This document shows positions 1 through 45,137 of a DNA stretch of 45,137 nucleotides, one piece after another; positions within the stretch are counted from its first letter, which is position 1, and the number at the start of each line of letters is the position of its first letter. Source of the DNA: Candidatus Methanoperedens sp. (GTDB taxonomy: Archaea > Halobacteriota > Methanosarcinia > Methanosarcinales > Methanoperedenaceae); contig JAPZAO010000158.1 of NCBI GenBank assembly GCA_027460615.1, positions 1 to 45,137 of the forward strand. The letters are read 5' to 3'. The position numbers and the translations under genes are program-made. Below the pieces are notes generated by a model, which was not told where the DNA came from, made no database searches, and saw only the letters and a list, made by a program, of their open reading frames with translations.

Positions 1-1
1 T

Positions 2-121
2 GTGCAGAATCTCATCATCGTACTGGCGATCAATGGATGGATGGTCTATGCGCGGATCACACGCGGCATCATGCTTTCCCTGCGCGAGTTGCCTTACATA
101 GATGCAGCACGCGTCATTGGA
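2..121 (+). pseudogene. ABC peptide/nickel transporter permease fragment (DppC/OppC type)
   Basis: This is the piece of a binding-protein-dependent transporter permease that holds the cytoplasmic EAA loop. About 40 residues can be read, ending in the pattern SLRELPYIDAARVIG, which matches the family signature in which a Glu/Asp-Ala-Ala and a later Gly contact the ATPase. After IGC the reading frame loses all resemblance to the family, although a permease would continue for about 80 more residues with two membrane segments. The fragment runs in from the left window edge and is cut by an abrupt join near base 122. It is not a functional gene here. The family call is from recall of the signature; the truncation is read directly. 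Confidence 0.6.
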
Positions 122-312
122 TGCAGAATGCCGATATATTCCAGTTTTACAGCCAGGAACTTGACATCGAAACTGAGGCTGCTCAGTTCAAAGACATAGC
201 CCGCCGTCCACCAGGTTGCGAAAAGGCACATGGCGATAAACGGCACGGCGGCAGGGTTTTTGCGATGGCGCAGGGCGTAAACTGCGGCGGAAAGCGTCAG
301 TGTTGGTCTCAA
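122..312 (-). pseudogene. Histidine kinase N-terminal 7TM sensor fragment
   Basis: On the minus strand about 60 residues resemble the first half of the HisKA_7TM sensor domain: a hydrophobic segment, a basic loop (YALRHRKNP), a second membrane segment containing CLFATWWTAGYVFELSS, then KLEYIGI, which is the typical end of the second or third helix. Similarity stops at both sides, at about 312 (before the helix has a proper start) and about 122, where the opposite strand becomes a transporter permease. No kinase core is present. It is a broken piece between two other broken pieces. Exact borders are uncertain by some ten bases. Confidence 0.5.
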
Positions 313-448
313 GGCGCAGGAGACATTACTTAAGTCATTGCAGCGCCCGCCTGTTATTAAGCCCATGCTTAGCGAGTTTGAAAAACTCACCACGCCCGGC
401 ATTGATATTCATAAGCAGCAAGTGGCTTCACCCCTTGCGCATTCCTAA
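305..448 (+). pseudogene. C-terminal fragment of an unrecognised protein
   Basis: An open frame of 47 codons (GLKAQETLLKSLQRPPVIKP... to ...SPLAHS) ends with TAA at 446-448, immediately upstream of the moaD-like gene and its ribosome binding site. Its mildly charged composition and its position suggest the true 3' end of the archaeal gene that preceded moaD. The 5' part has been replaced by the histidine-kinase piece. I do not recognise the family. A tungsten or molybdenum enzyme would be an expected neighbour of MoaD, but nothing in these residues proves it. Confidence 0.35.
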
Positions 449-459
449 AGGTGATACAA

Positions 460-735
460 ATGGTCAAAATAAGATTTTCATCTGCATTGAGCAATGTTAC
501 CCATGCTCGCGAAACGACCCTGGAACTTGGCGATACAACAGTTAAAACCGTGCTTGATAAACTGGTTGAACAATTCGGCCCGGATTTTGAGCGCCGTATC
601 CTCGACAAAGGCGAAGTAAGGCGGTTTGTCAACCTGTACGTGAACGGCGAGGATATAAGGCATTTGAATGGTCTCGCAAGCCAGGTGAAGGATGCAGACG
701 AGATATCCATACTCCCTGCCGTGAGCGGCGGATAA
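460..735 (+). CDS. MoaD/ThiS-family sulfur carrier protein
   Basis: A 91-residue ubiquitin-fold protein of the MoaD/ThiS family. It ends in SILPAVSGG, and the C-terminal Gly-Gly is the site that is adenylated and thiocarboxylated to deliver sulfur in molybdopterin (MoaD) or thiamine (ThiS) synthesis. The internal VNLYVNGEDIRHL and DADEISILPAVSGG blocks are typical of archaeal MoaD-like proteins. I chose the ATG at 460 because GGTGAT at 450-455 is a good archaeal Shine-Dalgarno sequence; a GTG at 451 would overlap it. MoaD is more likely than ThiS, and tungstopterin enzymes are the usual clients in this type of archaeon. No partner moaE or moeB is nearby. Confidence 0.85.
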   Translation: MVKIRFSSALSNVTHARETTLELGDTTVKTVLDKLVEQFGPDFERRILDKGEVRRFVNLYVNGEDIRHLNGLASQVKDADEISILPAVSGG

Positions 736-756
736 GACTAATCTTTTCATTTATTT

Positions 757-2598
757 TCATTTTTTATTCAAACGTCTTACAATCAATACAGCCGCTATCG
801 CAGCAATAGCTTCAAATGCCGGAACTGCTCTTGTTTTTTGTGTCTTTGCAGTTGTTGTCGGCGTGGGCACTACAAGCTCAGGTACATAAGGGGTAATGGT
901 GGGTTTTGCAGGTTTTTTATCCGACGCTACGGCATGGGAATATAGAACAACCGAGGTTTTTGCCACCATTTTCGCATATGAATACTGGGCAATTTTATCG
1001 AAAGGATCAGTCATGGTTTCGGCATATTCATATGCGCTTACCGCAAGCGTGGGCTCCACACCGTTCATCCTTGCTTCGTTTATTGCAGCTTCCGCATCAC
1101 TGGCGCTCTGTTCTATTTTTTTGTTCGCGTCCTGGACCCCCAATAAGCCTATGGCTGTACTTGATTTCACTGTAATCTGAAGGGAGTCGAAGATGGCACC
1201 CGAATAATACCCGTGCCGCATCTCCTGCTGGGCGAGGTTTATATCATTATCGCCTGTAACGACCGGATGCCCGCTGCTTTCAGACAACAGCGCCTGCACG
1301 TAGGTATTGATTGATTGTGCCTGGCTCAGATACCAGCCCGCGCGGTCTTTCAATGTATTTTCAGGTATGATTTTTCCAGTAGGCACTGCAAGCGTCAGCC
1401 ACCACTGTGCCGTTCGCGCCCTTTCATTTGCAAAAGCAAGCGATTGGATTTTTTCTGCCGAATCATTAAGGCTTTTTGCCTCTTCCAGTTTTGCCTTTGC
1501 AGCCGTTATCCTGGATTCAGCCGCTCCTACGGCTCCTACATCGCTCACTCCAAACAGTTTAAAGTTATCAAGGTCTTTCTCTGAACTCTGTATCTGGTTT
1601 TCAACACTATTAACAAGCCCGGTAAGATATTGTTCTTTATTTGGGGCTTTGGCGTATCCGTAATTCCATTGTGCGATTCGCATATCTATCATGGAATTAA
1701 AGTAAAGAGAAGTCGCCGCATAATATTTCTTTTCGTCATACATATTATTCGCATTCACCTGGATTTCCTTTGCCTGCTTCAGGAAAATGTCCTCCTGAAC
1801 CAGGGATACCGTTCCATTATACATATTGCCGGATTCATTTTTCAACCTGGTGGCAAGAGGTTTGAGCAAATCAAGATAATCAGATGTAAGGATGGTACCA
1901 TTGAATGTTGGCGTATTGATTTCATGACCTGTAAAAGCAAGAACAGCTTCCTGGATTGTGCCCACTTCCTTTACAGTAACATTTAATTTTTTCCCAACAA
2001 AAACCACATCAACGTTTTCTGTGTTTACCTGGTTGATAATAAAAGGACCGTTTGTTCTGCTGGTAGTATTCTGGATGGTAACGTTGCCCTGCCCCTGCGG
2101 TATGAGGAAAAGTGTTGCATTTTTAGCTGCCGCAGCCTCAAGTTTGTAAGGAATACCGCCCACCGGTCCAATCGACCCATCCGGGTTTATCATGCCGGTC
2201 ATGACGATGCCAGGTTTCACGGTCCAGTTGTTTATGGCCGCAATTGTGGCTACGGTCAGCGCCCCGCCCGCTGACGGTCCTCCAATGATGGGAGAGCTGA
2301 TATCAATAATATAATAAAAATCATACGCTCTTTCGTCTATGCCTAATACGTCAGAAGCCACCATCGCTGCAAGCCTTGCCGACCCCTGGAGGTCAACCTG
2401 CGTGTATGGGTTCGTGTCCACAAAAACATGACCTGTGCCGTTGGTGACTATCACCTGGGCGCCGAGAAGTATCCCCTCATCACCGCTATCTGTGCTTCTA
2501 TCTGCCACAAGCGGAATTGTTACCCCATCTGCAAGTGCATGAACTCCATTTAAACTAACCAGAAACACTAAAAATAGCAACAAGAATTTATTGGACAT
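757..2598 (-). CDS. Secreted Lon-like (S16-type) serine protease with PGF-CTERM-like tail
   Basis: A 613-residue predicted surface protease related to COG1750 archaeal S16/Lon-like proteases. A signal peptide (MSNKFLLLFLVFLVSLNG, cleaved near HALADG) leads into a Lon-type proteolytic domain at about residues 25-200. IIGGPSAGGALT holds the presumed nucleophilic Ser, and MTGMINPDGSIGPVGGIPYKL is the region with the partner Lys. No AAA+ ATPase domain is present. The middle is helical and coiled, many N-x-S/T sequons fit an S-layer environment, and the C terminus has a Pro/Thr stretch then VPAFEA, a hydrophobic segment and basic RRLNKK, an archaeosortase-type sorting signal. ATG at 2598 is preferred over 2619 because it puts the signal peptide first and has GGGA upstream. 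Divergent from mmp11. Confidence 0.85.
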   Translation of the reverse strand: MSNKFLLLFLVFLVSLNGVHALADGVTIPLVADRSTDSGDEGILLGAQVIVTNGTGHVFVDTNPYTQVDLQGSARLAAMVASDVLGIDERAYDFYYIIDISSPIIGGPSAGGALTVATIAAINNWTVKPGIVMTGMINPDGSIGPVGGIPYKLEAAAAKNATLFLIPQGQGNVTIQNTTSRTNGPFIINQVNTENVDVVFVGKKLNVTVKEVGTIQEAVLAFTGHEINTPTFNGTILTSDYLDLLKPLATRLKNESGNMYNGTVSLVQEDIFLKQAKEIQVNANNMYDEKKYYAATSLYFNSMIDMRIAQWNYGYAKAPNKEQYLTGLVNSVENQIQSSEKDLDNFKLFGVSDVGAVGAAESRITAAKAKLEEAKSLNDSAEKIQSLAFANERARTAQWWLTLAVPTGKIIPENTLKDRAGWYLSQAQSINTYVQALLSESSGHPVVTGDNDINLAQQEMRHGYYSGAIFDSLQITVKSSTAIGLLGVQDANKKIEQSASDAEAAINEARMNGVEPTLAVSAYEYAETMTDPFDKIAQYSYAKMVAKTSVVLYSHAVASDKKPAKPTITPYVPELVVPTPTTTAKTQKTRAVPAFEAIAAIAAVLIVRRLNKK

Positions 2599-2648
2599 AT
2601 TTATTTCCCAAATACTCATATATTAGATAAAATACTTAAAACCATGTT
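2599..2648. promoter_or_regulatory. Divergent promoter region between the protease and mmp11
   Basis: A short AT-rich stretch contains TATATTAGATAAAATAC about 25 bases before the mmp11 ATG at 2649. There is no Shine-Dalgarno sequence before that ATG, so mmp11 is probably leaderless. The same stretch must serve the minus-strand protease gene. This is motif reading only. Confidence 0.4.
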
Positions 2649-3533
2649 ATGCACCTCCAAGACCCTTATAATATCCAATACAAAGGTATTTACGCAGTAG
2701 CAGACCGCAAAAACGAACATGTGGAAATAATGGAACATTCCAGCTGCTATGGGGGTTCGGCGTGGGCTTTGTACCATTATTCCAAAAGCCCGCTCGTCAT
2801 TAAAAGCCGCGCAGTTGGGGATATGATGCGCTACCTTGTAAAAACCGGGACTTCATCTCTTGCACTGCGCTCATCAACAGCCGCCGCCGGTATTGAATCT
2901 GTCCTTGTAAATGATGACGAGATAGAAATAACATACAGCGGTCTTGGAGGCGGCGGCGTGGGCGCAACGACATGCAGGGCCTATGCTAAAGGCGTTTTGC
3001 GATGCGATATTACAGAGTCAGGCGGAGGAAAACGCGCAAGCGGCACGATCGTTGTCCCGCGAAGGGAGAGGGTGCTTGTAGGGATTGATAATACCGACTC
3101 AAAAGAGGTCGGAGCGACGTGGACGCTGGCGCACAATATCGCAGACGCTGCTGATTCAAACGAGCATAAATACATCTCACATACCCTTGTCCAGCTTTAC
3201 CCGGTCCCTGATAAGACCCAGAACTGTGTGGCTACAGTACTTGAATTTGCCTGCACATCCGGTGCGAGGGAAGAATTGCTTGGTATGATAAAAGAAGGTC
3301 TTCTGGAATACAGCGTGTCGCAAGAGACGGGCATGGTGGCATTATCGGATTTTGATGCTTCCGCGCTTATGGAATACAGCAGGCTTTGCAGAAGTAAAAT
3401 GATTTCAAAAGAACTTACTTTAAAGACAGCACAGGAGAACAATGTTGAGATTTGTATCGGGGGCAAAGGCATCATAGGCGCTTTAGCGGCTTTGCCATGG
3501 TTTTCAAGAAATGATGAATCGGTGGTTTTGTGA
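2649..3533 (+). CDS. Methanogenesis marker protein 11
   Basis: A 294-residue protein of the methanogenesis marker 11 family (TIGR03280), found in methanogens and their methanotrophic relatives; its biochemical role is not settled. The diagnostic block is VLVGIDNTDSKEVGATW at about residues 137-153. The GIDNTD motif is shared with the archaeal tRNA-Ile2 agmatinyl-cytidine synthetase TiaS, which points to nucleotide or phosphate handling. A glycine-rich loop (GLGGGGVGATTC) lies before it and a conserved ICIGGKGIIGALAALPWF near the end. Its stop codon overlaps the GTG start of the next gene in GTGA, so the two are translationally coupled. This is the strongest single marker for the organism type. 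Confidence 0.9.
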   Translation: MHLQDPYNIQYKGIYAVADRKNEHVEIMEHSSCYGGSAWALYHYSKSPLVIKSRAVGDMMRYLVKTGTSSLALRSSTAAAGIESVLVNDDEIEITYSGLGGGGVGATTCRAYAKGVLRCDITESGGGKRASGTIVVPRRERVLVGIDNTDSKEVGATWTLAHNIADAADSNEHKYISHTLVQLYPVPDKTQNCVATVLEFACTSGAREELLGMIKEGLLEYSVSQETGMVALSDFDASALMEYSRLCRSKMISKELTLKTAQENNVEICIGGKGIIGALAALPWFSRNDESVVL

Positions 3534-4978
3534 ACGGCCTGTTTGCAGTGGTTTCTGCGCTTGCAGATAGCGGCGTTAAAAATGTGACAGGCGTCCCTGG
3601 TTTTCCGATAACTGAGCTCATGGAAGCGCTACCGGGAAAAATCAATCACGAATGGTCTATCAATGAAAAGGTTGCGCTTGAAATAGCGCTTGGTTCATCG
3701 GTATGCGGGGAACGCAGCGCCGTCATTACAAAACATGTGGGGATGAATATACTTGCAGACCCGCTTGTGACTTCGGCAACGCATACGATAGGGGCAGGCG
3801 TGGTTATAATTGCCGGCGACGACCCTGGAGTTCAGAAATCCCAGAACGAGCAGGATTCAAGATTTTACGGGCTGGTTGCCGAGGCCCCTGTATTTGACCC
3901 TTCGACCCCCGAGACCGCCTATATTTGCATTAAAGAGGCATTTCTCTTATCGGAAAAAGTGAGAACTCCTGTAATTATCAGGCTTACAGACCGGTTACTG
4001 AAAGAAGAGGGTAAAATCACGAGGAAGAAAAGCGAAACGAATACCGCGCTGCCTCTTGATAAGAAAATCTGGAAGCTGACGATGCGGGGCAAACACCAGC
4101 GATTCCACAGGGAGTCGTTCCCTGAAATGTGTAAGTATGCCGAAAACTCAAAACTGAATACATGTACAAAAAAAGGCGATTTCGGAATAATCTCATCCGG
4201 GTTTCTCGCATCTTTGGTTGATTCCATAGTGTCACCCAATTTTTCCCACCTTTCTCTCACAACTGTTAATCCCCTGCCTCTTGATTTGATAAACAGCTTC
4301 ATAGCCGAACATAAGCACGTCCTGGTTGTGGAAGAAACTGAACCTGTTATTGAAAAACAGCTTTCAGGAAAGGTATTGGGGAAACTGACCGGGCACCTGC
4401 CATACGGAATGGTTGAAATAGAGGATATACAAGAAGCGATTGAAAATATTAATAAAAGGAATGTGACGCGCAAAATAACCCCGGAAACCATAAAAAAGAG
4501 GGGAGCCCGTCCTTTATGTGAAGACTGCCCGTACCTGCCGCTGTATAAAGCTGTAAAAGAGCAAAACGTGCCGGTTGCGGGCGACCTCGGCTGTTCTGTA
4601 TTAACCTCATCACCGCCGCTATCACTTCTTGACGCCGCTTTCTCCCTCGGCTCATCAATCGGCACTGCCTGCGGTTTTAACCGGAAGGGGATTGCGATTA
4701 TCGGTGATTTTGGCCTTGCGCATTCGGGAATCCAGGGGCTTATCAACGCGGTTCATAACGGGCATGACGTGGTGGTAATTATCCTCCAGAACGAGGTGGC
4801 TGCCATGACTGGTGGGCAGGCAGCTCCGGATTTGACAGAACTGGTCAGGTCTTATATCAATGATACTGAGATAATAGACCTCCAGTCTGATACTGATATG
4901 AAAGCCCTGCTTGAGAAAAAACTTAAAAGCAAAGGGGTTTCGGTGCTCCTTGCAAGAGCGAGATGCCCGAGATTCTAA
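3530..4978 (+). CDS. IorA-like thiamine pyrophosphate enzyme lacking the ferredoxin domain
   Basis: A 482-residue protein similar to the alpha subunit of indolepyruvate:ferredoxin oxidoreductase. The N-terminal pyrimidine-binding domain (VPGFPITELMEAL, NEKVALEIALGSS, then THTIGAGVVIIAGDDPG) precedes a linker and a C-terminal TPP-binding domain: LCEDCPYLPLY, which corresponds to the CPGCPHR block of IorA, GDLGCSVL, IIGDFGLAHSG, IILQN and AAMTGGQ. The GD-x(n)-N metal-diphosphate motif is present with GDF in place of GDG/GDS. The usual C-terminal 2[4Fe-4S] ferredoxin domain is absent and no IorB/gamma gene follows. GTG start at 3530 overlaps the mmp11 stop by four bases. Substrate and electron partner are unknown; coupling to mmp11 suggests a common task. 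Confidence 0.75.
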   Translation: MNGLFAVVSALADSGVKNVTGVPGFPITELMEALPGKINHEWSINEKVALEIALGSSVCGERSAVITKHVGMNILADPLVTSATHTIGAGVVIIAGDDPGVQKSQNEQDSRFYGLVAEAPVFDPSTPETAYICIKEAFLLSEKVRTPVIIRLTDRLLKEEGKITRKKSETNTALPLDKKIWKLTMRGKHQRFHRESFPEMCKYAENSKLNTCTKKGDFGIISSGFLASLVDSIVSPNFSHLSLTTVNPLPLDLINSFIAEHKHVLVVEETEPVIEKQLSGKVLGKLTGHLPYGMVEIEDIQEAIENINKRNVTRKITPETIKKRGARPLCEDCPYLPLYKAVKEQNVPVAGDLGCSVLTSSPPLSLLDAAFSLGSSIGTACGFNRKGIAIIGDFGLAHSGIQGLINAVHNGHDVVVIILQNEVAAMTGGQAAPDLTELVRSYINDTEIIDLQSDTDMKALLEKKLKSKGVSVLLARARCPRF

Positions 4979-5039
4979 AGACTGGATTTCACTGGCATTT
5001 CGTTCAGCGAAAAAAATGTCAGGACTCTACACACAGTTT

Positions 5040-5135
5040 GGAATGGGAGCTTTGCACCTCAAGTACCGTTTTTAAGCGACTTTAGATGCAGACAAGGGAC
5101 TTTAGGTGCAAGTTAAAATGCTTACATCTAAATAT
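5040..5135. repeat. Cluster of direct and inverted copies of a TTTAGGTGCAA motif
   Basis: Between the IorA-like gene and the R-M island there are two direct copies, GACTTTAGATGCA at 5078-5090 and GACTTTAGGTGCAA at 5098-5111, 20 bases apart. Inverted relatives are TTTGCACCTCAAG at 5051-5063 and CTTACATCTAAAT at 5121-5133. The 14-bp form recurs exactly at 8281-8294. This could be a recombination site, a set of operators for the island, or both. Confidence 0.6.
5098..5111 (+). repeat. Left 14-bp direct repeat of the R-M island
   Basis: GACTTTAGGTGCAA is identical to 8281-8294. The two copies enclose the four-gene AT-rich R-M cluster and nothing else, so they may mark the edges of an inserted unit. 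The identity is exact over 14 bases and stops on both sides. Confidence 0.7.
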
Positions 5136-5157
5136 CTCTTAAACATGTAATCATCCA

Positions 5158-5388
5158 ATGAAGTGCCATGAAGAAGTTTTAAAGGCTACAAAAAAAATCG
5201 TTAAATCGAAAGGTGTGAATGAATTTACACCAGAAGAAGTTATAAACTATATGACAGATTCAGAATATGAAAAATCGACTATTAGAGCAGAAATTGTTTC
5301 AAGATGCTGTATTAATGCGCCTGCCAATCATCTTGTGCGATACAAATACTTTGAACGAATCGGTCATGGATTGTATAAAATAAGATAG
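5158..5388 (+). CDS. DUF7669-type small DNA-binding-like protein
   Basis: A 76-residue protein resembling the family now called DUF7669, short proteins often found near restriction or other defence genes and thought to adopt a winged-helix fold. Readable blocks are an N-terminal KIVKSKGVNEFTPEEVINYM helix pair, ESTIRAEIVSRCCINAP-like central segment (here KSTIRAEIVSRCCINAP) and a C-terminal ERIGHGLYKI wing. The start is the ATG at 5158, with AT-rich promoter-like DNA before it and no strong ribosome binding site. It is the first gene of the R-M island and may control its expression; that role is inferred from position. Confidence 0.65.
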   Translation: MKCHEEVLKATKKIVKSKGVNEFTPEEVINYMTDSEYEKSTIRAEIVSRCCINAPANHLVRYKYFERIGHGLYKIR

Positions 5389-5472
5389 CCCCGCAAGAGA
5401 CCAGTTCAGAATTATTTTCAGATTAAAAAAACCCCTGCCAGATTCCAAAGATAAGCCGATATTGGAGATAGA

Positions 5473-5682
5473 ATGGCACGAGCAATAGAGTACAGCCCCG
5501 AAGAGAAGCGCATCATTAATACATTATATATAGCCCATAAACCACTTACTACAAAGAATATCTCCGAGAGGGCAGAAATGGCTTGGAAGACGGCGAAAAA
5601 ATATCTGGTGCAGTTGTATGGGAAAGGCATTGTTGATTACGGAAGGTCGGCAAATCTGTCTATTGGTGGGCTGAGAACATAA
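5473..5682 (+). CDS. Small winged helix-turn-helix protein
   Basis: A 69-residue protein with a single winged-helix pattern: EEKRIINTLYIAHKPLTTKNISERAEMAW is a helix-helix-turn-recognition helix, followed by KTAKKYLVQLYGKGIVDYG, the third helix and wing. It lies 84 bases after the DUF7669 gene and 10 bases before the methyltransferase gene, so it is probably co-transcribed with them. A control (C) protein role for the R-M system is a reasonable inference from size and position. Such short wHTH proteins are also common stand-alone regulators in archaea. Confidence 0.6.
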   Translation: MARAIEYSPEEKRIINTLYIAHKPLTTKNISERAEMAWKTAKKYLVQLYGKGIVDYGRSANLSIGGLRT

Positions 5683-5692
5683 GAGTGATTTG

Positions 5693-7735
5693 ATGGCTCA
5701 AAAAAAGAAACAAGAGGCATTAGGAGTTACAAGGTTTATCCAAGAAGTTCTTGTTAATCAGCTTAGCATACCACCAAATCAAATTGTTAATGATACTACA
5801 TTTCCTCAATACACCATTTCCAAAAGACCCGACCTCTTGATTTCTGAGTTTGAATATGACCGAGAAAAGAAAAACGACAGAGAGTTTATCGAGAATCTTG
5901 TAGCGTATGCAGAAGCTAAAGATGATTGTTCTGTAGGAGACAGCGATTGGAAAAACGCAATTAAACAAGGAAAGGTGAAATCGGGCAAATTGAAACTCCC
6001 ATATTTTATTGTGACAAACTTTAAAACTACGATATTTTATAATGCAAAGACAGGAAAAGAAATCAAGCTTAATAAAAATCCAATACGAGAGTTCCAAACA
6101 ATTGATATCCTGCGCCTTATAAAGAACCGCCTTACGAAGAACTCGAACTTAGATAATATTCTTACAAATGTGGATTCTTTGTCAGTTATTTCCGAAGCAG
6201 TATTTAACAAAAAACTTTGGGAATTGGCTAAGAGTTATAGGAATATAAAATTTGATAACAATAGCCAAAAAATTGATTTCACTATTGGTTTTATTTCTTT
6301 AGAATATTTTGAAGAAAAAGAAGAAATTGTTGGTAAGAAGGACAAAAATAAAATATATTGGTCGAATTGTTCCAATGGAACGGAAAATTACCCAGCAGAG
6401 AAAATAGTTGCAAATTTGTCAATGTATATAGAACGATTGGAAAAAGTTTCTCAATTTAGCGAGTTTGTAGACCTTATGGAAAAAGTAAGAATCGCTATAG
6501 TAGGAACAAAGACTGAGAAGCCTTTAGTTAATGAAGATGAAGTAAAGCAAATTTACGACGTAATAAATTCTATGAGACCACTCCATGGTTGTGGTTTCGA
6601 TTTATTTGGAGCGGTTTACGAAATGTTTGCGAGTAGCAAAGAAAAGAAGGAGTTTGGCGAATATTTTACACGTAGGCATTATGCACATATATTAGCTAAA
6701 TTACTTCTTTTAAATAAAACTTATTTTGATAAAGATAGTAAATTTAGAATATTAGACCCCGCTTGTGGCACTGGTGGTTTTTTGACAGAAAGTTTCAAAA
6801 TATTACATGCGGCTTATACCAAAACAAAAACACTTAATAAAGAGGCTATAAAATTCTTGGAAAAAGATTGTTTTTGGGGTATAGATGTTAAAAAAGAGAA
6901 CATATCTCGAACCAAACTCAACATGTTCCTTGTTGGTGATGGGCACACCAATATGATAGATGACAATTCACTCATAAAAGATTTTGATGGTGAGATGTGG
7001 GATTACATCATAACTAATCCCCCATACGGTGCAGGTACAATAAAAGCAGGAGCAACTAAAATATCATCAAATCGTACAGAAATAGCATTCTTATGTAAAG
7101 TAATTGATTTGCTCAAGGATGGGGGGATGGCATGTATTATACTTCCTGATGGCATTCTTGAGAATCCAAGTTTATCTGGTCTTCGGGAAGAACTATTGGA
7201 AAAATGTGAAGTTTATGGCATTGTATCTTTACCTAAATTTGCTTTTGCGCCATACACCAAAGAAAAGACATATGCTGTATATCTAAGAAAGAAAAATAAA
7301 GCGATAACAAAAATCCAGAAAAACCCAATCTGGATGTATATTATAGATAATGATGGTTTAGCCAATTCAGACAAACGTTTCCCTACGAAGCTTCGGAATA
7401 ACCGCAATGGTTGGATGCATGACGAGATTTCTGGCTGGGTGAGCACAGACGGTGAAGAAATGTATGGTCTATTAGAAGAACGATGGTTGAATTTTGACGA
7501 TTCGGCTACTAATGGAACTGAATGGATAACTGAAAAAGGAGAGAAAATGAAACTTAGAAAAGGAGGCTATATAGAAATGTCGAAAATTGTTAATCCTAAA
7601 ACATACTATTGTCTTTTGCCTGAGTACTATCTCCGTCCATTTGAACCAAACTTCATAACAGAGAAACAGTTGTTTAAAGAAGCGCATAAAGTTGAAAAGG
7701 AATTAGAGGTTTTACTTGATGGTAAAGTTCCTTGA
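5693..7735 (+). CDS. Nuclease-domain/N6-adenine methyltransferase fusion (HsdM-like, BcgI-A-like)
   Basis: A 680-residue protein. Residues 1 to about 150 resemble the HsdR N-terminal nuclease fold: RPDLLI with D47, then AEAKD with E74 and K76, a PD-(D/E)XK arrangement. A helical HsdM N-terminal region with FGEYFTRRHYAHILAKLL follows, then the gamma-class adenine-N6 methyltransferase core with DPACGTGGF (S-adenosylmethionine site, about residues 355-363) and NPPYG (catalytic, about 442-446). The layout matches type IIB/IIG enzymes such as BcgI subunit A, which pair with a separate specificity subunit and have no motor helicase. ATG at 5693 is preceded by GTGAT; a TTG sits at 5690. Overlaps the specificity gene by 17 bases. 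Base composition is AT-richer than the flanks. Confidence 0.8.
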   Translation: MAQKKKQEALGVTRFIQEVLVNQLSIPPNQIVNDTTFPQYTISKRPDLLISEFEYDREKKNDREFIENLVAYAEAKDDCSVGDSDWKNAIKQGKVKSGKLKLPYFIVTNFKTTIFYNAKTGKEIKLNKNPIREFQTIDILRLIKNRLTKNSNLDNILTNVDSLSVISEAVFNKKLWELAKSYRNIKFDNNSQKIDFTIGFISLEYFEEKEEIVGKKDKNKIYWSNCSNGTENYPAEKIVANLSMYIERLEKVSQFSEFVDLMEKVRIAIVGTKTEKPLVNEDEVKQIYDVINSMRPLHGCGFDLFGAVYEMFASSKEKKEFGEYFTRRHYAHILAKLLLLNKTYFDKDSKFRILDPACGTGGFLTESFKILHAAYTKTKTLNKEAIKFLEKDCFWGIDVKKENISRTKLNMFLVGDGHTNMIDDNSLIKDFDGEMWDYIITNPPYGAGTIKAGATKISSNRTEIAFLCKVIDLLKDGGMACIILPDGILENPSLSGLREELLEKCEVYGIVSLPKFAFAPYTKEKTYAVYLRKKNKAITKIQKNPIWMYIIDNDGLANSDKRFPTKLRNNRNGWMHDEISGWVSTDGEEMYGLLEERWLNFDDSATNGTEWITEKGEKMKLRKGGYIEMSKIVNPKTYYCLLPEYYLRPFEPNFITEKQLFKEAHKVEKELEVLLDGKVP

Positions 7736-8276
7736 TTTATTCGACCCTATAAAAAAGGGTGATTTTGGACTCACGGAAGAAGCAATTTACAAATCAATTC
7801 AACATGGTGGGGTGTTCATACCTGTTTGGGGAGGGAATCAAGACCATATAGTAGCAGATAGATTTGTCTCAAAAAATGGTAGAACAAAACACAATCAACC
7901 CATTACAATATTTAAAGGGGAAGGAATAATAATAAGTCTCGATGGGAGTGCGGGGAGTATGACGTTTAAGAAAAACGAAAGATTTGCTTTGAATCATCAC
8001 GCAGGGTTTTTTAAAGTGAAAAAAGGTGCAAAAAATATGATTATTCCTGAGTTTTTTGCTCTCTTTTATCAGAAACAGCTCCAAGAAGCAAGTATTAGCG
8101 AAGGTTCAAAAACCCTAACATTAGACCAAATTTATTCAATGGATTTCGAGATACCCCCTTATACAGTTCAACAAAGGATTATGTCTAAAATTAAACCTCT
8201 TTTAGAGAAAAAGAAAAAATTAGCGGGTATCAATTCTAAAATTGAATCGTTGTTTGCTAAAAAAATTGTACAATAA
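7719..8276 (+). CDS. Half-size restriction-modification specificity (S) subunit
   Basis: A 185-residue HsdS-like protein with one target recognition domain (about residues 1-140) and one conserved helix (about 150-185, QQRIMSKIKPLLEKKKKLAGINSKI). The family signatures SEGSKTLTLDQIYSMDFEIPP and QQRI are clear. Canonical type I S subunits carry two such halves and about 400 residues. A single half usually acts as a dimer and then recognises a symmetrical split target, which is an inference here. The start ATG at 7719 lies inside the end of the methyltransferase gene, so translation is coupled. There is no hsdR motor gene downstream; the island ends at the repeat at 8281. Confidence 0.8.
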   Translation: MVKFLDLFDPIKKGDFGLTEEAIYKSIQHGGVFIPVWGGNQDHIVADRFVSKNGRTKHNQPITIFKGEGIIISLDGSAGSMTFKKNERFALNHHAGFFKVKKGAKNMIIPEFFALFYQKQLQEASISEGSKTLTLDQIYSMDFEIPPYTVQQRIMSKIKPLLEKKKKLAGINSKIESLFAKKIVQ

Positions 8277-8280
8277 CTTC

Positions 8281-8312
8281 GACTTTAGGTGCAATTGCGA
8301 TTTAAGTGCAAA
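8281..8312 (+). repeat. Right direct repeat pair of the R-M island
   Basis: GACTTTAGGTGCAA at 8281-8294 is identical to 5098-5111. A diverged second copy, GATTTAAGTGCAAA, follows at 8299-8312. The tandem pair mirrors the tandem pair at the left edge (5078 and 5098). Confidence 0.7.
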
Positions 8313-8373
8313 GCTTGGAGCGGGGAAAGGTATATGAATAAACGGAATTATTGTGGAGCCAAACAAATACTTT

Positions 8374-8378
8374 GGAGG
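8374..8378 (+). promoter_or_regulatory. Ribosome binding site deciding the DUF5350 start
   Basis: GGAGG lies 11 bases before the ATG at 8390 and rules out the in-frame TTG at 8351 as the main start. Confidence 0.6.
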
Positions 8379-8389
8379 ATATAAATTAC

Positions 8390-8566
8390 ATGGGAAAAAC
8401 AGGTACAACAAAATGGGGCAGAGTTAAAGGAAGGAAAGGGAATGTAATAATGGTTCCCGAGTCCGAACTCGCATACAAGCGCCCCGGCCCTGCGCAGCGA
8501 TACACATCAGCTGGTGCTAAGCGCAAGAAGATAGCACGCTCGCCAAAAGCGCTAGTCAAAGCATAA
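8390..8566 (+). CDS. DUF5350 small basic protein
   Basis: A 58-residue, strongly basic protein (MGKTGTTKWGRVKGRKGNVI, then PGPAQRYTSAGAKRKK near the middle and end). This pattern fits DUF5350, a small family that I know only from methanogens and close relatives. Its abundance of Lys/Arg and Gly suggests nucleic acid or ribosome association, but no function is established. It is a single gene with its own upstream region just beyond the R-M island, so it may be the original neighbour of the IorA-like gene before the island arrived. Confidence 0.75.
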   Translation: MGKTGTTKWGRVKGRKGNVIMVPESELAYKRPGPAQRYTSAGAKRKKIARSPKALVKA

Positions 8567-8622
8567 CTTTTTGATATTAGATGGATTGCCCCTGAGGCAT
8601 CTATCTATTTTCGGTTTCTGAC

Positions 8623-9498
8623 ATGATGTTAGAACCTACCCGATTCTTTTTCAGCGAAAACATTATCATATATCTCCAGGGCTTTGGAAGTCCATTTCTT
8701 GATAAAATATTCATAGCCATTACAACTGCGGGCAGCGAGCCTGCGTATATCTTTTTAGCATCGCTTATTTTCTGGTGTTTCAGTAAGAAAACAGGCATAA
8801 GAGCAATGTATGTTATTCTTTTTTCAGCATTTGCCGCAATTTTATTGAAAAACCTGTTCAGTATGCCAAGACCGCCTGAATATCTTCATAAAATAGGGGA
8901 GAATGGATTCGGGTTCCCCAGCGGCCATGCGCAGGTCTCATCAGGGTTCTGGGGATACCTGGGATGCAAAATTCAAAACAGGTGGATATTATTTACGGGT
9001 ACTGTGGCGGTTTTATCGATTTCATTATCAAGAATTTATCTGGGTGTCCACTATGCCGGCGATGTGATAGGCGGAATCATATTCGGTTTAATGGTGGCAT
9101 TAATATCCTTTAAAGTGGAACCCGAAGTTACAAATAAATTAGGGACACTGAATCGCAGTTCGAAATATTTTATTGTCGTGGCGCTGCCCATGATACTGGT
9201 TGTAACAGGATACATGCAGCACATTCTTTTAATGGAACAGCTTGAGATAGGACTGGTAATGGGAAGTATCGGCGTTGGCTACCTTCTTGAAGAGGAATAT
9301 GTGAAACTTCAGGATGCGGAAAATAATGTGCAGAGGATGAGAAGAGCTGTTATGGGAATTGTGGTGCTGGGAATTATTTATATCATCTCAAGCGAATTGC
9401 TGTTAACAAACCAGAATTTTATCTTTATTAAGTACATCGCACTTGGTATTTCTTCGACCTTCCTCGTCCCATGGATATTTAAAAAGATTGAATCTTAA
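8623..9498 (+). CDS. PAP2-family membrane phosphatase
   Basis: A 291-residue integral membrane protein of the type 2 phosphatidic acid phosphatase superfamily. All three catalytic blocks are intact: K76-x6-R83P84 (KNLFSMPRP), PSGH at 99-102, and SR-x5-H-x3-D at 136-147 (SRIYLGVHYAGD). About seven membrane segments are visible; the C-terminal third is an extra membrane region beyond the core. Members dephosphorylate lipid phosphates or polyprenyl diphosphates at the membrane surface. A lipid-carrier recycling role for glycosylation is plausible, but the substrate cannot be read from sequence. It converges on the proline dehydrogenase gene with a four-base overlap. Confidence 0.85.
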   Translation: MMLEPTRFFFSENIIIYLQGFGSPFLDKIFIAITTAGSEPAYIFLASLIFWCFSKKTGIRAMYVILFSAFAAILLKNLFSMPRPPEYLHKIGENGFGFPSGHAQVSSGFWGYLGCKIQNRWILFTGTVAVLSISLSRIYLGVHYAGDVIGGIIFGLMVALISFKVEPEVTNKLGTLNRSSKYFIVVALPMILVVTGYMQHILLMEQLEIGLVMGSIGVGYLLEEEYVKLQDAENNVQRMRRAVMGIVVLGIIYIISSELLLTNQNFIFIKYIALGISSTFLVPWIFKKIES

Positions 9499-10334
9499 AA
9501 ATCAAAAATCGACCTGAAAACCAGGAGAATATTTCGTTTCCTTTCCCGTATCCGCCGTAAAGAATATGGGAACCAGTTCTTTCCATAAGGAATATAATCG
9601 ACAACGGTAACACCTTTTTTCACAAGCTCTTTCTTTAACTCTTCCCTTACTCCCAGAAGCATCTGGAACTCAATCCTCTTGTGATGAGTCTCATTAACGA
9701 CAAGCGCCTCGTTTATCAAAAGGTCGTCATGTGTTGCGATTGCAAAAAACGGGCTCTTATAGAACAGGTATCCCATGAGCTTTGAGTAATTGATGGTTAT
9801 ATCTTTCCGGCTTGTGTATGCAATATCACTTTTTTCACTGTAAGCGCCTTTCACCAGGCGGATTATACCGCCTGATACAGCAATTCTTCTGACATCGCTA
9901 TCGCTTCTTTTCAGGTTGGACTGGATAGCCAACCCAACGTTTTTGAATTTTTTGAAAACTTCAAGGTAAATGTAAATGGTATCTTCAGTATAGGGCGAGT
10001 TCTCCATGTCAATCCAGACAAAGATATTTTTTGGAGCAGCGCTGCCTGCAATCTTTTCCACATTTGATAAACAAAAGTTTTTTTCAATCTCAAGCCCCAG
10101 TTGTGTGAGTTTTATCGATAGGGATGCATTGAGCTTTGAGTCTTCGATGGCTTTCAGGATTCTCTGGTTTTCTTCTATATTCTTTTTTGCCTCGTCTTCA
10201 TCCCTGACATGTTCACCGAGGAAATTGATGATGCCGCCTATCCCGGAATTGTTTGCTTTTCGGGTGCGTGAAATGGCGTCATCTAAGGTCTCTCCTGCAA
10301 TCCACTGGCGCGCGAACCTGATTAGGAAGCTCAT
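9495..10334 (-). CDS. Proline dehydrogenase
   Basis: A 279-residue monofunctional proline dehydrogenase (PRODH, PutA-type beta/alpha barrel with FAD), which oxidises L-proline to pyrroline-5-carboxylate. Visible signatures are FVWIDMENSPYTEDT, a variant of the substrate-barrel strand, RLVKGAYSE, and the C-terminal SLRRIRERKRN, which corresponds to the conserved RR-x2-E-R proline-carboxylate binding motif. The length matches short bacterial/archaeal PRODH. It has no adjacent pyrroline-5-carboxylate dehydrogenase, so the second step must be elsewhere. Proline catabolism is unusual for a methanogen-like archaeon. The start ATG is at 10334 with GGTAG upstream. Confidence 0.8.
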   Translation of the reverse strand: MSFLIRFARQWIAGETLDDAISRTRKANNSGIGGIINFLGEHVRDEDEAKKNIEENQRILKAIEDSKLNASLSIKLTQLGLEIEKNFCLSNVEKIAGSAAPKNIFVWIDMENSPYTEDTIYIYLEVFKKFKNVGLAIQSNLKRSDSDVRRIAVSGGIIRLVKGAYSEKSDIAYTSRKDITINYSKLMGYLFYKSPFFAIATHDDLLINEALVVNETHHKRIEFQMLLGVREELKKELVKKGVTVVDYIPYGKNWFPYSLRRIRERKRNILLVFRSIFDF

Positions 10335-10467
10335 ATCTACCTAAAGCCATTTTGAATTACTATTGCATCTTGGAGGCATGAGTTTTTCCTTCATCAGTAA
10401 CTACGGGATAAAACGTATTTTGGGGGCGTGACAAATTGAATTTTTGACCTATTTATGAAACAAAATG

Positions 10468-11892
10468 TTATTTACTATAATCGAAATCAAAAAAGACATT
10501 GCCTCCGATTAGTTTTACATTTTTTACTTTATATTCTCTAATTATTTTGTCTGGTCCCTTTTGTTTAAGATAAGTTACATTACCATCTTTTCTAGAATTA
10601 GCATCGAAATATGGTTTTGAACGGAATTCTGTTGCGTCTCCTATATCGTTTGGGATATTGTTGCTTTCACCTGCCTGGATTTCTATGGCCAATTGTAAGG
10701 CATTTTCCCAACCTTTTGAATTAACATCTGGTTTAAATGCCTGTAAATTACCCCCTTCCCCCTTCAAACATGAATATTTACTTGCTGTTAACACACTCCT
10801 GAAATTACCTTTAGATTTATTAATAATATTCCATGCAACTGCATTTTGTCCTTTCAAATTAGTTGCTTGTTCGGCATAAATAACCCTTGCCATAAGTTCC
10901 ACATCTGAAAGTTTCATTAATTCATCTTGACTATTCACCGCCTTACCAAACTCCAAATTATTAACTTTTTCAAGTTGATTTTTATATTCATCCAGGATTT
11001 GATCGATTTTATCCTGATATTCTTTTTTAATATCGTCAAGAGTCTTTAAAGTTTCAGGATTACTAAAATCATACTCTACTTTTTTAACTTTTTCAAATTG
11101 GTCTTTATATTCATCCAGGATTTGGTCGATTTTGTCCTGATACTCTTTTTTAATGCCGTCCAAATTCTTTTCTATTTCAGAAACACTAAAATCAGCGTCT
11201 TTATCATTAGCTTTTTCGAGTAAAACTTTATTATCATCATGGATTTGATTGATTTTGTCCTGAGACTCTTTTTTAATAACCTCAAAATTCTTTACTATAT
11301 CAGAATTACTGAGATCACTATCTTCCTGGTTTTCTGGGAGGTTCTCCATCTCTTCGGTAAATGCCTCAATATCATCAAGCTGATCTTTATGCTTATCCAT
11401 TATTTTGTTGATTTTCTTTTCTAAATTCTTATAAGTGGCAGGATTACTGAAATCAACATTTCCAAAGTTTTTTTGATATTCCATGTTTGCCGAAATAATC
11501 TCATCAAAAAAAGAGGCCATTTCTTTATAGTTTTTCGGAAGTTTTTTATTTGCAAAAGCATTTGCAGAAAAAGTAGAAGAAAAGCCTATATTTTTATAGT
11601 TTTCCAGAACTTTTTTATAGGCATCTGCAGAAGCTGCTTGTAAGGTGCCGATTTTTTTATAGTTTTCTTGGACTTCTTTCTGTGCATTTGCAGCAGCTTC
11701 ATCAAATGTACCGATTTTTTTATAGTTTTCTTGGACTTCTTTTTGTGCATTTGCAGCAGCTGCTTGTAAGGTGCCGATTTTTTTATAGTTTTCTTGGATT
11801 TCTTTTTGTGCATTTGCAGTTACTTCATCTAAAGTAGCAATATTATGTTTTCTTTGATTTTTTACATCCTTAGATTTATTTTTTTTAGGCAT
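10468..11892 (-). CDS. Repeat/coiled-coil protein with C-terminal SleB-like cell wall hydrolase domain
   Basis: A 474-residue protein without a signal peptide. After a basic N terminus, residues 20-103 hold four 21-residue repeats (variants of TLQAAAANAQKEVQENYKKIG) and a degenerate fifth. Residues about 190-320 hold three roughly 45-residue coiled-coil repeats built on IKKEYQDKIDQILDEYK. The last 150 residues match the Hydrolase_2/SleB fold: ELMARVIYAEQATNLKGQNAVAWNIINK with a likely catalytic Glu, then a TEFRSKPYFDANSRK segment. SleB domains cleave peptidoglycan, which this archaeon should not have. Possible roles are attack on bacterial neighbours, a phage-derived lysin, or cleavage of another polymer. 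ATG at 11892 is chosen for GGGAG upstream; a TTG at 11910 is possible. Confidence 0.7.
   Translation of the reverse strand: MPKKNKSKDVKNQRKHNIATLDEVTANAQKEIQENYKKIGTLQAAAANAQKEVQENYKKIGTFDEAAANAQKEVQENYKKIGTLQAASADAYKKVLENYKNIGFSSTFSANAFANKKLPKNYKEMASFFDEIISANMEYQKNFGNVDFSNPATYKNLEKKINKIMDKHKDQLDDIEAFTEEMENLPENQEDSDLSNSDIVKNFEVIKKESQDKINQIHDDNKVLLEKANDKDADFSVSEIEKNLDGIKKEYQDKIDQILDEYKDQFEKVKKVEYDFSNPETLKTLDDIKKEYQDKIDQILDEYKNQLEKVNNLEFGKAVNSQDELMKLSDVELMARVIYAEQATNLKGQNAVAWNIINKSKGNFRSVLTASKYSCLKGEGGNLQAFKPDVNSKGWENALQLAIEIQAGESNNIPNDIGDATEFRSKPYFDANSRKDGNVTYLKQKGPDKIIREYKVKNVKLIGGNVFFDFDYSK
11584..11835 (-). repeat. Four 63-bp tandem repeats in the SleB-like gene
   Basis: Four near-identical 63-bp units encode the 21-residue repeats, at 11773-11835, 11710-11772, 11647-11709 and 11584-11646. 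High nucleotide identity (for example the shared TTTTTTATAGTTTTC on the plus strand) suggests recent duplication and possible copy-number variation between strains. Confidence 0.8.
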
Positions 11893-11922
11893 ACCATATC
11901 TCCCATTCAATAGGATGAGATT

Positions 11923-11935
11923 CTTTATTATATAA
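11923..11935 (-). promoter_or_regulatory. Promoter of the repeat/SleB-like gene
   Basis: On the minus strand TTATATAATAAAG lies about 32-44 bases before the ATG at 11892, a good position for an archaeal TATA box with a short leader that contains the GGGAG ribosome binding site. Confidence 0.45.
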
Positions 11936-11957
11936 TTTTGTATTTGGATTTCATGGG

Positions 11958-12040
11958 GCGCCGAAATTTTGCGTTTTTGAGGTTGTTTTACACTTCATTA
12001 CTTTTTGAAGAGCATGAGAATGAGCTATGATACAGCCACT
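11958..12040 (+). repeat. Dispersed intergenic repeat, copy A
   Basis: This roughly 83-base stretch resembles 29664-29749. Both begin with GCGCC(C)GAA(A)TTTT, continue through a T-rich middle, share AAGAGCATGA (12008-12017 here) and end with CAGCCACT (12033-12040). Both lie in gaps between minus-strand genes in the same orientation. No coding role is apparent. Confidence 0.5.
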
Positions 12041-12092
12041 CGCCACATTATTCGAAAAAAAAACGGGGAATCAAGCGCGGATGCTTCTCTTT

Positions 12093-12605
12093 TTAGTGAC
12101 CCCCCTCACCCATTTTGACTTCCTGCACGCTGACCGCTGCATCTTTACGCTTCGGTTCGCTTCCTGCCTTGGTATCCTTTTTCAATTTAATGGCAATATC
12201 TTTTCCAAGCCTCTTACATTCGTCAAGATCCTTTTCAACCGGCTGATATTGAATACGTAATACCGGATCTATTACCTCCATGCCGAGGTTTCGCATTTTT
12301 TCCGCGATCATTACAGGCGCTTCGCCGCTCCAGCCATAAGAGCCGAAAGCTGCCCCCAATTTTGCTTTTATTTTTGCTTTTTCGAGGCTTTCAATAAATT
12401 TCTCCATGGGTGGCAGCATTTTATAGTAAAAAGTGGAAGATCCGATTGCAATTGCATCTGCATCTTTCAATTCTTCTATCCTGGCCTCATTGAAATTCAC
12501 GGCTTTAGCGTCAACATTTCTTGATTGAGCCCCTTCTACGATGGCATCTGCCATCGCTTTTGTATTACCTGATGTACTGAGATATACAACTACTAATTTT
12601 GGCAT
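12093..12605 (-). CDS. Flavodoxin-family FMN protein
   Basis: A 170-residue flavodoxin-like electron carrier. The N-terminal VVVYLSTSGNTKAMADAI contains the FMN phosphate-binding loop (STSGNTKAM), the middle has IGSSTFYYKMLPPME and the third flavin-contact region is AAFGSYGWSGEAP. The last 25 residues after IAIKLKK form a charged Lys-rich tail not needed for the fold. Domains of this type also occur in F420H2/diflavin flavoproteins of methanogens, but here it stands alone. It likely shuttles electrons in the cytoplasm; the partner is unknown. The gene is monocistronic, with an AT-rich leader. Confidence 0.85.
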   Translation of the reverse strand: MPKLVVVYLSTSGNTKAMADAIVEGAQSRNVDAKAVNFNEARIEELKDADAIAIGSSTFYYKMLPPMEKFIESLEKAKIKAKLGAAFGSYGWSGEAPVMIAEKMRNLGMEVIDPVLRIQYQPVEKDLDECKRLGKDIAIKLKKDTKAGSEPKRKDAAVSVQEVKMGEGGH

Positions 12606-12764
12606 ATTTTTCTCTCCCTTATCTTATTGAATAAATGATTTTCCCCCTCAAACATTAATGTTATATGTTTCTATAATAAAATAAAACCAATAGATACATG
12701 GAAAAGGACAGGGTACTTTATCCTCTTCCATTCTATTGGCTAACTTCTTGAACTGGCCTCTTTT

Positions 12765-12920
12765 TTAGTCATACTGTGCACCTGTTGGCTGTTCTGCGGT
12801 GCGTGCTCTCAGTTTTGCATAGAACTCTTTCTGTCTCTGTTTCTCTGCAGGATCTTCCTTTGCAACCTTGATTTTCTGTGCATTTGTTGCATTGTCCATT
12901 GAGCTTTCAAGTCCAACCAT
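12765..12920 (-). CDS. Small 51-residue hypothetical protein
   Basis: A short gene on the minus strand encodes MVGLESSMDNATNAQKIKV to TAEQPTGAQYD (51 residues, TAA stop at 12765-12767). Its ATG at 12920 is preceded by GGAGGTGA with six bases between, about the best ribosome binding site in the window. The product is hydrophilic, helical in prospect (KEDPAEKQRQKEFYAKLRAR) and has no membrane segment or cysteine. I do not recognise a family. The upstream DNA has a TATATATAC box at about 13031-13039 on the minus strand. The ribosome binding site and regular codon use make it a real gene in my view. Confidence 0.6.
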   Translation of the reverse strand: MVGLESSMDNATNAQKIKVAKEDPAEKQRQKEFYAKLRARTAEQPTGAQYD

Positions 12921-13194
12921 TTTTTCACCTCCCGTTTTTTTGATTCGAATAAATTTTGAGTTGTAATTAGCATCAGAAACTTGCTCGCTTATGCCTCCAA
13001 TAGATTATAATTATTATTCATTATGTACCTGTATATATACTTATCCCGATACGTGTTATTATATTTTAAAAGAACTTTTTCTTTAAAGACAAGGTCAATC
13101 GGATCAGGGTTAATTTGGGTATAATACTGGGAAATCCATTTAAATTGTAATGTAAAAAATACTATGTTTGTCCGGGGTCCGAAAAGGTGATTCG

Positions 13195-13521
13195 ATGAAA
13201 AAAACAGATGAAAGCGCAAAAAACAGGCTGTCAAAATTTCTCATGCATGATAAGAAAGGTATCAGGAAATCTCTTCTTAATCTCTTTTTACAGGCGAAGA
13301 GCTGTACTACTGTTGAAATTTATGATTTTCTCGTTAAGCAGGGTTTTAATGTCAATTACAGGGCAGTCTCATCAACCGTTGGACAGATGCATAGCAGACT
13401 TGGGATTCTGCGGTTCTATTTGACTAACGAACATAATGTCTATACCCTTAAGGAAGACTATCAGGACATTGTAAAGATAGTTTTGACTCCTGTTTCGACC
13501 CGGGATTCAATACCCGTGTGA
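13195..13521 (+). CDS. DUF2551 family protein
   Basis: A 108-residue protein of the archaeal DUF2551 family. The central block KGIRKSLLNLFLQAKSCTT, then YDFLVKQGFNVNYRAVSSTV and GQMHSRLGILRFYL, reads as a winged-helix DNA-binding domain, and regulators of this type are typical of methanogens. I chose ATG at 13195 because GGTGAT lies just upstream; a TTG at 13168 extends the frame without support. It stands ahead of the DUF333/PGF-CTERM gene on the same strand with a gap of 68 bases that holds its own GGAGGG site, so the two may share a message. Target genes are unknown. Confidence 0.7.
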   Translation: MKKTDESAKNRLSKFLMHDKKGIRKSLLNLFLQAKSCTTVEIYDFLVKQGFNVNYRAVSSTVGQMHSRLGILRFYLTNEHNVYTLKEDYQDIVKIVLTPVSTRDSIPV

Positions 13522-13589
13522 TATTCCCAAAAAATACGCAGGCGGAAAACTGCCTGGTTGGAATATAAATATATATGGAGGGACTAAAC

Positions 13590-14066
13590 ATGAAAAAACA
13601 ATATAGAATAATATTTGCGCTATGTGTAACAGCTTTATTCGCTGCAGGAGCAGGAGTAGCAATGCCTAATCCCGCTTCTAAGTATTGCGTTGATCAAGGA
13701 TATAATGATACCATTCGGACAAATCCTGATGGTTCCCAAACAGGGTATTGCATTTTCCCTAACGGAAGGGAATGTGAAGAATGGGCATACTTTAGAGGAG
13801 AATGCAAATTTGGAACTGCAAATCTGACGAAAAATTTCACAGATGTAAATGAATCAAATGAAAACGAAACAAATGCAACGGAAATTGCACTTGAAGCAGG
13901 AAATGCCTCCGTTATGCCTGTAAATACTACTGTCAAACCTGCTACCCCTTTAGAGACGACGATTGAGCCTGCAGCATCTACTCCTAAACCATCTCCTGGA
14001 TTTGGAATAGTAGTGAGTATAGCGGTCGTTCTATCTGCAATATATATAATCGGAAAGAAAAGATAG
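13590..14066 (+). CDS. Secreted DUF333-type protein with PGF-CTERM anchor
   Basis: A 158-residue surface protein. Signal peptide (MKKQYRIIFALCVTALFAAG, cleaved near VAM), then a DUF333-like module NPASKYCVDQGYN...DGSQTGYCIFPNGRECEEWAYFRGEC with four cysteines likely to pair outside the cell. A Thr/Asn/Glu-rich, sequon-rich stalk follows, then SPGFGIVVSIAVVL with a hydrophobic helix and KKR, a classic PGF-CTERM archaeosortase signal. GGAGGG at 13577-13582 fixes the ATG at 13590 over the one at 13575. DUF333 is common in bacterial lipoproteins; in archaea this anchored form is its equivalent. Its ligand is unknown. Confidence 0.8.
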   Translation: MKKQYRIIFALCVTALFAAGAGVAMPNPASKYCVDQGYNDTIRTNPDGSQTGYCIFPNGRECEEWAYFRGECKFGTANLTKNFTDVNESNENETNATEIALEAGNASVMPVNTTVKPATPLETTIEPAASTPKPSPGFGIVVSIAVVLSAIYIIGKKR

Positions 14067-14149
14067 AAAGACTACAAATGCTCATTCGATAGTACTCTTC
14101 TGGATAATACCAAACAATACATATCCATTAAAATCCTTAAAGCATAGGA

Positions 14150-14641
14150 ATGGCATTATTTGAATTATTTATATCCTATGGAATGATTGGTCTTTTTGTC
14201 CTTAGTATTATTTCATCCATCATACCAATACCTACAGAACCTGTGGTATTTGGATTGCTTGGTATCGGAGGAAATCCCGGATTAATATTTTTATCTTTGA
14301 CATCAGGTTCAGTGATTGGAGCATCTGTAGGCTATTTCATGGGAAAACATGGCCTTACAAAAATTATCCACTCTCATGATAAGGAAAATGAAAAAACGAC
14401 CTCTATGTATTTTCGGAAATATGGTGTATTGTTCCTCTTGATTTCACCATGGATTCCTATCGTGGTCGACCTTGCTCCTATAATAGCTGGAATAGGAAAT
14501 TATGACTCAAAAAGGTTCTTGATTGTGATTTCAATTGCAAATATTATTAAGAGTGTAGGAATTGTTTATCTGTCTATCACAATAATTTCTTGGTGGACGC
14601 TGTTCGTGAAATATGGTGGATGTTTTTGGTGGTGTAATTGA
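14150..14641 (+). CDS. DedA/YqaA-like membrane protein (VTT domain)
   Basis: A 163-residue polytopic membrane protein of the DedA/VTT superfamily in its short YqaA-like form. Visible signs are the re-entrant IISSIIPIPTEPVVFGLLGIGGNPG, GSVIGASVGYFMGKHG and the second LFLLISPWIPIVVDLAPIIAGIGN with the conserved Pro and Gly. Relatives are thought to move lipids across the membrane. The C terminus (WWTLFVKYGGCFWWCN) is unusually rich in Trp and Cys. The protein probably acts alone, as the neighbouring genes are spaced apart. Confidence 0.75.
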   Translation: MALFELFISYGMIGLFVLSIISSIIPIPTEPVVFGLLGIGGNPGLIFLSLTSGSVIGASVGYFMGKHGLTKIIHSHDKENEKTTSMYFRKYGVLFLLISPWIPIVVDLAPIIAGIGNYDSKRFLIVISIANIIKSVGIVYLSITIISWWTLFVKYGGCFWWCN

Positions 14642-14718
14642 ACAAATCAAGAGCCAGGGATATTAAATTAAGCATAATTTTATTAATAGACAGGTTATTG
14701 AAGTAATTGGTGACACTC

Positions 14719-14856
14719 ATGAATATACTTGAAGTTACAGAGGATAAAATCTTCCAAACATTAGGTAAAGGCAAAGACGCAAAATTTAAACCCATAGATA
14801 AAGCCAACCTCAAAAAACCCACTGAGCCTTTTGATTTTACCCGTCTCCTGAAGTGA
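14719..14856 (+). CDS. Possible 45-residue protein
   Basis: An open frame of 45 codons begins at ATG 14719, with GGTGA at 14709-14713 five bases before it, and ends with TGA at 14854-14856. The product is Lys-rich (KIFQTLGKGKDAKFKPIDK, then PTEPFDFTRLLK) and matches nothing I know. The ribosome binding site argues for translation. The lack of a recognisable family and the small size argue for caution; it could also be the remnant of a longer gene. Confidence 0.35.
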   Translation: MNILEVTEDKIFQTLGKGKDAKFKPIDKANLKKPTEPFDFTRLLK

Positions 14857-15138
14857 AAACATATTGTAATAGCCGTTATATTCTTTGTAGGGACATATAA
14901 CGATGCAGGGACTTTCAGGCAACAACAATTTTCTTAAAGTCGCATACCCCGTACGATGCACAGCCTGTATATAGCGTTTTTCAGGAACATACAGGCTTAA
15001 ATACCATTGCCCTGCACACCCGATAACATGCAAGCTCAACCATTTCCTTAAATCAGGGTGCGCCCCGCTTACAAGCTGGAGTTTGTCCTGCCCGTCATTA
15101 CAGCCGGATTACGATTTGTCCGATGCAATACAATGGAA
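14857..15138. other. Stretch without a convincing gene
   Basis: About 280 bases between a possible small gene and the 63-residue minus-strand gene. A minus-strand frame of 92 codons from a TTG at 15039 covers part of it, but I see no ribosome binding site, no known motif, and it runs into the opposing small gene. No RNA gene or clear hairpin was recognised. It may be decayed coding sequence. Confidence 0.4.
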
Positions 15139-15330
15139 TTATTCCTTTTCCGTAATCACATCCACACGCTGGTGAAGCTCAGCAACACTTTCCGCAAGGT
15201 TCTTGAGTATTTCAGCGCACCTGTCAGTAAAACTTACAGACGCAATGACATCAAGATTGTCTTTCGAATCTGCAATATCCTTCATCAAACGGTCAGCCAT
15301 TTCTATTATTTCTTCCGGATATACAACCAT
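15139..15330 (-). CDS. Small helical hypothetical protein
   Basis: A 63-residue acidic protein (MVVYPEEIIEMADRLMKDIA to ELHQRVDVITEKE) with two amphipathic helices and heptad-like spacing, so it is likely a small coiled-coil or helical hairpin. GGGAGG lies eight bases before the ATG at 15330, good support for translation. I do not recognise the family. Its nearest neighbour is the ATC hydrolase-like gene upstream on the same strand, 92 bases away, and the two could share a transcript. Confidence 0.6.
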   Translation of the reverse strand: MVVYPEEIIEMADRLMKDIADSKDNLDVIASVSFTDRCAEILKNLAESVAELHQRVDVITEKE

Positions 15331-15422
15331 ATTAAAATCCTCCCTTATCTAATCAATATTCACAATACATCTTTAATATTTCTGCATTTTTTTTATATTT
15401 GTTAATCTCTCCCGCACAATTC

Positions 15423-15929
15423 TCAAATCTGCCTTATTTTGGGCTCGATGACCATCTCACAGTAATTGGCGCCGCTGCACATGTTCGCATTCAACTTGTG
15501 GGTATAAAATGGATTCAGGGTTTCAACAGCCGATTTATCAAAGGTCATGCACGCCTTAAGAGCAACAATTTCAGGATCAAGTCCCATCTCCCTTGCCCTG
15601 TTAAGCATGGGGCATTCAACCACTTTCCCAACCGCCCTGTCCTCTGTCTCTTCTACCATCTCGAACCTGAATTCGGGTCCATAGAGGGTCGCTCCTTCAA
15701 TCCTGAATATATCGCTGAGTTCCTTCGCATTGCTTGAGGGGAGACCAAAAGCTTTTGCGAAGTTCTTCGATTCCTTACCTATTTCGTTCCATATCTGCCG
15801 CTCGATATCGTCATATTTTTCACCGAGGACTTTTCTTAAGTGCATGTCGTAAATAAAAGGCATGGCGCTTGCTGATTTTGCCGCTATTTCCCATCTCTTC
15901 TCTGCGGGAATATCTTCTATACTTACCAT
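15423..15929 (-). CDS. L-2-amino-thiazoline-4-carboxylate hydrolase-like protein
   Basis: A 168-residue protein resembling the ATC hydrolase family (PF14196), named after a bacterial enzyme that opens a thiazoline ring on the way to cysteine. The conserved core reads NRAREMGLDPEIVALKACMTF and the C-terminal NANMCSGANYCEMVIEPK, where two Cys and an acidic patch are conserved in the family. Many homologues in anaerobes do not act on that substrate, so the specific function is unsure. ATG at 15929 is chosen for GGAGG nine bases upstream; the GTG at 15944 overlaps that site. Confidence 0.65.
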   Translation of the reverse strand: MVSIEDIPAEKRWEIAAKSASAMPFIYDMHLRKVLGEKYDDIERQIWNEIGKESKNFAKAFGLPSSNAKELSDIFRIEGATLYGPEFRFEMVEETEDRAVGKVVECPMLNRAREMGLDPEIVALKACMTFDKSAVETLNPFYTHKLNANMCSGANYCEMVIEPKIRQI

Positions 15930-16031
15930 CTTTCTAACCTCCACTTATTAAGGCTCTTATTAATGCCTCGATAGAATATGATTTTTAATCATACAAATAA
16001 CTTATGGTGCAGCAGCGTCGCTAAAAGCGCC

Positions 16032-16973
16032 TTATGATTTCCAGTTAGAATTAATCTCGCCCAGGCCCCAGCCCAGGTATTCCTTGATAATAACGTACGC
16101 CATTTCAGGAGGTATCGCCCCGACTTCGGTGCATATCAAATCAATATACTCGCGAGGTGTGATATCAAACGCCGGGTTTTTCACCCTTACATTTGGAAAT
16201 TCACTGAGTTTTTCTTTGCTTATCACTTCATCGCTGTCGCGTTCCTCTATTTCCACAAGTTCGCCGAGCAGTGTTCTCGGGCTGAATTTATATGTCTCGG
16301 CAGCGATTATTACGTTTTTCCTGGCTTCATGGGCGGCGAGAGCAACCTGTGACGTCCCGATTTTGTTGATTACCGAACCATTTGCTGTAACCGCATCAGC
16401 GCCCATAATCACAAGGTCTATATCTTTCATGAAATATCGCACCGCAGAGTCCACGATCAACGATGTCTCTATCCCGAGAGAGTCAAGCTGCTTAATGGTA
16501 AGGTGACCCTGCATTCTCGGGCGTGATTCCGTGGCAATGACGTTAATCTTTTTCCCGCTGGCATGCGCCTGTGCCATAATCGAAATGGCGGCTGAGGAAT
16601 TGCAGTGCGTCATTATGGTATCCCCGTCTCTCACTCTCCGGGCTCCTATTTCCCCTATCATTCTCACTGCATTTTCGGAACCGGCGATGAATTCATCAGC
16701 CAGTTTTCTAACGCTGGCTTTTGCTTCTGCCGGATTATCCCCAACATATCTCATCACGGCCCTGACCGCATTCGGAAGCGATACCGCAGTCGGCCGCGTG
16801 CTGATAAGCAATTCGGCAGCATATTTCATCTTTTTATTGAAATCATCAAGGTCCCTCGTTGTGATGCGTCCTGCATAATCGCGTAGTTCCCCTGCCGCAG
16901 CACGCGCAATCCTTCCCGCCCCCCGGATTTCCATGCTTTTTATTTTCGCTGCCGTTTCCTTAAGCTGTTTCAT
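16032..16973 (-). CDS. Ribose 1,5-bisphosphate isomerase
   Basis: A 313-residue member of the eIF2B-related sugar-phosphate isomerases that turns ribose 1,5-bisphosphate into ribulose 1,5-bisphosphate, feeding form III RuBisCO in the archaeal AMP pathway. Catalytic-type residues are C124 in MTHCNSSAA and D193 in VIMGADAVTANG. Their 69-residue spacing equals that of the characterised Thermococcus enzyme (Cys133, Asp202, from memory). NKIGTSQVALAAHEA and the YKFSP region are also typical. The start ATG overlaps the cobQ stop in ATGA. It could be a plain eIF2B-like paralogue, but the Cys/Asp pair favours the isomerase. Confidence 0.85.
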   Translation of the reverse strand: MKQLKETAAKIKSMEIRGAGRIARAAAGELRDYAGRITTRDLDDFNKKMKYAAELLISTRPTAVSLPNAVRAVMRYVGDNPAEAKASVRKLADEFIAGSENAVRMIGEIGARRVRDGDTIMTHCNSSAAISIMAQAHASGKKINVIATESRPRMQGHLTIKQLDSLGIETSLIVDSAVRYFMKDIDLVIMGADAVTANGSVINKIGTSQVALAAHEARKNVIIAAETYKFSPRTLLGELVEIEERDSDEVISKEKLSEFPNVRVKNPAFDITPREYIDLICTEVGAIPPEMAYVIIKEYLGWGLGEINSNWKS

Positions 16974-18424
16974 TGTCCCTCCAGAATACTATATATCAGG
17001 TTCATATTAATATGAGCTTCAACATATCTTGCAAGTTCTTCTATGCCATCGCTCCAGTTTCCTTCTGTATAGGTAAACCCTTTGCGATTATATAAGTATC
17101 CAAGGAAAGATTTCCGTAATTTTTCATTTTCAAATATCCCATGAAGATATGTCCCGATGACAAGCCCGTTCTCGCTTTCGCATCCATCATCACCGAAAGC
17201 GGCTTTTCCCCCGTCAGTTTCACCCATGTGTATCTCGTAACCTTTTATTTTCTCGCCTCTGATTGGTGAAAGTATCATGCCGTTCCCCGTAACAATTTTC
17301 TCGGTCTGCTTTGTTTGCTTTTCATATTTTCCAAAACGCGTGGAAACCCCAAGAAGCCCAAGCCCTTTTATTGAACATGCGCCGTTTGTTCCCTCTATCC
17401 CGCTGTCAGTTATTAAATCGCCAAGCATCTGGTAACCGCCGCAGATTCCGATAACAGGCGTCCCTTTATTTGCTTCCCTAATTATTTTTTTATCCATTCC
17501 GCTTGCGATTAATTCTTTCAGGTCGTCAATGGTATTTTTTGTCCCCGGCAATATGATGGCATCGGGCTCATCGAGTTCCTCATCAGGATTCGTATATTTG
17601 ACAAAAGCATAATGTTCAAGCGGTTCAAAATCCGTAAAATTCGATATGTGTGATAACCGTATCACTGCAATTTTTATTGGCTGGCCATTTTGAACTTGTG
17701 CCTTATCTTTTATGGAAACAGAATCCTCTGACGGTATTCTCATATCCGTGTACGGTATAACGCCAAGCACCGGAAGAGCCGTCAGCTCTTCAAGCTGTTT
17801 TATTGCAGGTTCAAGCAATCTCATGTCTCCCCTGAATTTGTTTATCACAAGCCCGCGTACAAGTTTTTTTACATCAGGAGGCAGCAGTTGCAGGGTTCCG
17901 TATATGCTTGCAAACACCCCGCCGCGCTCGATATCACCGACAAGGATTACCGGCGGCCTGACCAGGCGCGCCATCCCGATATTCACAATATCGCGGGAAT
18001 AAAGGTTTATCTCGGCTGCGCCTCCAGCTCCCTCGATTACTATTAAATCATGCAAGCCTGACAGGCGGTTATATGCCCCGGCAACGGTTGACCTTATTTC
18101 ATCCATTGAATCATAGTATTCACCCGCTTCCTTATCTGCATACGGTTTTCCAAGGATTACCACCTGCGAGATATGATTGCCTTTGGGCTTCAGGAGAACA
18201 GGGTTCATATCCGCGCTGGGTTCAAGTCCTGCCGCTTTTGCCTGGATAGCCTGTGCAATCCCTATTTCTTTGCCGTCCTCTGTCACCCAGGAATTGAGGC
18301 TCATATTCTGCGCCTTAAAAGGAGAGACGTTATATTTTCTTGAAAAAATCCTGCAAAGCGCGGTCACAAGTATGCTTTTTCCAACATGGGAACCTGTCCC
18401 CATAACCATGAGGTTCTTTGTCAT
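16970..18424 (-). CDS. cobQ: Cobyric acid synthase
   Basis: A 484-residue glutamine-dependent amidotransferase that amidates four carboxyl groups of adenosyl-cobyrinic acid a,c-diamide during cobalamin synthesis. The N-terminal dethiobiotin-synthetase-like ATP domain has GTGSHVGKS at residues 9-17 and FKAQNMSLNS. The C-terminal class I glutaminase domain has GICGGYQMLG with the nucleophilic Cys and TYLHGIFEN with the partner His. Length is normal for the family. The ATG at 18424 overlaps the preceding stop in ATGA, and an upstream in-frame extension to 18532 merely covers the neighbouring gene. Corrinoids are needed by methyltransferases of methanogenesis, so the gene fits the organism. Confidence 0.93.
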   Translation of the reverse strand: MTKNLMVMGTGSHVGKSILVTALCRIFSRKYNVSPFKAQNMSLNSWVTEDGKEIGIAQAIQAKAAGLEPSADMNPVLLKPKGNHISQVVILGKPYADKEAGEYYDSMDEIRSTVAGAYNRLSGLHDLIVIEGAGGAAEINLYSRDIVNIGMARLVRPPVILVGDIERGGVFASIYGTLQLLPPDVKKLVRGLVINKFRGDMRLLEPAIKQLEELTALPVLGVIPYTDMRIPSEDSVSIKDKAQVQNGQPIKIAVIRLSHISNFTDFEPLEHYAFVKYTNPDEELDEPDAIILPGTKNTIDDLKELIASGMDKKIIREANKGTPVIGICGGYQMLGDLITDSGIEGTNGACSIKGLGLLGVSTRFGKYEKQTKQTEKIVTGNGMILSPIRGEKIKGYEIHMGETDGGKAAFGDDGCESENGLVIGTYLHGIFENEKLRKSFLGYLYNRKGFTYTEGNWSDGIEELARYVEAHINMNLIYSILEGQ

Positions 18425-18927
18425 CGTGCTTCCCTCAAGCGCCTGTAAGCTGCACAAACACACGCTGCCAGAACAAACACCATTGCGCCCGTGCCTGTGC
18501 TGTCTGAAATATAACCGTATGCAGTCTTCCATCCCACGGCGTATGGCCTGAAGCCGTAATCAAATGTCCAGAGTAAATTATTAGTCTGGCTCATCATGAG
18601 GCTTGCATCCACAAACGCCATCCCGTTGTATACCGGATAAAAAAGAACGACTCCGCCGGTGAACATATCCAGCAGCACATGGGATGTGATATAGGCAGAA
18701 GCGATCAGGAAAATCGCCCTGTATTTCATGATTAATAACCCGGACAGGGCAAGGATTAAGGGAATAAACATATTGTGTAAAAGCGCCCTGTGCTGGATGG
18801 CAAAGGTATCAAAATCAGGAAGCAGGGCAAGCGGGAGCAGGAGAAAGACATACTTTAGATCCTCTTTCCTGCTGACAATCAACAGGGCAAGCAGAGGGAC
18901 AATTAAGTGTACCGGCCAATCAGGCAT
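18421..18927 (-). CDS. Membrane-bound metal-dependent hydrolase-like protein (YdjM/DUF457 type)
   Basis: A 168-residue membrane protein with four or five membrane segments. It resembles the LexA-binding/YdjM family of putative metal-dependent hydrolases: the N-terminal PDWPVHLIVPLLAL, then LLPLALLPDFDTF, FAIQHRALLHN and ASAYITSHVLLDMFTGG place His and Asp residues at the membrane face, as in that family. Biochemical function is not known. It sits one base after gfcR and overlaps cobQ by four bases, so it is the second gene of a four-gene operon. Confidence 0.65.
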   Translation of the reverse strand: MPDWPVHLIVPLLALLIVSRKEDLKYVFLLLPLALLPDFDTFAIQHRALLHNMFIPLILALSGLLIMKYRAIFLIASAYITSHVLLDMFTGGVVLFYPVYNGMAFVDASLMMSQTNNLLWTFDYGFRPYAVGWKTAYGYISDSTGTGAMVFVLAACVCAAYRRLREAR

Positions 18928-18928
18928 G

Positions 18929-19555
18929 TTATTCGATTTTATCCACTCTTGTTACCCGCAATAGGGCATTCAGGGGAACACCTGAAATATCATCAATACC
19001 TTTTTTATCTATCAATACGCCAATCGCAACCGGTTTGGCTCCCAATCCTTCAAGCACGGCCACGGCTTCTTTGAGTGTCGTCCCTGATGTGACCACATCG
19101 TCTATCAAAATACAGTTCTTGCCCTCAACACTTGCGAAGTTCTGGCTGATAGTGCCTTTAGTTTCTTTTGATTCAGGCTCCCAGCGCTGTTTGTTGGGAT
19201 GAAACGTAGTAAATTCGCATCCGAGTTCATCCGCTGCCAGGTTTGCAAGCGGTATTCCCGAAAGTGCAACCCCGACAACCACGTCTATTCCTTCTTCGGT
19301 CTCCCCGAGGCAGTCAAGTATCATGTCCACAAGCGCGCCTGCTATCAGCCTCTGCCTGTAAGAGCTTCTTCCGATGTTGCTCCAATCAATGTAAATATCC
19401 TTGGGTGCTGCAGTGGAGTCTCCTTTTTTCGCATGTACAAGGAGCCATGTGGCGGTTTCGCGCGAAACATTGAGTTCGTCAGCAATCTGACCTGTTAAAA
19501 GCCCTGCTGCCTGCAGTTCAATGGCTTTTCGGGTTAGTTCATCGATTGTTTTCAT
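18929..19555 (-). CDS. gfcR: Orotate phosphoribosyltransferase-like transcription regulator
   Basis: A 208-residue regulator of the GfcR type. An N-terminal helix-turn-helix (about residues 15-40, GLLTGQIADELNVSRETATWLL) is fused to a type I phosphoribosyltransferase domain with the PRPP loop ILIDDVVTSGTT near residues 150-161. In haloarchaea GfcR controls sugar catabolic genes, and related proteins may sense PRPP or purine-type ligands. It is unlikely to be a true PyrE because of the DNA-binding domain. ATG at 19555 is chosen for GGTGAT just upstream; GTG at 19564 overlaps it. It leads the operon with cobQ and ribose-1,5-bisphosphate isomerase. Confidence 0.8.
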   Translation of the reverse strand: MKTIDELTRKAIELQAAGLLTGQIADELNVSRETATWLLVHAKKGDSTAAPKDIYIDWSNIGRSSYRQRLIAGALVDMILDCLGETEEGIDVVVGVALSGIPLANLAADELGCEFTTFHPNKQRWEPESKETKGTISQNFASVEGKNCILIDDVVTSGTTLKEAVAVLEGLGAKPVAIGVLIDKKGIDDISGVPLNALLRVTRVDKIE

Positions 19556-19653
19556 AAGAATCACCGGGATAGCAATACTTCTTTTTCTTTGTATTTAATA
19601 CGTTACGATAAAACCGCAATAGTTATAACATAAAAACTTTATTAAAAAAACTA

Positions 19654-20337
19654 ATGGCAAAAAAGAAGAAGCAAAAGCTCCCTGAGAAAAAATCAAACCT
19701 GACTCTGGTATATGCAGGAGTGGCAGTGGTTGTTGTTGCGGTGGTGGTATTATTTTTCCTCTCCACCTCGCCAGCGGAGAACCCTCTAACAACCCGAGAA
19801 CGTGCGACGCTAAACTTTTCCACTACATATGAGCCCGGCAAGGTTAAAATCACCGAGTTCATGAAATTCGACTGCCCTCATTGCTATGACCTGCACAACG
19901 AACTGCCTCAACTTCTGGAAAAATATGGCAATAATGTCACGATAACATATGTTCCGATAATATTCCCGGGGCAATCAACCAAGAGCATAGAAGCTTATAT
20001 CATCGCGGAGCAGATGGGGAAAGGCAAGGAGATGCAGGATGCCTTGTTTAATGAGGCTCATGTTGAAATGTTAAATAGAGAGGTAATTGGATCAAATTTG
20101 AAGGTGATGGAGAGCGTGCCGACTCTGGAAAGCGTAGCAGCGAGCATAGGACTTGGGGCAGACTTCAACGCGGCACTTGAGAAAAATGATGCGAGGGGAG
20201 CTGCCCTCGTAAATCTTGAATTCATGAATAAATACGGCATACAGTCGACTCCAACGATTATAATTAATGGCAATCGTTCTGTCGATCCCCCGACAGCAGC
20301 TAATCTGGACGCGGTTCTCAGTTCGCTTCTTGGCTAA
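19654..20337 (+). CDS. Membrane-anchored DsbA-like thiol oxidoreductase
   Basis: A 227-residue thioredoxin-fold protein. The basic cytoplasmic N terminus is followed by one membrane helix (about residues 17-37) that acts as an uncleaved anchor, then an extracytoplasmic DsbA-like domain with the redox motif CPHC at 74-77 and the cis-Pro segment QSTPTIIING near the end. It should form or shuffle disulfides in exported proteins such as the Cys-rich DUF333 protein. It converges with, and overlaps by four bases, the gene for a CcdA-like electron transporter, a likely redox partner. Confidence 0.8.
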   Translation: MAKKKKQKLPEKKSNLTLVYAGVAVVVVAVVVLFFLSTSPAENPLTTRERATLNFSTTYEPGKVKITEFMKFDCPHCYDLHNELPQLLEKYGNNVTITYVPIIFPGQSTKSIEAYIIAEQMGKGKEMQDALFNEAHVEMLNREVIGSNLKVMESVPTLESVAASIGLGADFNAALEKNDARGAALVNLEFMNKYGIQSTPTIIINGNRSVDPPTAANLDAVLSSLLG

Positions 20338-22037
20338 ATTATCCCTGCATACATAAAAACCGCAACTGCGAGCAAAGTAACTCCTGTTACCAGCCGCATC
20401 GCAGCCCTCTTTTCTTTCCTGAACTTTTCGACCTTTTCAGGGTTCAATCCGAAAGCAATCGCGGCGCCGAGCACAAGCACAGGCAGCACCACGCCGAGGT
20501 TGTATGCTGCAAGATATACGTACCCTGCACCTTTGCCGCTTCTGACCATATCAAGAATCACAAAATAAACAGCGCCAACGCACGGGGCTTTAATGAGGGA
20601 GAACAGCGCGCCCATGAAAAACGATGCCGGAAGACTAACTTTTTTCGTTATGCTCTCGGTCAGCCTGATGAAAGCCTTCGGGGTATAAAATGTTGATTCT
20701 GTATTTTTCCTCAAATGCCAGGCGTCATACACATGCCACAATCCCAGAAAGGCTATCAGGATAGCAAGAAAATTCCTTATTGTTATCTGCAATGAAGGTG
20801 ACTGTTCAAAAATACGAAGGATGCCGATGCCGACTATCAGGTAAGTTGTGAAAATGCCAAGGCTGAAAACAATGACAATGAGCAGGACATTTCGCCTCCT
20901 GCCTGTGGTTGCAAGGGTGACCGATGCGATAAAAGCAAGTATCGCAAGAAGGCAGGGGTTAAAACCTGCAAGGAAGCCCACGACGAGAACAGATGGCACT
21001 GAAAGCTGGATGGCTTTACCGGTTGAGATATTCGCGGCCAGGGGCGCTGTGGAGGCACTGTCAATTGCAAATCTCAGGAGCATCATAAGCTTTGCAGTAT
21101 CGCCGTTATAATTTTCATATGAAATCAGCCTCTCTTTATCCCCGTTAATAACCACGGAAGGCGTTCCCGGAATCCCGTACTTTATGGCAAGCCCGCGTCC
21201 TTCTTCGTTGGCATTATATTCTGTGAAATTCACCCTGCCGCCATAGTTTTTTATGACAGCCTCGATCACAGGCGTCGCCTTTTCGCATTTTGAGCATCCC
21301 GGGATGTAGAAATACTCAACGGTCACAGCACCACCATGTGTATTGTTTACAGGGAGAAGTCTAATCGTATCATTAGCTGATACTTCCGGCTGTTCAACCT
21401 GAGCCGTCAGGTTTTCCCTTTCAAGCGTGATATTCCTGAAAGTCTCGAAATTCTTGCCACCGATGTTGATTGTAGCATTGACGGCATATACCCCGGGTGA
21501 AAGGGCTGAACACGCCTCGCAAGACGGCGTTGTGAAATTGAAATTGAAAAAATTGGCTCCTTTAATAAAAGCTGCATCTCTTGTTTCAATTATTAACGCC
21601 CTGCCAAATGCGTTCTTTATTCCAGATACCTGGATTTTCCCATCGCCGTTTTCAGGAGAATTAAAAAATACCCGGATTCTAAGCGTTTCATTCGACTGGT
21701 AAACATCCTTTTCTGTAAATATGGTAAGAGTATTATTGATGGAAACTGGTGCCAGCGACCCGTTTTTAAATGTACCGCATACGAGCGCAAGAGTCCCGTT
21801 TGTCTCGTCTTCTGAAATAACCAGGTTTTTTCCTATCGGGATACCGGAAATGGCATTGTCATTTAAGATCCCGTTGATACAGACCTCTTTTCCCTCAAAG
21901 GCAGCCGGATTTGACAGCAACTGCGATGGGGGAACTTCTTTATCAGGGGATGGCGCCAGGCATCCGATTGCCAGGAAAAAGGATATTACAAGGATTATCG
22001 GTAAATATTTCATGATTGCCCATTTTGTCTTTGCCAT
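20334..22037 (-). CDS. Lipoprotein-thioredoxin-CcdA/DsbD-like fusion
   Basis: A 567-residue fusion protein. A lipoprotein signal ends at the lipobox Cys26 (FLAIGC), followed by a nucleic-acid-binding OB-like or beta-rich segment (GKEVCINGILND), a second beta domain, and a thioredoxin-like domain near residues 240-320 with CSKC and GIPGTPSVVING. The C-terminal six-helix CcdA/DsbD membrane domain has the two key cysteines in GFNPCLL and IKAPCVG. It should pass electrons from cytoplasmic thioredoxin across the membrane to the outer thioredoxin domain. An alternative ATG at 22013 gives a tighter signal peptide. It follows cca with a gap of only three bases. Confidence 0.8.
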   Translation of the reverse strand: MAKTKWAIMKYLPIILVISFFLAIGCLAPSPDKEVPPSQLLSNPAAFEGKEVCINGILNDNAISGIPIGKNLVISEDETNGTLALVCGTFKNGSLAPVSINNTLTIFTEKDVYQSNETLRIRVFFNSPENGDGKIQVSGIKNAFGRALIIETRDAAFIKGANFFNFNFTTPSCEACSALSPGVYAVNATINIGGKNFETFRNITLERENLTAQVEQPEVSANDTIRLLPVNNTHGGAVTVEYFYIPGCSKCEKATPVIEAVIKNYGGRVNFTEYNANEEGRGLAIKYGIPGTPSVVINGDKERLISYENYNGDTAKLMMLLRFAIDSASTAPLAANISTGKAIQLSVPSVLVVGFLAGFNPCLLAILAFIASVTLATTGRRRNVLLIVIVFSLGIFTTYLIVGIGILRIFEQSPSLQITIRNFLAILIAFLGLWHVYDAWHLRKNTESTFYTPKAFIRLTESITKKVSLPASFFMGALFSLIKAPCVGAVYFVILDMVRSGKGAGYVYLAAYNLGVVLPVLVLGAAIAFGLNPEKVEKFRKEKRAAMRLVTGVTLLAVAVFMYAGII

Positions 22038-22040
22038 TTT

Positions 22041-23393
22041 CTATTTTTCGAAAAAATTCCTGAGGAACTTCCTGAACTCATTGTCTTTGATACTTAATAT
22101 CTCTTCATCTTCAAGAACATGAAATTCTTTTTTGATGCTTAATGCAAGATGTTTTCCTAGCGCGCAATTTAAAATCTCTGATTCAACAAGCGTCTTTGCC
22201 CTGTCATACTTTCTCGGGATTTCGACCATGTATCTCCCGTCCCTGATAAATACATTGGAAAACGTATCGGAACCTGTGTATTTGGATTTGAAAGCCAGGG
22301 CATGTTCTTTTGCCCATACCTGCGGACCCGCGTGTATTCTTGCATGAGGTAGCTTTGAAGACTCAAGTTCGAAAAGAATAAGTGCAGACTTTTCCGCCCA
22401 CACGCTTTTGTTATACACATGAAAATCATATCTCTCAAACATTTCATGAATGGATTCCCTGACTTTATAGAGCTGGGGAAACAATACATCATCGACTAAA
22501 TCCGGGGCAGCGAATTCAATGGCAAGCAACGAAGTGCCCCTGGCTTTAAGGATTTTATTAAAACTTTTATCGTCAAGAGGTTCCGCAAGTTTGGCGCTAA
22601 AATATGCTTCATCCGGGTCTTTCAGGAATTCGCATGCCCTATCTATAAAAACACACATGTTATCAAGTGAGAGCGCCGCTGCGACATTTCGCGCCGGGTC
22701 GGTGGGGTCAACCACTACTGTCGGGTCTTTATGAACAAGGGTTCCGTGTTTTTCTATGTCAATGGTTATCCCGCTTTTCCACTCGCATGCGGCTTCAAGA
22801 ACTTTTATGAAAGAGCCGTAATTGATTATCAGAAGTTCCACGAGATAGCCTGAAAATCCCTGTGTTTTTAACTCCGAGCCATAGACGCCTATCCCTTTCA
22901 GGAATTGCTTTAAAACCAGTACCTCATCTTCAAGCCCCCTGATCATCGAGGAGACGTATATGTTATGGAACGGCGTCCTGTCCACAGCCGACTTTATTTC
23001 AGATGCTCGCTCCACTTTAAAAGCCGGGACAAGGTCAACCTCGAAACCATCGAATATCGCATGAATATACGGGTGCTCTGCATATCGCTCTTCAAAACTT
23101 TGTGATTCCCCTGCAATTTTGCGGGCGATGTAAAGCCCGTTTTCTTCAAGCTCCTTGCGTTCAACATCGGGCTGGAACATGATGAAAATATCAAGGTCGT
23201 GTTCGCCTGATATCCATGTCCCGCGCGCGGAAGAGCCCACAAGTTCCCCTTTGATATTAAGCCCTTCGGCTTCGCCGGTGGCGTTAATCCGGGAGATTAT
23301 GCTTTCAGCAAGGGCTTTGAGCCGGGCTCTCTCTGCTTCTGTGGGTTTTATACGTGAAAGGACTGATGCGAAGATTTTGGTGATGGAAGTCAT
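22041..23393 (-). CDS. cca: Archaeal (class I) CCA-adding tRNA nucleotidyltransferase
   Basis: A 450-residue enzyme that adds or repairs the 3' CCA end of tRNA. The class I nucleotidyltransferase core is clear: VGSSARGTWISGEHDLDIF at about residues 52-70 with the first metal-binding Asp pair, then GFEVDLVPAF with the third carboxylate. The helical archaeal CCA body and C-terminal RRM-like parts fill the remaining length, which is normal for archaea. The ATG at 23393 is preferred over a TTG at 23411. The next gene downstream is the DsbD-like fusion, probably on the same transcript. Confidence 0.92.
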   Translation of the reverse strand: MTSITKIFASVLSRIKPTEAERARLKALAESIISRINATGEAEGLNIKGELVGSSARGTWISGEHDLDIFIMFQPDVERKELEENGLYIARKIAGESQSFEERYAEHPYIHAIFDGFEVDLVPAFKVERASEIKSAVDRTPFHNIYVSSMIRGLEDEVLVLKQFLKGIGVYGSELKTQGFSGYLVELLIINYGSFIKVLEAACEWKSGITIDIEKHGTLVHKDPTVVVDPTDPARNVAAALSLDNMCVFIDRACEFLKDPDEAYFSAKLAEPLDDKSFNKILKARGTSLLAIEFAAPDLVDDVLFPQLYKVRESIHEMFERYDFHVYNKSVWAEKSALILFELESSKLPHARIHAGPQVWAKEHALAFKSKYTGSDTFSNVFIRDGRYMVEIPRKYDRAKTLVESEILNCALGKHLALSIKKEFHVLEDEEILSIKDNEFRKFLRNFFEK

Positions 23394-23518
23394 TTTGGTT
23401 TTCTTTCTCAATTATTAGGTAATTACGATATAATGATTGTTATATACCATCTATTCATTCACCTGCGAAAGTGTTGTGCCCCTGAACTGCTTTGAGTGGA
23501 ATAAGTTTGGCGAGGAAA

Positions 23519-24073
23519 TTACCTCTCAGATTTTTCCTTAGATTCCTTTGGTTGCATCATCGCAATTATAGGGTACATATTGAGATACATCTTGGGAAAA
23601 TCATTATTCCTATACTTCTCTACAAGTTTAAAATTGTGTTTTTCATAAAAACCTATAGATTCAGGCTTTGAGTCCACAGTGATATAACGGCATCCGATTT
23701 TATTTGACACTTCTATAGCCATGCCTATTGCCACAAGGAGCAAGAATCTCCCGACGCCCCTATTCATAAAATTTCTATCCACAGCCAGCCGCGCTATCCT
23801 GACAGCCGGATATTTATGATAAAGATAATTTTTAATTCCATCTTTTTCATCCACTGCATGAACCTCAAGGGTATCTGTAACCAATGCGACATATCCCGTT
23901 ATGCTTCGTTCCCACATGCACAAGTATGTCCTGCTTACTCTTTCATTCTGGTCATTTAATGCACAATTGTTCAAAAAATCATTCAAATCGGAATTGGTAG
24001 AATTAAAGGAAGTAAGGTCGTGCTTTTTTGTCAGCGTTACGATTTGCAGTTTATTATACGGAATTTGATTCAT
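23519..24073 (-). CDS. GNAT acetyltransferase, likely TacT-type toxin
   Basis: A 184-residue GNAT-fold N-acetyltransferase. The acetyl-CoA loop appears as RLAVDRNFMNRGVGRFLL, and a SIGFYEKHNFKLVEKYRN block closes the fold. The N-terminal SDLNDFLNNCALNDQNERVSRTYL is typical of toxin-like GNATs of the TacT/AtaT group, which acetylate aminoacyl-tRNA. The upstream 49-residue gene ends in TGATG, sharing one base with this ATG (a GTG at 24076 is also possible). This order, small antitoxin then GNAT, is standard for type II toxin-antitoxin loci. Toxicity is inferred. Confidence 0.75.
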   Translation of the reverse strand: MNQIPYNKLQIVTLTKKHDLTSFNSTNSDLNDFLNNCALNDQNERVSRTYLCMWERSITGYVALVTDTLEVHAVDEKDGIKNYLYHKYPAVRIARLAVDRNFMNRGVGRFLLLVAIGMAIEVSNKIGCRYITVDSKPESIGFYEKHNFKLVEKYRNNDFPKMYLNMYPIIAMMQPKESKEKSER

Positions 24074-24222
24074 CACTTCTTAAAACAAGTCTTATAGATG
24101 TGCATAGCTTCCTTAAACATCTCTATTTGTTCTTTGGTAACTTTTGGATTTTTTTCATTTTTCCAAAATTCCTCGGCGTCCTTACCTTCCAAAACCAATC
24201 CCAGTTCAATAGGTTTAGCCAT
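24073..24222 (-). CDS. Small antitoxin-like protein
   Basis: A 49-residue protein, MAKPIELGLVLEGKDAEEF at the start and EMFKEAMHIYKTCFKK at the end, coupled to the GNAT gene by a TGATG junction. GGAG lies eight bases before the ATG at 24222. The N-terminal beta strand PIELGLVLEG followed by helices recurs, to my recollection, in small archaeal proteins that sit beside toxins. It is shorter than a typical ribbon-helix-helix DUF1778 antitoxin and shows no obvious DNA-binding ribbon, so neutralisation may be by direct binding only. Confidence 0.6.
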   Translation of the reverse strand: MAKPIELGLVLEGKDAEEFWKNEKNPKVTKEQIEMFKEAMHIYKTCFKK

Positions 24223-24292
24223 TTATGTGTCTCCGAAATTCCTTTTCAATAATATGAATTTATTATGATATCATTTGGTAAATACCTATCCA

Positions 24293-24835
24293 TTAATAGC
24301 TCTTCAGCTTAATTTCCCTCAAGGTCTCATATATCGGTCCCTGCGGCGTAAGCGTGCTTTTTTTAAGACTGATTGATTCAACATTGATCGTACCTAGGTC
24401 AATATTCTCAAGCTGTTTTAACTTTTCAAAGAGATCTGCCTTATCCCTGAGCTGCTTTACGCGCGCAAGCGTTGCATGGGGAGAGAACTGGTGGTCTTTC
24501 TCGAATTTGAATGGAGTAAGTACACGTTCGACTTCATCATGCAGTGCCTCGAAATTCCCCTCAGCCCCGAGCCAGATAACCTTGATATAAGCAGGTTTCG
24601 GGAATACGCCCACCCCTTTTATCATGGCTTCAAACGGTTTGCAGCCGACCTGTGACAGCGCTGATGCGATTGTTTCCACGTCATTTTCCTGGATATCACC
24701 GAGGAATTTAAGGGTTATATGCACCTGTTTGGGTTCAACGAGTTTGATACCCGGGGTGTTAAGAACGGATTCGATTTTTTCTATTTCCGGCACTAACCTT
24801 TCAGGCAACTCGACAGCTATGAATGCGCGCAACAT
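24293..24835 (-). CDS. thpR: RNA 2',3'-cyclic phosphodiesterase
   Basis: A 180-residue member of the 2H phosphoesterase superfamily (LigT/ThpR). The two catalytic H-x-T motifs are HITL at residue 39 and HATL at residue 120, each in a conserved strand (VHITLKFLGD and FSPHATLARV). The N terminus MLRAFIAVELP is characteristic. It opens 2',3'-cyclic phosphate ends of RNA and was first described as a tRNA half ligase. The gene stands alone, divergent from the Trm112 gene. Confidence 0.9.
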   Translation of the reverse strand: MLRAFIAVELPERLVPEIEKIESVLNTPGIKLVEPKQVHITLKFLGDIQENDVETIASALSQVGCKPFEAMIKGVGVFPKPAYIKVIWLGAEGNFEALHDEVERVLTPFKFEKDHQFSPHATLARVKQLRDKADLFEKLKQLENIDLGTINVESISLKKSTLTPQGPIYETLREIKLKSY

Positions 24836-24927
24836 AATCGTATTAACACTTTATAACCTTAAAAAATATTCTGATTCGATAACTTGATAATAAAAAGAGT
24901 GTCTTAAGTAACAAAGGTGCAAATAAA

Positions 24928-25110
24928 ATGAAAAGAGACCTGATGGATATCCTGTGCTGCCCCATGTGCAAGGGCGACCTCGTGCTTGAAGTGACAGAAG
25001 AGAACGGCAAAGAAATAGTAAAAGGGACACTTTATTGCGGAAAATGCAAGGAGTATTATCCCATCGACGACGGAATCCCCAATATGCTGCCGCCGGAACT
25101 CAGGGAATAG
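24928..25110 (+). CDS. Trm112-like methyltransferase activator
   Basis: A 60-residue zinc-ribbon protein: CCPMCKGDL and LYCGKCKEYYPIDDGIPNMLPPELRE, giving two CxxC pairs and the classical C-terminal strand of the Trm112/YcaR family. Archaeal Trm112 binds and stabilises several RNA and protein methyltransferases. The start ATG at 24928 has AAAGGTG upstream. A UPF0146 protein with a methyltransferase-like fold follows 19 bases later, which suggests a partner. Confidence 0.85.
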   Translation: MKRDLMDILCCPMCKGDLVLEVTEENGKEIVKGTLYCGKCKEYYPIDDGIPNMLPPELRE

Positions 25111-25129
25111 CAGATTCCCTTTTATATCA

Positions 25130-25549
25130 ATGATTTCAGATTACGAGGACATCGCGGAATTTATCCTCAATAATTACAGGAATAAAGTAGTGGAAATCGG
25201 AGTAGGCAATTTACCTCAAGTGGCTTTATTATTAAAAGATAAACTGGATGTTGTTGTGACCGATATCAATGAGCAGACATATGCCGGGGTCAGGTTTTGC
25301 AGGGATGATATATTTGCGCCGGACATGGGGATATACAGGAATGCTTCCCTCCTGTATTCGATAAGACCGCCGATAGACCTTCAGGATGCAATGGCAAAGA
25401 CTGCAACAGAAGCCGGGGCTGATCTCATTATCAGGCCTTTCGGGAATGAAAAAGCAGACTTAAGGAAATATTATAAAGATTATAAGCTTGTGAATTATAA
25501 GAAAGCGCGGTTTTATTTATACAGGTTTACCGATATTGCTTCTTCCTGA
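25130..25549 (+). CDS. UPF0146 family protein
   Basis: A 139-residue archaeal UPF0146 protein. The N-terminal KVVEIGVGNLPQVALLLK looks like a degenerate S-adenosylmethionine motif I and LDVVVTDINEQ like motif II of a Rossmann methyltransferase. The catalytic half is missing, and IRPPIDLQDAMAKTA replaces it. Function is unknown; it could be a reduced methyltransferase or binding protein working with the Trm112 protein just upstream. The 3' end overlaps the converging membrane-anchored gene by 23 bases. Confidence 0.75.
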   Translation: MISDYEDIAEFILNNYRNKVVEIGVGNLPQVALLLKDKLDVVVTDINEQTYAGVRFCRDDIFAPDMGIYRNASLLYSIRPPIDLQDAMAKTATEAGADLIIRPFGNEKADLRKYYKDYKLVNYKKARFYLYRFTDIASS

Positions 25550-26321
25550 CCTTAAAGACGTATATCAGCAGAATTATTACTAACCCTGCAGCCAGAATGC
25601 CTGCATTCCGAATCGCCGATGCAACTTTTTTAACCGGTTGTGTTACGGCAGCATTTGTAACATTTGTAGCATTTAACGTCGGCTCGGCATGGCTCGTGGT
25701 ATTTTTGATGAAATTAATGGTGATTTCGCCCCTGTCTCCTGATACCGGGCTAAAAAATCCTGCAAGTTCGGTTTGCGTATCGATTTTTTTTGTGAGATTA
25801 TTGATGCCGCTGATATTGAATACATCCATCCCGGGCGGCAGGATTATTGTTACCGGGGAGTTTGACTGCCCCAGGAACCAGATGCTGCTTGCGTTAAAAA
25901 TACTATCCTTCCGCCTGTACGAGACATTGTATCTGTTAACAACCGCATCGGTGCTGTGTATATTTCCGATAATCCCTGGCGATAACATTGAATCTATATC
26001 GACCACCTGAATTCCCGTGGACTCGTTATTTATCCTTACATCAAATTCCTTGTCGATTGACCTCTGGAACTGCATTCGTATTTCCTTATCTGCTTTGAGG
26101 AGTTCCCAGGCATTTACAAAATTGTCGTTATTGCCGAATTCCCTGTCGATATCTGCCCTGAAAATTATTGAATCATTCCCTGAAAATGATTCGGTGTAAT
26201 CCCAGGCCATATTGTATTCCCCAACTGTGATCCTATTGGTCCATTGGCTATCTGCCGCCCCGGCGCCCACAGTCAGGAGCATAAGAACAAGAGCACCAAA
26301 AATCCCCATTCGGAATTTCAT
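25527..26321 (-). CDS. Secreted membrane-anchored protein of unknown function
   Basis: A 264-residue protein with an N-terminal signal sequence (FGALVLMLLTVGAGA), an exported beta-rich domain with many sequons, an Asn/Thr-rich stalk, and a C-terminal helix (AGILAAGLVIILLIYVF) followed by basic KVRKKQYR, so it is a type I membrane protein facing outward. I do not recognise the domain. The ATG at 26321 overlaps the methionine aminopeptidase stop in ATGA, so it is the last gene of a three-gene peptidase operon. Its job there is unknown. Confidence 0.65.
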   Translation of the reverse strand: MKFRMGIFGALVLMLLTVGAGAADSQWTNRITVGEYNMAWDYTESFSGNDSIIFRADIDREFGNNDNFVNAWELLKADKEIRMQFQRSIDKEFDVRINNESTGIQVVDIDSMLSPGIIGNIHSTDAVVNRYNVSYRRKDSIFNASSIWFLGQSNSPVTIILPPGMDVFNISGINNLTKKIDTQTELAGFFSPVSGDRGEITINFIKNTTSHAEPTLNATNVTNAAVTQPVKKVASAIRNAGILAAGLVIILLIYVFKVRKKQYR

Positions 26322-27193
26322 CTCGTAATTACCTCGCATCCGTCTTCTGTAACGATGATAGTATGTTCAGCCTGTGAGATAAGCCCTCCCTGGACTTCTT
26401 TCAGGATGGGATAAGGCTGGATAATCTGCGCCTTGGTAAGCTGGATAATTGCAAAATCAACACGTTCCCCGAGCCATCTTTTTGCAAAAGGGAGCGTCTT
26501 ATATTTCTCTAAATCATGCATTAATGCTCTTGCTGAAGGGTGCCTCACCGGCCTGTCTGATACTATGTGATAAATTTCGGCACTCCCTGCATTCCGTATC
26601 CTTCCAGCCCCGTTGGTGGCAAAAGGTTCAATAGCAACTATATCCCCGGTTTCAAGTATAACACCGCCGGGCATCCTTTTATTGGGGATTGCAGGAGGAG
26701 CATGCTGTATGTATTGAGCAAGCCCGTGCCCCGTAAGGTTGCTAATCGGTTTAAAACCGAATGAGCCGATTGTATCCTCGATTACGCCGCCTATATCCGA
26801 AGTATTCACACCCGCATGGATGAATTTGATTGCTTCTTCAAGGGCTGCGTTGGCGGCTTCCACAAGTTTTGGATTGCCCGAAAGGTCAACAGTAATTGCA
26901 GTATCAGCGATATAACCATCAATATGCACCCCGATATCAAGCTTGACCATATCGTTGCCGAAAACAGCCTTATCATTGAATGACGGGGTTGAATGGGCAG
27001 CTTCGTCATTTCGGGATATGTTCACAGGAAATGCAGGCTCTCCGCCTTTTTCACGTATCAGGTTCTCGGTGAATTCCGCAACCTTAAGCAGGCTTTCGCC
27101 CACAGTTACCATTTTTGCAGCTTCAGCCCGCACTTCGGATAATATTCTTCCTGCCAGCCTGTATTTTTCAAATATCTCTTCGTTTTCGCTCAT
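26318..27193 (-). CDS. map: Type II methionine aminopeptidase
   Basis: A 291-residue M24A metallopeptidase that removes the initiator Met from new proteins. The two-metal ligands are visible in order: Asp in VKLDIGVHID, Asp in IADTAITVD, His in LTGHGLAQY, Glu in AIEPFATNG and Glu in QAEHTIIVTE. The inserted helical segment near MHDLEKYKTLPFAKRWL marks the archaeal/eukaryotic type II form. ATG at 27193 is chosen; an in-frame GTG at 27202 is possible. It directly follows the M24B peptidase gene and precedes the anchored protein with ATGA overlap. Confidence 0.93.
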   Translation of the reverse strand: MSENEEIFEKYRLAGRILSEVRAEAAKMVTVGESLLKVAEFTENLIREKGGEPAFPVNISRNDEAAHSTPSFNDKAVFGNDMVKLDIGVHIDGYIADTAITVDLSGNPKLVEAANAALEEAIKFIHAGVNTSDIGGVIEDTIGSFGFKPISNLTGHGLAQYIQHAPPAIPNKRMPGGVILETGDIVAIEPFATNGAGRIRNAGSAEIYHIVSDRPVRHPSARALMHDLEKYKTLPFAKRWLGERVDFAIIQLTKAQIIQPYPILKEVQGGLISQAEHTIIVTEDGCEVITR

Positions 27194-27205
27194 TCCATTC
27201 ACTCT

Positions 27206-28354
27206 TTATAGCACCAGTTTCTTTTCAAACATAGTTAAATTCTTGCTTCCATTTTGCGTCACGACAACCACATCCTCAAGCCTGACGCCGCCGATTTTCC
27301 TGTAATACAGGCCTGGCTCTACTGTAACCACGCATCCTGCTTTTAATTTTTTCCCATTTTCGCTCAGGCTGGGACCCTCATGAATGTCAAGCCCCACGCC
27401 GTGACCGGTTGAATGGATAAAACCTTCAGTGAACTCGCTACTTTTTCCTCTTGCAGTTTCGTATCCCCGCTCTTCGAGGATATCGCATACGATACCGTGG
27501 ATTTCACTGCCTGTAACGCCTGCTTTTATTTTTTTTATCGCAGCTTCCTGTGAATCAAGCACAGCCGAATACATATCTTTTAATTCGCCGTCCGTCTCGC
27601 CTCGCGTTACCGTCCTTGTCATATCCGAATAATATCTCTCTTTTTTTGACATGGGAACCATGTCGATAACGATGGGTTCTCCGGCGAGTAATCCGCCTTC
27701 GCCTTTCCAGTGCGGGTCGCTGCTTCCCCTCCCGCATGCGATAATGATATCAGGCGCCTCGCATCCGTGTGAAAGAAGCGCCCTCTCAATTATAGTCCTT
27801 ACATTTTCCGTTGTGAGCGGCGCATTATCCTGCCAGAGTGCACCGTTCCTGATTGATGCATTTCTTATAGCGCCAAGCGCTTCGGAAAGAGCTTTCTCGC
27901 CTGCTCTCTGCGCGGTTTCAATGGCTTTTATTTCTTTTTCATTTTTGATATCTCGCATTTCACGGAAAGGGCTTTTGATTGGAATAACCTCAAAACCCGC
28001 TTTCCGCAGGCAATCGGCAAGCTGCACAGGGAAATTATAAGGTACCGAGATACGCTTGATTTTTTCTGAGTGCAGGAATTCGATAATCATTTCGCAGTAC
28101 GCGGCATCAGCATCTTTGTTTTTTCGTATCTTATCCATTATGTTGTATCTGGATGTAGGAATCACATCATGGACTTTTGATTCTTTTCTTGCCCTCCCAA
28201 GTTCCATATCCGATATGAGGATTTTGTCACTTCCAGAATTCAGGTATATGAAGGAATCATAAGCCAAAAATCCAGTGGCGTAGTACATGTCTGCGTTGTG
28301 CTCGCTTTCGCTGACCATAAGGTAAGCTTCGGCGCCGGGAAGTTCTAGTTTCAT
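27206..28354 (-). CDS. Xaa-Pro aminopeptidase (M24B)
   Basis: A 382-residue protein with a creatinase-like N-terminal domain (about 1-130, YYATGFLAYDSFIYL) and an M24 pita-bread domain. The five metal ligands are in VIDMVPM, YSDMTRTVT, HSTGHGVGLDIHEGP, TVEPGLYY and GVRLEDVVVV. It should remove N-terminal residues before proline or split X-Pro dipeptides in the cytoplasm. The gap to map is 12 bases, so the two M24 enzymes are co-transcribed. Assignment between aminopeptidase P and prolidase is not certain from sequence alone. Confidence 0.85.
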   Translation of the reverse strand: MKLELPGAEAYLMVSESEHNADMYYATGFLAYDSFIYLNSGSDKILISDMELGRARKESKVHDVIPTSRYNIMDKIRKNKDADAAYCEMIIEFLHSEKIKRISVPYNFPVQLADCLRKAGFEVIPIKSPFREMRDIKNEKEIKAIETAQRAGEKALSEALGAIRNASIRNGALWQDNAPLTTENVRTIIERALLSHGCEAPDIIIACGRGSSDPHWKGEGGLLAGEPIVIDMVPMSKKERYYSDMTRTVTRGETDGELKDMYSAVLDSQEAAIKKIKAGVTGSEIHGIVCDILEERGYETARGKSSEFTEGFIHSTGHGVGLDIHEGPSLSENGKKLKAGCVVTVEPGLYYRKIGGVRLEDVVVVTQNGSKNLTMFEKKLVL

Positions 28355-28458
28355 ACCATCTCATGAGGGAAATGATTCTACATATTACCTTCGGAAAGTC
28401 GCATAAGCTGGACATTGAACACATTTTCGCACCCTCGTATCTTATGCATTCATTTATT

Positions 28459-29586
28459 TTACGGATTAATTCTTTCAGCTTTATAGAACCCCAATGTTGT
28501 AGACTTTTCCGGGGTATCAAAATTTATATTTTTTAGCGAGAGCTGCCAGACGGTTTCACCGTCTTTTGTAACTTCAACCAACTTTGTTGCCCCGGTAATC
28601 AGGGTATTACCGTTTGGCAATCTATCAGCATCTCTAACAGGCCAGATATCTTTGCCTGGTTCGGAGTAACGCGGTATCGAGTGCTTCCAGACAATTTCAT
28701 TCGTTTTAGTATCTATTTCGACTACCATAGGAGGGTCAAACGAAGTAGCCAGTATATTGCCGTTGGTTTGAATTTCCGGGTCGTGCTGGTCCACGAAAAT
28801 TCCTTTCCCATAAGTATTAACAACTGAACCCTGCGGATCGACTTCAGCCACGAAGCCGAAATTCCTGAGGCTGATTAGCGTGTTGCCATTCGAAAGTCTT
28901 GTGACTGCATTAGTATGCGTCCACCCCTCATTAAAAATATCCTTATAGGGCGCGGTGTAGAAGTGGTCTTTTGCATACCATGTCCAAACGATTTTTCCTC
29001 CCGGATTTACTTCCTTCACCTGGGGTTCATCAGGCTTATCTCCCCCGCCCCATACCATGATAGTATTTCCATTCGGCAGACGGTCTGCATCATGGGATAC
29101 TTTGCTGTCCAGATACGACCAGACGATTGTACCGTTGCGATTAACCTCATACACGCCTTTACGGGGCAATACAAACAGGATATTATTGTTCGGCAATCTT
29201 TCCGTGTCAAATCCCGGATTGGTATATTGCTTTAAATTTTCCGGAATCCTGTATTCCCAAACAATCTCCCCTTTCATGTTTACTTCGATTATTCTGGGTC
29301 TGTCGCTTTTATGCAGGTCTGCGAATAGCGTTGTTCCGGTCCATGCCTTATCCGGAATATAAATGTCAACTATAATATCAGGATCTGGAGTTCCTTTTGG
29401 TAGTTCTGGCGGTTGAATAGTAATTTGTGTTTGGGCTGTTTGTTCAGGGGTCGCTAAAGACGTTGCAGGTGCGGGAGTTATGCTTTCATTTGGTTGTGCT
29501 GGGGCTTCTTGTACGCAGCCGCTTATAAAAACAATTCCGATTGTCAATAAACCCAAAATTATAAACATTGTCAATTTATTAATCAT
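28459..29586 (-). CDS. Arylsulfotransferase-like beta-propeller lipoprotein
   Basis: A 375-residue lipoprotein. The signal ends at a lipobox (VFISGC), then a Pro/Thr/Gln linker and a six-bladed propeller of the arylsulfotransferase (ASST) superfamily. Repeated blade signatures are RLPNNNILFV, DADRLPNGNTIMVWGG, RLSNGNTLISL, IQTNGNILATS and RLPNGNTLITG, each followed by a VxEVxxxGxIVW strand. The His in VSHDADRL corresponds to a family active-site region. True sulfotransfer is not certain; many such propellers are binding or structural. ATG at 29586 is chosen for GGTGG just upstream. Confidence 0.7.
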   Translation of the reverse strand: MINKLTMFIILGLLTIGIVFISGCVQEAPAQPNESITPAPATSLATPEQTAQTQITIQPPELPKGTPDPDIIVDIYIPDKAWTGTTLFADLHKSDRPRIIEVNMKGEIVWEYRIPENLKQYTNPGFDTERLPNNNILFVLPRKGVYEVNRNGTIVWSYLDSKVSHDADRLPNGNTIMVWGGGDKPDEPQVKEVNPGGKIVWTWYAKDHFYTAPYKDIFNEGWTHTNAVTRLSNGNTLISLRNFGFVAEVDPQGSVVNTYGKGIFVDQHDPEIQTNGNILATSFDPPMVVEIDTKTNEIVWKHSIPRYSEPGKDIWPVRDADRLPNGNTLITGATKLVEVTKDGETVWQLSLKNINFDTPEKSTTLGFYKAERINP

Positions 29587-29663
29587 TTTACCACCATGTA
29601 CCAAAAATAACTATATGATATAAATATCTTCGGAAAGGGTTAAAAGGCGCAGATTTTCCAGAT

Positions 29664-29749
29664 GCGCCCGAATTTTCAGCATTTCAGGAAGAGTTCTATC
29701 ATCCTATCGCTTTTCAAGAGCATGATAACGAGCGCGTGTTGCAGCCACT
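29664..29749 (+). repeat. Dispersed intergenic repeat, copy B
   Basis: This stretch resembles 11958-12040, with GCGCCCGAATTTT at the start, AAGAGCATGA at 29716-29725 and CAGCCACT at 29742-29749. It lies between two minus-strand genes, as copy A does. Confidence 0.5.
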
Positions 29750-29770
29750 ATCCTCCTTAAAAATATTTTT

Positions 29771-30166
29771 TTACGTAAAATTGTTTGATTTAGTTTTCAA
29801 TTTACCACCTAACCATGTACAGGGCAGCCCGGTGATGATAAGTGCAATCGGATACCAATGTTGCGACAGATTCCACCCTGCCGCCGCACCGAGTGTAGCG
29901 GCTATAATCCCGATTATTCCGAGAATGATGGCATGGCGCATCGGTCGATCAGGTGCTAGACTTGCAGTAATGTAACCACCTAACACTGTGTACGCGCATC
30001 GATATACGAGCGCGAGCATTAGCATCCATGGAGTGAATAGTCCTGTGCCCGGAGGTGGAAAAATTCCGAGTGATTCTAACATGGAATCAGTGCCGATAGA
30101 TAAGACAACAACCGTGATAAATCCTGCCAGGATAGCACCGATGCTTTTGAAAATTGTTTTGTTCAC
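29771..30166 (-). CDS. Small four-helix membrane protein
   Basis: A 131-residue membrane protein with four hydrophobic segments: IGAILAGFITVVVLSIGTD, a central LMLALVYRCAYTVLGGYI, HAIILGIIGIIAATLGAAA and a final YPIALIITGLPCTWLGG. The pattern AGFITVVVLSIGTDSML resembles small membrane proteins I associate with bacteria, especially Bacteroidetes, but I cannot name a family. No strong ribosome binding site stands before the ATG at 30166. Function unknown. Confidence 0.6.
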   Translation of the reverse strand: MNKTIFKSIGAILAGFITVVVLSIGTDSMLESLGIFPPPGTGLFTPWMLMLALVYRCAYTVLGGYITASLAPDRPMRHAIILGIIGIIAATLGAAAGWNLSQHWYPIALIITGLPCTWLGGKLKTKSNNFT

Positions 30167-30397
30167 AATTTTTACCCCATATTACATTTTTTTTCTTTGT
30201 ATTTATAAGTGTAATTGTTTGCAGTATTTTTTGTTATATGTCAGTTGCGGTAAAAAATATGTTTGCAACCTCTGAATTATAAAAATTAAAAATCCTACTT
30301 CCTCCAATCGCAGGCAATCAAAGATTGTTTATAGTTTTAAAAATGTAACAAAAAGATTTATAAATTAAAAAAGAAAATTACAGATATTGAACAGAAA

Positions 30398-30814
30398 ATG
30401 AAAGAGAAAAAAGGAAATAATTTTTTGACTAAACAATTCTACAAAGACGCTTTTGGCTGGGGATTCATTCTTTGGTTCATCGGCTACATACTTGGGATAA
30501 TGCTTTTTACCGTTGTGCCGCTTTCTGTTGTTGGCTGGATCATTATGCCGATCGGTACAATTATCACGATTTGGGTATTGTTTAAGAAAGTCAAAGCTGA
30601 TTCGTTTCAGTATTACGCTTTGCTGGCTGTTATTTGGGCGCTCATTGCCGTTGTTTTTGATTATTTTTTCCTCGTCAAAGCATTCAAACCGGCGGACGGA
30701 TATTATAAACTGGATGTGTACCTGTATTACACATTGACCTTTGTTCTACCTCTTATTGTTGGGTGGCACAAAAAATGGACCATAGCTAATTTTAATGAGG
30801 ATAAGATAAAATAA
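30398..30814 (+). CDS. Small four-helix membrane protein
   Basis: A 138-residue membrane protein starting MKEKKGNNFLTKQFYKD, with four hydrophobic segments (WGFILWFIGYILGIMLF, VVGWIIMPIGTIITIW, YYALLAVIWALIAVVFDYF, YYTLTFVLPLIVGW) and charged ends. Its composition and the -VVGWIIMPIGTIIT- segment recall small bacterial inner-membrane proteins; I do not recognise a named family. It lies between two divergent or convergent gene groups and begins just after a very AT-rich leader. It may belong, with the RibD_C operon, to a block acquired from bacteria. Confidence 0.6.
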   Translation: MKEKKGNNFLTKQFYKDAFGWGFILWFIGYILGIMLFTVVPLSVVGWIIMPIGTIITIWVLFKKVKADSFQYYALLAVIWALIAVVFDYFFLVKAFKPADGYYKLDVYLYYTLTFVLPLIVGWHKKWTIANFNEDKIK

Positions 30815-30858
30815 TATGAATAAAATCATAAGAAATCCATCCTAAACCCTCGTCGCTT

Positions 30859-31434
30859 TCAAGCGGGTCTATATTTAAGCAAAACGATTCCATTTTTAAA
30901 TGCTCTTGCTCCGAGAAGATTCAGGTTCATCTTTTTAACATCTTTGAATAGGGATTTGCCAGCGCCTAAAATAATGGGGACAACCACAAAGTGGTATTCA
31001 TCGATGAGACCGAGGTTTGCAAACTGTTGCACGATGGAACCGCTACCCAATATTGTGAAATCTTCGCCCTCCTGCTTTTTCAGCTTGATTATTTCTTCCG
31101 GCTTTATTTCATGAAAGAGCTTGATGTTTTTCCAATTGGGCCCTTCTTCCACATTCCGCAGTGTTTTTGAAAAAACTATCTTCGTGCTATTATTCATAAC
31201 CCGGGCCATACCCGGGTCATTCTTGATCGCATCCGGGGTGGGCCAGTAGCTTTTCATCATCTCATAGGTCGTATGGCCAAAGATCAGCGTATTTCCTGAT
31301 CTGGACGACTGCTCATGGGTATAAACCTCATATTCATCATCTTTTTTAATTACCTTGAACCAATCTATCTCATCGTGTGGTCCGGCAAAGAAGCCATCGA
31401 CTGTCACGTGAATAAATACGCTTATTTTTCTCAT
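30859..31434 (-). CDS. RibD_C/dihydrofolate-reductase-like protein, copy C
   Basis: A 191-residue protein of the RibD C-terminal (dihydrofolate reductase-like) superfamily. Signatures: MRKISVFIHVTVDGFFAGP, GNTLIFGHTTYEMMKSYW, FTILGSGSIVQQFANLGLIDEYH and VVPIILGAGKSLF. Stand-alone members probably bind NAD(P)H and reduce an unknown substrate. It is the last gene of the operon, and its ATG overlaps the DUF998 stop in ATGA; a long in-frame extension upstream to 31506 is only the neighbour's DNA. It is closer to copy A (33784-34374) than to copy B, judging by the shared LGLIDEYH and FKNGIVLL segments. Confidence 0.8.
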   Translation of the reverse strand: MRKISVFIHVTVDGFFAGPHDEIDWFKVIKKDDEYEVYTHEQSSRSGNTLIFGHTTYEMMKSYWPTPDAIKNDPGMARVMNNSTKIVFSKTLRNVEEGPNWKNIKLFHEIKPEEIIKLKKQEGEDFTILGSGSIVQQFANLGLIDEYHFVVVPIILGAGKSLFKDVKKMNLNLLGARAFKNGIVLLKYRPA

Positions 31435-32117
31435 TTTAATCCTTCTCCCAATTTCATCTTTTCCAAAAGCTCGGTTATCATCCGCGCAGAAATTACTGCA
31501 ATCCAACCGAAGGCAACGATTCCTACGATGGCAAAGAAAATGCTAGTTTCACTCATGATGGTCATGCCCAGGAAGATGAGTACGGGAGTAACCACACCAG
31601 TTGCAATACAGTAGAACCCCCATCCCCGGTGTCCAAGAGAGATAAATCTGCGGGCATATACGAAACAGGCTGCTGTTAGCGAAATAAATGCCACAAAAAA
31701 GCCGACACCATGCATTACAGCATGTTGGCTCATGGTTTCAGGTATGGGGGCTCCGGGAGGAAAACCGAGCGATGGGTCAGGAGGAAAGAGTCCTGCCGTG
31801 ATCATGCCCAGTCCATAGGTACCGATTAGTAACGGCCCCCATGTTCCTCCAAGGCCACCACGCAATAACCGCCTCATCCCAACAGCACATAAAATAGCCA
31901 GTAGCCCTGCAACTATGAAGTTTGTTATCTGGATCCAGCCAGCATCGCCAAGACTTAGCAAGCTAAGTGGGTGGCGTCTGATGTCAAACCCAGAGCGAGT
32001 AAGCATCTGGATCAGAACCACGAGATAGAACAGAGGACCAAATACAACACCGCAGGCAAGCAGCGCCTTTGTCAATTTTTGAGAATTATTAGTTAGTTTT
32101 TGTATATTTTCTTGCAT
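31431..32117 (-). CDS. DUF998 membrane protein
   Basis: A 228-residue polytopic membrane protein with about six helices, matching the DUF998 family: FDIRRHPLSLLSLGDAGWIQITNF near residues 40-65 is the family signature, followed by GLFPPDPSLGFPPG and SQHAVMHGVGFFVAF. Function is unknown; DUF998 is mainly bacterial. I chose ATG at 32117 because GAGGTG lies upstream; GTG at 32129 is possible. It sits between two RibD_C genes in the same operon. Confidence 0.8.
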   Translation of the reverse strand: MQENIQKLTNNSQKLTKALLACGVVFGPLFYLVVLIQMLTRSGFDIRRHPLSLLSLGDAGWIQITNFIVAGLLAILCAVGMRRLLRGGLGGTWGPLLIGTYGLGMITAGLFPPDPSLGFPPGAPIPETMSQHAVMHGVGFFVAFISLTAACFVYARRFISLGHRGWGFYCIATGVVTPVLIFLGMTIMSETSIFFAIVGIVAFGWIAVISARMITELLEKMKLGEGLK

Positions 32118-32130
32118 ATTGCTTGACACC

Positions 32131-32721
32131 TCACTTGCTCTGCGGTTGATAGGTAAGAATCACAACACCAGAATCTGTTGTTTTGCTGTCTACCAGTTTC
32201 AGATTCATCGGACCGACCCCGTTATCGAACAGGCGCTTGCCGCTGCCCAAAACGAGGGGATGGATCATAAGAAAATATTCGTCAACCAGCCCGGCCTTCA
32301 TCAGGTACTGCGCCAGCTTTCCGCTGCCGATGACTTGAAGGAACCCGGAACCTGGCTTCTGTTTAAGTTTGGCTACCTCTTCCTCGACATTCTTTTTGAT
32401 CAGCATTGAATTGTTCCATTCCACTCTTTCCAGGGTCGTAGATACCACATATTTTGGCATACTATTCAGTTTATTAACTATTGGGTCATCTTCAGGCGCG
32501 TTTGGAAAGTACGCTGCAAAGATCTGATATGTCACCCGACCCAGGAGCAAAGCATCAACACCTGCGATAAATTCTCCGATAATTTTACCCCCTTCAGCAT
32601 CGCCATATTGGATTTGCCAGCCGCCGTACTTGAACCCTCCTTCCGTATCCTCTTCCGGATAACCCGGCGCCTGCATGACACCATCCAAAGTCAGAAATTC
32701 TCCTACAACTAATTTTTTCAT
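32131..32721 (-). CDS. RibD_C/dihydrofolate-reductase-like protein, copy B
   Basis: A 196-residue RibD_C-type protein: MKKLVVGEFLTLDGVMQAPG, DALLLGRVTYQIFAAYFP, FLQVIGSGKLAQYLMKAGLVDEY and LMIHPLVLGSGKRLFDNG. The N-terminal TLDGVMQAPG plus GGWQ pattern defines a common bacterial subfamily that is more distant from copies A and C. GGAGTGA lies upstream of the ATG at 32721. It is the fourth gene of the operon. Substrate unknown. Confidence 0.8.
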   Translation of the reverse strand: MKKLVVGEFLTLDGVMQAPGYPEEDTEGGFKYGGWQIQYGDAEGGKIIGEFIAGVDALLLGRVTYQIFAAYFPNAPEDDPIVNKLNSMPKYVVSTTLERVEWNNSMLIKKNVEEEVAKLKQKPGSGFLQVIGSGKLAQYLMKAGLVDEYFLMIHPLVLGSGKRLFDNGVGPMNLKLVDSKTTDSGVVILTYQPQSK

Positions 32722-32770
32722 GTTAATTCACTCCATTTTAATTTTTTCTTTATCTGCAAATTACATTCCG

Positions 32771-33262
32771 TTATCGTCCGTCGTAGGCTTTCTTCAAACC
32801 TTCTATATCAATTTTCTTCATTTGGAGCATTGCTTTCATGGCCCTTTGCGATTTTTCAGAGGCGGGGTCGCCGACTAGTTTGCTCAATGCTTCGGGGACG
32901 ATTTGCCACGAGACGCCGTACTTATCCTTGAGCCAGCCGCATTGCTGCGCTCTTTTATCTCCGCCCTCGGATAGTTTCTCCCAATAATAGTCCACTTCTT
33001 TCTGCGTCTTGCAATGCACCACAAACGATATAGCTTCGTTGAATTTGAATACCGGACCGCCGTTGAGGGCTGTAAATTTTTGCCCTTCGATTTCAAAATC
33101 TACGGTCATTACCGTTCCCGCCTCTCTTCCGTGAATCTCATACCCTTCTTTTCCATAGCGGGTAATTTTGCCTATTCTTGAGTTCTTGAATATAGAGGTG
33201 TAAAAATTCGCGGCCTCCTCGGCCTGGTTATCAAACCACAAACATTGGGTGATTTTTTGCAT
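32771..33262 (-). CDS. PhnB-like VOC family protein
   Basis: A 163-residue protein of the vicinal-oxygen-chelate fold, PhnB/3-demethylubiquinone-like branch. Signatures are MQKITQCLWFDNQAEEAANFY, GTVMTVDFEIEGQKFTALNGG and QQCGWLKDKYGVSWQIVPEAL. Members often lack an assigned substrate and are not true methyltransferases. AAAGGAGG before the ATG at 33262 fixes the start over an in-frame upstream codon. Such proteins sit frequently beside AHSA1 and RibD_C genes in bacteria, as they do here. Confidence 0.85.
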   Translation of the reverse strand: MQKITQCLWFDNQAEEAANFYTSIFKNSRIGKITRYGKEGYEIHGREAGTVMTVDFEIEGQKFTALNGGPVFKFNEAISFVVHCKTQKEVDYYWEKLSEGGDKRAQQCGWLKDKYGVSWQIVPEALSKLVGDPASEKSQRAMKAMLQMKKIDIEGLKKAYDGR

Positions 33263-33279
33263 ATAGTTTCCTCCTTTAA

Positions 33280-33783
33280 TCAAAATTCTTTTTGTTTCAT
33301 CTTCTCCAGAAGCTCGTCGAGACGATCATAAGAATCATTGACGCCCCTTTCCATACCAGACTGGAGCATACCATCACGGTCTGCAACCGACTGGAAAACA
33401 GATTGAGATGTTAATTTTGTCCTGCCACCTGGTAAGCTTTCAAATCTCGCCGTTTGGAGAATGACATGCCCTTTTTCAGGAAGCCCTTCAAATTCAAATG
33501 TGCCGATAATTCTCTCGGGGGATGTGACCTCATGATTCACACCATGAAATGCATATTCGTTGCCATCTTTATCTTTATGGATATATCGCCAGGACCCGCC
33601 GTTTCTGGGTTCAAATTTCTCAAGGGTCATCTTGAGTTCTCGCGGCCCAAGCCACTGTATGTAAAGCTTCGGATCTGTGAATGCCTTAAAAACGAGCTCA
33701 CGGGGTGCGTCAAACTCCCTTGTAATGACGATTTCTTGTTTGCCAGGTTCTGCTGTAATTCTTGTCTGATTATTTTTTGTCAT
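33280..33783 (-). CDS. AHSA1/SRPBCC family protein
   Basis: A 167-residue START-like protein of the AHSA1 branch: [31 protein letters not shown], then RNGGSWRYI and [15 protein letters not shown], with the hydrophobic cavity fold closing in the helix [17 protein letters not shown]. Ligand unknown. The ribosome binding site GGAGG lies inside the last codons of the RibD_C copy A gene, and the ATG follows its TAA directly, so the two are translationally coupled. Confidence 0.85.
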
Positions 33784-34374
33784 TTATTTATTTCCTCCTT
33801 TTGTTTCAGGCTGATAGAGAAGCAGAACGACCCCATTCTTAAATGTCTCAGCGTTTACAAGTTTCAGACTAAGCCTGTCCTTGATGTTTTTAAATAAAGG
33901 TTTTCCGCTCCCCAGAACAACGGGATGAACTAATAGATGATACTCATCAATTAACCCGAGATTTGTGAGTTGCTGCACGATACTGGCACTTCCAATGACC
34001 AGTATATTCTTACCCTTCTCTTTCTTTAGCTTTACAATTTCTTCAGGGTTGATCTCTTTAAGAAGTTTGGAATTTTTCCATTCAACGCCTTCCATAGAAT
34101 GAGAAAAAACAATTTTGGTTATATTGTTCATCTTATGCGCCATTTCGATATCGCCCTGTGAGGTTGCTGGATTTGAAGCAGCTGTGGGCCAATAGCCCTC
34201 AAAAATCTTGTACGTTGTTCTTCCAAGAAGCAGGGTGTCAGCGCTGTCATATAGACCGCCTTCATATTTTCCCATTTCTTCGTTAAAAGTACCTGTGATC
34301 CACTCCATTTTATCTTCCGGATCGGACATGAGGCCGTCTAACGAGTAGAATTCCGATACGATTATTTTTCTCAT
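33784..34374 (-). CDS. RibD_C/dihydrofolate-reductase-like protein, copy A
   Basis: A 196-residue RibD_C-type protein and first gene of a six-gene operon: MRKIIVSEFYSLDGLMSDPE, DTLLLGRTTYKIFEGYW, ILVIGSASIVQQLTNLGLIDEYH and LVHPVVLGSGKPLFKN. GGAGG stands just before the ATG at 34374. The conserved LDG, LLLGRTTY and GS(A/G)SIVQQ blocks fit the NADPH-binding fold of RibD_C, but the protein lacks the deaminase half of true RibD. It is a stand-alone reductase of unknown substrate. Confidence 0.85.
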   Translation of the reverse strand: MRKIIVSEFYSLDGLMSDPEDKMEWITGTFNEEMGKYEGGLYDSADTLLLGRTTYKIFEGYWPTAASNPATSQGDIEMAHKMNNITKIVFSHSMEGVEWKNSKLLKEINPEEIVKLKKEKGKNILVIGSASIVQQLTNLGLIDEYHLLVHPVVLGSGKPLFKNIKDRLSLKLVNAETFKNGVVLLLYQPETKGGNK

Positions 34375-34710
34375 AAAACCTCCGTTTAATTTTCCGGCAA
34401 TGTGAGGCGATCCTGTGTCATAAAAGCGTTCTCACTTTCAGGTAACCTTTTCACTAAGTTCTTCCCCCTGATAAGGTAATTATACGTTCAATGATATAAA
34501 GATTTTTTGCAGCAGCAATACCTCGCCATTTCTACGGCCTTGTAACCGTGGTCGTAAGGCTTTTCGGCCCCTGCGGTGTTACTATTGCTTCCCGTATAGA
34601 GAATATTATTACAACAGATAGTGATTTTAAAAGAATCGACGAATTGGAAGTTTATACCTGCAATGAATAAAAATTCGTTTTTTATGTGATGAAGTTTATA
34701 AGATGCCTTA
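34375..34710. other. Intergenic region with a possible promoter
   Basis: About 335 bases without a gene. On the minus strand CTTTATATC at 34494-34502 resembles an archaeal TATA box, about 120 bases before the RibD_C copy A start, so it could drive the six-gene operon with a long leader. Nothing else is clear; the segment around 34540-34600 is GC-richer and may be decayed coding DNA. Confidence 0.35.
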
Positions 34711-37700
34711 TTAATCTATCTTCTCATTTTTTGAGCCTTCTGCATTATTTTCTCCTGAAATACTCCCTTCCACAATTTTTATTTCTTCTCCGGTCAGCCC
34801 ATACAGCCTATAAACGATTGCATCGATAAGCCCGTCGGTCGCCTCAATCCTCTTCAATCGTGGCGCAAGCTTTTCCACAGAAGCATTAAACTCACCCTGC
34901 AACTTCTCTTTCGGTTCGCGCCTTGTTGGGTCGTATCCTTCTTTCAGCTTTTTCTTATTCTTCACAAGCGCGCCTGCAAACGCTTCAAAATCATGAGCAT
35001 AATATTCCTTGAGCGCAGTCTTGTTCGCCAGTTCCTCCACAGGCGCGCCTATCTCTCCTTCAAGCCAGCGCAGGAATCCTTTGATTTCCTCGTTTTTCTT
35101 TTTGTTCATCTCTATCATGCGCTCAGCCAGATGCGCGAGCAGGTCATGCACAACATCGCTCTCCTCAGTCTTCGCGGACAGGCGCGCGCCCACGAAATCC
35201 AAAATCTTTTGACTGTCCGGCGCCGCGCTATAAGAATTTGCATCCATCTGGACAGGATGAACAGGATTTACAGGATTCGTGGTTGGGTTTATCCTGTCCA
35301 TCCTGTTAATCCTGTCAAAATCCTTCCTGTCCGGCGCTTCCGCAGAGTACAGCGCCTTCGCTTCCTCTACAAGGGCGGCGCGGCGGGCGGGTGGGGTGGT
35401 GAAGGAGATGCGGCGGATGGGGAGAACACGCAACTGTGGTGCTTGGAATTGGAAATAACCACCGCTCATTATTAATGAGCCAAAGTATCCACAGTATAGA
35501 ACCGCCATTAGGTTGCTGTTGAGAACTGACAGCAGATACCGCAAGTCGTATTCCGAATCATAGGAGAAGTTTGTATTTGCAGAAGCAAAATCTCCCTTTT
35601 CGTCAAGAAATGCTTCAACCCGTTTAGCCATTTTTGCGAAAACAATCTTCGGTTTGCCATATTGAGATTTTCGCTCATCCGTAACTGCCGGGTTCGACAT
35701 ATCGAGATAAGGGGTAGTAAAGATAACACCTTTATGCGTAAGAGAGTCAACGCCCCAAAGAGTATCATAGCGATCAATTAACCCTGTATTTATGAACTTC
35801 TTTCGATTCACTCCTTCAATATCAGTTAGGGCATCTTCGTATGTGTCAGACTCGGCTGCGGTGCTAGATGCGCGTACTGTGCTACATCGTTGTAGTTGCA
35901 CTGAGATTTGCTCCGCCTTCAGAATTAAGGGCAAATTTTCAGAAATAAGAAAACCCCAAATATTTTCTGGCAACTTGGTTAGGTTTTCGCTGTTTTGTAT
36001 CAAAATTGTTGTATCAGAAGGGCTGTGAGTATCTGTAGGTATCTCTATGCTAATCTCATAATTGCCTGTTGGCGAAGCATTTTCAACAACAGTTATGATA
36101 GGGTACACCGAAGGGTCTTCAAAAACATGAACACGCGACAAATTTAGCACCCGCAGTAATTTTGCAGTCTGGCAGAAGTATTCACGGAAGGCGACAGCAT
36201 ATGGTGCCGACAGGAATTTGTTTGGAGTAATTAACGATAACAGGCGTTGCTTGCGTGTCAGTTTAATTGCAAGTTCAATAAACAAGATATAAAGGTCATA
36301 TGCACCAGACGCAGATTTAAAGACCTGTTTCCAAAATGGTTTCTCATATTCTGAGAGAGTCTTATTGAGACCAATCGCATTCACATACGGCGGATTTCCC
36401 ACCACAGCATCCCACCCTGGATTCTCTTTCGGCGCGCCGCCCTCGAAGAAAATTTCAGGGAACTCAAGCTCCCAGTGAAAGAAGGATTTTTCCTGTGCTA
36501 TCTTCTCCGCTCCCACGAACCAATCTCTATTCGTCTTCTTGCGCCACTCGTTCTCATCGCCCATGATAGCCCAGAAAAGGTCATAATAAACATTCGCTGA
36601 ATCCTTATTTTCGGTTGGTTTGACTTCATTTCCGAAATAAACTCCTGTATATACGTTTGCCAGTGCCTTTGCTTTGCGATATTCAGGCAGTTGCCTGAAC
36701 TCCGCGAATACTTTTTCTTTCCTCTTAATGTCTTCAAGGCGCTCGTCTTTGATTTTATCAAGTTCTGCGATCTTGCCGATAAGGTGCGTTATAAAGAGCG
36801 GGGAAATAAAAGACGGCAGCATGGTCTGGTCTTTATCCTTCTTTTTTGCGCCAGGATAGGTCTTCAAATCCGAAAGGCGCGCCCCTATCAAACTGTTCCC
36901 CTGCTTCAGCCTGTGGTCAAGGAAAGAAAGCGGCTTCTCCTTGCTTATCGTGGTCAGCCACAGCCCAACCTTCGCAAGCTCCACAGCCATTAGATTAAGG
37001 TCAACCCCATAAATGCAATGCGCCACCACCTCGCGCCGCGCCCAGTCAGAGGTTAGATGGGATTCATCAGAGAATCTGCTGTTGTCGATATCTTTTTTCA
37101 CAGCCAAAAGAAGTTTCTCTGAAAGGAATTCGATCGAGCCTACAAGGAAATGACCGCTCCCCATCGCAGGGTCAAGCACCTTCACTGAAAGAGTGGCATC
37201 CACAAGACTTTTCTTATTTGCCTCAGCTTCTTTCCATTTTTCATCAACAACGGGACCGATTGTGTTTTTAACGATGTAATTAACAATATAATCGGGCGTA
37301 TAATACGAGCCTGTGGCTTTCCTCTCACCTTTATCAGTGGCAAGGTAAATCTGCCCTTTCTTCACTCTGTCAAATTCATTAAAATCTGAAAAGACTTTCT
37401 TCTGCTTTCGGTCTTTATTAAATTCCTCAAGCTTTACCCATTCCCCTCCATTTACAATCATTTCATCTTCTGCAACCCGCAGTTTGTACTCAAGAAGTCC
37501 TTCATAAATGCTGCCAAGATGCCTTATTTCAAGTGTGGAATAATCAACAAAATCAAGCTTCCCTCCATCAGCCCTGCTTCTGGACAGGAGGTCAATTGCA
37601 GCAGCGATGAAAGTATCGCTTATCGTCCACTCTTTATCAAGCTCTTTATTCTTATCTGGATCAAATAGCCCTCCATTATAAGCCGGTACATCAATTTCAT

Positions 37701-38760
37701 TTTTAGGGATGCCTAAAGACTCATTGCCCTGATTAATCAACCTGAAAAGGTCTCTCAGCCGAAACCAGAGTGAGGTGCCGGCTGACATATATCTTTGCTC
37801 TATCGGTCCATCCTGTTTATCTTTGACTTCATTTTTCAGCTTGTAAAAGCTGTAAGAATCACGATAACGGCCAGCCCCAAGATTCAGCAATCCCTTTCCT
37901 TCCGCATACAGTAAAAACAAGAATCTGTAAAGCAGCAGCATCGTGCTTTTCTGAACTTTCTCGCGCACCGCTTCATTCTGTATATCAAGCCCGTTCTGGC
38001 TCCATGAAAAGAACCCCTCCGCAACCTTTTTCATCGCCTTATAGACGTTATCCTTTAAGTCATCCCCGATATCTTTTGCATAATCTGCAGAACCCTTCAA
38101 GACTTCATTAAGAAAAATTTTGCCATCTGTTGAACTTAAGAAAGCTTCTCTTCTGAAAAAGTAGTAAAAATATTTGAAATTCTCAATATCATTTGTGGCA
38201 AGGAGGGAGGGTAGATCAATTTCATAATAGTCGTCCCGCCGCCTGTCCTTGCAATACAGGCGCCATTTAGCGCCATTGGAAAGGATACCCCATTTTGGAG
38301 AAACATCGTGTAGATATATCCATATCTGCAGGCTTGGATTACGTTTTCTGTCTTTTTCGTCTTTTCCAAAGCGGTCAAGCTCAATTCCCCACCGCTTTAC
38401 CTCGCCTATCGCAAAGGCATTGTCATAAAACGAATTACCCATTTTCTTGTGAGCATCATCAAGAGAGGCTCTATCCGGGAAAAAGGCATAATCCGGGAAT
38501 TCCCCCTGCTCTGTTCCCTCATTTACTTCAAAAGTATGGTTGAGTATTTTGAAAATCGGCGCAAAGAACCTCTGTTCAAGTTGCTTTTCATTAAGAGTAG
38601 GAATAAAATCTTTCTCAATGTCGTATAACTTCTTGATCTCGGAAAAAGCAGCTTTATGCTCCTCTTTTCTCCATTCATTATTATTCTTGATCTGATTATC
38701 CAGATAATAATTTGAAAATAGGTTTTTGTTATCCCTCGCCGTTATTGCCAGTTGAACCAT
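34711..38760 (-). CDS. Type IIG restriction-modification enzyme (Eco57I/PglX-like)
   Basis: A 1349-residue single-chain restriction and modification protein. N-terminal nuclease domain: FPD with P89-D90 and GEVKRW with E120 and K122, a PD-(D/E)XK arrangement. Helical linker, then adenine-N6 methyltransferase core with VLDPAMGSGHFLVG (about residue 528) and GNPPYVNAIGLN (about 788). The C-terminal target recognition and helical parts (SGGYFQFQAPQLRVLPI) follow. A palindromic repeat has inserted in frame near residues 1141-1178. ATG at 38760 with GGTGG upstream is better than TTG at 38793. No partner methyltransferase, PglZ or BREX gene is nearby, so a stand-alone type IIG enzyme is likelier than BREX PglX. 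Confidence 0.85.
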   Translation of the reverse strand: MVQLAITARDNKNLFSNYYLDNQIKNNNEWRKEEHKAAFSEIKKLYDIEKDFIPTLNEKQLEQRFFAPIFKILNHTFEVNEGTEQGEFPDYAFFPDRASLDDAHKKMGNSFYDNAFAIGEVKRWGIELDRFGKDEKDRKRNPSLQIWIYLHDVSPKWGILSNGAKWRLYCKDRRRDDYYEIDLPSLLATNDIENFKYFYYFFRREAFLSSTDGKIFLNEVLKGSADYAKDIGDDLKDNVYKAMKKVAEGFFSWSQNGLDIQNEAVREKVQKSTMLLLYRFLFLLYAEGKGLLNLGAGRYRDSYSFYKLKNEVKDKQDGPIEQRYMSAGTSLWFRLRDLFRLINQGNESLGIPKNEIDVPAYNGGLFDPDKNKELDKEWTISDTFIAAAIDLLSRSRADGGKLDFVDYSTLEIRHLGSIYEGLLEYKLRVAEDEMIVNGGEWVKLEEFNKDRKQKKVFSDFNEFDRVKKGQIYLATDKGERKATGSYYTPDYIVNYIVKNTIGPVVDEKWKEAEANKKSLVDATLSVKVLDPAMGSGHFLVGSIEFLSEKLLLAVKKDIDNSRFSDESHLTSDWARREVVAHCIYGVDLNLMAVELAKVGLWLTTISKEKPLSFLDHRLKQGNSLIGARLSDLKTYPGAKKKDKDQTMLPSFISPLFITHLIGKIAELDKIKDERLEDIKRKEKVFAEFRQLPEYRKAKALANVYTGVYFGNEVKPTENKDSANVYYDLFWAIMGDENEWRKKTNRDWFVGAEKIAQEKSFFHWELEFPEIFFEGGAPKENPGWDAVVGNPPYVNAIGLNKTLSEYEKPFWKQVFKSASGAYDLYILFIELAIKLTRKQRLLSLITPNKFLSAPYAVAFREYFCQTAKLLRVLNLSRVHVFEDPSVYPIITVVENASPTGNYEISIEIPTDTHSPSDTTILIQNSENLTKLPENIWGFLISENLPLILKAEQISVQLQRCSTVRASSTAAESDTYEDALTDIEGVNRKKFINTGLIDRYDTLWGVDSLTHKGVIFTTPYLDMSNPAVTDERKSQYGKPKIVFAKMAKRVEAFLDEKGDFASANTNFSYDSEYDLRYLLSVLNSNLMAVLYCGYFGSLIMSGGYFQFQAPQLRVLPIRRISFTTPPARRAALVEEAKALYSAEAPDRKDFDRINRMDRINPTTNPVNPVHPVQMDANSYSAAPDSQKILDFVGARLSAKTEESDVVHDLLAHLAERMIEMNKKKNEEIKGFLRWLEGEIGAPVEELANKTALKEYYAHDFEAFAGALVKNKKKLKEGYDPTRREPKEKLQGEFNASVEKLAPRLKRIEATDGLIDAIVYRLYGLTGEEIKIVEGSISGENNAEGSKNEKID
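35213..35337. repeat. In-frame palindromic repeat insertion inside the type IIG gene
   Basis: A 114-bp insertion lies between two direct copies of CTGTCCGGCGC (35213-35223 and 35327-35337). Its core is an inverted repeat, 35251-35276 against 35291-35316, with 23 of 26 bases paired and a 14-base loop. Each arm is made of 9-base units ACAGGATNN (or the complement ATCCTGTNN). It adds 38 codons, read as DRINRMDRIN and NPVNPVHPVQ, without breaking the frame. Confidence 0.75.
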
Positions 38761-39067
38761 TCGACCACCATTTTGAGGACGCGCCTTATTCAAATATTCA
38801 ATATTTCTTTATATAACATAAAGATTGTTTAATGTTTCCAAGAATGAAAGGCAAACTGATCAGATACTTTGCGCCCCTACAGGAAGCGGTAAGTCTTCAG
38901 GTCTGCGAGAAAAAAGCCAATCCCATTATGTTGCTTGAGGAGTTCGGGTCTAATGGAATATTGATGCTTCGGAAACATATCGGCGCGCCGGGGATTAATA
39001 TTTATAGAGTTATAAATATTCGGCGCAGTAGAAAAATGCTATGAAAAGCGAGACTCTAAATCTGCGT
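38761..39067. other. Intergenic region with an AT-rich hairpin
   Basis: About 300 bases between the aldolase gene stop and the type IIG start, both on the minus strand. AATATTTATA (38997-39006) and TATAAATATT (39011-39020) form a perfect 10-bp inverted repeat around GAGT. It could end the aldolase transcript or supply TATA elements; the two are not separable from sequence. A plus-strand frame from 38832 shows no ribosome binding site and no family match. Confidence 0.45.
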
Positions 39068-40216
39068 TCATCTGCGGTTTGTCTCTCCCAACCTCTCCCT
39101 CACCAAACTCGCCGACCCCTTCGAACTGAACGCCCTGAAGAACACAAGCGCTTCAGCATACACCATAGCCTCTATCGCTCTCTCCGTATCCTCATCCACG
39201 CTGTAAATCCTGTCAAAAAACTGTTTGATCGCGAACTTGCAGTTGCTCCCAAAAATCTGGTTATCCTTCTTGCCCGGATTCTTCGGGCGGTAGGTCTCAA
39301 CAGTCCAGTTCCACATATCCCTGTAAAGTTCAGGCTCATACACCTTCAGCACATTAAAAACGATATCCTGCCAGAACGTAGCCACATTCCCCTTGATAAT
39401 ATCGCCCTTGGGGAACTCAAGATTAATGAGTTCTCTTGGCGTGCCTGTGATGCCGTGCTGCGCAATACCCACTTTCAGATTATTATCCCTCAAAGCCTTT
39501 GCCACAGCCTTTGTCTGCGGGATATTGATTGAAACCTGCTCTATCACATTCCCGTGCTCGTCATATACATTCCCGTGAACGCTGCCATTTGCGATAGCAA
39601 GCACCTGTGGATGCACGCCGTTCTCATTCAGTGCTTTTATGAACGTGACTGCCTCTTCGGGTCTTGTGAGCACAAGACCGTGCTCGTCCTTTCTCCCTAT
39701 CTCGCCCACCTCGACCTCAAGCCCGAACTCCTTTCCCTTCATCCTTTTTTCGATGTATTTCGCCAATTCTGTTGTGACCCGGATATTCTTATCAAGCTCC
39801 TCGCGCAGGTTCTTCCCTTCAAAATTAAAAAGATGCGAGGCATCGATTGCAAAAGAAGTGTAGCCAGCCTCTATCTGCCCGTCTATCAGTTTTTTTGTGT
39901 CATCGATTTCCTGAGATTCGCCTGTCTTTATTGTGATATGGTCTGCATGAAGCGCCCAGATGTCGCACTCTACATCAATAGCGGCTTGCTTTACCCTTTC
40001 TGAAAACGACTTCGGCGTAAGCCCTGTGTATCCGCCTTTAAGGTCGCATTCCGAGCGCGCAAGTTCCATGAAAACCGCTGAATCCGTGTCCTTTGCAGCC
40101 CTGAAAATCCCGCGTGCGACCGTGGTAACCCGCGTATTTGTCGCCATGACAATCATTTTCCTGCCAGCGATACTGTTTAAAATGGTAGAACCTGGAATCG
40201 GTGCGAAGTTGCTCAT
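39068..40216 (-). CDS. Class II fructose-1,6-bisphosphate aldolase
   Basis: A 382-residue zinc-dependent class II aldolase that joins dihydroxyacetone phosphate and glyceraldehyde 3-phosphate. Metal and active-site segments: WALHADHITIK with the first His, AIDASHLFN, LEVEVGEIGRKDEHG with a Glu ligand, IANGSVHGNV with a His and VGIAQHGITGTP with the last His-Gly. GGGAGGGAGG stands just before the ATG at 40216 and fixes the start; the frame continues upstream only through the neighbour. Class II aldolases are rarer in archaea than the class I or FBP aldolase/phosphatase types, and here it follows fructose-1,6-bisphosphatase by 22 bases, so the pair acts together in gluconeogenesis. Confidence 0.85.
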   Translation of the reverse strand: MSNFAPIPGSTILNSIAGRKMIVMATNTRVTTVARGIFRAAKDTDSAVFMELARSECDLKGGYTGLTPKSFSERVKQAAIDVECDIWALHADHITIKTGESQEIDDTKKLIDGQIEAGYTSFAIDASHLFNFEGKNLREELDKNIRVTTELAKYIEKRMKGKEFGLEVEVGEIGRKDEHGLVLTRPEEAVTFIKALNENGVHPQVLAIANGSVHGNVYDEHGNVIEQVSINIPQTKAVAKALRDNNLKVGIAQHGITGTPRELINLEFPKGDIIKGNVATFWQDIVFNVLKVYEPELYRDMWNWTVETYRPKNPGKKDNQIFGSNCKFAIKQFFDRIYSVDEDTERAIEAMVYAEALVFFRAFSSKGSASLVRERLGETNRR

Positions 40217-40238
40217 AATCCTCCCTCCCTGATTGTCA

Positions 40239-41129
40239 TCATTGTGCCATAAACTTTTCAGCCATTTCGATTTCCTTTTTTCCTCCTGCATATATGGGCG
40301 TGAGGTCATCGATAGCTTTCGGCTTGATGGACAGGATATTATTTTTCCCGTTGCTAATTGCCCCGCCTGCATCGGTAATTATTTTTCCCATCGGGTTAGC
40401 CTCAAACAATAACCTGAGTTTTCCTTTTTCTTTTCCCCGGAATCCCGGATAGGTGAACACGCCGCCTTTGTGGAGAATCTGGTGCATATCAGCGACAAAA
40501 GAGCCGGAAAAGCGCAGTTTGTAGCCCTCGGCCTCAAGATTCTCGATAAACTTAGCATGCTGCGGGAGGTAATCCTTCCTGAGGGCGCCGGGTGCGTAGA
40601 GCTTGCCGTCCGGGATTTTGATGTCCCGCTGCGTGAGGTTGAACGCGCCCTTTTCATCCATAACAAAATCGTGCACACCGTTGCCGGTGGTCAGCGTCAG
40701 CGTGGTAAGTGGTCCGTAAAGGATGTACATTGCAGCAATCATTGTTTCCCCTTTTTCAAGGACATTTCCGGGATAAATTCCAATGATTGTCCCAACGGTA
40801 AGGTTCACATCAATCAACGAAGAACCATCGAGAGGGTCGATAACAACACCAAATTCGTTTTTCGGGCTGTCAATCTCGATAATACCGGGCTGTTCTTCAG
40901 TTGCTATATACCGCACCAGCCTTGTTTTTTTAAGACCGTTAATTAAAACATCATCTGCCCATTTATCAAGAGCCATCTGCTCTTCGCCATAGATGTTCAT
41001 CGTCCCGGCTTTATTCTGGCCCCGCAAGAACCCGTTCTTTATTGTTTGTCCCTGGTCGCTGAAGAACAGTATCAATTCTGATAATCCGGCATCGGTATTG
41101 GTCTGTAAAAGAAACTCTTTCAGGTTAAT
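40239..41129 (-). CDS. fbp: Class I fructose-1,6-bisphosphatase (start uncertain)
   Basis: A class I FBPase that hydrolyses fructose 1,6-bisphosphate to fructose 6-phosphate. [21 protein letters not shown] is the metal-binding motif, with [25 protein letters not shown] and [17 protein letters not shown] as further conserved blocks. The first in-frame usual start is TTG at 41075 (278 residues), but the frame continues upstream through [19 protein letters not shown], which fits the family's N-terminal helix. An in-frame stop lies just before it, so an ATT at 41129 after AGAGGATGAGAG is the best start (296 residues). A rare start codon or a base error would explain this. The shorter form is the alternative. 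Confidence 0.85.
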
Positions 41130-41263
41130 GCTCTCATCCTCTTGTTTTTTGATTTCAATTTAAGCAATCAGGCTCTAAATAGTTATCGTTTTGTGCCCTG
41201 CGTTTACTTCAAAAACTTTAGGAAAGTTTTATCAAAAACTGTTGCGGCAGTTTACACCGCATA

Positions 41264-41347
41264 CACGTATGGCTTCGCCATACGTGGGTACTGCGCAAGC
41301 CGAAGTTTCGGCTTTCAATTAAAAAATGGAAAAAATCCCCATTTTTT
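41264..41347. terminator. Three hairpins after the lipoprotein gene
   Basis: Three perfect or near-perfect hairpins follow in a row: CACGTATGGC/GCCATACGTG at 41264-41286 with a TTC loop, AAGCCGAA/TTCGGCTT at 41297-41314 with a GT loop, and AAAAAATGG/CCATTTTTT at 41321-41347. They lie just beyond the stop of the minus-strand lipoprotein gene and upstream of fbp, so they may terminate its transcript or act as a 5' element of fbp. Confidence 0.5.
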
Positions 41348-42690
41348 CAGGGGAATAGCTGCGTCTGGGTGTATGTTCCGTATGAATTAGGAGCCACTAT
41401 ATCCTCAACTACCATTGTACCTGTTTCGGGGATAATCTGGATAGTGCCTTTCTTGCGCACTTCCAAATCCTGGTTAGTTCCCTTCGATGTGTCCAGATTT
41501 ATGGTAATGGTACCCAGGTCACCTGCTGCCAGGATCGACATGCCTGTGCCTGATGCATCCCTGACTTTGGTATAGGTGAAGTGGGTAGCATCTGCAGTTA
41601 CAGCATAACTCAGTGTTGATGTAGTGGTTTCATTTATGTATTTCACAGTTGCATGACTAAAGTCGATTTGGCTTCCGTCTGGTGAGATTACGATTGAAAC
41701 ATTCAGTGAACTGACAGGTGCTTGAGCGTCTGCTCTTATACCTACTACATTTCTAAGTACGATTGTGTTCTGTCCGGATGTTGGAACAGCATTGGGATTT
41801 GATGGTTCCGGGCTCTCCGGGTTCTTTGACGCTTCCTTGACAGTTACAGAGTATGTAAGACTCAAGGGCTGGAAAGCGTCCTTGTTATCGTCTGGCCAAT
41901 ACAATCCTGTGAACTGCAGAGTATGAGAGCCGATTCTTGCTGATTTATCGGCTTTAACAACTACTGCTATGGTTCTTGCCGTGCCCGGCGGGACACTAAA
42001 CATACCGGCTACAACTCCGGCACCTGCCGCCTCTCCGAGACTTTGACCGTAAACGTGTATGCCGCTGGGTACACTGATGCGTACATCCACGTTAAGCGTA
42101 ACATCGTTCAAAGACGGATTATTCATAAACAATTCCACAATTCCATCCTGGTTGGTATCTATCACATTGGTTACAGGTCTTAGAGTGACAGATGGCCCTA
42201 CGCGGAATTTTCCAGGCGTTGCTGCGGCTGTTGGAGTTGCTGTTACTGTTGCTGTCGCTCCTGGAACTATGATAATATAACCAGATGTGGTTGCAGTTGC
42301 TATTGCAGTAGCTGTCACTGTTGCAGTTCCTGTTGGGGTTGAAGTTGTAGTTTGTAAACTTTCAGTTGATGAACATATTACTATCTTATTTTGAGCATCA
42401 ATCCACGATACAACTTTTAAATCTCCTTCACTTATTGTTGCTTTATACATAGCGATAGGAGTTATGGATTTATCACATTGTTGGCTAATTTCTTGAGAAG
42501 AGTTTGCTACATCATCTTTCGACCAATATGTTACTGTTATTTTAGCGTTTGGATGTTCATTCATAAATTGTTGTACTTCAGGCAAAGCTTTGAAGGCTGA
42601 AGTAACATCCTGACCACCTATACAACCCGAAACGATAGCCATTAAGCCAATAGATACTATTAACAACACTTTTAAATTATTTTTTATCAT
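41347..42690 (-). CDS. Lipoprotein with Thr-rich linker and archaellin-like C-terminal domain
   Basis: A 447-residue lipoprotein with lipobox IVSGC (Cys23). An N-terminal module (to about residue 105) contains three more Cys and resembles no family I know. A low-complexity linker TATVTATAIATATT follows, a first beta domain (about 160-280), and a C-terminal domain (about 300-447) with QNTIVLRNVVGIRADAQAPV, LNVSIVISPDGSQID, LGTITINLD and the ending VVEDIVAPNSYGTYTQTQLFP. This order and the closing tyrosine/Phe-Pro motif are reminiscent of archaellin outer domains. A lipid-anchored archaellin-like domain would be unusual. No archaellin assembly genes are nearby. Confidence 0.6.
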   Translation of the reverse strand: MIKNNLKVLLIVSIGLMAIVSGCIGGQDVTSAFKALPEVQQFMNEHPNAKITVTYWSKDDVANSSQEISQQCDKSITPIAMYKATISEGDLKVVSWIDAQNKIVICSSTESLQTTTSTPTGTATVTATAIATATTSGYIIIVPGATATVTATPTAAATPGKFRVGPSVTLRPVTNVIDTNQDGIVELFMNNPSLNDVTLNVDVRISVPSGIHVYGQSLGEAAGAGVVAGMFSVPPGTARTIAVVVKADKSARIGSHTLQFTGLYWPDDNKDAFQPLSLTYSVTVKEASKNPESPEPSNPNAVPTSGQNTIVLRNVVGIRADAQAPVSSLNVSIVISPDGSQIDFSHATVKYINETTTSTLSYAVTADATHFTYTKVRDASGTGMSILAAGDLGTITINLDTSKGTNQDLEVRKKGTIQIIPETGTMVVEDIVAPNSYGTYTQTQLFP

Positions 42691-42914
42691 AATACAACTA
42701 TAGTTTTAATATCTCTCATAATCCCAGCATTGGTGTTAACAAGAAGTTAGGAGTTCACATAAATATAAACAAGGGTGTGAATAATTGAACATTCTGCTTT
42801 TATGAAGGCTTATCCATTATATTATCCATGTCCATCAACTCATCTAATTTTCGTCAGAGAATTCTGGCGCAAGATAGGGAGATGCGTTTATACTTTCCTA
42901 TGCATCAAGAAAAA

Positions 42915-42922
42915 TTTATATA
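42915..42922 (+). promoter_or_regulatory. TATA box of the 118-residue membrane protein gene
   Basis: TTTATATA ends about 31 bases before the ATG at 42954, and GGTG at 42945-42948 gives a ribosome binding site, a standard archaeal arrangement. Confidence 0.6.
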
Positions 42923-42953
42923 CCGTCGATTTTAATAAAGAGATGGTGTTAAA

Positions 42954-43310
42954 ATGGATATTTTTGAAAAATTGAAAATTAAAGATTACAAAGCTTTTGG
43001 TTATGGTTTGTTGATAGCAGGCTTGATTATGATAATCTTTTCAGTCTTTTCCATGTACGGCGTTTATACTGGAGCCACACCCCCGCCATCGGTAATCAAG
43101 ATGAACAGCGTCACGATATCGCTTCCGACAAACCCTGGAATGCCGCCAGTGCAGACCGAGCTTATTTCGGGAAATGATTCAAGCAAGCTTGTAAATATGG
43201 GAATCTGGTTTGCACTCATGACCTTTGTGGCCTCAGCAGGGGGGAGGATTGGGAGTCTGGGTGTCCAGTTGATTCGGGAGATAAAGGTAGAAGTAAAGAG
43301 AGAAGATTAA
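42954..43310 (+). CDS. Small two-helix membrane protein
   Basis: A 118-residue protein with a hydrophobic segment GLLIAGLIMIIFSVFSMYGVY near the N terminus, a short extracytoplasmic Pro-rich loop (TGATPPPSVIKMN) and a second hydrophobic segment (GIWFALMTFVASAGG) before a Lys/Arg/Glu tail. It is not a family I recognise; the tail (REIKVEVKRED) suggests cytoplasmic ends. It is the last complete archaeal gene in the window. Confidence 0.6.
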   Translation: MDIFEKLKIKDYKAFGYGLLIAGLIMIIFSVFSMYGVYTGATPPPSVIKMNSVTISLPTNPGMPPVQTELISGNDSSKLVNMGIWFALMTFVASAGGRIGSLGVQLIREIKVEVKRED

Positions 43311-43337
43311 AATATCAATCCGATAGCAGGAAATTAA

Positions 43338-43370
43338 ATGAACAACCGGAAAATAGCGATATTGGCTGCA
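43338..43370 (+). pseudogene. Truncated start of an archaeal secreted protein
   Basis: An ATG at 43338 after AGGAAATTAA opens MNNRKIAILAAV, the typical start of a signal peptide. After about 11 codons the frame runs into foreign DNA and stops. The break at about 43,366-43,371 is where the TonB-receptor frame begins, so this is the remaining 5' end of a cut gene. Confidence 0.5.
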
Positions 43371-44775
43371 GTACAATAATGAAGACAAATATGAACTGGC
43401 CGATAATTTCAGTCTTTTCCTCGGCGATCACTCATTGAAAGCGGGAATCGACTATATCTACGCGCCTTCCGGGACGTCCAGAATGGACCTCTATGTGCCC
43501 GGAATGATCGTTTTCACCACGGACGCGCCTTTCAATGCCGGCGATCCCAGCACCTATCCCTATTTGTTCCAATATAACTCGACTCACAAACCGGTCTCGT
43601 TAAACATGCCCTACAGCCTGCTGGGAATCTTCGTCCAGGACTCCTGGAAGGCCCATCCGCGATTCACCCTGAATTACGGGCTGCGATGGAATTACTACAA
43701 CTTGACCGGGCTCAAATTCAAGCCGGGCGATATCCATAATTTTAACCCCCGAATCGGCTTCAGCTGGGACCCGACCGGGCAGGGGACATCCTCCATCCGG
43801 GGCGGCATAGGGACATATACCGCCAATCTGAATTCGCAGTGTGCCGTTCCGATCATGTTCTGGAAGCAGTTCAAACTGAGAATCAGGGTCTTTCCGGGTT
43901 ATCCGGATCCGAATGCCCTGAATCCGTTCATCCCGATCAAAATCGATTTCCCCGCCGACACCGGAGATTATGTATCGTCGACGCTGATCGCCCCCTGGAG
44001 CCTTCAAACGTCATTGGGTTATCAGAGAGAGCTTGCCAAGGACATCTCCGTCAGCGCGGATTTGATCTACTCCAAGGGGTATAATCTCTTGCGGGCTGAG
44101 AATCTCAATCCCGTCATCCCCGGTACTATCTATGACCACGTGGATCCGACCCGCACGAATGTCATGGCAGTTTCTGACAAGGGGAAGAGCGAATACGAGG
44201 GCCTCTACTTAACCTTCAGCAAGCGTTATTCCAACGGCTGGTCTCTGGACGTTTCCTACACGCTCTCCAAATCCATGGCGGATACGGACAGCCAGGGAGG
44301 TGATATACGCGTCGATCAAGGCGGGGTCACCACACCGTGGAGCTATGATGCCAATGCCTGGGAACGGGCTTATGGCCGGACCTTTTACGATGCCCGACAC
44401 AAATTGACCATCACAGGAATTGCGGATCTGCCCCTGGGATTTCAATTGACGGGTCTTTTCTACTATCGGTCGAAAACCCCGTGGAACGCTATATACGCCG
44501 AGGATGTTAATCTGGATAGTCTGACCGGAGATTATGTGGACTTCCACCGGAACTCTCGAACGGGTTTTGACGCCATGTGGCTCAATCTGAGACTGTCCAA
44601 GTTCATAAGATTTTCCTCGTCGCTCAGAGTCCAGCTCTTTGCCGAGGCTTATAACGTCACCAACCGGGCGAACTTCGCGACGGTCCAAAGTGTCCTGGGA
44701 ACCGCGCAGTTCGGCAAACCGTTAGCAGCCGACGATCCGCGCCTCATCCAGCTCGGAGTCCGGCTGGATTTTTAA
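43369..44775 (+). pseudogene. TonB-dependent receptor body (Oar-like), 5' truncated
   Basis: An open frame reading QYNNEDKYELADNFSLFLGD continues through LGIFVQDSWKAHPRFTLNYGLRWNYY, NPRIGFSWDPTG, RGGIGTYTANL, LDVSYTLSKSMADTDSQGG and ends in LIQLGVRLDF, the aromatic C terminus of outer-membrane barrels. The carboxypeptidase-regulatory, plug and first barrel strands of the Oar-like family (typical of Acidobacteria) are missing. About 468 residues are present, of roughly 1,000 expected. The DNA is visibly GC-richer than upstream. An archaeon has no outer membrane for such a protein, so it is misjoined or nonfunctional. An ATG is not present at the break. Confidence 0.8.
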
Positions 44776-44816
44776 TTAGCACCGCTGGGAGGTTGCCAGT
44801 TTCTTAGCCCTCTTGA

Positions 44817-44852
44817 AGTGGGCCTCCGAGGATTGAAGTCCGGAGGCCCACT
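44817..44852 (+). terminator. Hairpin after the TonB receptor
   Basis: AGTGGGCCTCCG (44817-44828) and CGGAGGCCCACT (44841-44852) form a 12-bp perfect stem with a 12-base loop, about 40 bases beyond the receptor stop. There is no long T-run after it, but it is a plausible bacterial terminator. Confidence 0.6.
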
Positions 44853-44946
44853 CCTTCAAAATCGGGGTTCCACGTCATCGCTGGAAATCGAGAGATTAGC
44901 AGGATTGGATGGAGAAGAAGGCCGAAAGGGCTTGAGGTAGCTGTCA

Positions 44947-45137
44947 ATGCCGAAAAACTCAAATAGCAAAATCTTTGAGCCAAGCTCTGATATAGCACAA
45001 AAAATCGACAGAGTTAAGCGGCTGGCCTGGATCATTTGGTCTGTCGCGATGATCGCTCAACTCTTCAATATGTTCCACCGTATAGCCGTGCCTGCTGCCA
45101 TCGACAGGATCATGGCCGACATGAACATCACAGGCTC
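44947..45137 (+). CDS. MFS transporter, N-terminal part (runs off the window)
   Basis: The frame starting at ATG 44947 gives 63 residues before the edge. A hydrophilic N terminus leads to KRLAWIIWSVAMIAQLFNMFHRIAVPAAIDRIMADM, which matches the first helix and following loop of major facilitator carriers of the type with FHRxxPA in the first loop. The gene is incomplete because the window ends. It is probably bacterial, continuing the segment with the TonB receptor. Confidence 0.6.
   Translation, partial: MPKNSNSKIFEPSSDIAQKIDRVKRLAWIIWSVAMIAQLFNMFHRIAVPAAIDRIMADMNITG

Follow-up and report, generated by a model that had tools for sequence, protein, structure and literature searches.

Within a stretch of 45,137 nt of DNA from Candidatus Methanoperedens sp., here called the window, four genes lie between two exact copies of a 14-bp direct repeat, which raises the question of what this block is and how it came to its present place. 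We give a probability of roughly 0.8 to the reading that the block, at positions 5048-8315, is a non-autonomous DDE transposon with a compact restriction-modification cargo that is moved in trans. It belongs to a family of mobile elements of methane-cycling archaea that insert upstream of gene promoters at a constant spacing.

Extent and cargo of the window element

A scan of the window located the 14-mer GACTTTAGGTGCAA exactly at 5098-5111 and 8281-8294, in agreement with the preliminary description. The lower GC content of the block was confirmed as well, being 0.35 vs 0.43 in the 2.5-kb flanks on each side (about 0.47 on the left and 0.40 on the right). A second, mostly AT-rich stretch is present in the window at 10.5-15 kb. 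The 14-mers had been taken as the edges of a mobile cassette; the mobile cassette holds, but the edges are at 5048 and 8315, where inverted termini lie outside both 14-mers. The 14-mers themselves are subterminal; they are the inner copies of M (ACTTTAGGTGCAA), the repeat from which both element ends are built. Terminal inverted repeats of 17 bp (RGCTTTGCACCTAAAGT) are accompanied inside both ends by subterminal M arrays with a fixed spacing (period 18-20 bp). The left end (LE; 5048-5111, + strand, LE model E = 1e-18) starts with the terminal inverted repeat AGCTTTGCACCTCAAGT and contains an inverted M' at 5052 and direct M copies at 5079 and 5099 (start spacing 27 and 20), the innermost of which is the first exact 14-mer on the + strand. 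The right end (RE; 8281-8315, + strand, RE model E = 2.8e-10) has an M at 8282 and is closed at 8315 by the terminal inverted repeat GTGCAAAGCT. The diverged second copies that had been reported near each 14-mer were recovered at 5078-5091 (+, 2 mismatches) on the left, together with one at 5052-5065 (-, 2 mismatches), and on the right as a degenerate outer M at about 8300-8311, one base short by eye. With 3 mismatches allowed, the window held 4 matches to the 14-mer vs a chance mean of 3.97. Motif counts in the window were thus rejected as evidence, and the support for the 14-mer therefore rests on exactness, clustering and architecture, not on the raw count. It had also been proposed to look for the 14-mer at other islands of the same genome, and this led to a second island on contig C128: the whole 2.39-Mb assembly (82% complete) has four exact copies, two in the window and two on C128.

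Based on Pfam, the four ORFs of the block, all on the + strand, correspond to DUF7669, a DUF7342-like protein, N6_Mtase and Methylase_S, and neither an integrase nor a transposase was found among them, as described before. The DUF7669 protein has 76 aa (5158-5388; PF24706, E = 2.2e-6). The DUF7342-like protein of 69 aa (5473-5682; PF24033, E = 1.3e-5, under the gathering score) is probably a winged-helix protein and had weak CasR matches in PADLOC. The N6-adenine methyltransferase of 681 aa (5690-7735; N6_Mtase, E = 2.2e-31) matched MTase_I (E = 9e-50) and REase_MTase_IIG (E = 1e-16) in PADLOC, and its N-terminal region looks nuclease-like by eye (RPDLL...EAK). The specificity protein of 186 aa (7716-8276; Methylase_S, E = 2.4e-11; Specificity_I in PADLOC) has one target-recognition domain. 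Judged by these methyltransferase and specificity domains, the cargo is a putative type IIG / type I-like restriction-modification system.

Target-site duplications and related elements

Directly outside the window element lie TGGAATGGG (5039-5047) and TGGAGCGGG (8316-8324), a decayed target duplication of 9 bp that is 7/9 identical. Among 20 pairs of ends, picked by hand from the match lists of the LE and RE models, 17 had a duplication of at least 7/9, vs 6/380 mismatched pairs, and the identity peaked only at length 9 (0.84 vs 0.28). The pairs that fell short were L046 (2/9), L053 (1/9) and L084 (6/9). Outside this set, nine further pairs with partial, decayed ends reached at least 7/9 in one case, and L086, with an 8/9 duplication but without M copies, was left out as chance or unclear. 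For the sister element on C128 an empty site was found in two relatives, with a single 9-bp target copy before gdh, in place of the single 14-mer that had been expected of an empty site. Insertion leads to a 9-bp target duplication. The terminal inverted repeats at both edges, the duplication of fixed length, the absence of a transposase inside and, for the C128 sister element, the empty site in relatives are those of a non-autonomous DDE transposon.

The same ends surround unrelated cargo at different loci across Candidatus Methanoperedens. The LE model matched in 25/31 genomes of the genus at E <= 0.1, leaving six genomes without a match, and in 21/31 at E <= 1e-4; the RE model matched in 24/31. 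One ABC-exporter cargo was seen again (85-95%) at five other loci, distributed over three other genomes, and like cargo was found beside different flanks in different genomes. No transposase family was detected by Pfam among 36 cargo proteins (ORFs of at least 75 aa, one overlapping ORF dropped), and the exact LE pattern had 0 matches in viral contigs.

In integron cassettes, recombination takes place at a single attC-type site on each cassette, and an integron-like exchange in which the 14-mers recombine, homologously or site-specifically, would account for the exact direct repeats on both sides and for mini-elements of 68, 86 and 105-106 bp, which resemble a collapse between M copies. We consider it very unlikely, as the archaeal element has paired, inverted termini that are conserved beyond the 14-mers, as well as duplications of length 9, and the 36 cargo proteins include no site-specific recombinase family. 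The conserved termini also led us to reject the 14-mers as att sites, and homologous exchange at repeat pairs, as suggested earlier, leaves the 9-bp duplications, which differ in sequence between sites, unexplained.

Promoter spacing and the candidate transposase

The window element adjoins the promoter of the DUF5350 gene (8390-8566, + strand; PF17299, E = 2e-24), which lies outside it. A BRE-like gaaagg and the TATA-like TATATGAA of this gene are at 8325-8338 (+ strand), a stretch that relatives conserve ahead of DUF5350. The first base of TATATGAA lies 16 nt beyond the element edge; the set TATA matcher placed its best window at this site at offset 18, with 2 mismatches. The preliminary description regarded the IorA-like gene and DUF5350 as ancestral neighbours, which the relatives do not bear out: DUF5350 was near IorA in 0/28 other IorA loci (0.5-1.5 kb of fetched flank per locus). 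A strict empty site of the window element was not found in relatives, in which the element-free DUF5350 promoter has other neighbours. Because the duplication is 7/9, the two genes appear to have been adjacent in the window lineage at the time of insertion.

A TATA-like box started 13-19 nt outside the element in 17/20 insertions, compared to 7.5 +/- 2.2 in intergenic and 8.45 +/- 2.15 in promoter-zone controls, of which 0/2000 draws each reached 17; the matcher found none at this distance in L007, L079 and L072. Under strict matching the peak was at offset 16, with 8 insertions, and every other offset had at most 2. In other families, 15/21 loci had a TATA box at this distance on their LE side, with other offsets as the sole control (at most 7/21 outside overlapping windows). 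This set excludes L286 and L290, at the site of L288, and L292, whose LE is matched from model position 8. Duplication, but not TATA, was among the criteria by which a set of 24 insertions was selected. Both orientations relative to the promoter were alike in number, 10:10 over the 20 pairs and 7:8 when restricted to the 15 that had no more than 2 mismatches. In keeping a constant spacing to a core promoter element, the insertions are like those of promoter-upstream-targeting transposons.

As TATA boxes follow the M clusters at a constant spacing, the M repeats could also be transcription-factor operators and the paired clusters a regulon instead of an element. We regard this as the least probable reading, with hardly any weight: it leaves unexplained the inverted pairing of ends up to 5 kb apart, the empty alleles and the like cargo with different flanks in different genomes, and an operator or promoter element alone was rejected on the 9-bp duplications at both outer edges. 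Insertion of the transposon occurs 15 bp upstream of a TATA box and directly against the BRE; therefore the promoter or its TBP-TFB complex is probably read as the target, which would spare coding sequence. We infer tethering to TBP-TFB.

The element is probably mobilised by a SWIM-DDE transposase. An intact one is present at locus L269, from a different Methanoperedens species, inside a complete related element of 5.3 kb with the same anatomy, a 9/9 duplication, comparable array spacings (18, 20; 20, 26), a TATA-like box at 16 and diverged repeats (TGTGTAWAAAGT). End anatomy, 9-bp duplication and TATA offset are common to the L269 and L265 elements. Transposase remnants were present 0.4-2.4 kb inside M-type LEs at L156, L085, L271, L280 and L282, with the 3' end towards the LE, and at L085 the fragment lies between 9/9 duplications. 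By analogy with L269, the subterminal M arrays and the terminal inverted repeat would bind a SWIM-finger DDE transposase of this kind, and action in trans, as proposed earlier, is probable.

The same element type might instead be moved by yet another transposase, unrelated to the SWIM-DDE family. No intact SWIM-DDE gene was found between M-type ends, and an intact close copy occurs in only 1/31 genomes of the genus; in the window genome (82% complete) there was no close one, the best having 27% identity (L253, an IS5-like gene, which was not used). This alternative is nevertheless unlikely, given that both close genus homologues (G022, G008) and a sister-genus fragment adjoin LE-type ends, as do three more in another family, and given the anatomy shared by L269 and L265. 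No PDB relative of the SWIM-DDE transposase was found at E <= 1, and its AlphaFold2 model had a mean pLDDT of 47.

Comparison with known systems

Ty3 of yeast integrates beside a TBP/TFIIB-type promoter complex (TFIIIB = TBP, Brf1). It is a retroelement with an integrase and acts at Pol III promoters. PMC3942029 likens TnGBS to Ty3 and describes the bacterial TnGBS / p-MULT DDE elements as inserting upstream of promoters at a set distance, the peak for p-MULT 3 being a spacing of 16 bp between the right inverted repeat and the -35 box. The archaeal TATA box likewise starts at position 16. The p-MULT elements use bacterial sigmaA promoters and Mutator-type transposases, and p-MULT 3 inserts mostly in one orientation, whereas the archaeal element has a TATA box, a DDE_Tnp_1 + SWIM enzyme, both orientations and subterminal repeat arrays. 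By Pfam, the L055 transposase has DDE_Tnp_1 and SWIM domains only, and is thus not Mutator-like (p-MULT / IS256). The Mutator-type transposase domain is PF00872.

Cargo cassettes and 16-bp promoter-upstream targeting have precedents in bacteria; the version with an archaeal TATA box appears to be new. It is an open bet, at slightly less than even odds, that an ancient archaeal SWIM-DDE family locates its targets by docking to the TBP-TFB complex at promoters and inserts on the upstream side of this complex, that it independently reached the 16-bp TnGBS offset and the Ty3 logic, and that it disseminates defence and other operons in cassettes lacking a transposase. The elements provide archaea with a promoter-phased transposon family, in which a reading of TBP-TFB, a relative of the Ty3-guiding machinery, by the transposase becomes testable. 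They also suggest how restriction systems, exporters and other operons may spread among anaerobic methane-oxidising archaea while encoding no transposase themselves, and the end models (R1, R2) can be used to annotate hidden cargo islands.

Mobile insertion cassettes (MICs) have IS-like ends around cargo without a transposase, are moved in trans and resemble in their ends the autonomous IS of the same host. The window genome, 82% complete, has no close transposase, and L269 is alike in anatomy with diverged repeats. IS231-type elements carry passenger genes, as stated in PMC2266710. MIC and IS231 have IS4-family ends, whereas the archaeal element has multi-repeat ends, a 9-bp duplication and promoter targeting. 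The nearest NCBIfam model to the transposase is IS5_2, a likeness to the IS5 family in its broad sense. IS903, of this family, makes 9-bp duplications. However, five relatives of the transposase scored 109.0-131.4 bits with NF033579, all below the curated cut-off of 140, and the archaeal enzyme and element differ from the IS5 family by an N-terminal SWIM finger and subterminal arrays. Plant Pack-MULEs also make 9-bp duplications and mobilise host genes without a transposase; they are eukaryotic, with long inverted repeats and gene fragments, whereas the archaeal element carries whole operons.

Boundaries, ends and distribution of the element

Exact copies of the 14-bp repeat, which are inner copies of the end repeat M, were confirmed at both sides of the R-M block, at 5098 and 8281, as the preliminary description had claimed, and the whole assembly of this genome holds four exact copies, two in the window and two on contig C128. 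The proposed search for the repeat at other islands of the same genome was productive, as the C128 copies belong to a second, 678-bp island that is enclosed by two motif clusters, with tRNA-Pro on one side and gdh (glutamate dehydrogenase, named by eye) on the other. Comparison of both islands placed the real boundaries outside the 14-mers, which had been taken as the block edges, and revealed terminal inverted repeats RGCTTTGCACCTAAAGT / ACTTTAAGTGCAAAGCY; the window element spans 5048-8315. Searching this genome with the terminal pattern at 0-2 mismatches returned both ends of each island and nothing else; five further matches had three mismatches, and the reversed-pattern control gave 11 matches at up to three mismatches. 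A degenerate terminal pattern was found at 61 places in 25 of the 60 genomes searched (own included), compared to 7 places for its reversed control.

Alignments of 23 left ends (LE) and 20 right ends (RE) gave the models R1 and R2, respectively. Left ends consist of an inverted copy (M'), M at +27 and M at a further +20, and right ends of three M copies spaced by 20 and 18. Model searches at E ≤ 0.1 matched LE in 25 and RE in 24 of the 31 genus genomes, own included, and LE in 21/31 at E ≤ 1e-4; the genomes compared are MAG assemblies and the element pairs were hand-picked. An exact-pattern scan of a species-genome collection (84,980 species), which may omit the window's own records, gave five matches, four in Candidatus Methanoperedens and one in an 'uncultured archaeon'. 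An orphan RE with no detectable LE partner was seen in the window's own genome (L007 11019-11055). Internal and mini arrays were observed in or beside composite elements (L265 6710-6764, L265 9217-9333 and L267 8466-8583), which suggests nesting or collapse between repeat copies.

Target duplication and promoter phasing

The duplication was examined in 20 LE/RE pairs chosen from the model match lists. The flanking 9 bp were identical at seven or more positions in 17 of them, against 6/380 mismatched control pairs, and mean flank identity was 0.84 at length 9 versus 0.18-0.34 at other lengths from 3 to 15. The pairs falling short were L046 (2/9), L053 (1/9) and L084 (6/9); the window element has 7/9. 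One of nine further pairs with partial ends had a duplication of at least 7/9.

In the relative L232, where tRNA-Pro is identical (75/75 ungapped) and lies 200 bp before gdh, the C128 element is absent and a single target copy, TTCTTCCATG, is found before gdh, so its site is empty there. Another relative, L231, also has a single target copy, with one change (tRNA-Pro match 58/75 ungapped). A 44-bp repeat, CCACAGAGAGCGCAGAGGACACAGAG, occurs twice nearby in the own-genome locus L007 (9029-9072 and 9613-9656), and a related stretch is located upstream of gdh in L232; this is a separate intergenic repeat family.

The IorA-like gene and DUF5350 had been proposed as original neighbours, which was not supported: IorA is next to different genes elsewhere, and DUF5350 was found in the fetched flank of 0/28 other IorA loci. 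At 27 other DUF5350 loci (160 nt upstream each) no element was seen and a similar promoter was retained, of the GGGGAAAGGTWTATGAA type with small changes. The DUF5350 leader (window 8325-8389, GGGGAAAGGTWTATGAA ... TTGGAGGA, ATG) is strikingly conserved across these loci, beyond the need of a plain promoter, and is perhaps a regulated leader RNA.

A TATA-like 8-mer started 13-19 nt outside the element in 21/24 insertions, while intergenic control positions gave 8.65 ± 2.5 and none of 400 draws reached 21. In the 20-pair set this was 17/20, and 17 was reached in 0/2000 draws both for intergenic positions (7.5 ± 2.2) and for positions 10-130 nt upstream of ORFs (8.45 ± 2.15). With at most one mismatch to TATA, eight insertions had offset 16 and every other offset had two or fewer. 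Judged on the better TATA side of each insertion, the six bases separating duplication and TATA appear BRE-like, with A at position 12 in 17/20. The promoter-facing end was left or right equally often (10:10), and an outward ORF of at least 80 aa, a cut too high to catch small genes like that for DUF5350 (58 aa), began within 200 nt on 11/20 TATA sides versus 6/20 other sides. Other families of the order had TATA at 13-19 in 15/21 LE flanks, 11 of 12 strict matches in the first 54 nt began at 14-20, and complete copies with a 9/9 duplication were seen in them at L287, L297 and L299.

Bacterial p-MULT 3 transposons are described as inserting upstream of a promoter at 16 bp in a paper whose authors speculate about archaeal ISH6 (PMC3942029). 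An archaeal counterpart was not found in literature listings of partial coverage.

Variable cargo

A Pfam tally of 36 proteins, matched to their elements by eye, showed that cargo varied: the window element carries R-M, L048 an ABC exporter with TetR, L047 an HD protein, and L054, a pair whose right end is weak, an OMP-decarboxylase. Many of these proteins had no Pfam family, and transposase families were absent from the tally. Five loci (L068 and L158 of G016, L073 and L074 of G027, L088 of G019) share 131 bp to 2.3 kb of the L048 cargo at 85-95%, and L165 matches the L050 cargo at 86%; some of these occurrences may belong to a single element that the assembly broke up. Cargo-free minis of 68-106 bp, with size steps of ~18-20 bp, account for five of the 20 pairs. 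A homologue of the window methyltransferase was found in 1/184 other genomes of the order (E ≤ 1e-80), at 40% identity. Elsewhere in the window, a 480-aa ORF (10468-11910, minus strand) has several near-identical repeats of the NAQKEVQENYKKIGT type, followed by a region that by eye resembles a cell-wall hydrolase.

Candidate SWIM-DDE transposase

The 79 ORFs near unpaired ends included two with a DDE_Tnp_1 match and two with a SWIM match; one protein (L055:9561-10814) had both. Close homologues in the genus were limited to genomes G022 and G008, both beside LE-type ends. The intact G022 gene lies within a complete 5,276-bp element (L269 8268-13543) that is flanked on both sides by AATGTAAGC and also holds an unpaired M-type LE (L055:7413). 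Its array spacings are 18/20 and 20/26, and on the right a TATA-like box is found at position 16. Genome G053 carries a 5,905-bp composite containing a transposase, with CATTTTTTC flanking both sides. A sister-genus fragment (L085) is within an element with a 9/9 duplication (L085 2153-2664). The right terminus of this element falls within transposase coding sequence, a coding stretch serving as element end. Another family has transposase pieces near M-type LEs at three loci: L280 and L282 come from a set of 20 regions retrieved for their LE, and L271 was retrieved for its transposase. A D-D-E triad and a CxC...CxH finger (residues assigned by eye) could be aligned across five intact relatives. 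Two other-family loci encode, next to the transposase, a short protein whose cysteines by eye resemble a zinc ribbon (L265 6815-7306, L266 6094-6654); it is a candidate accessory or targeting factor.
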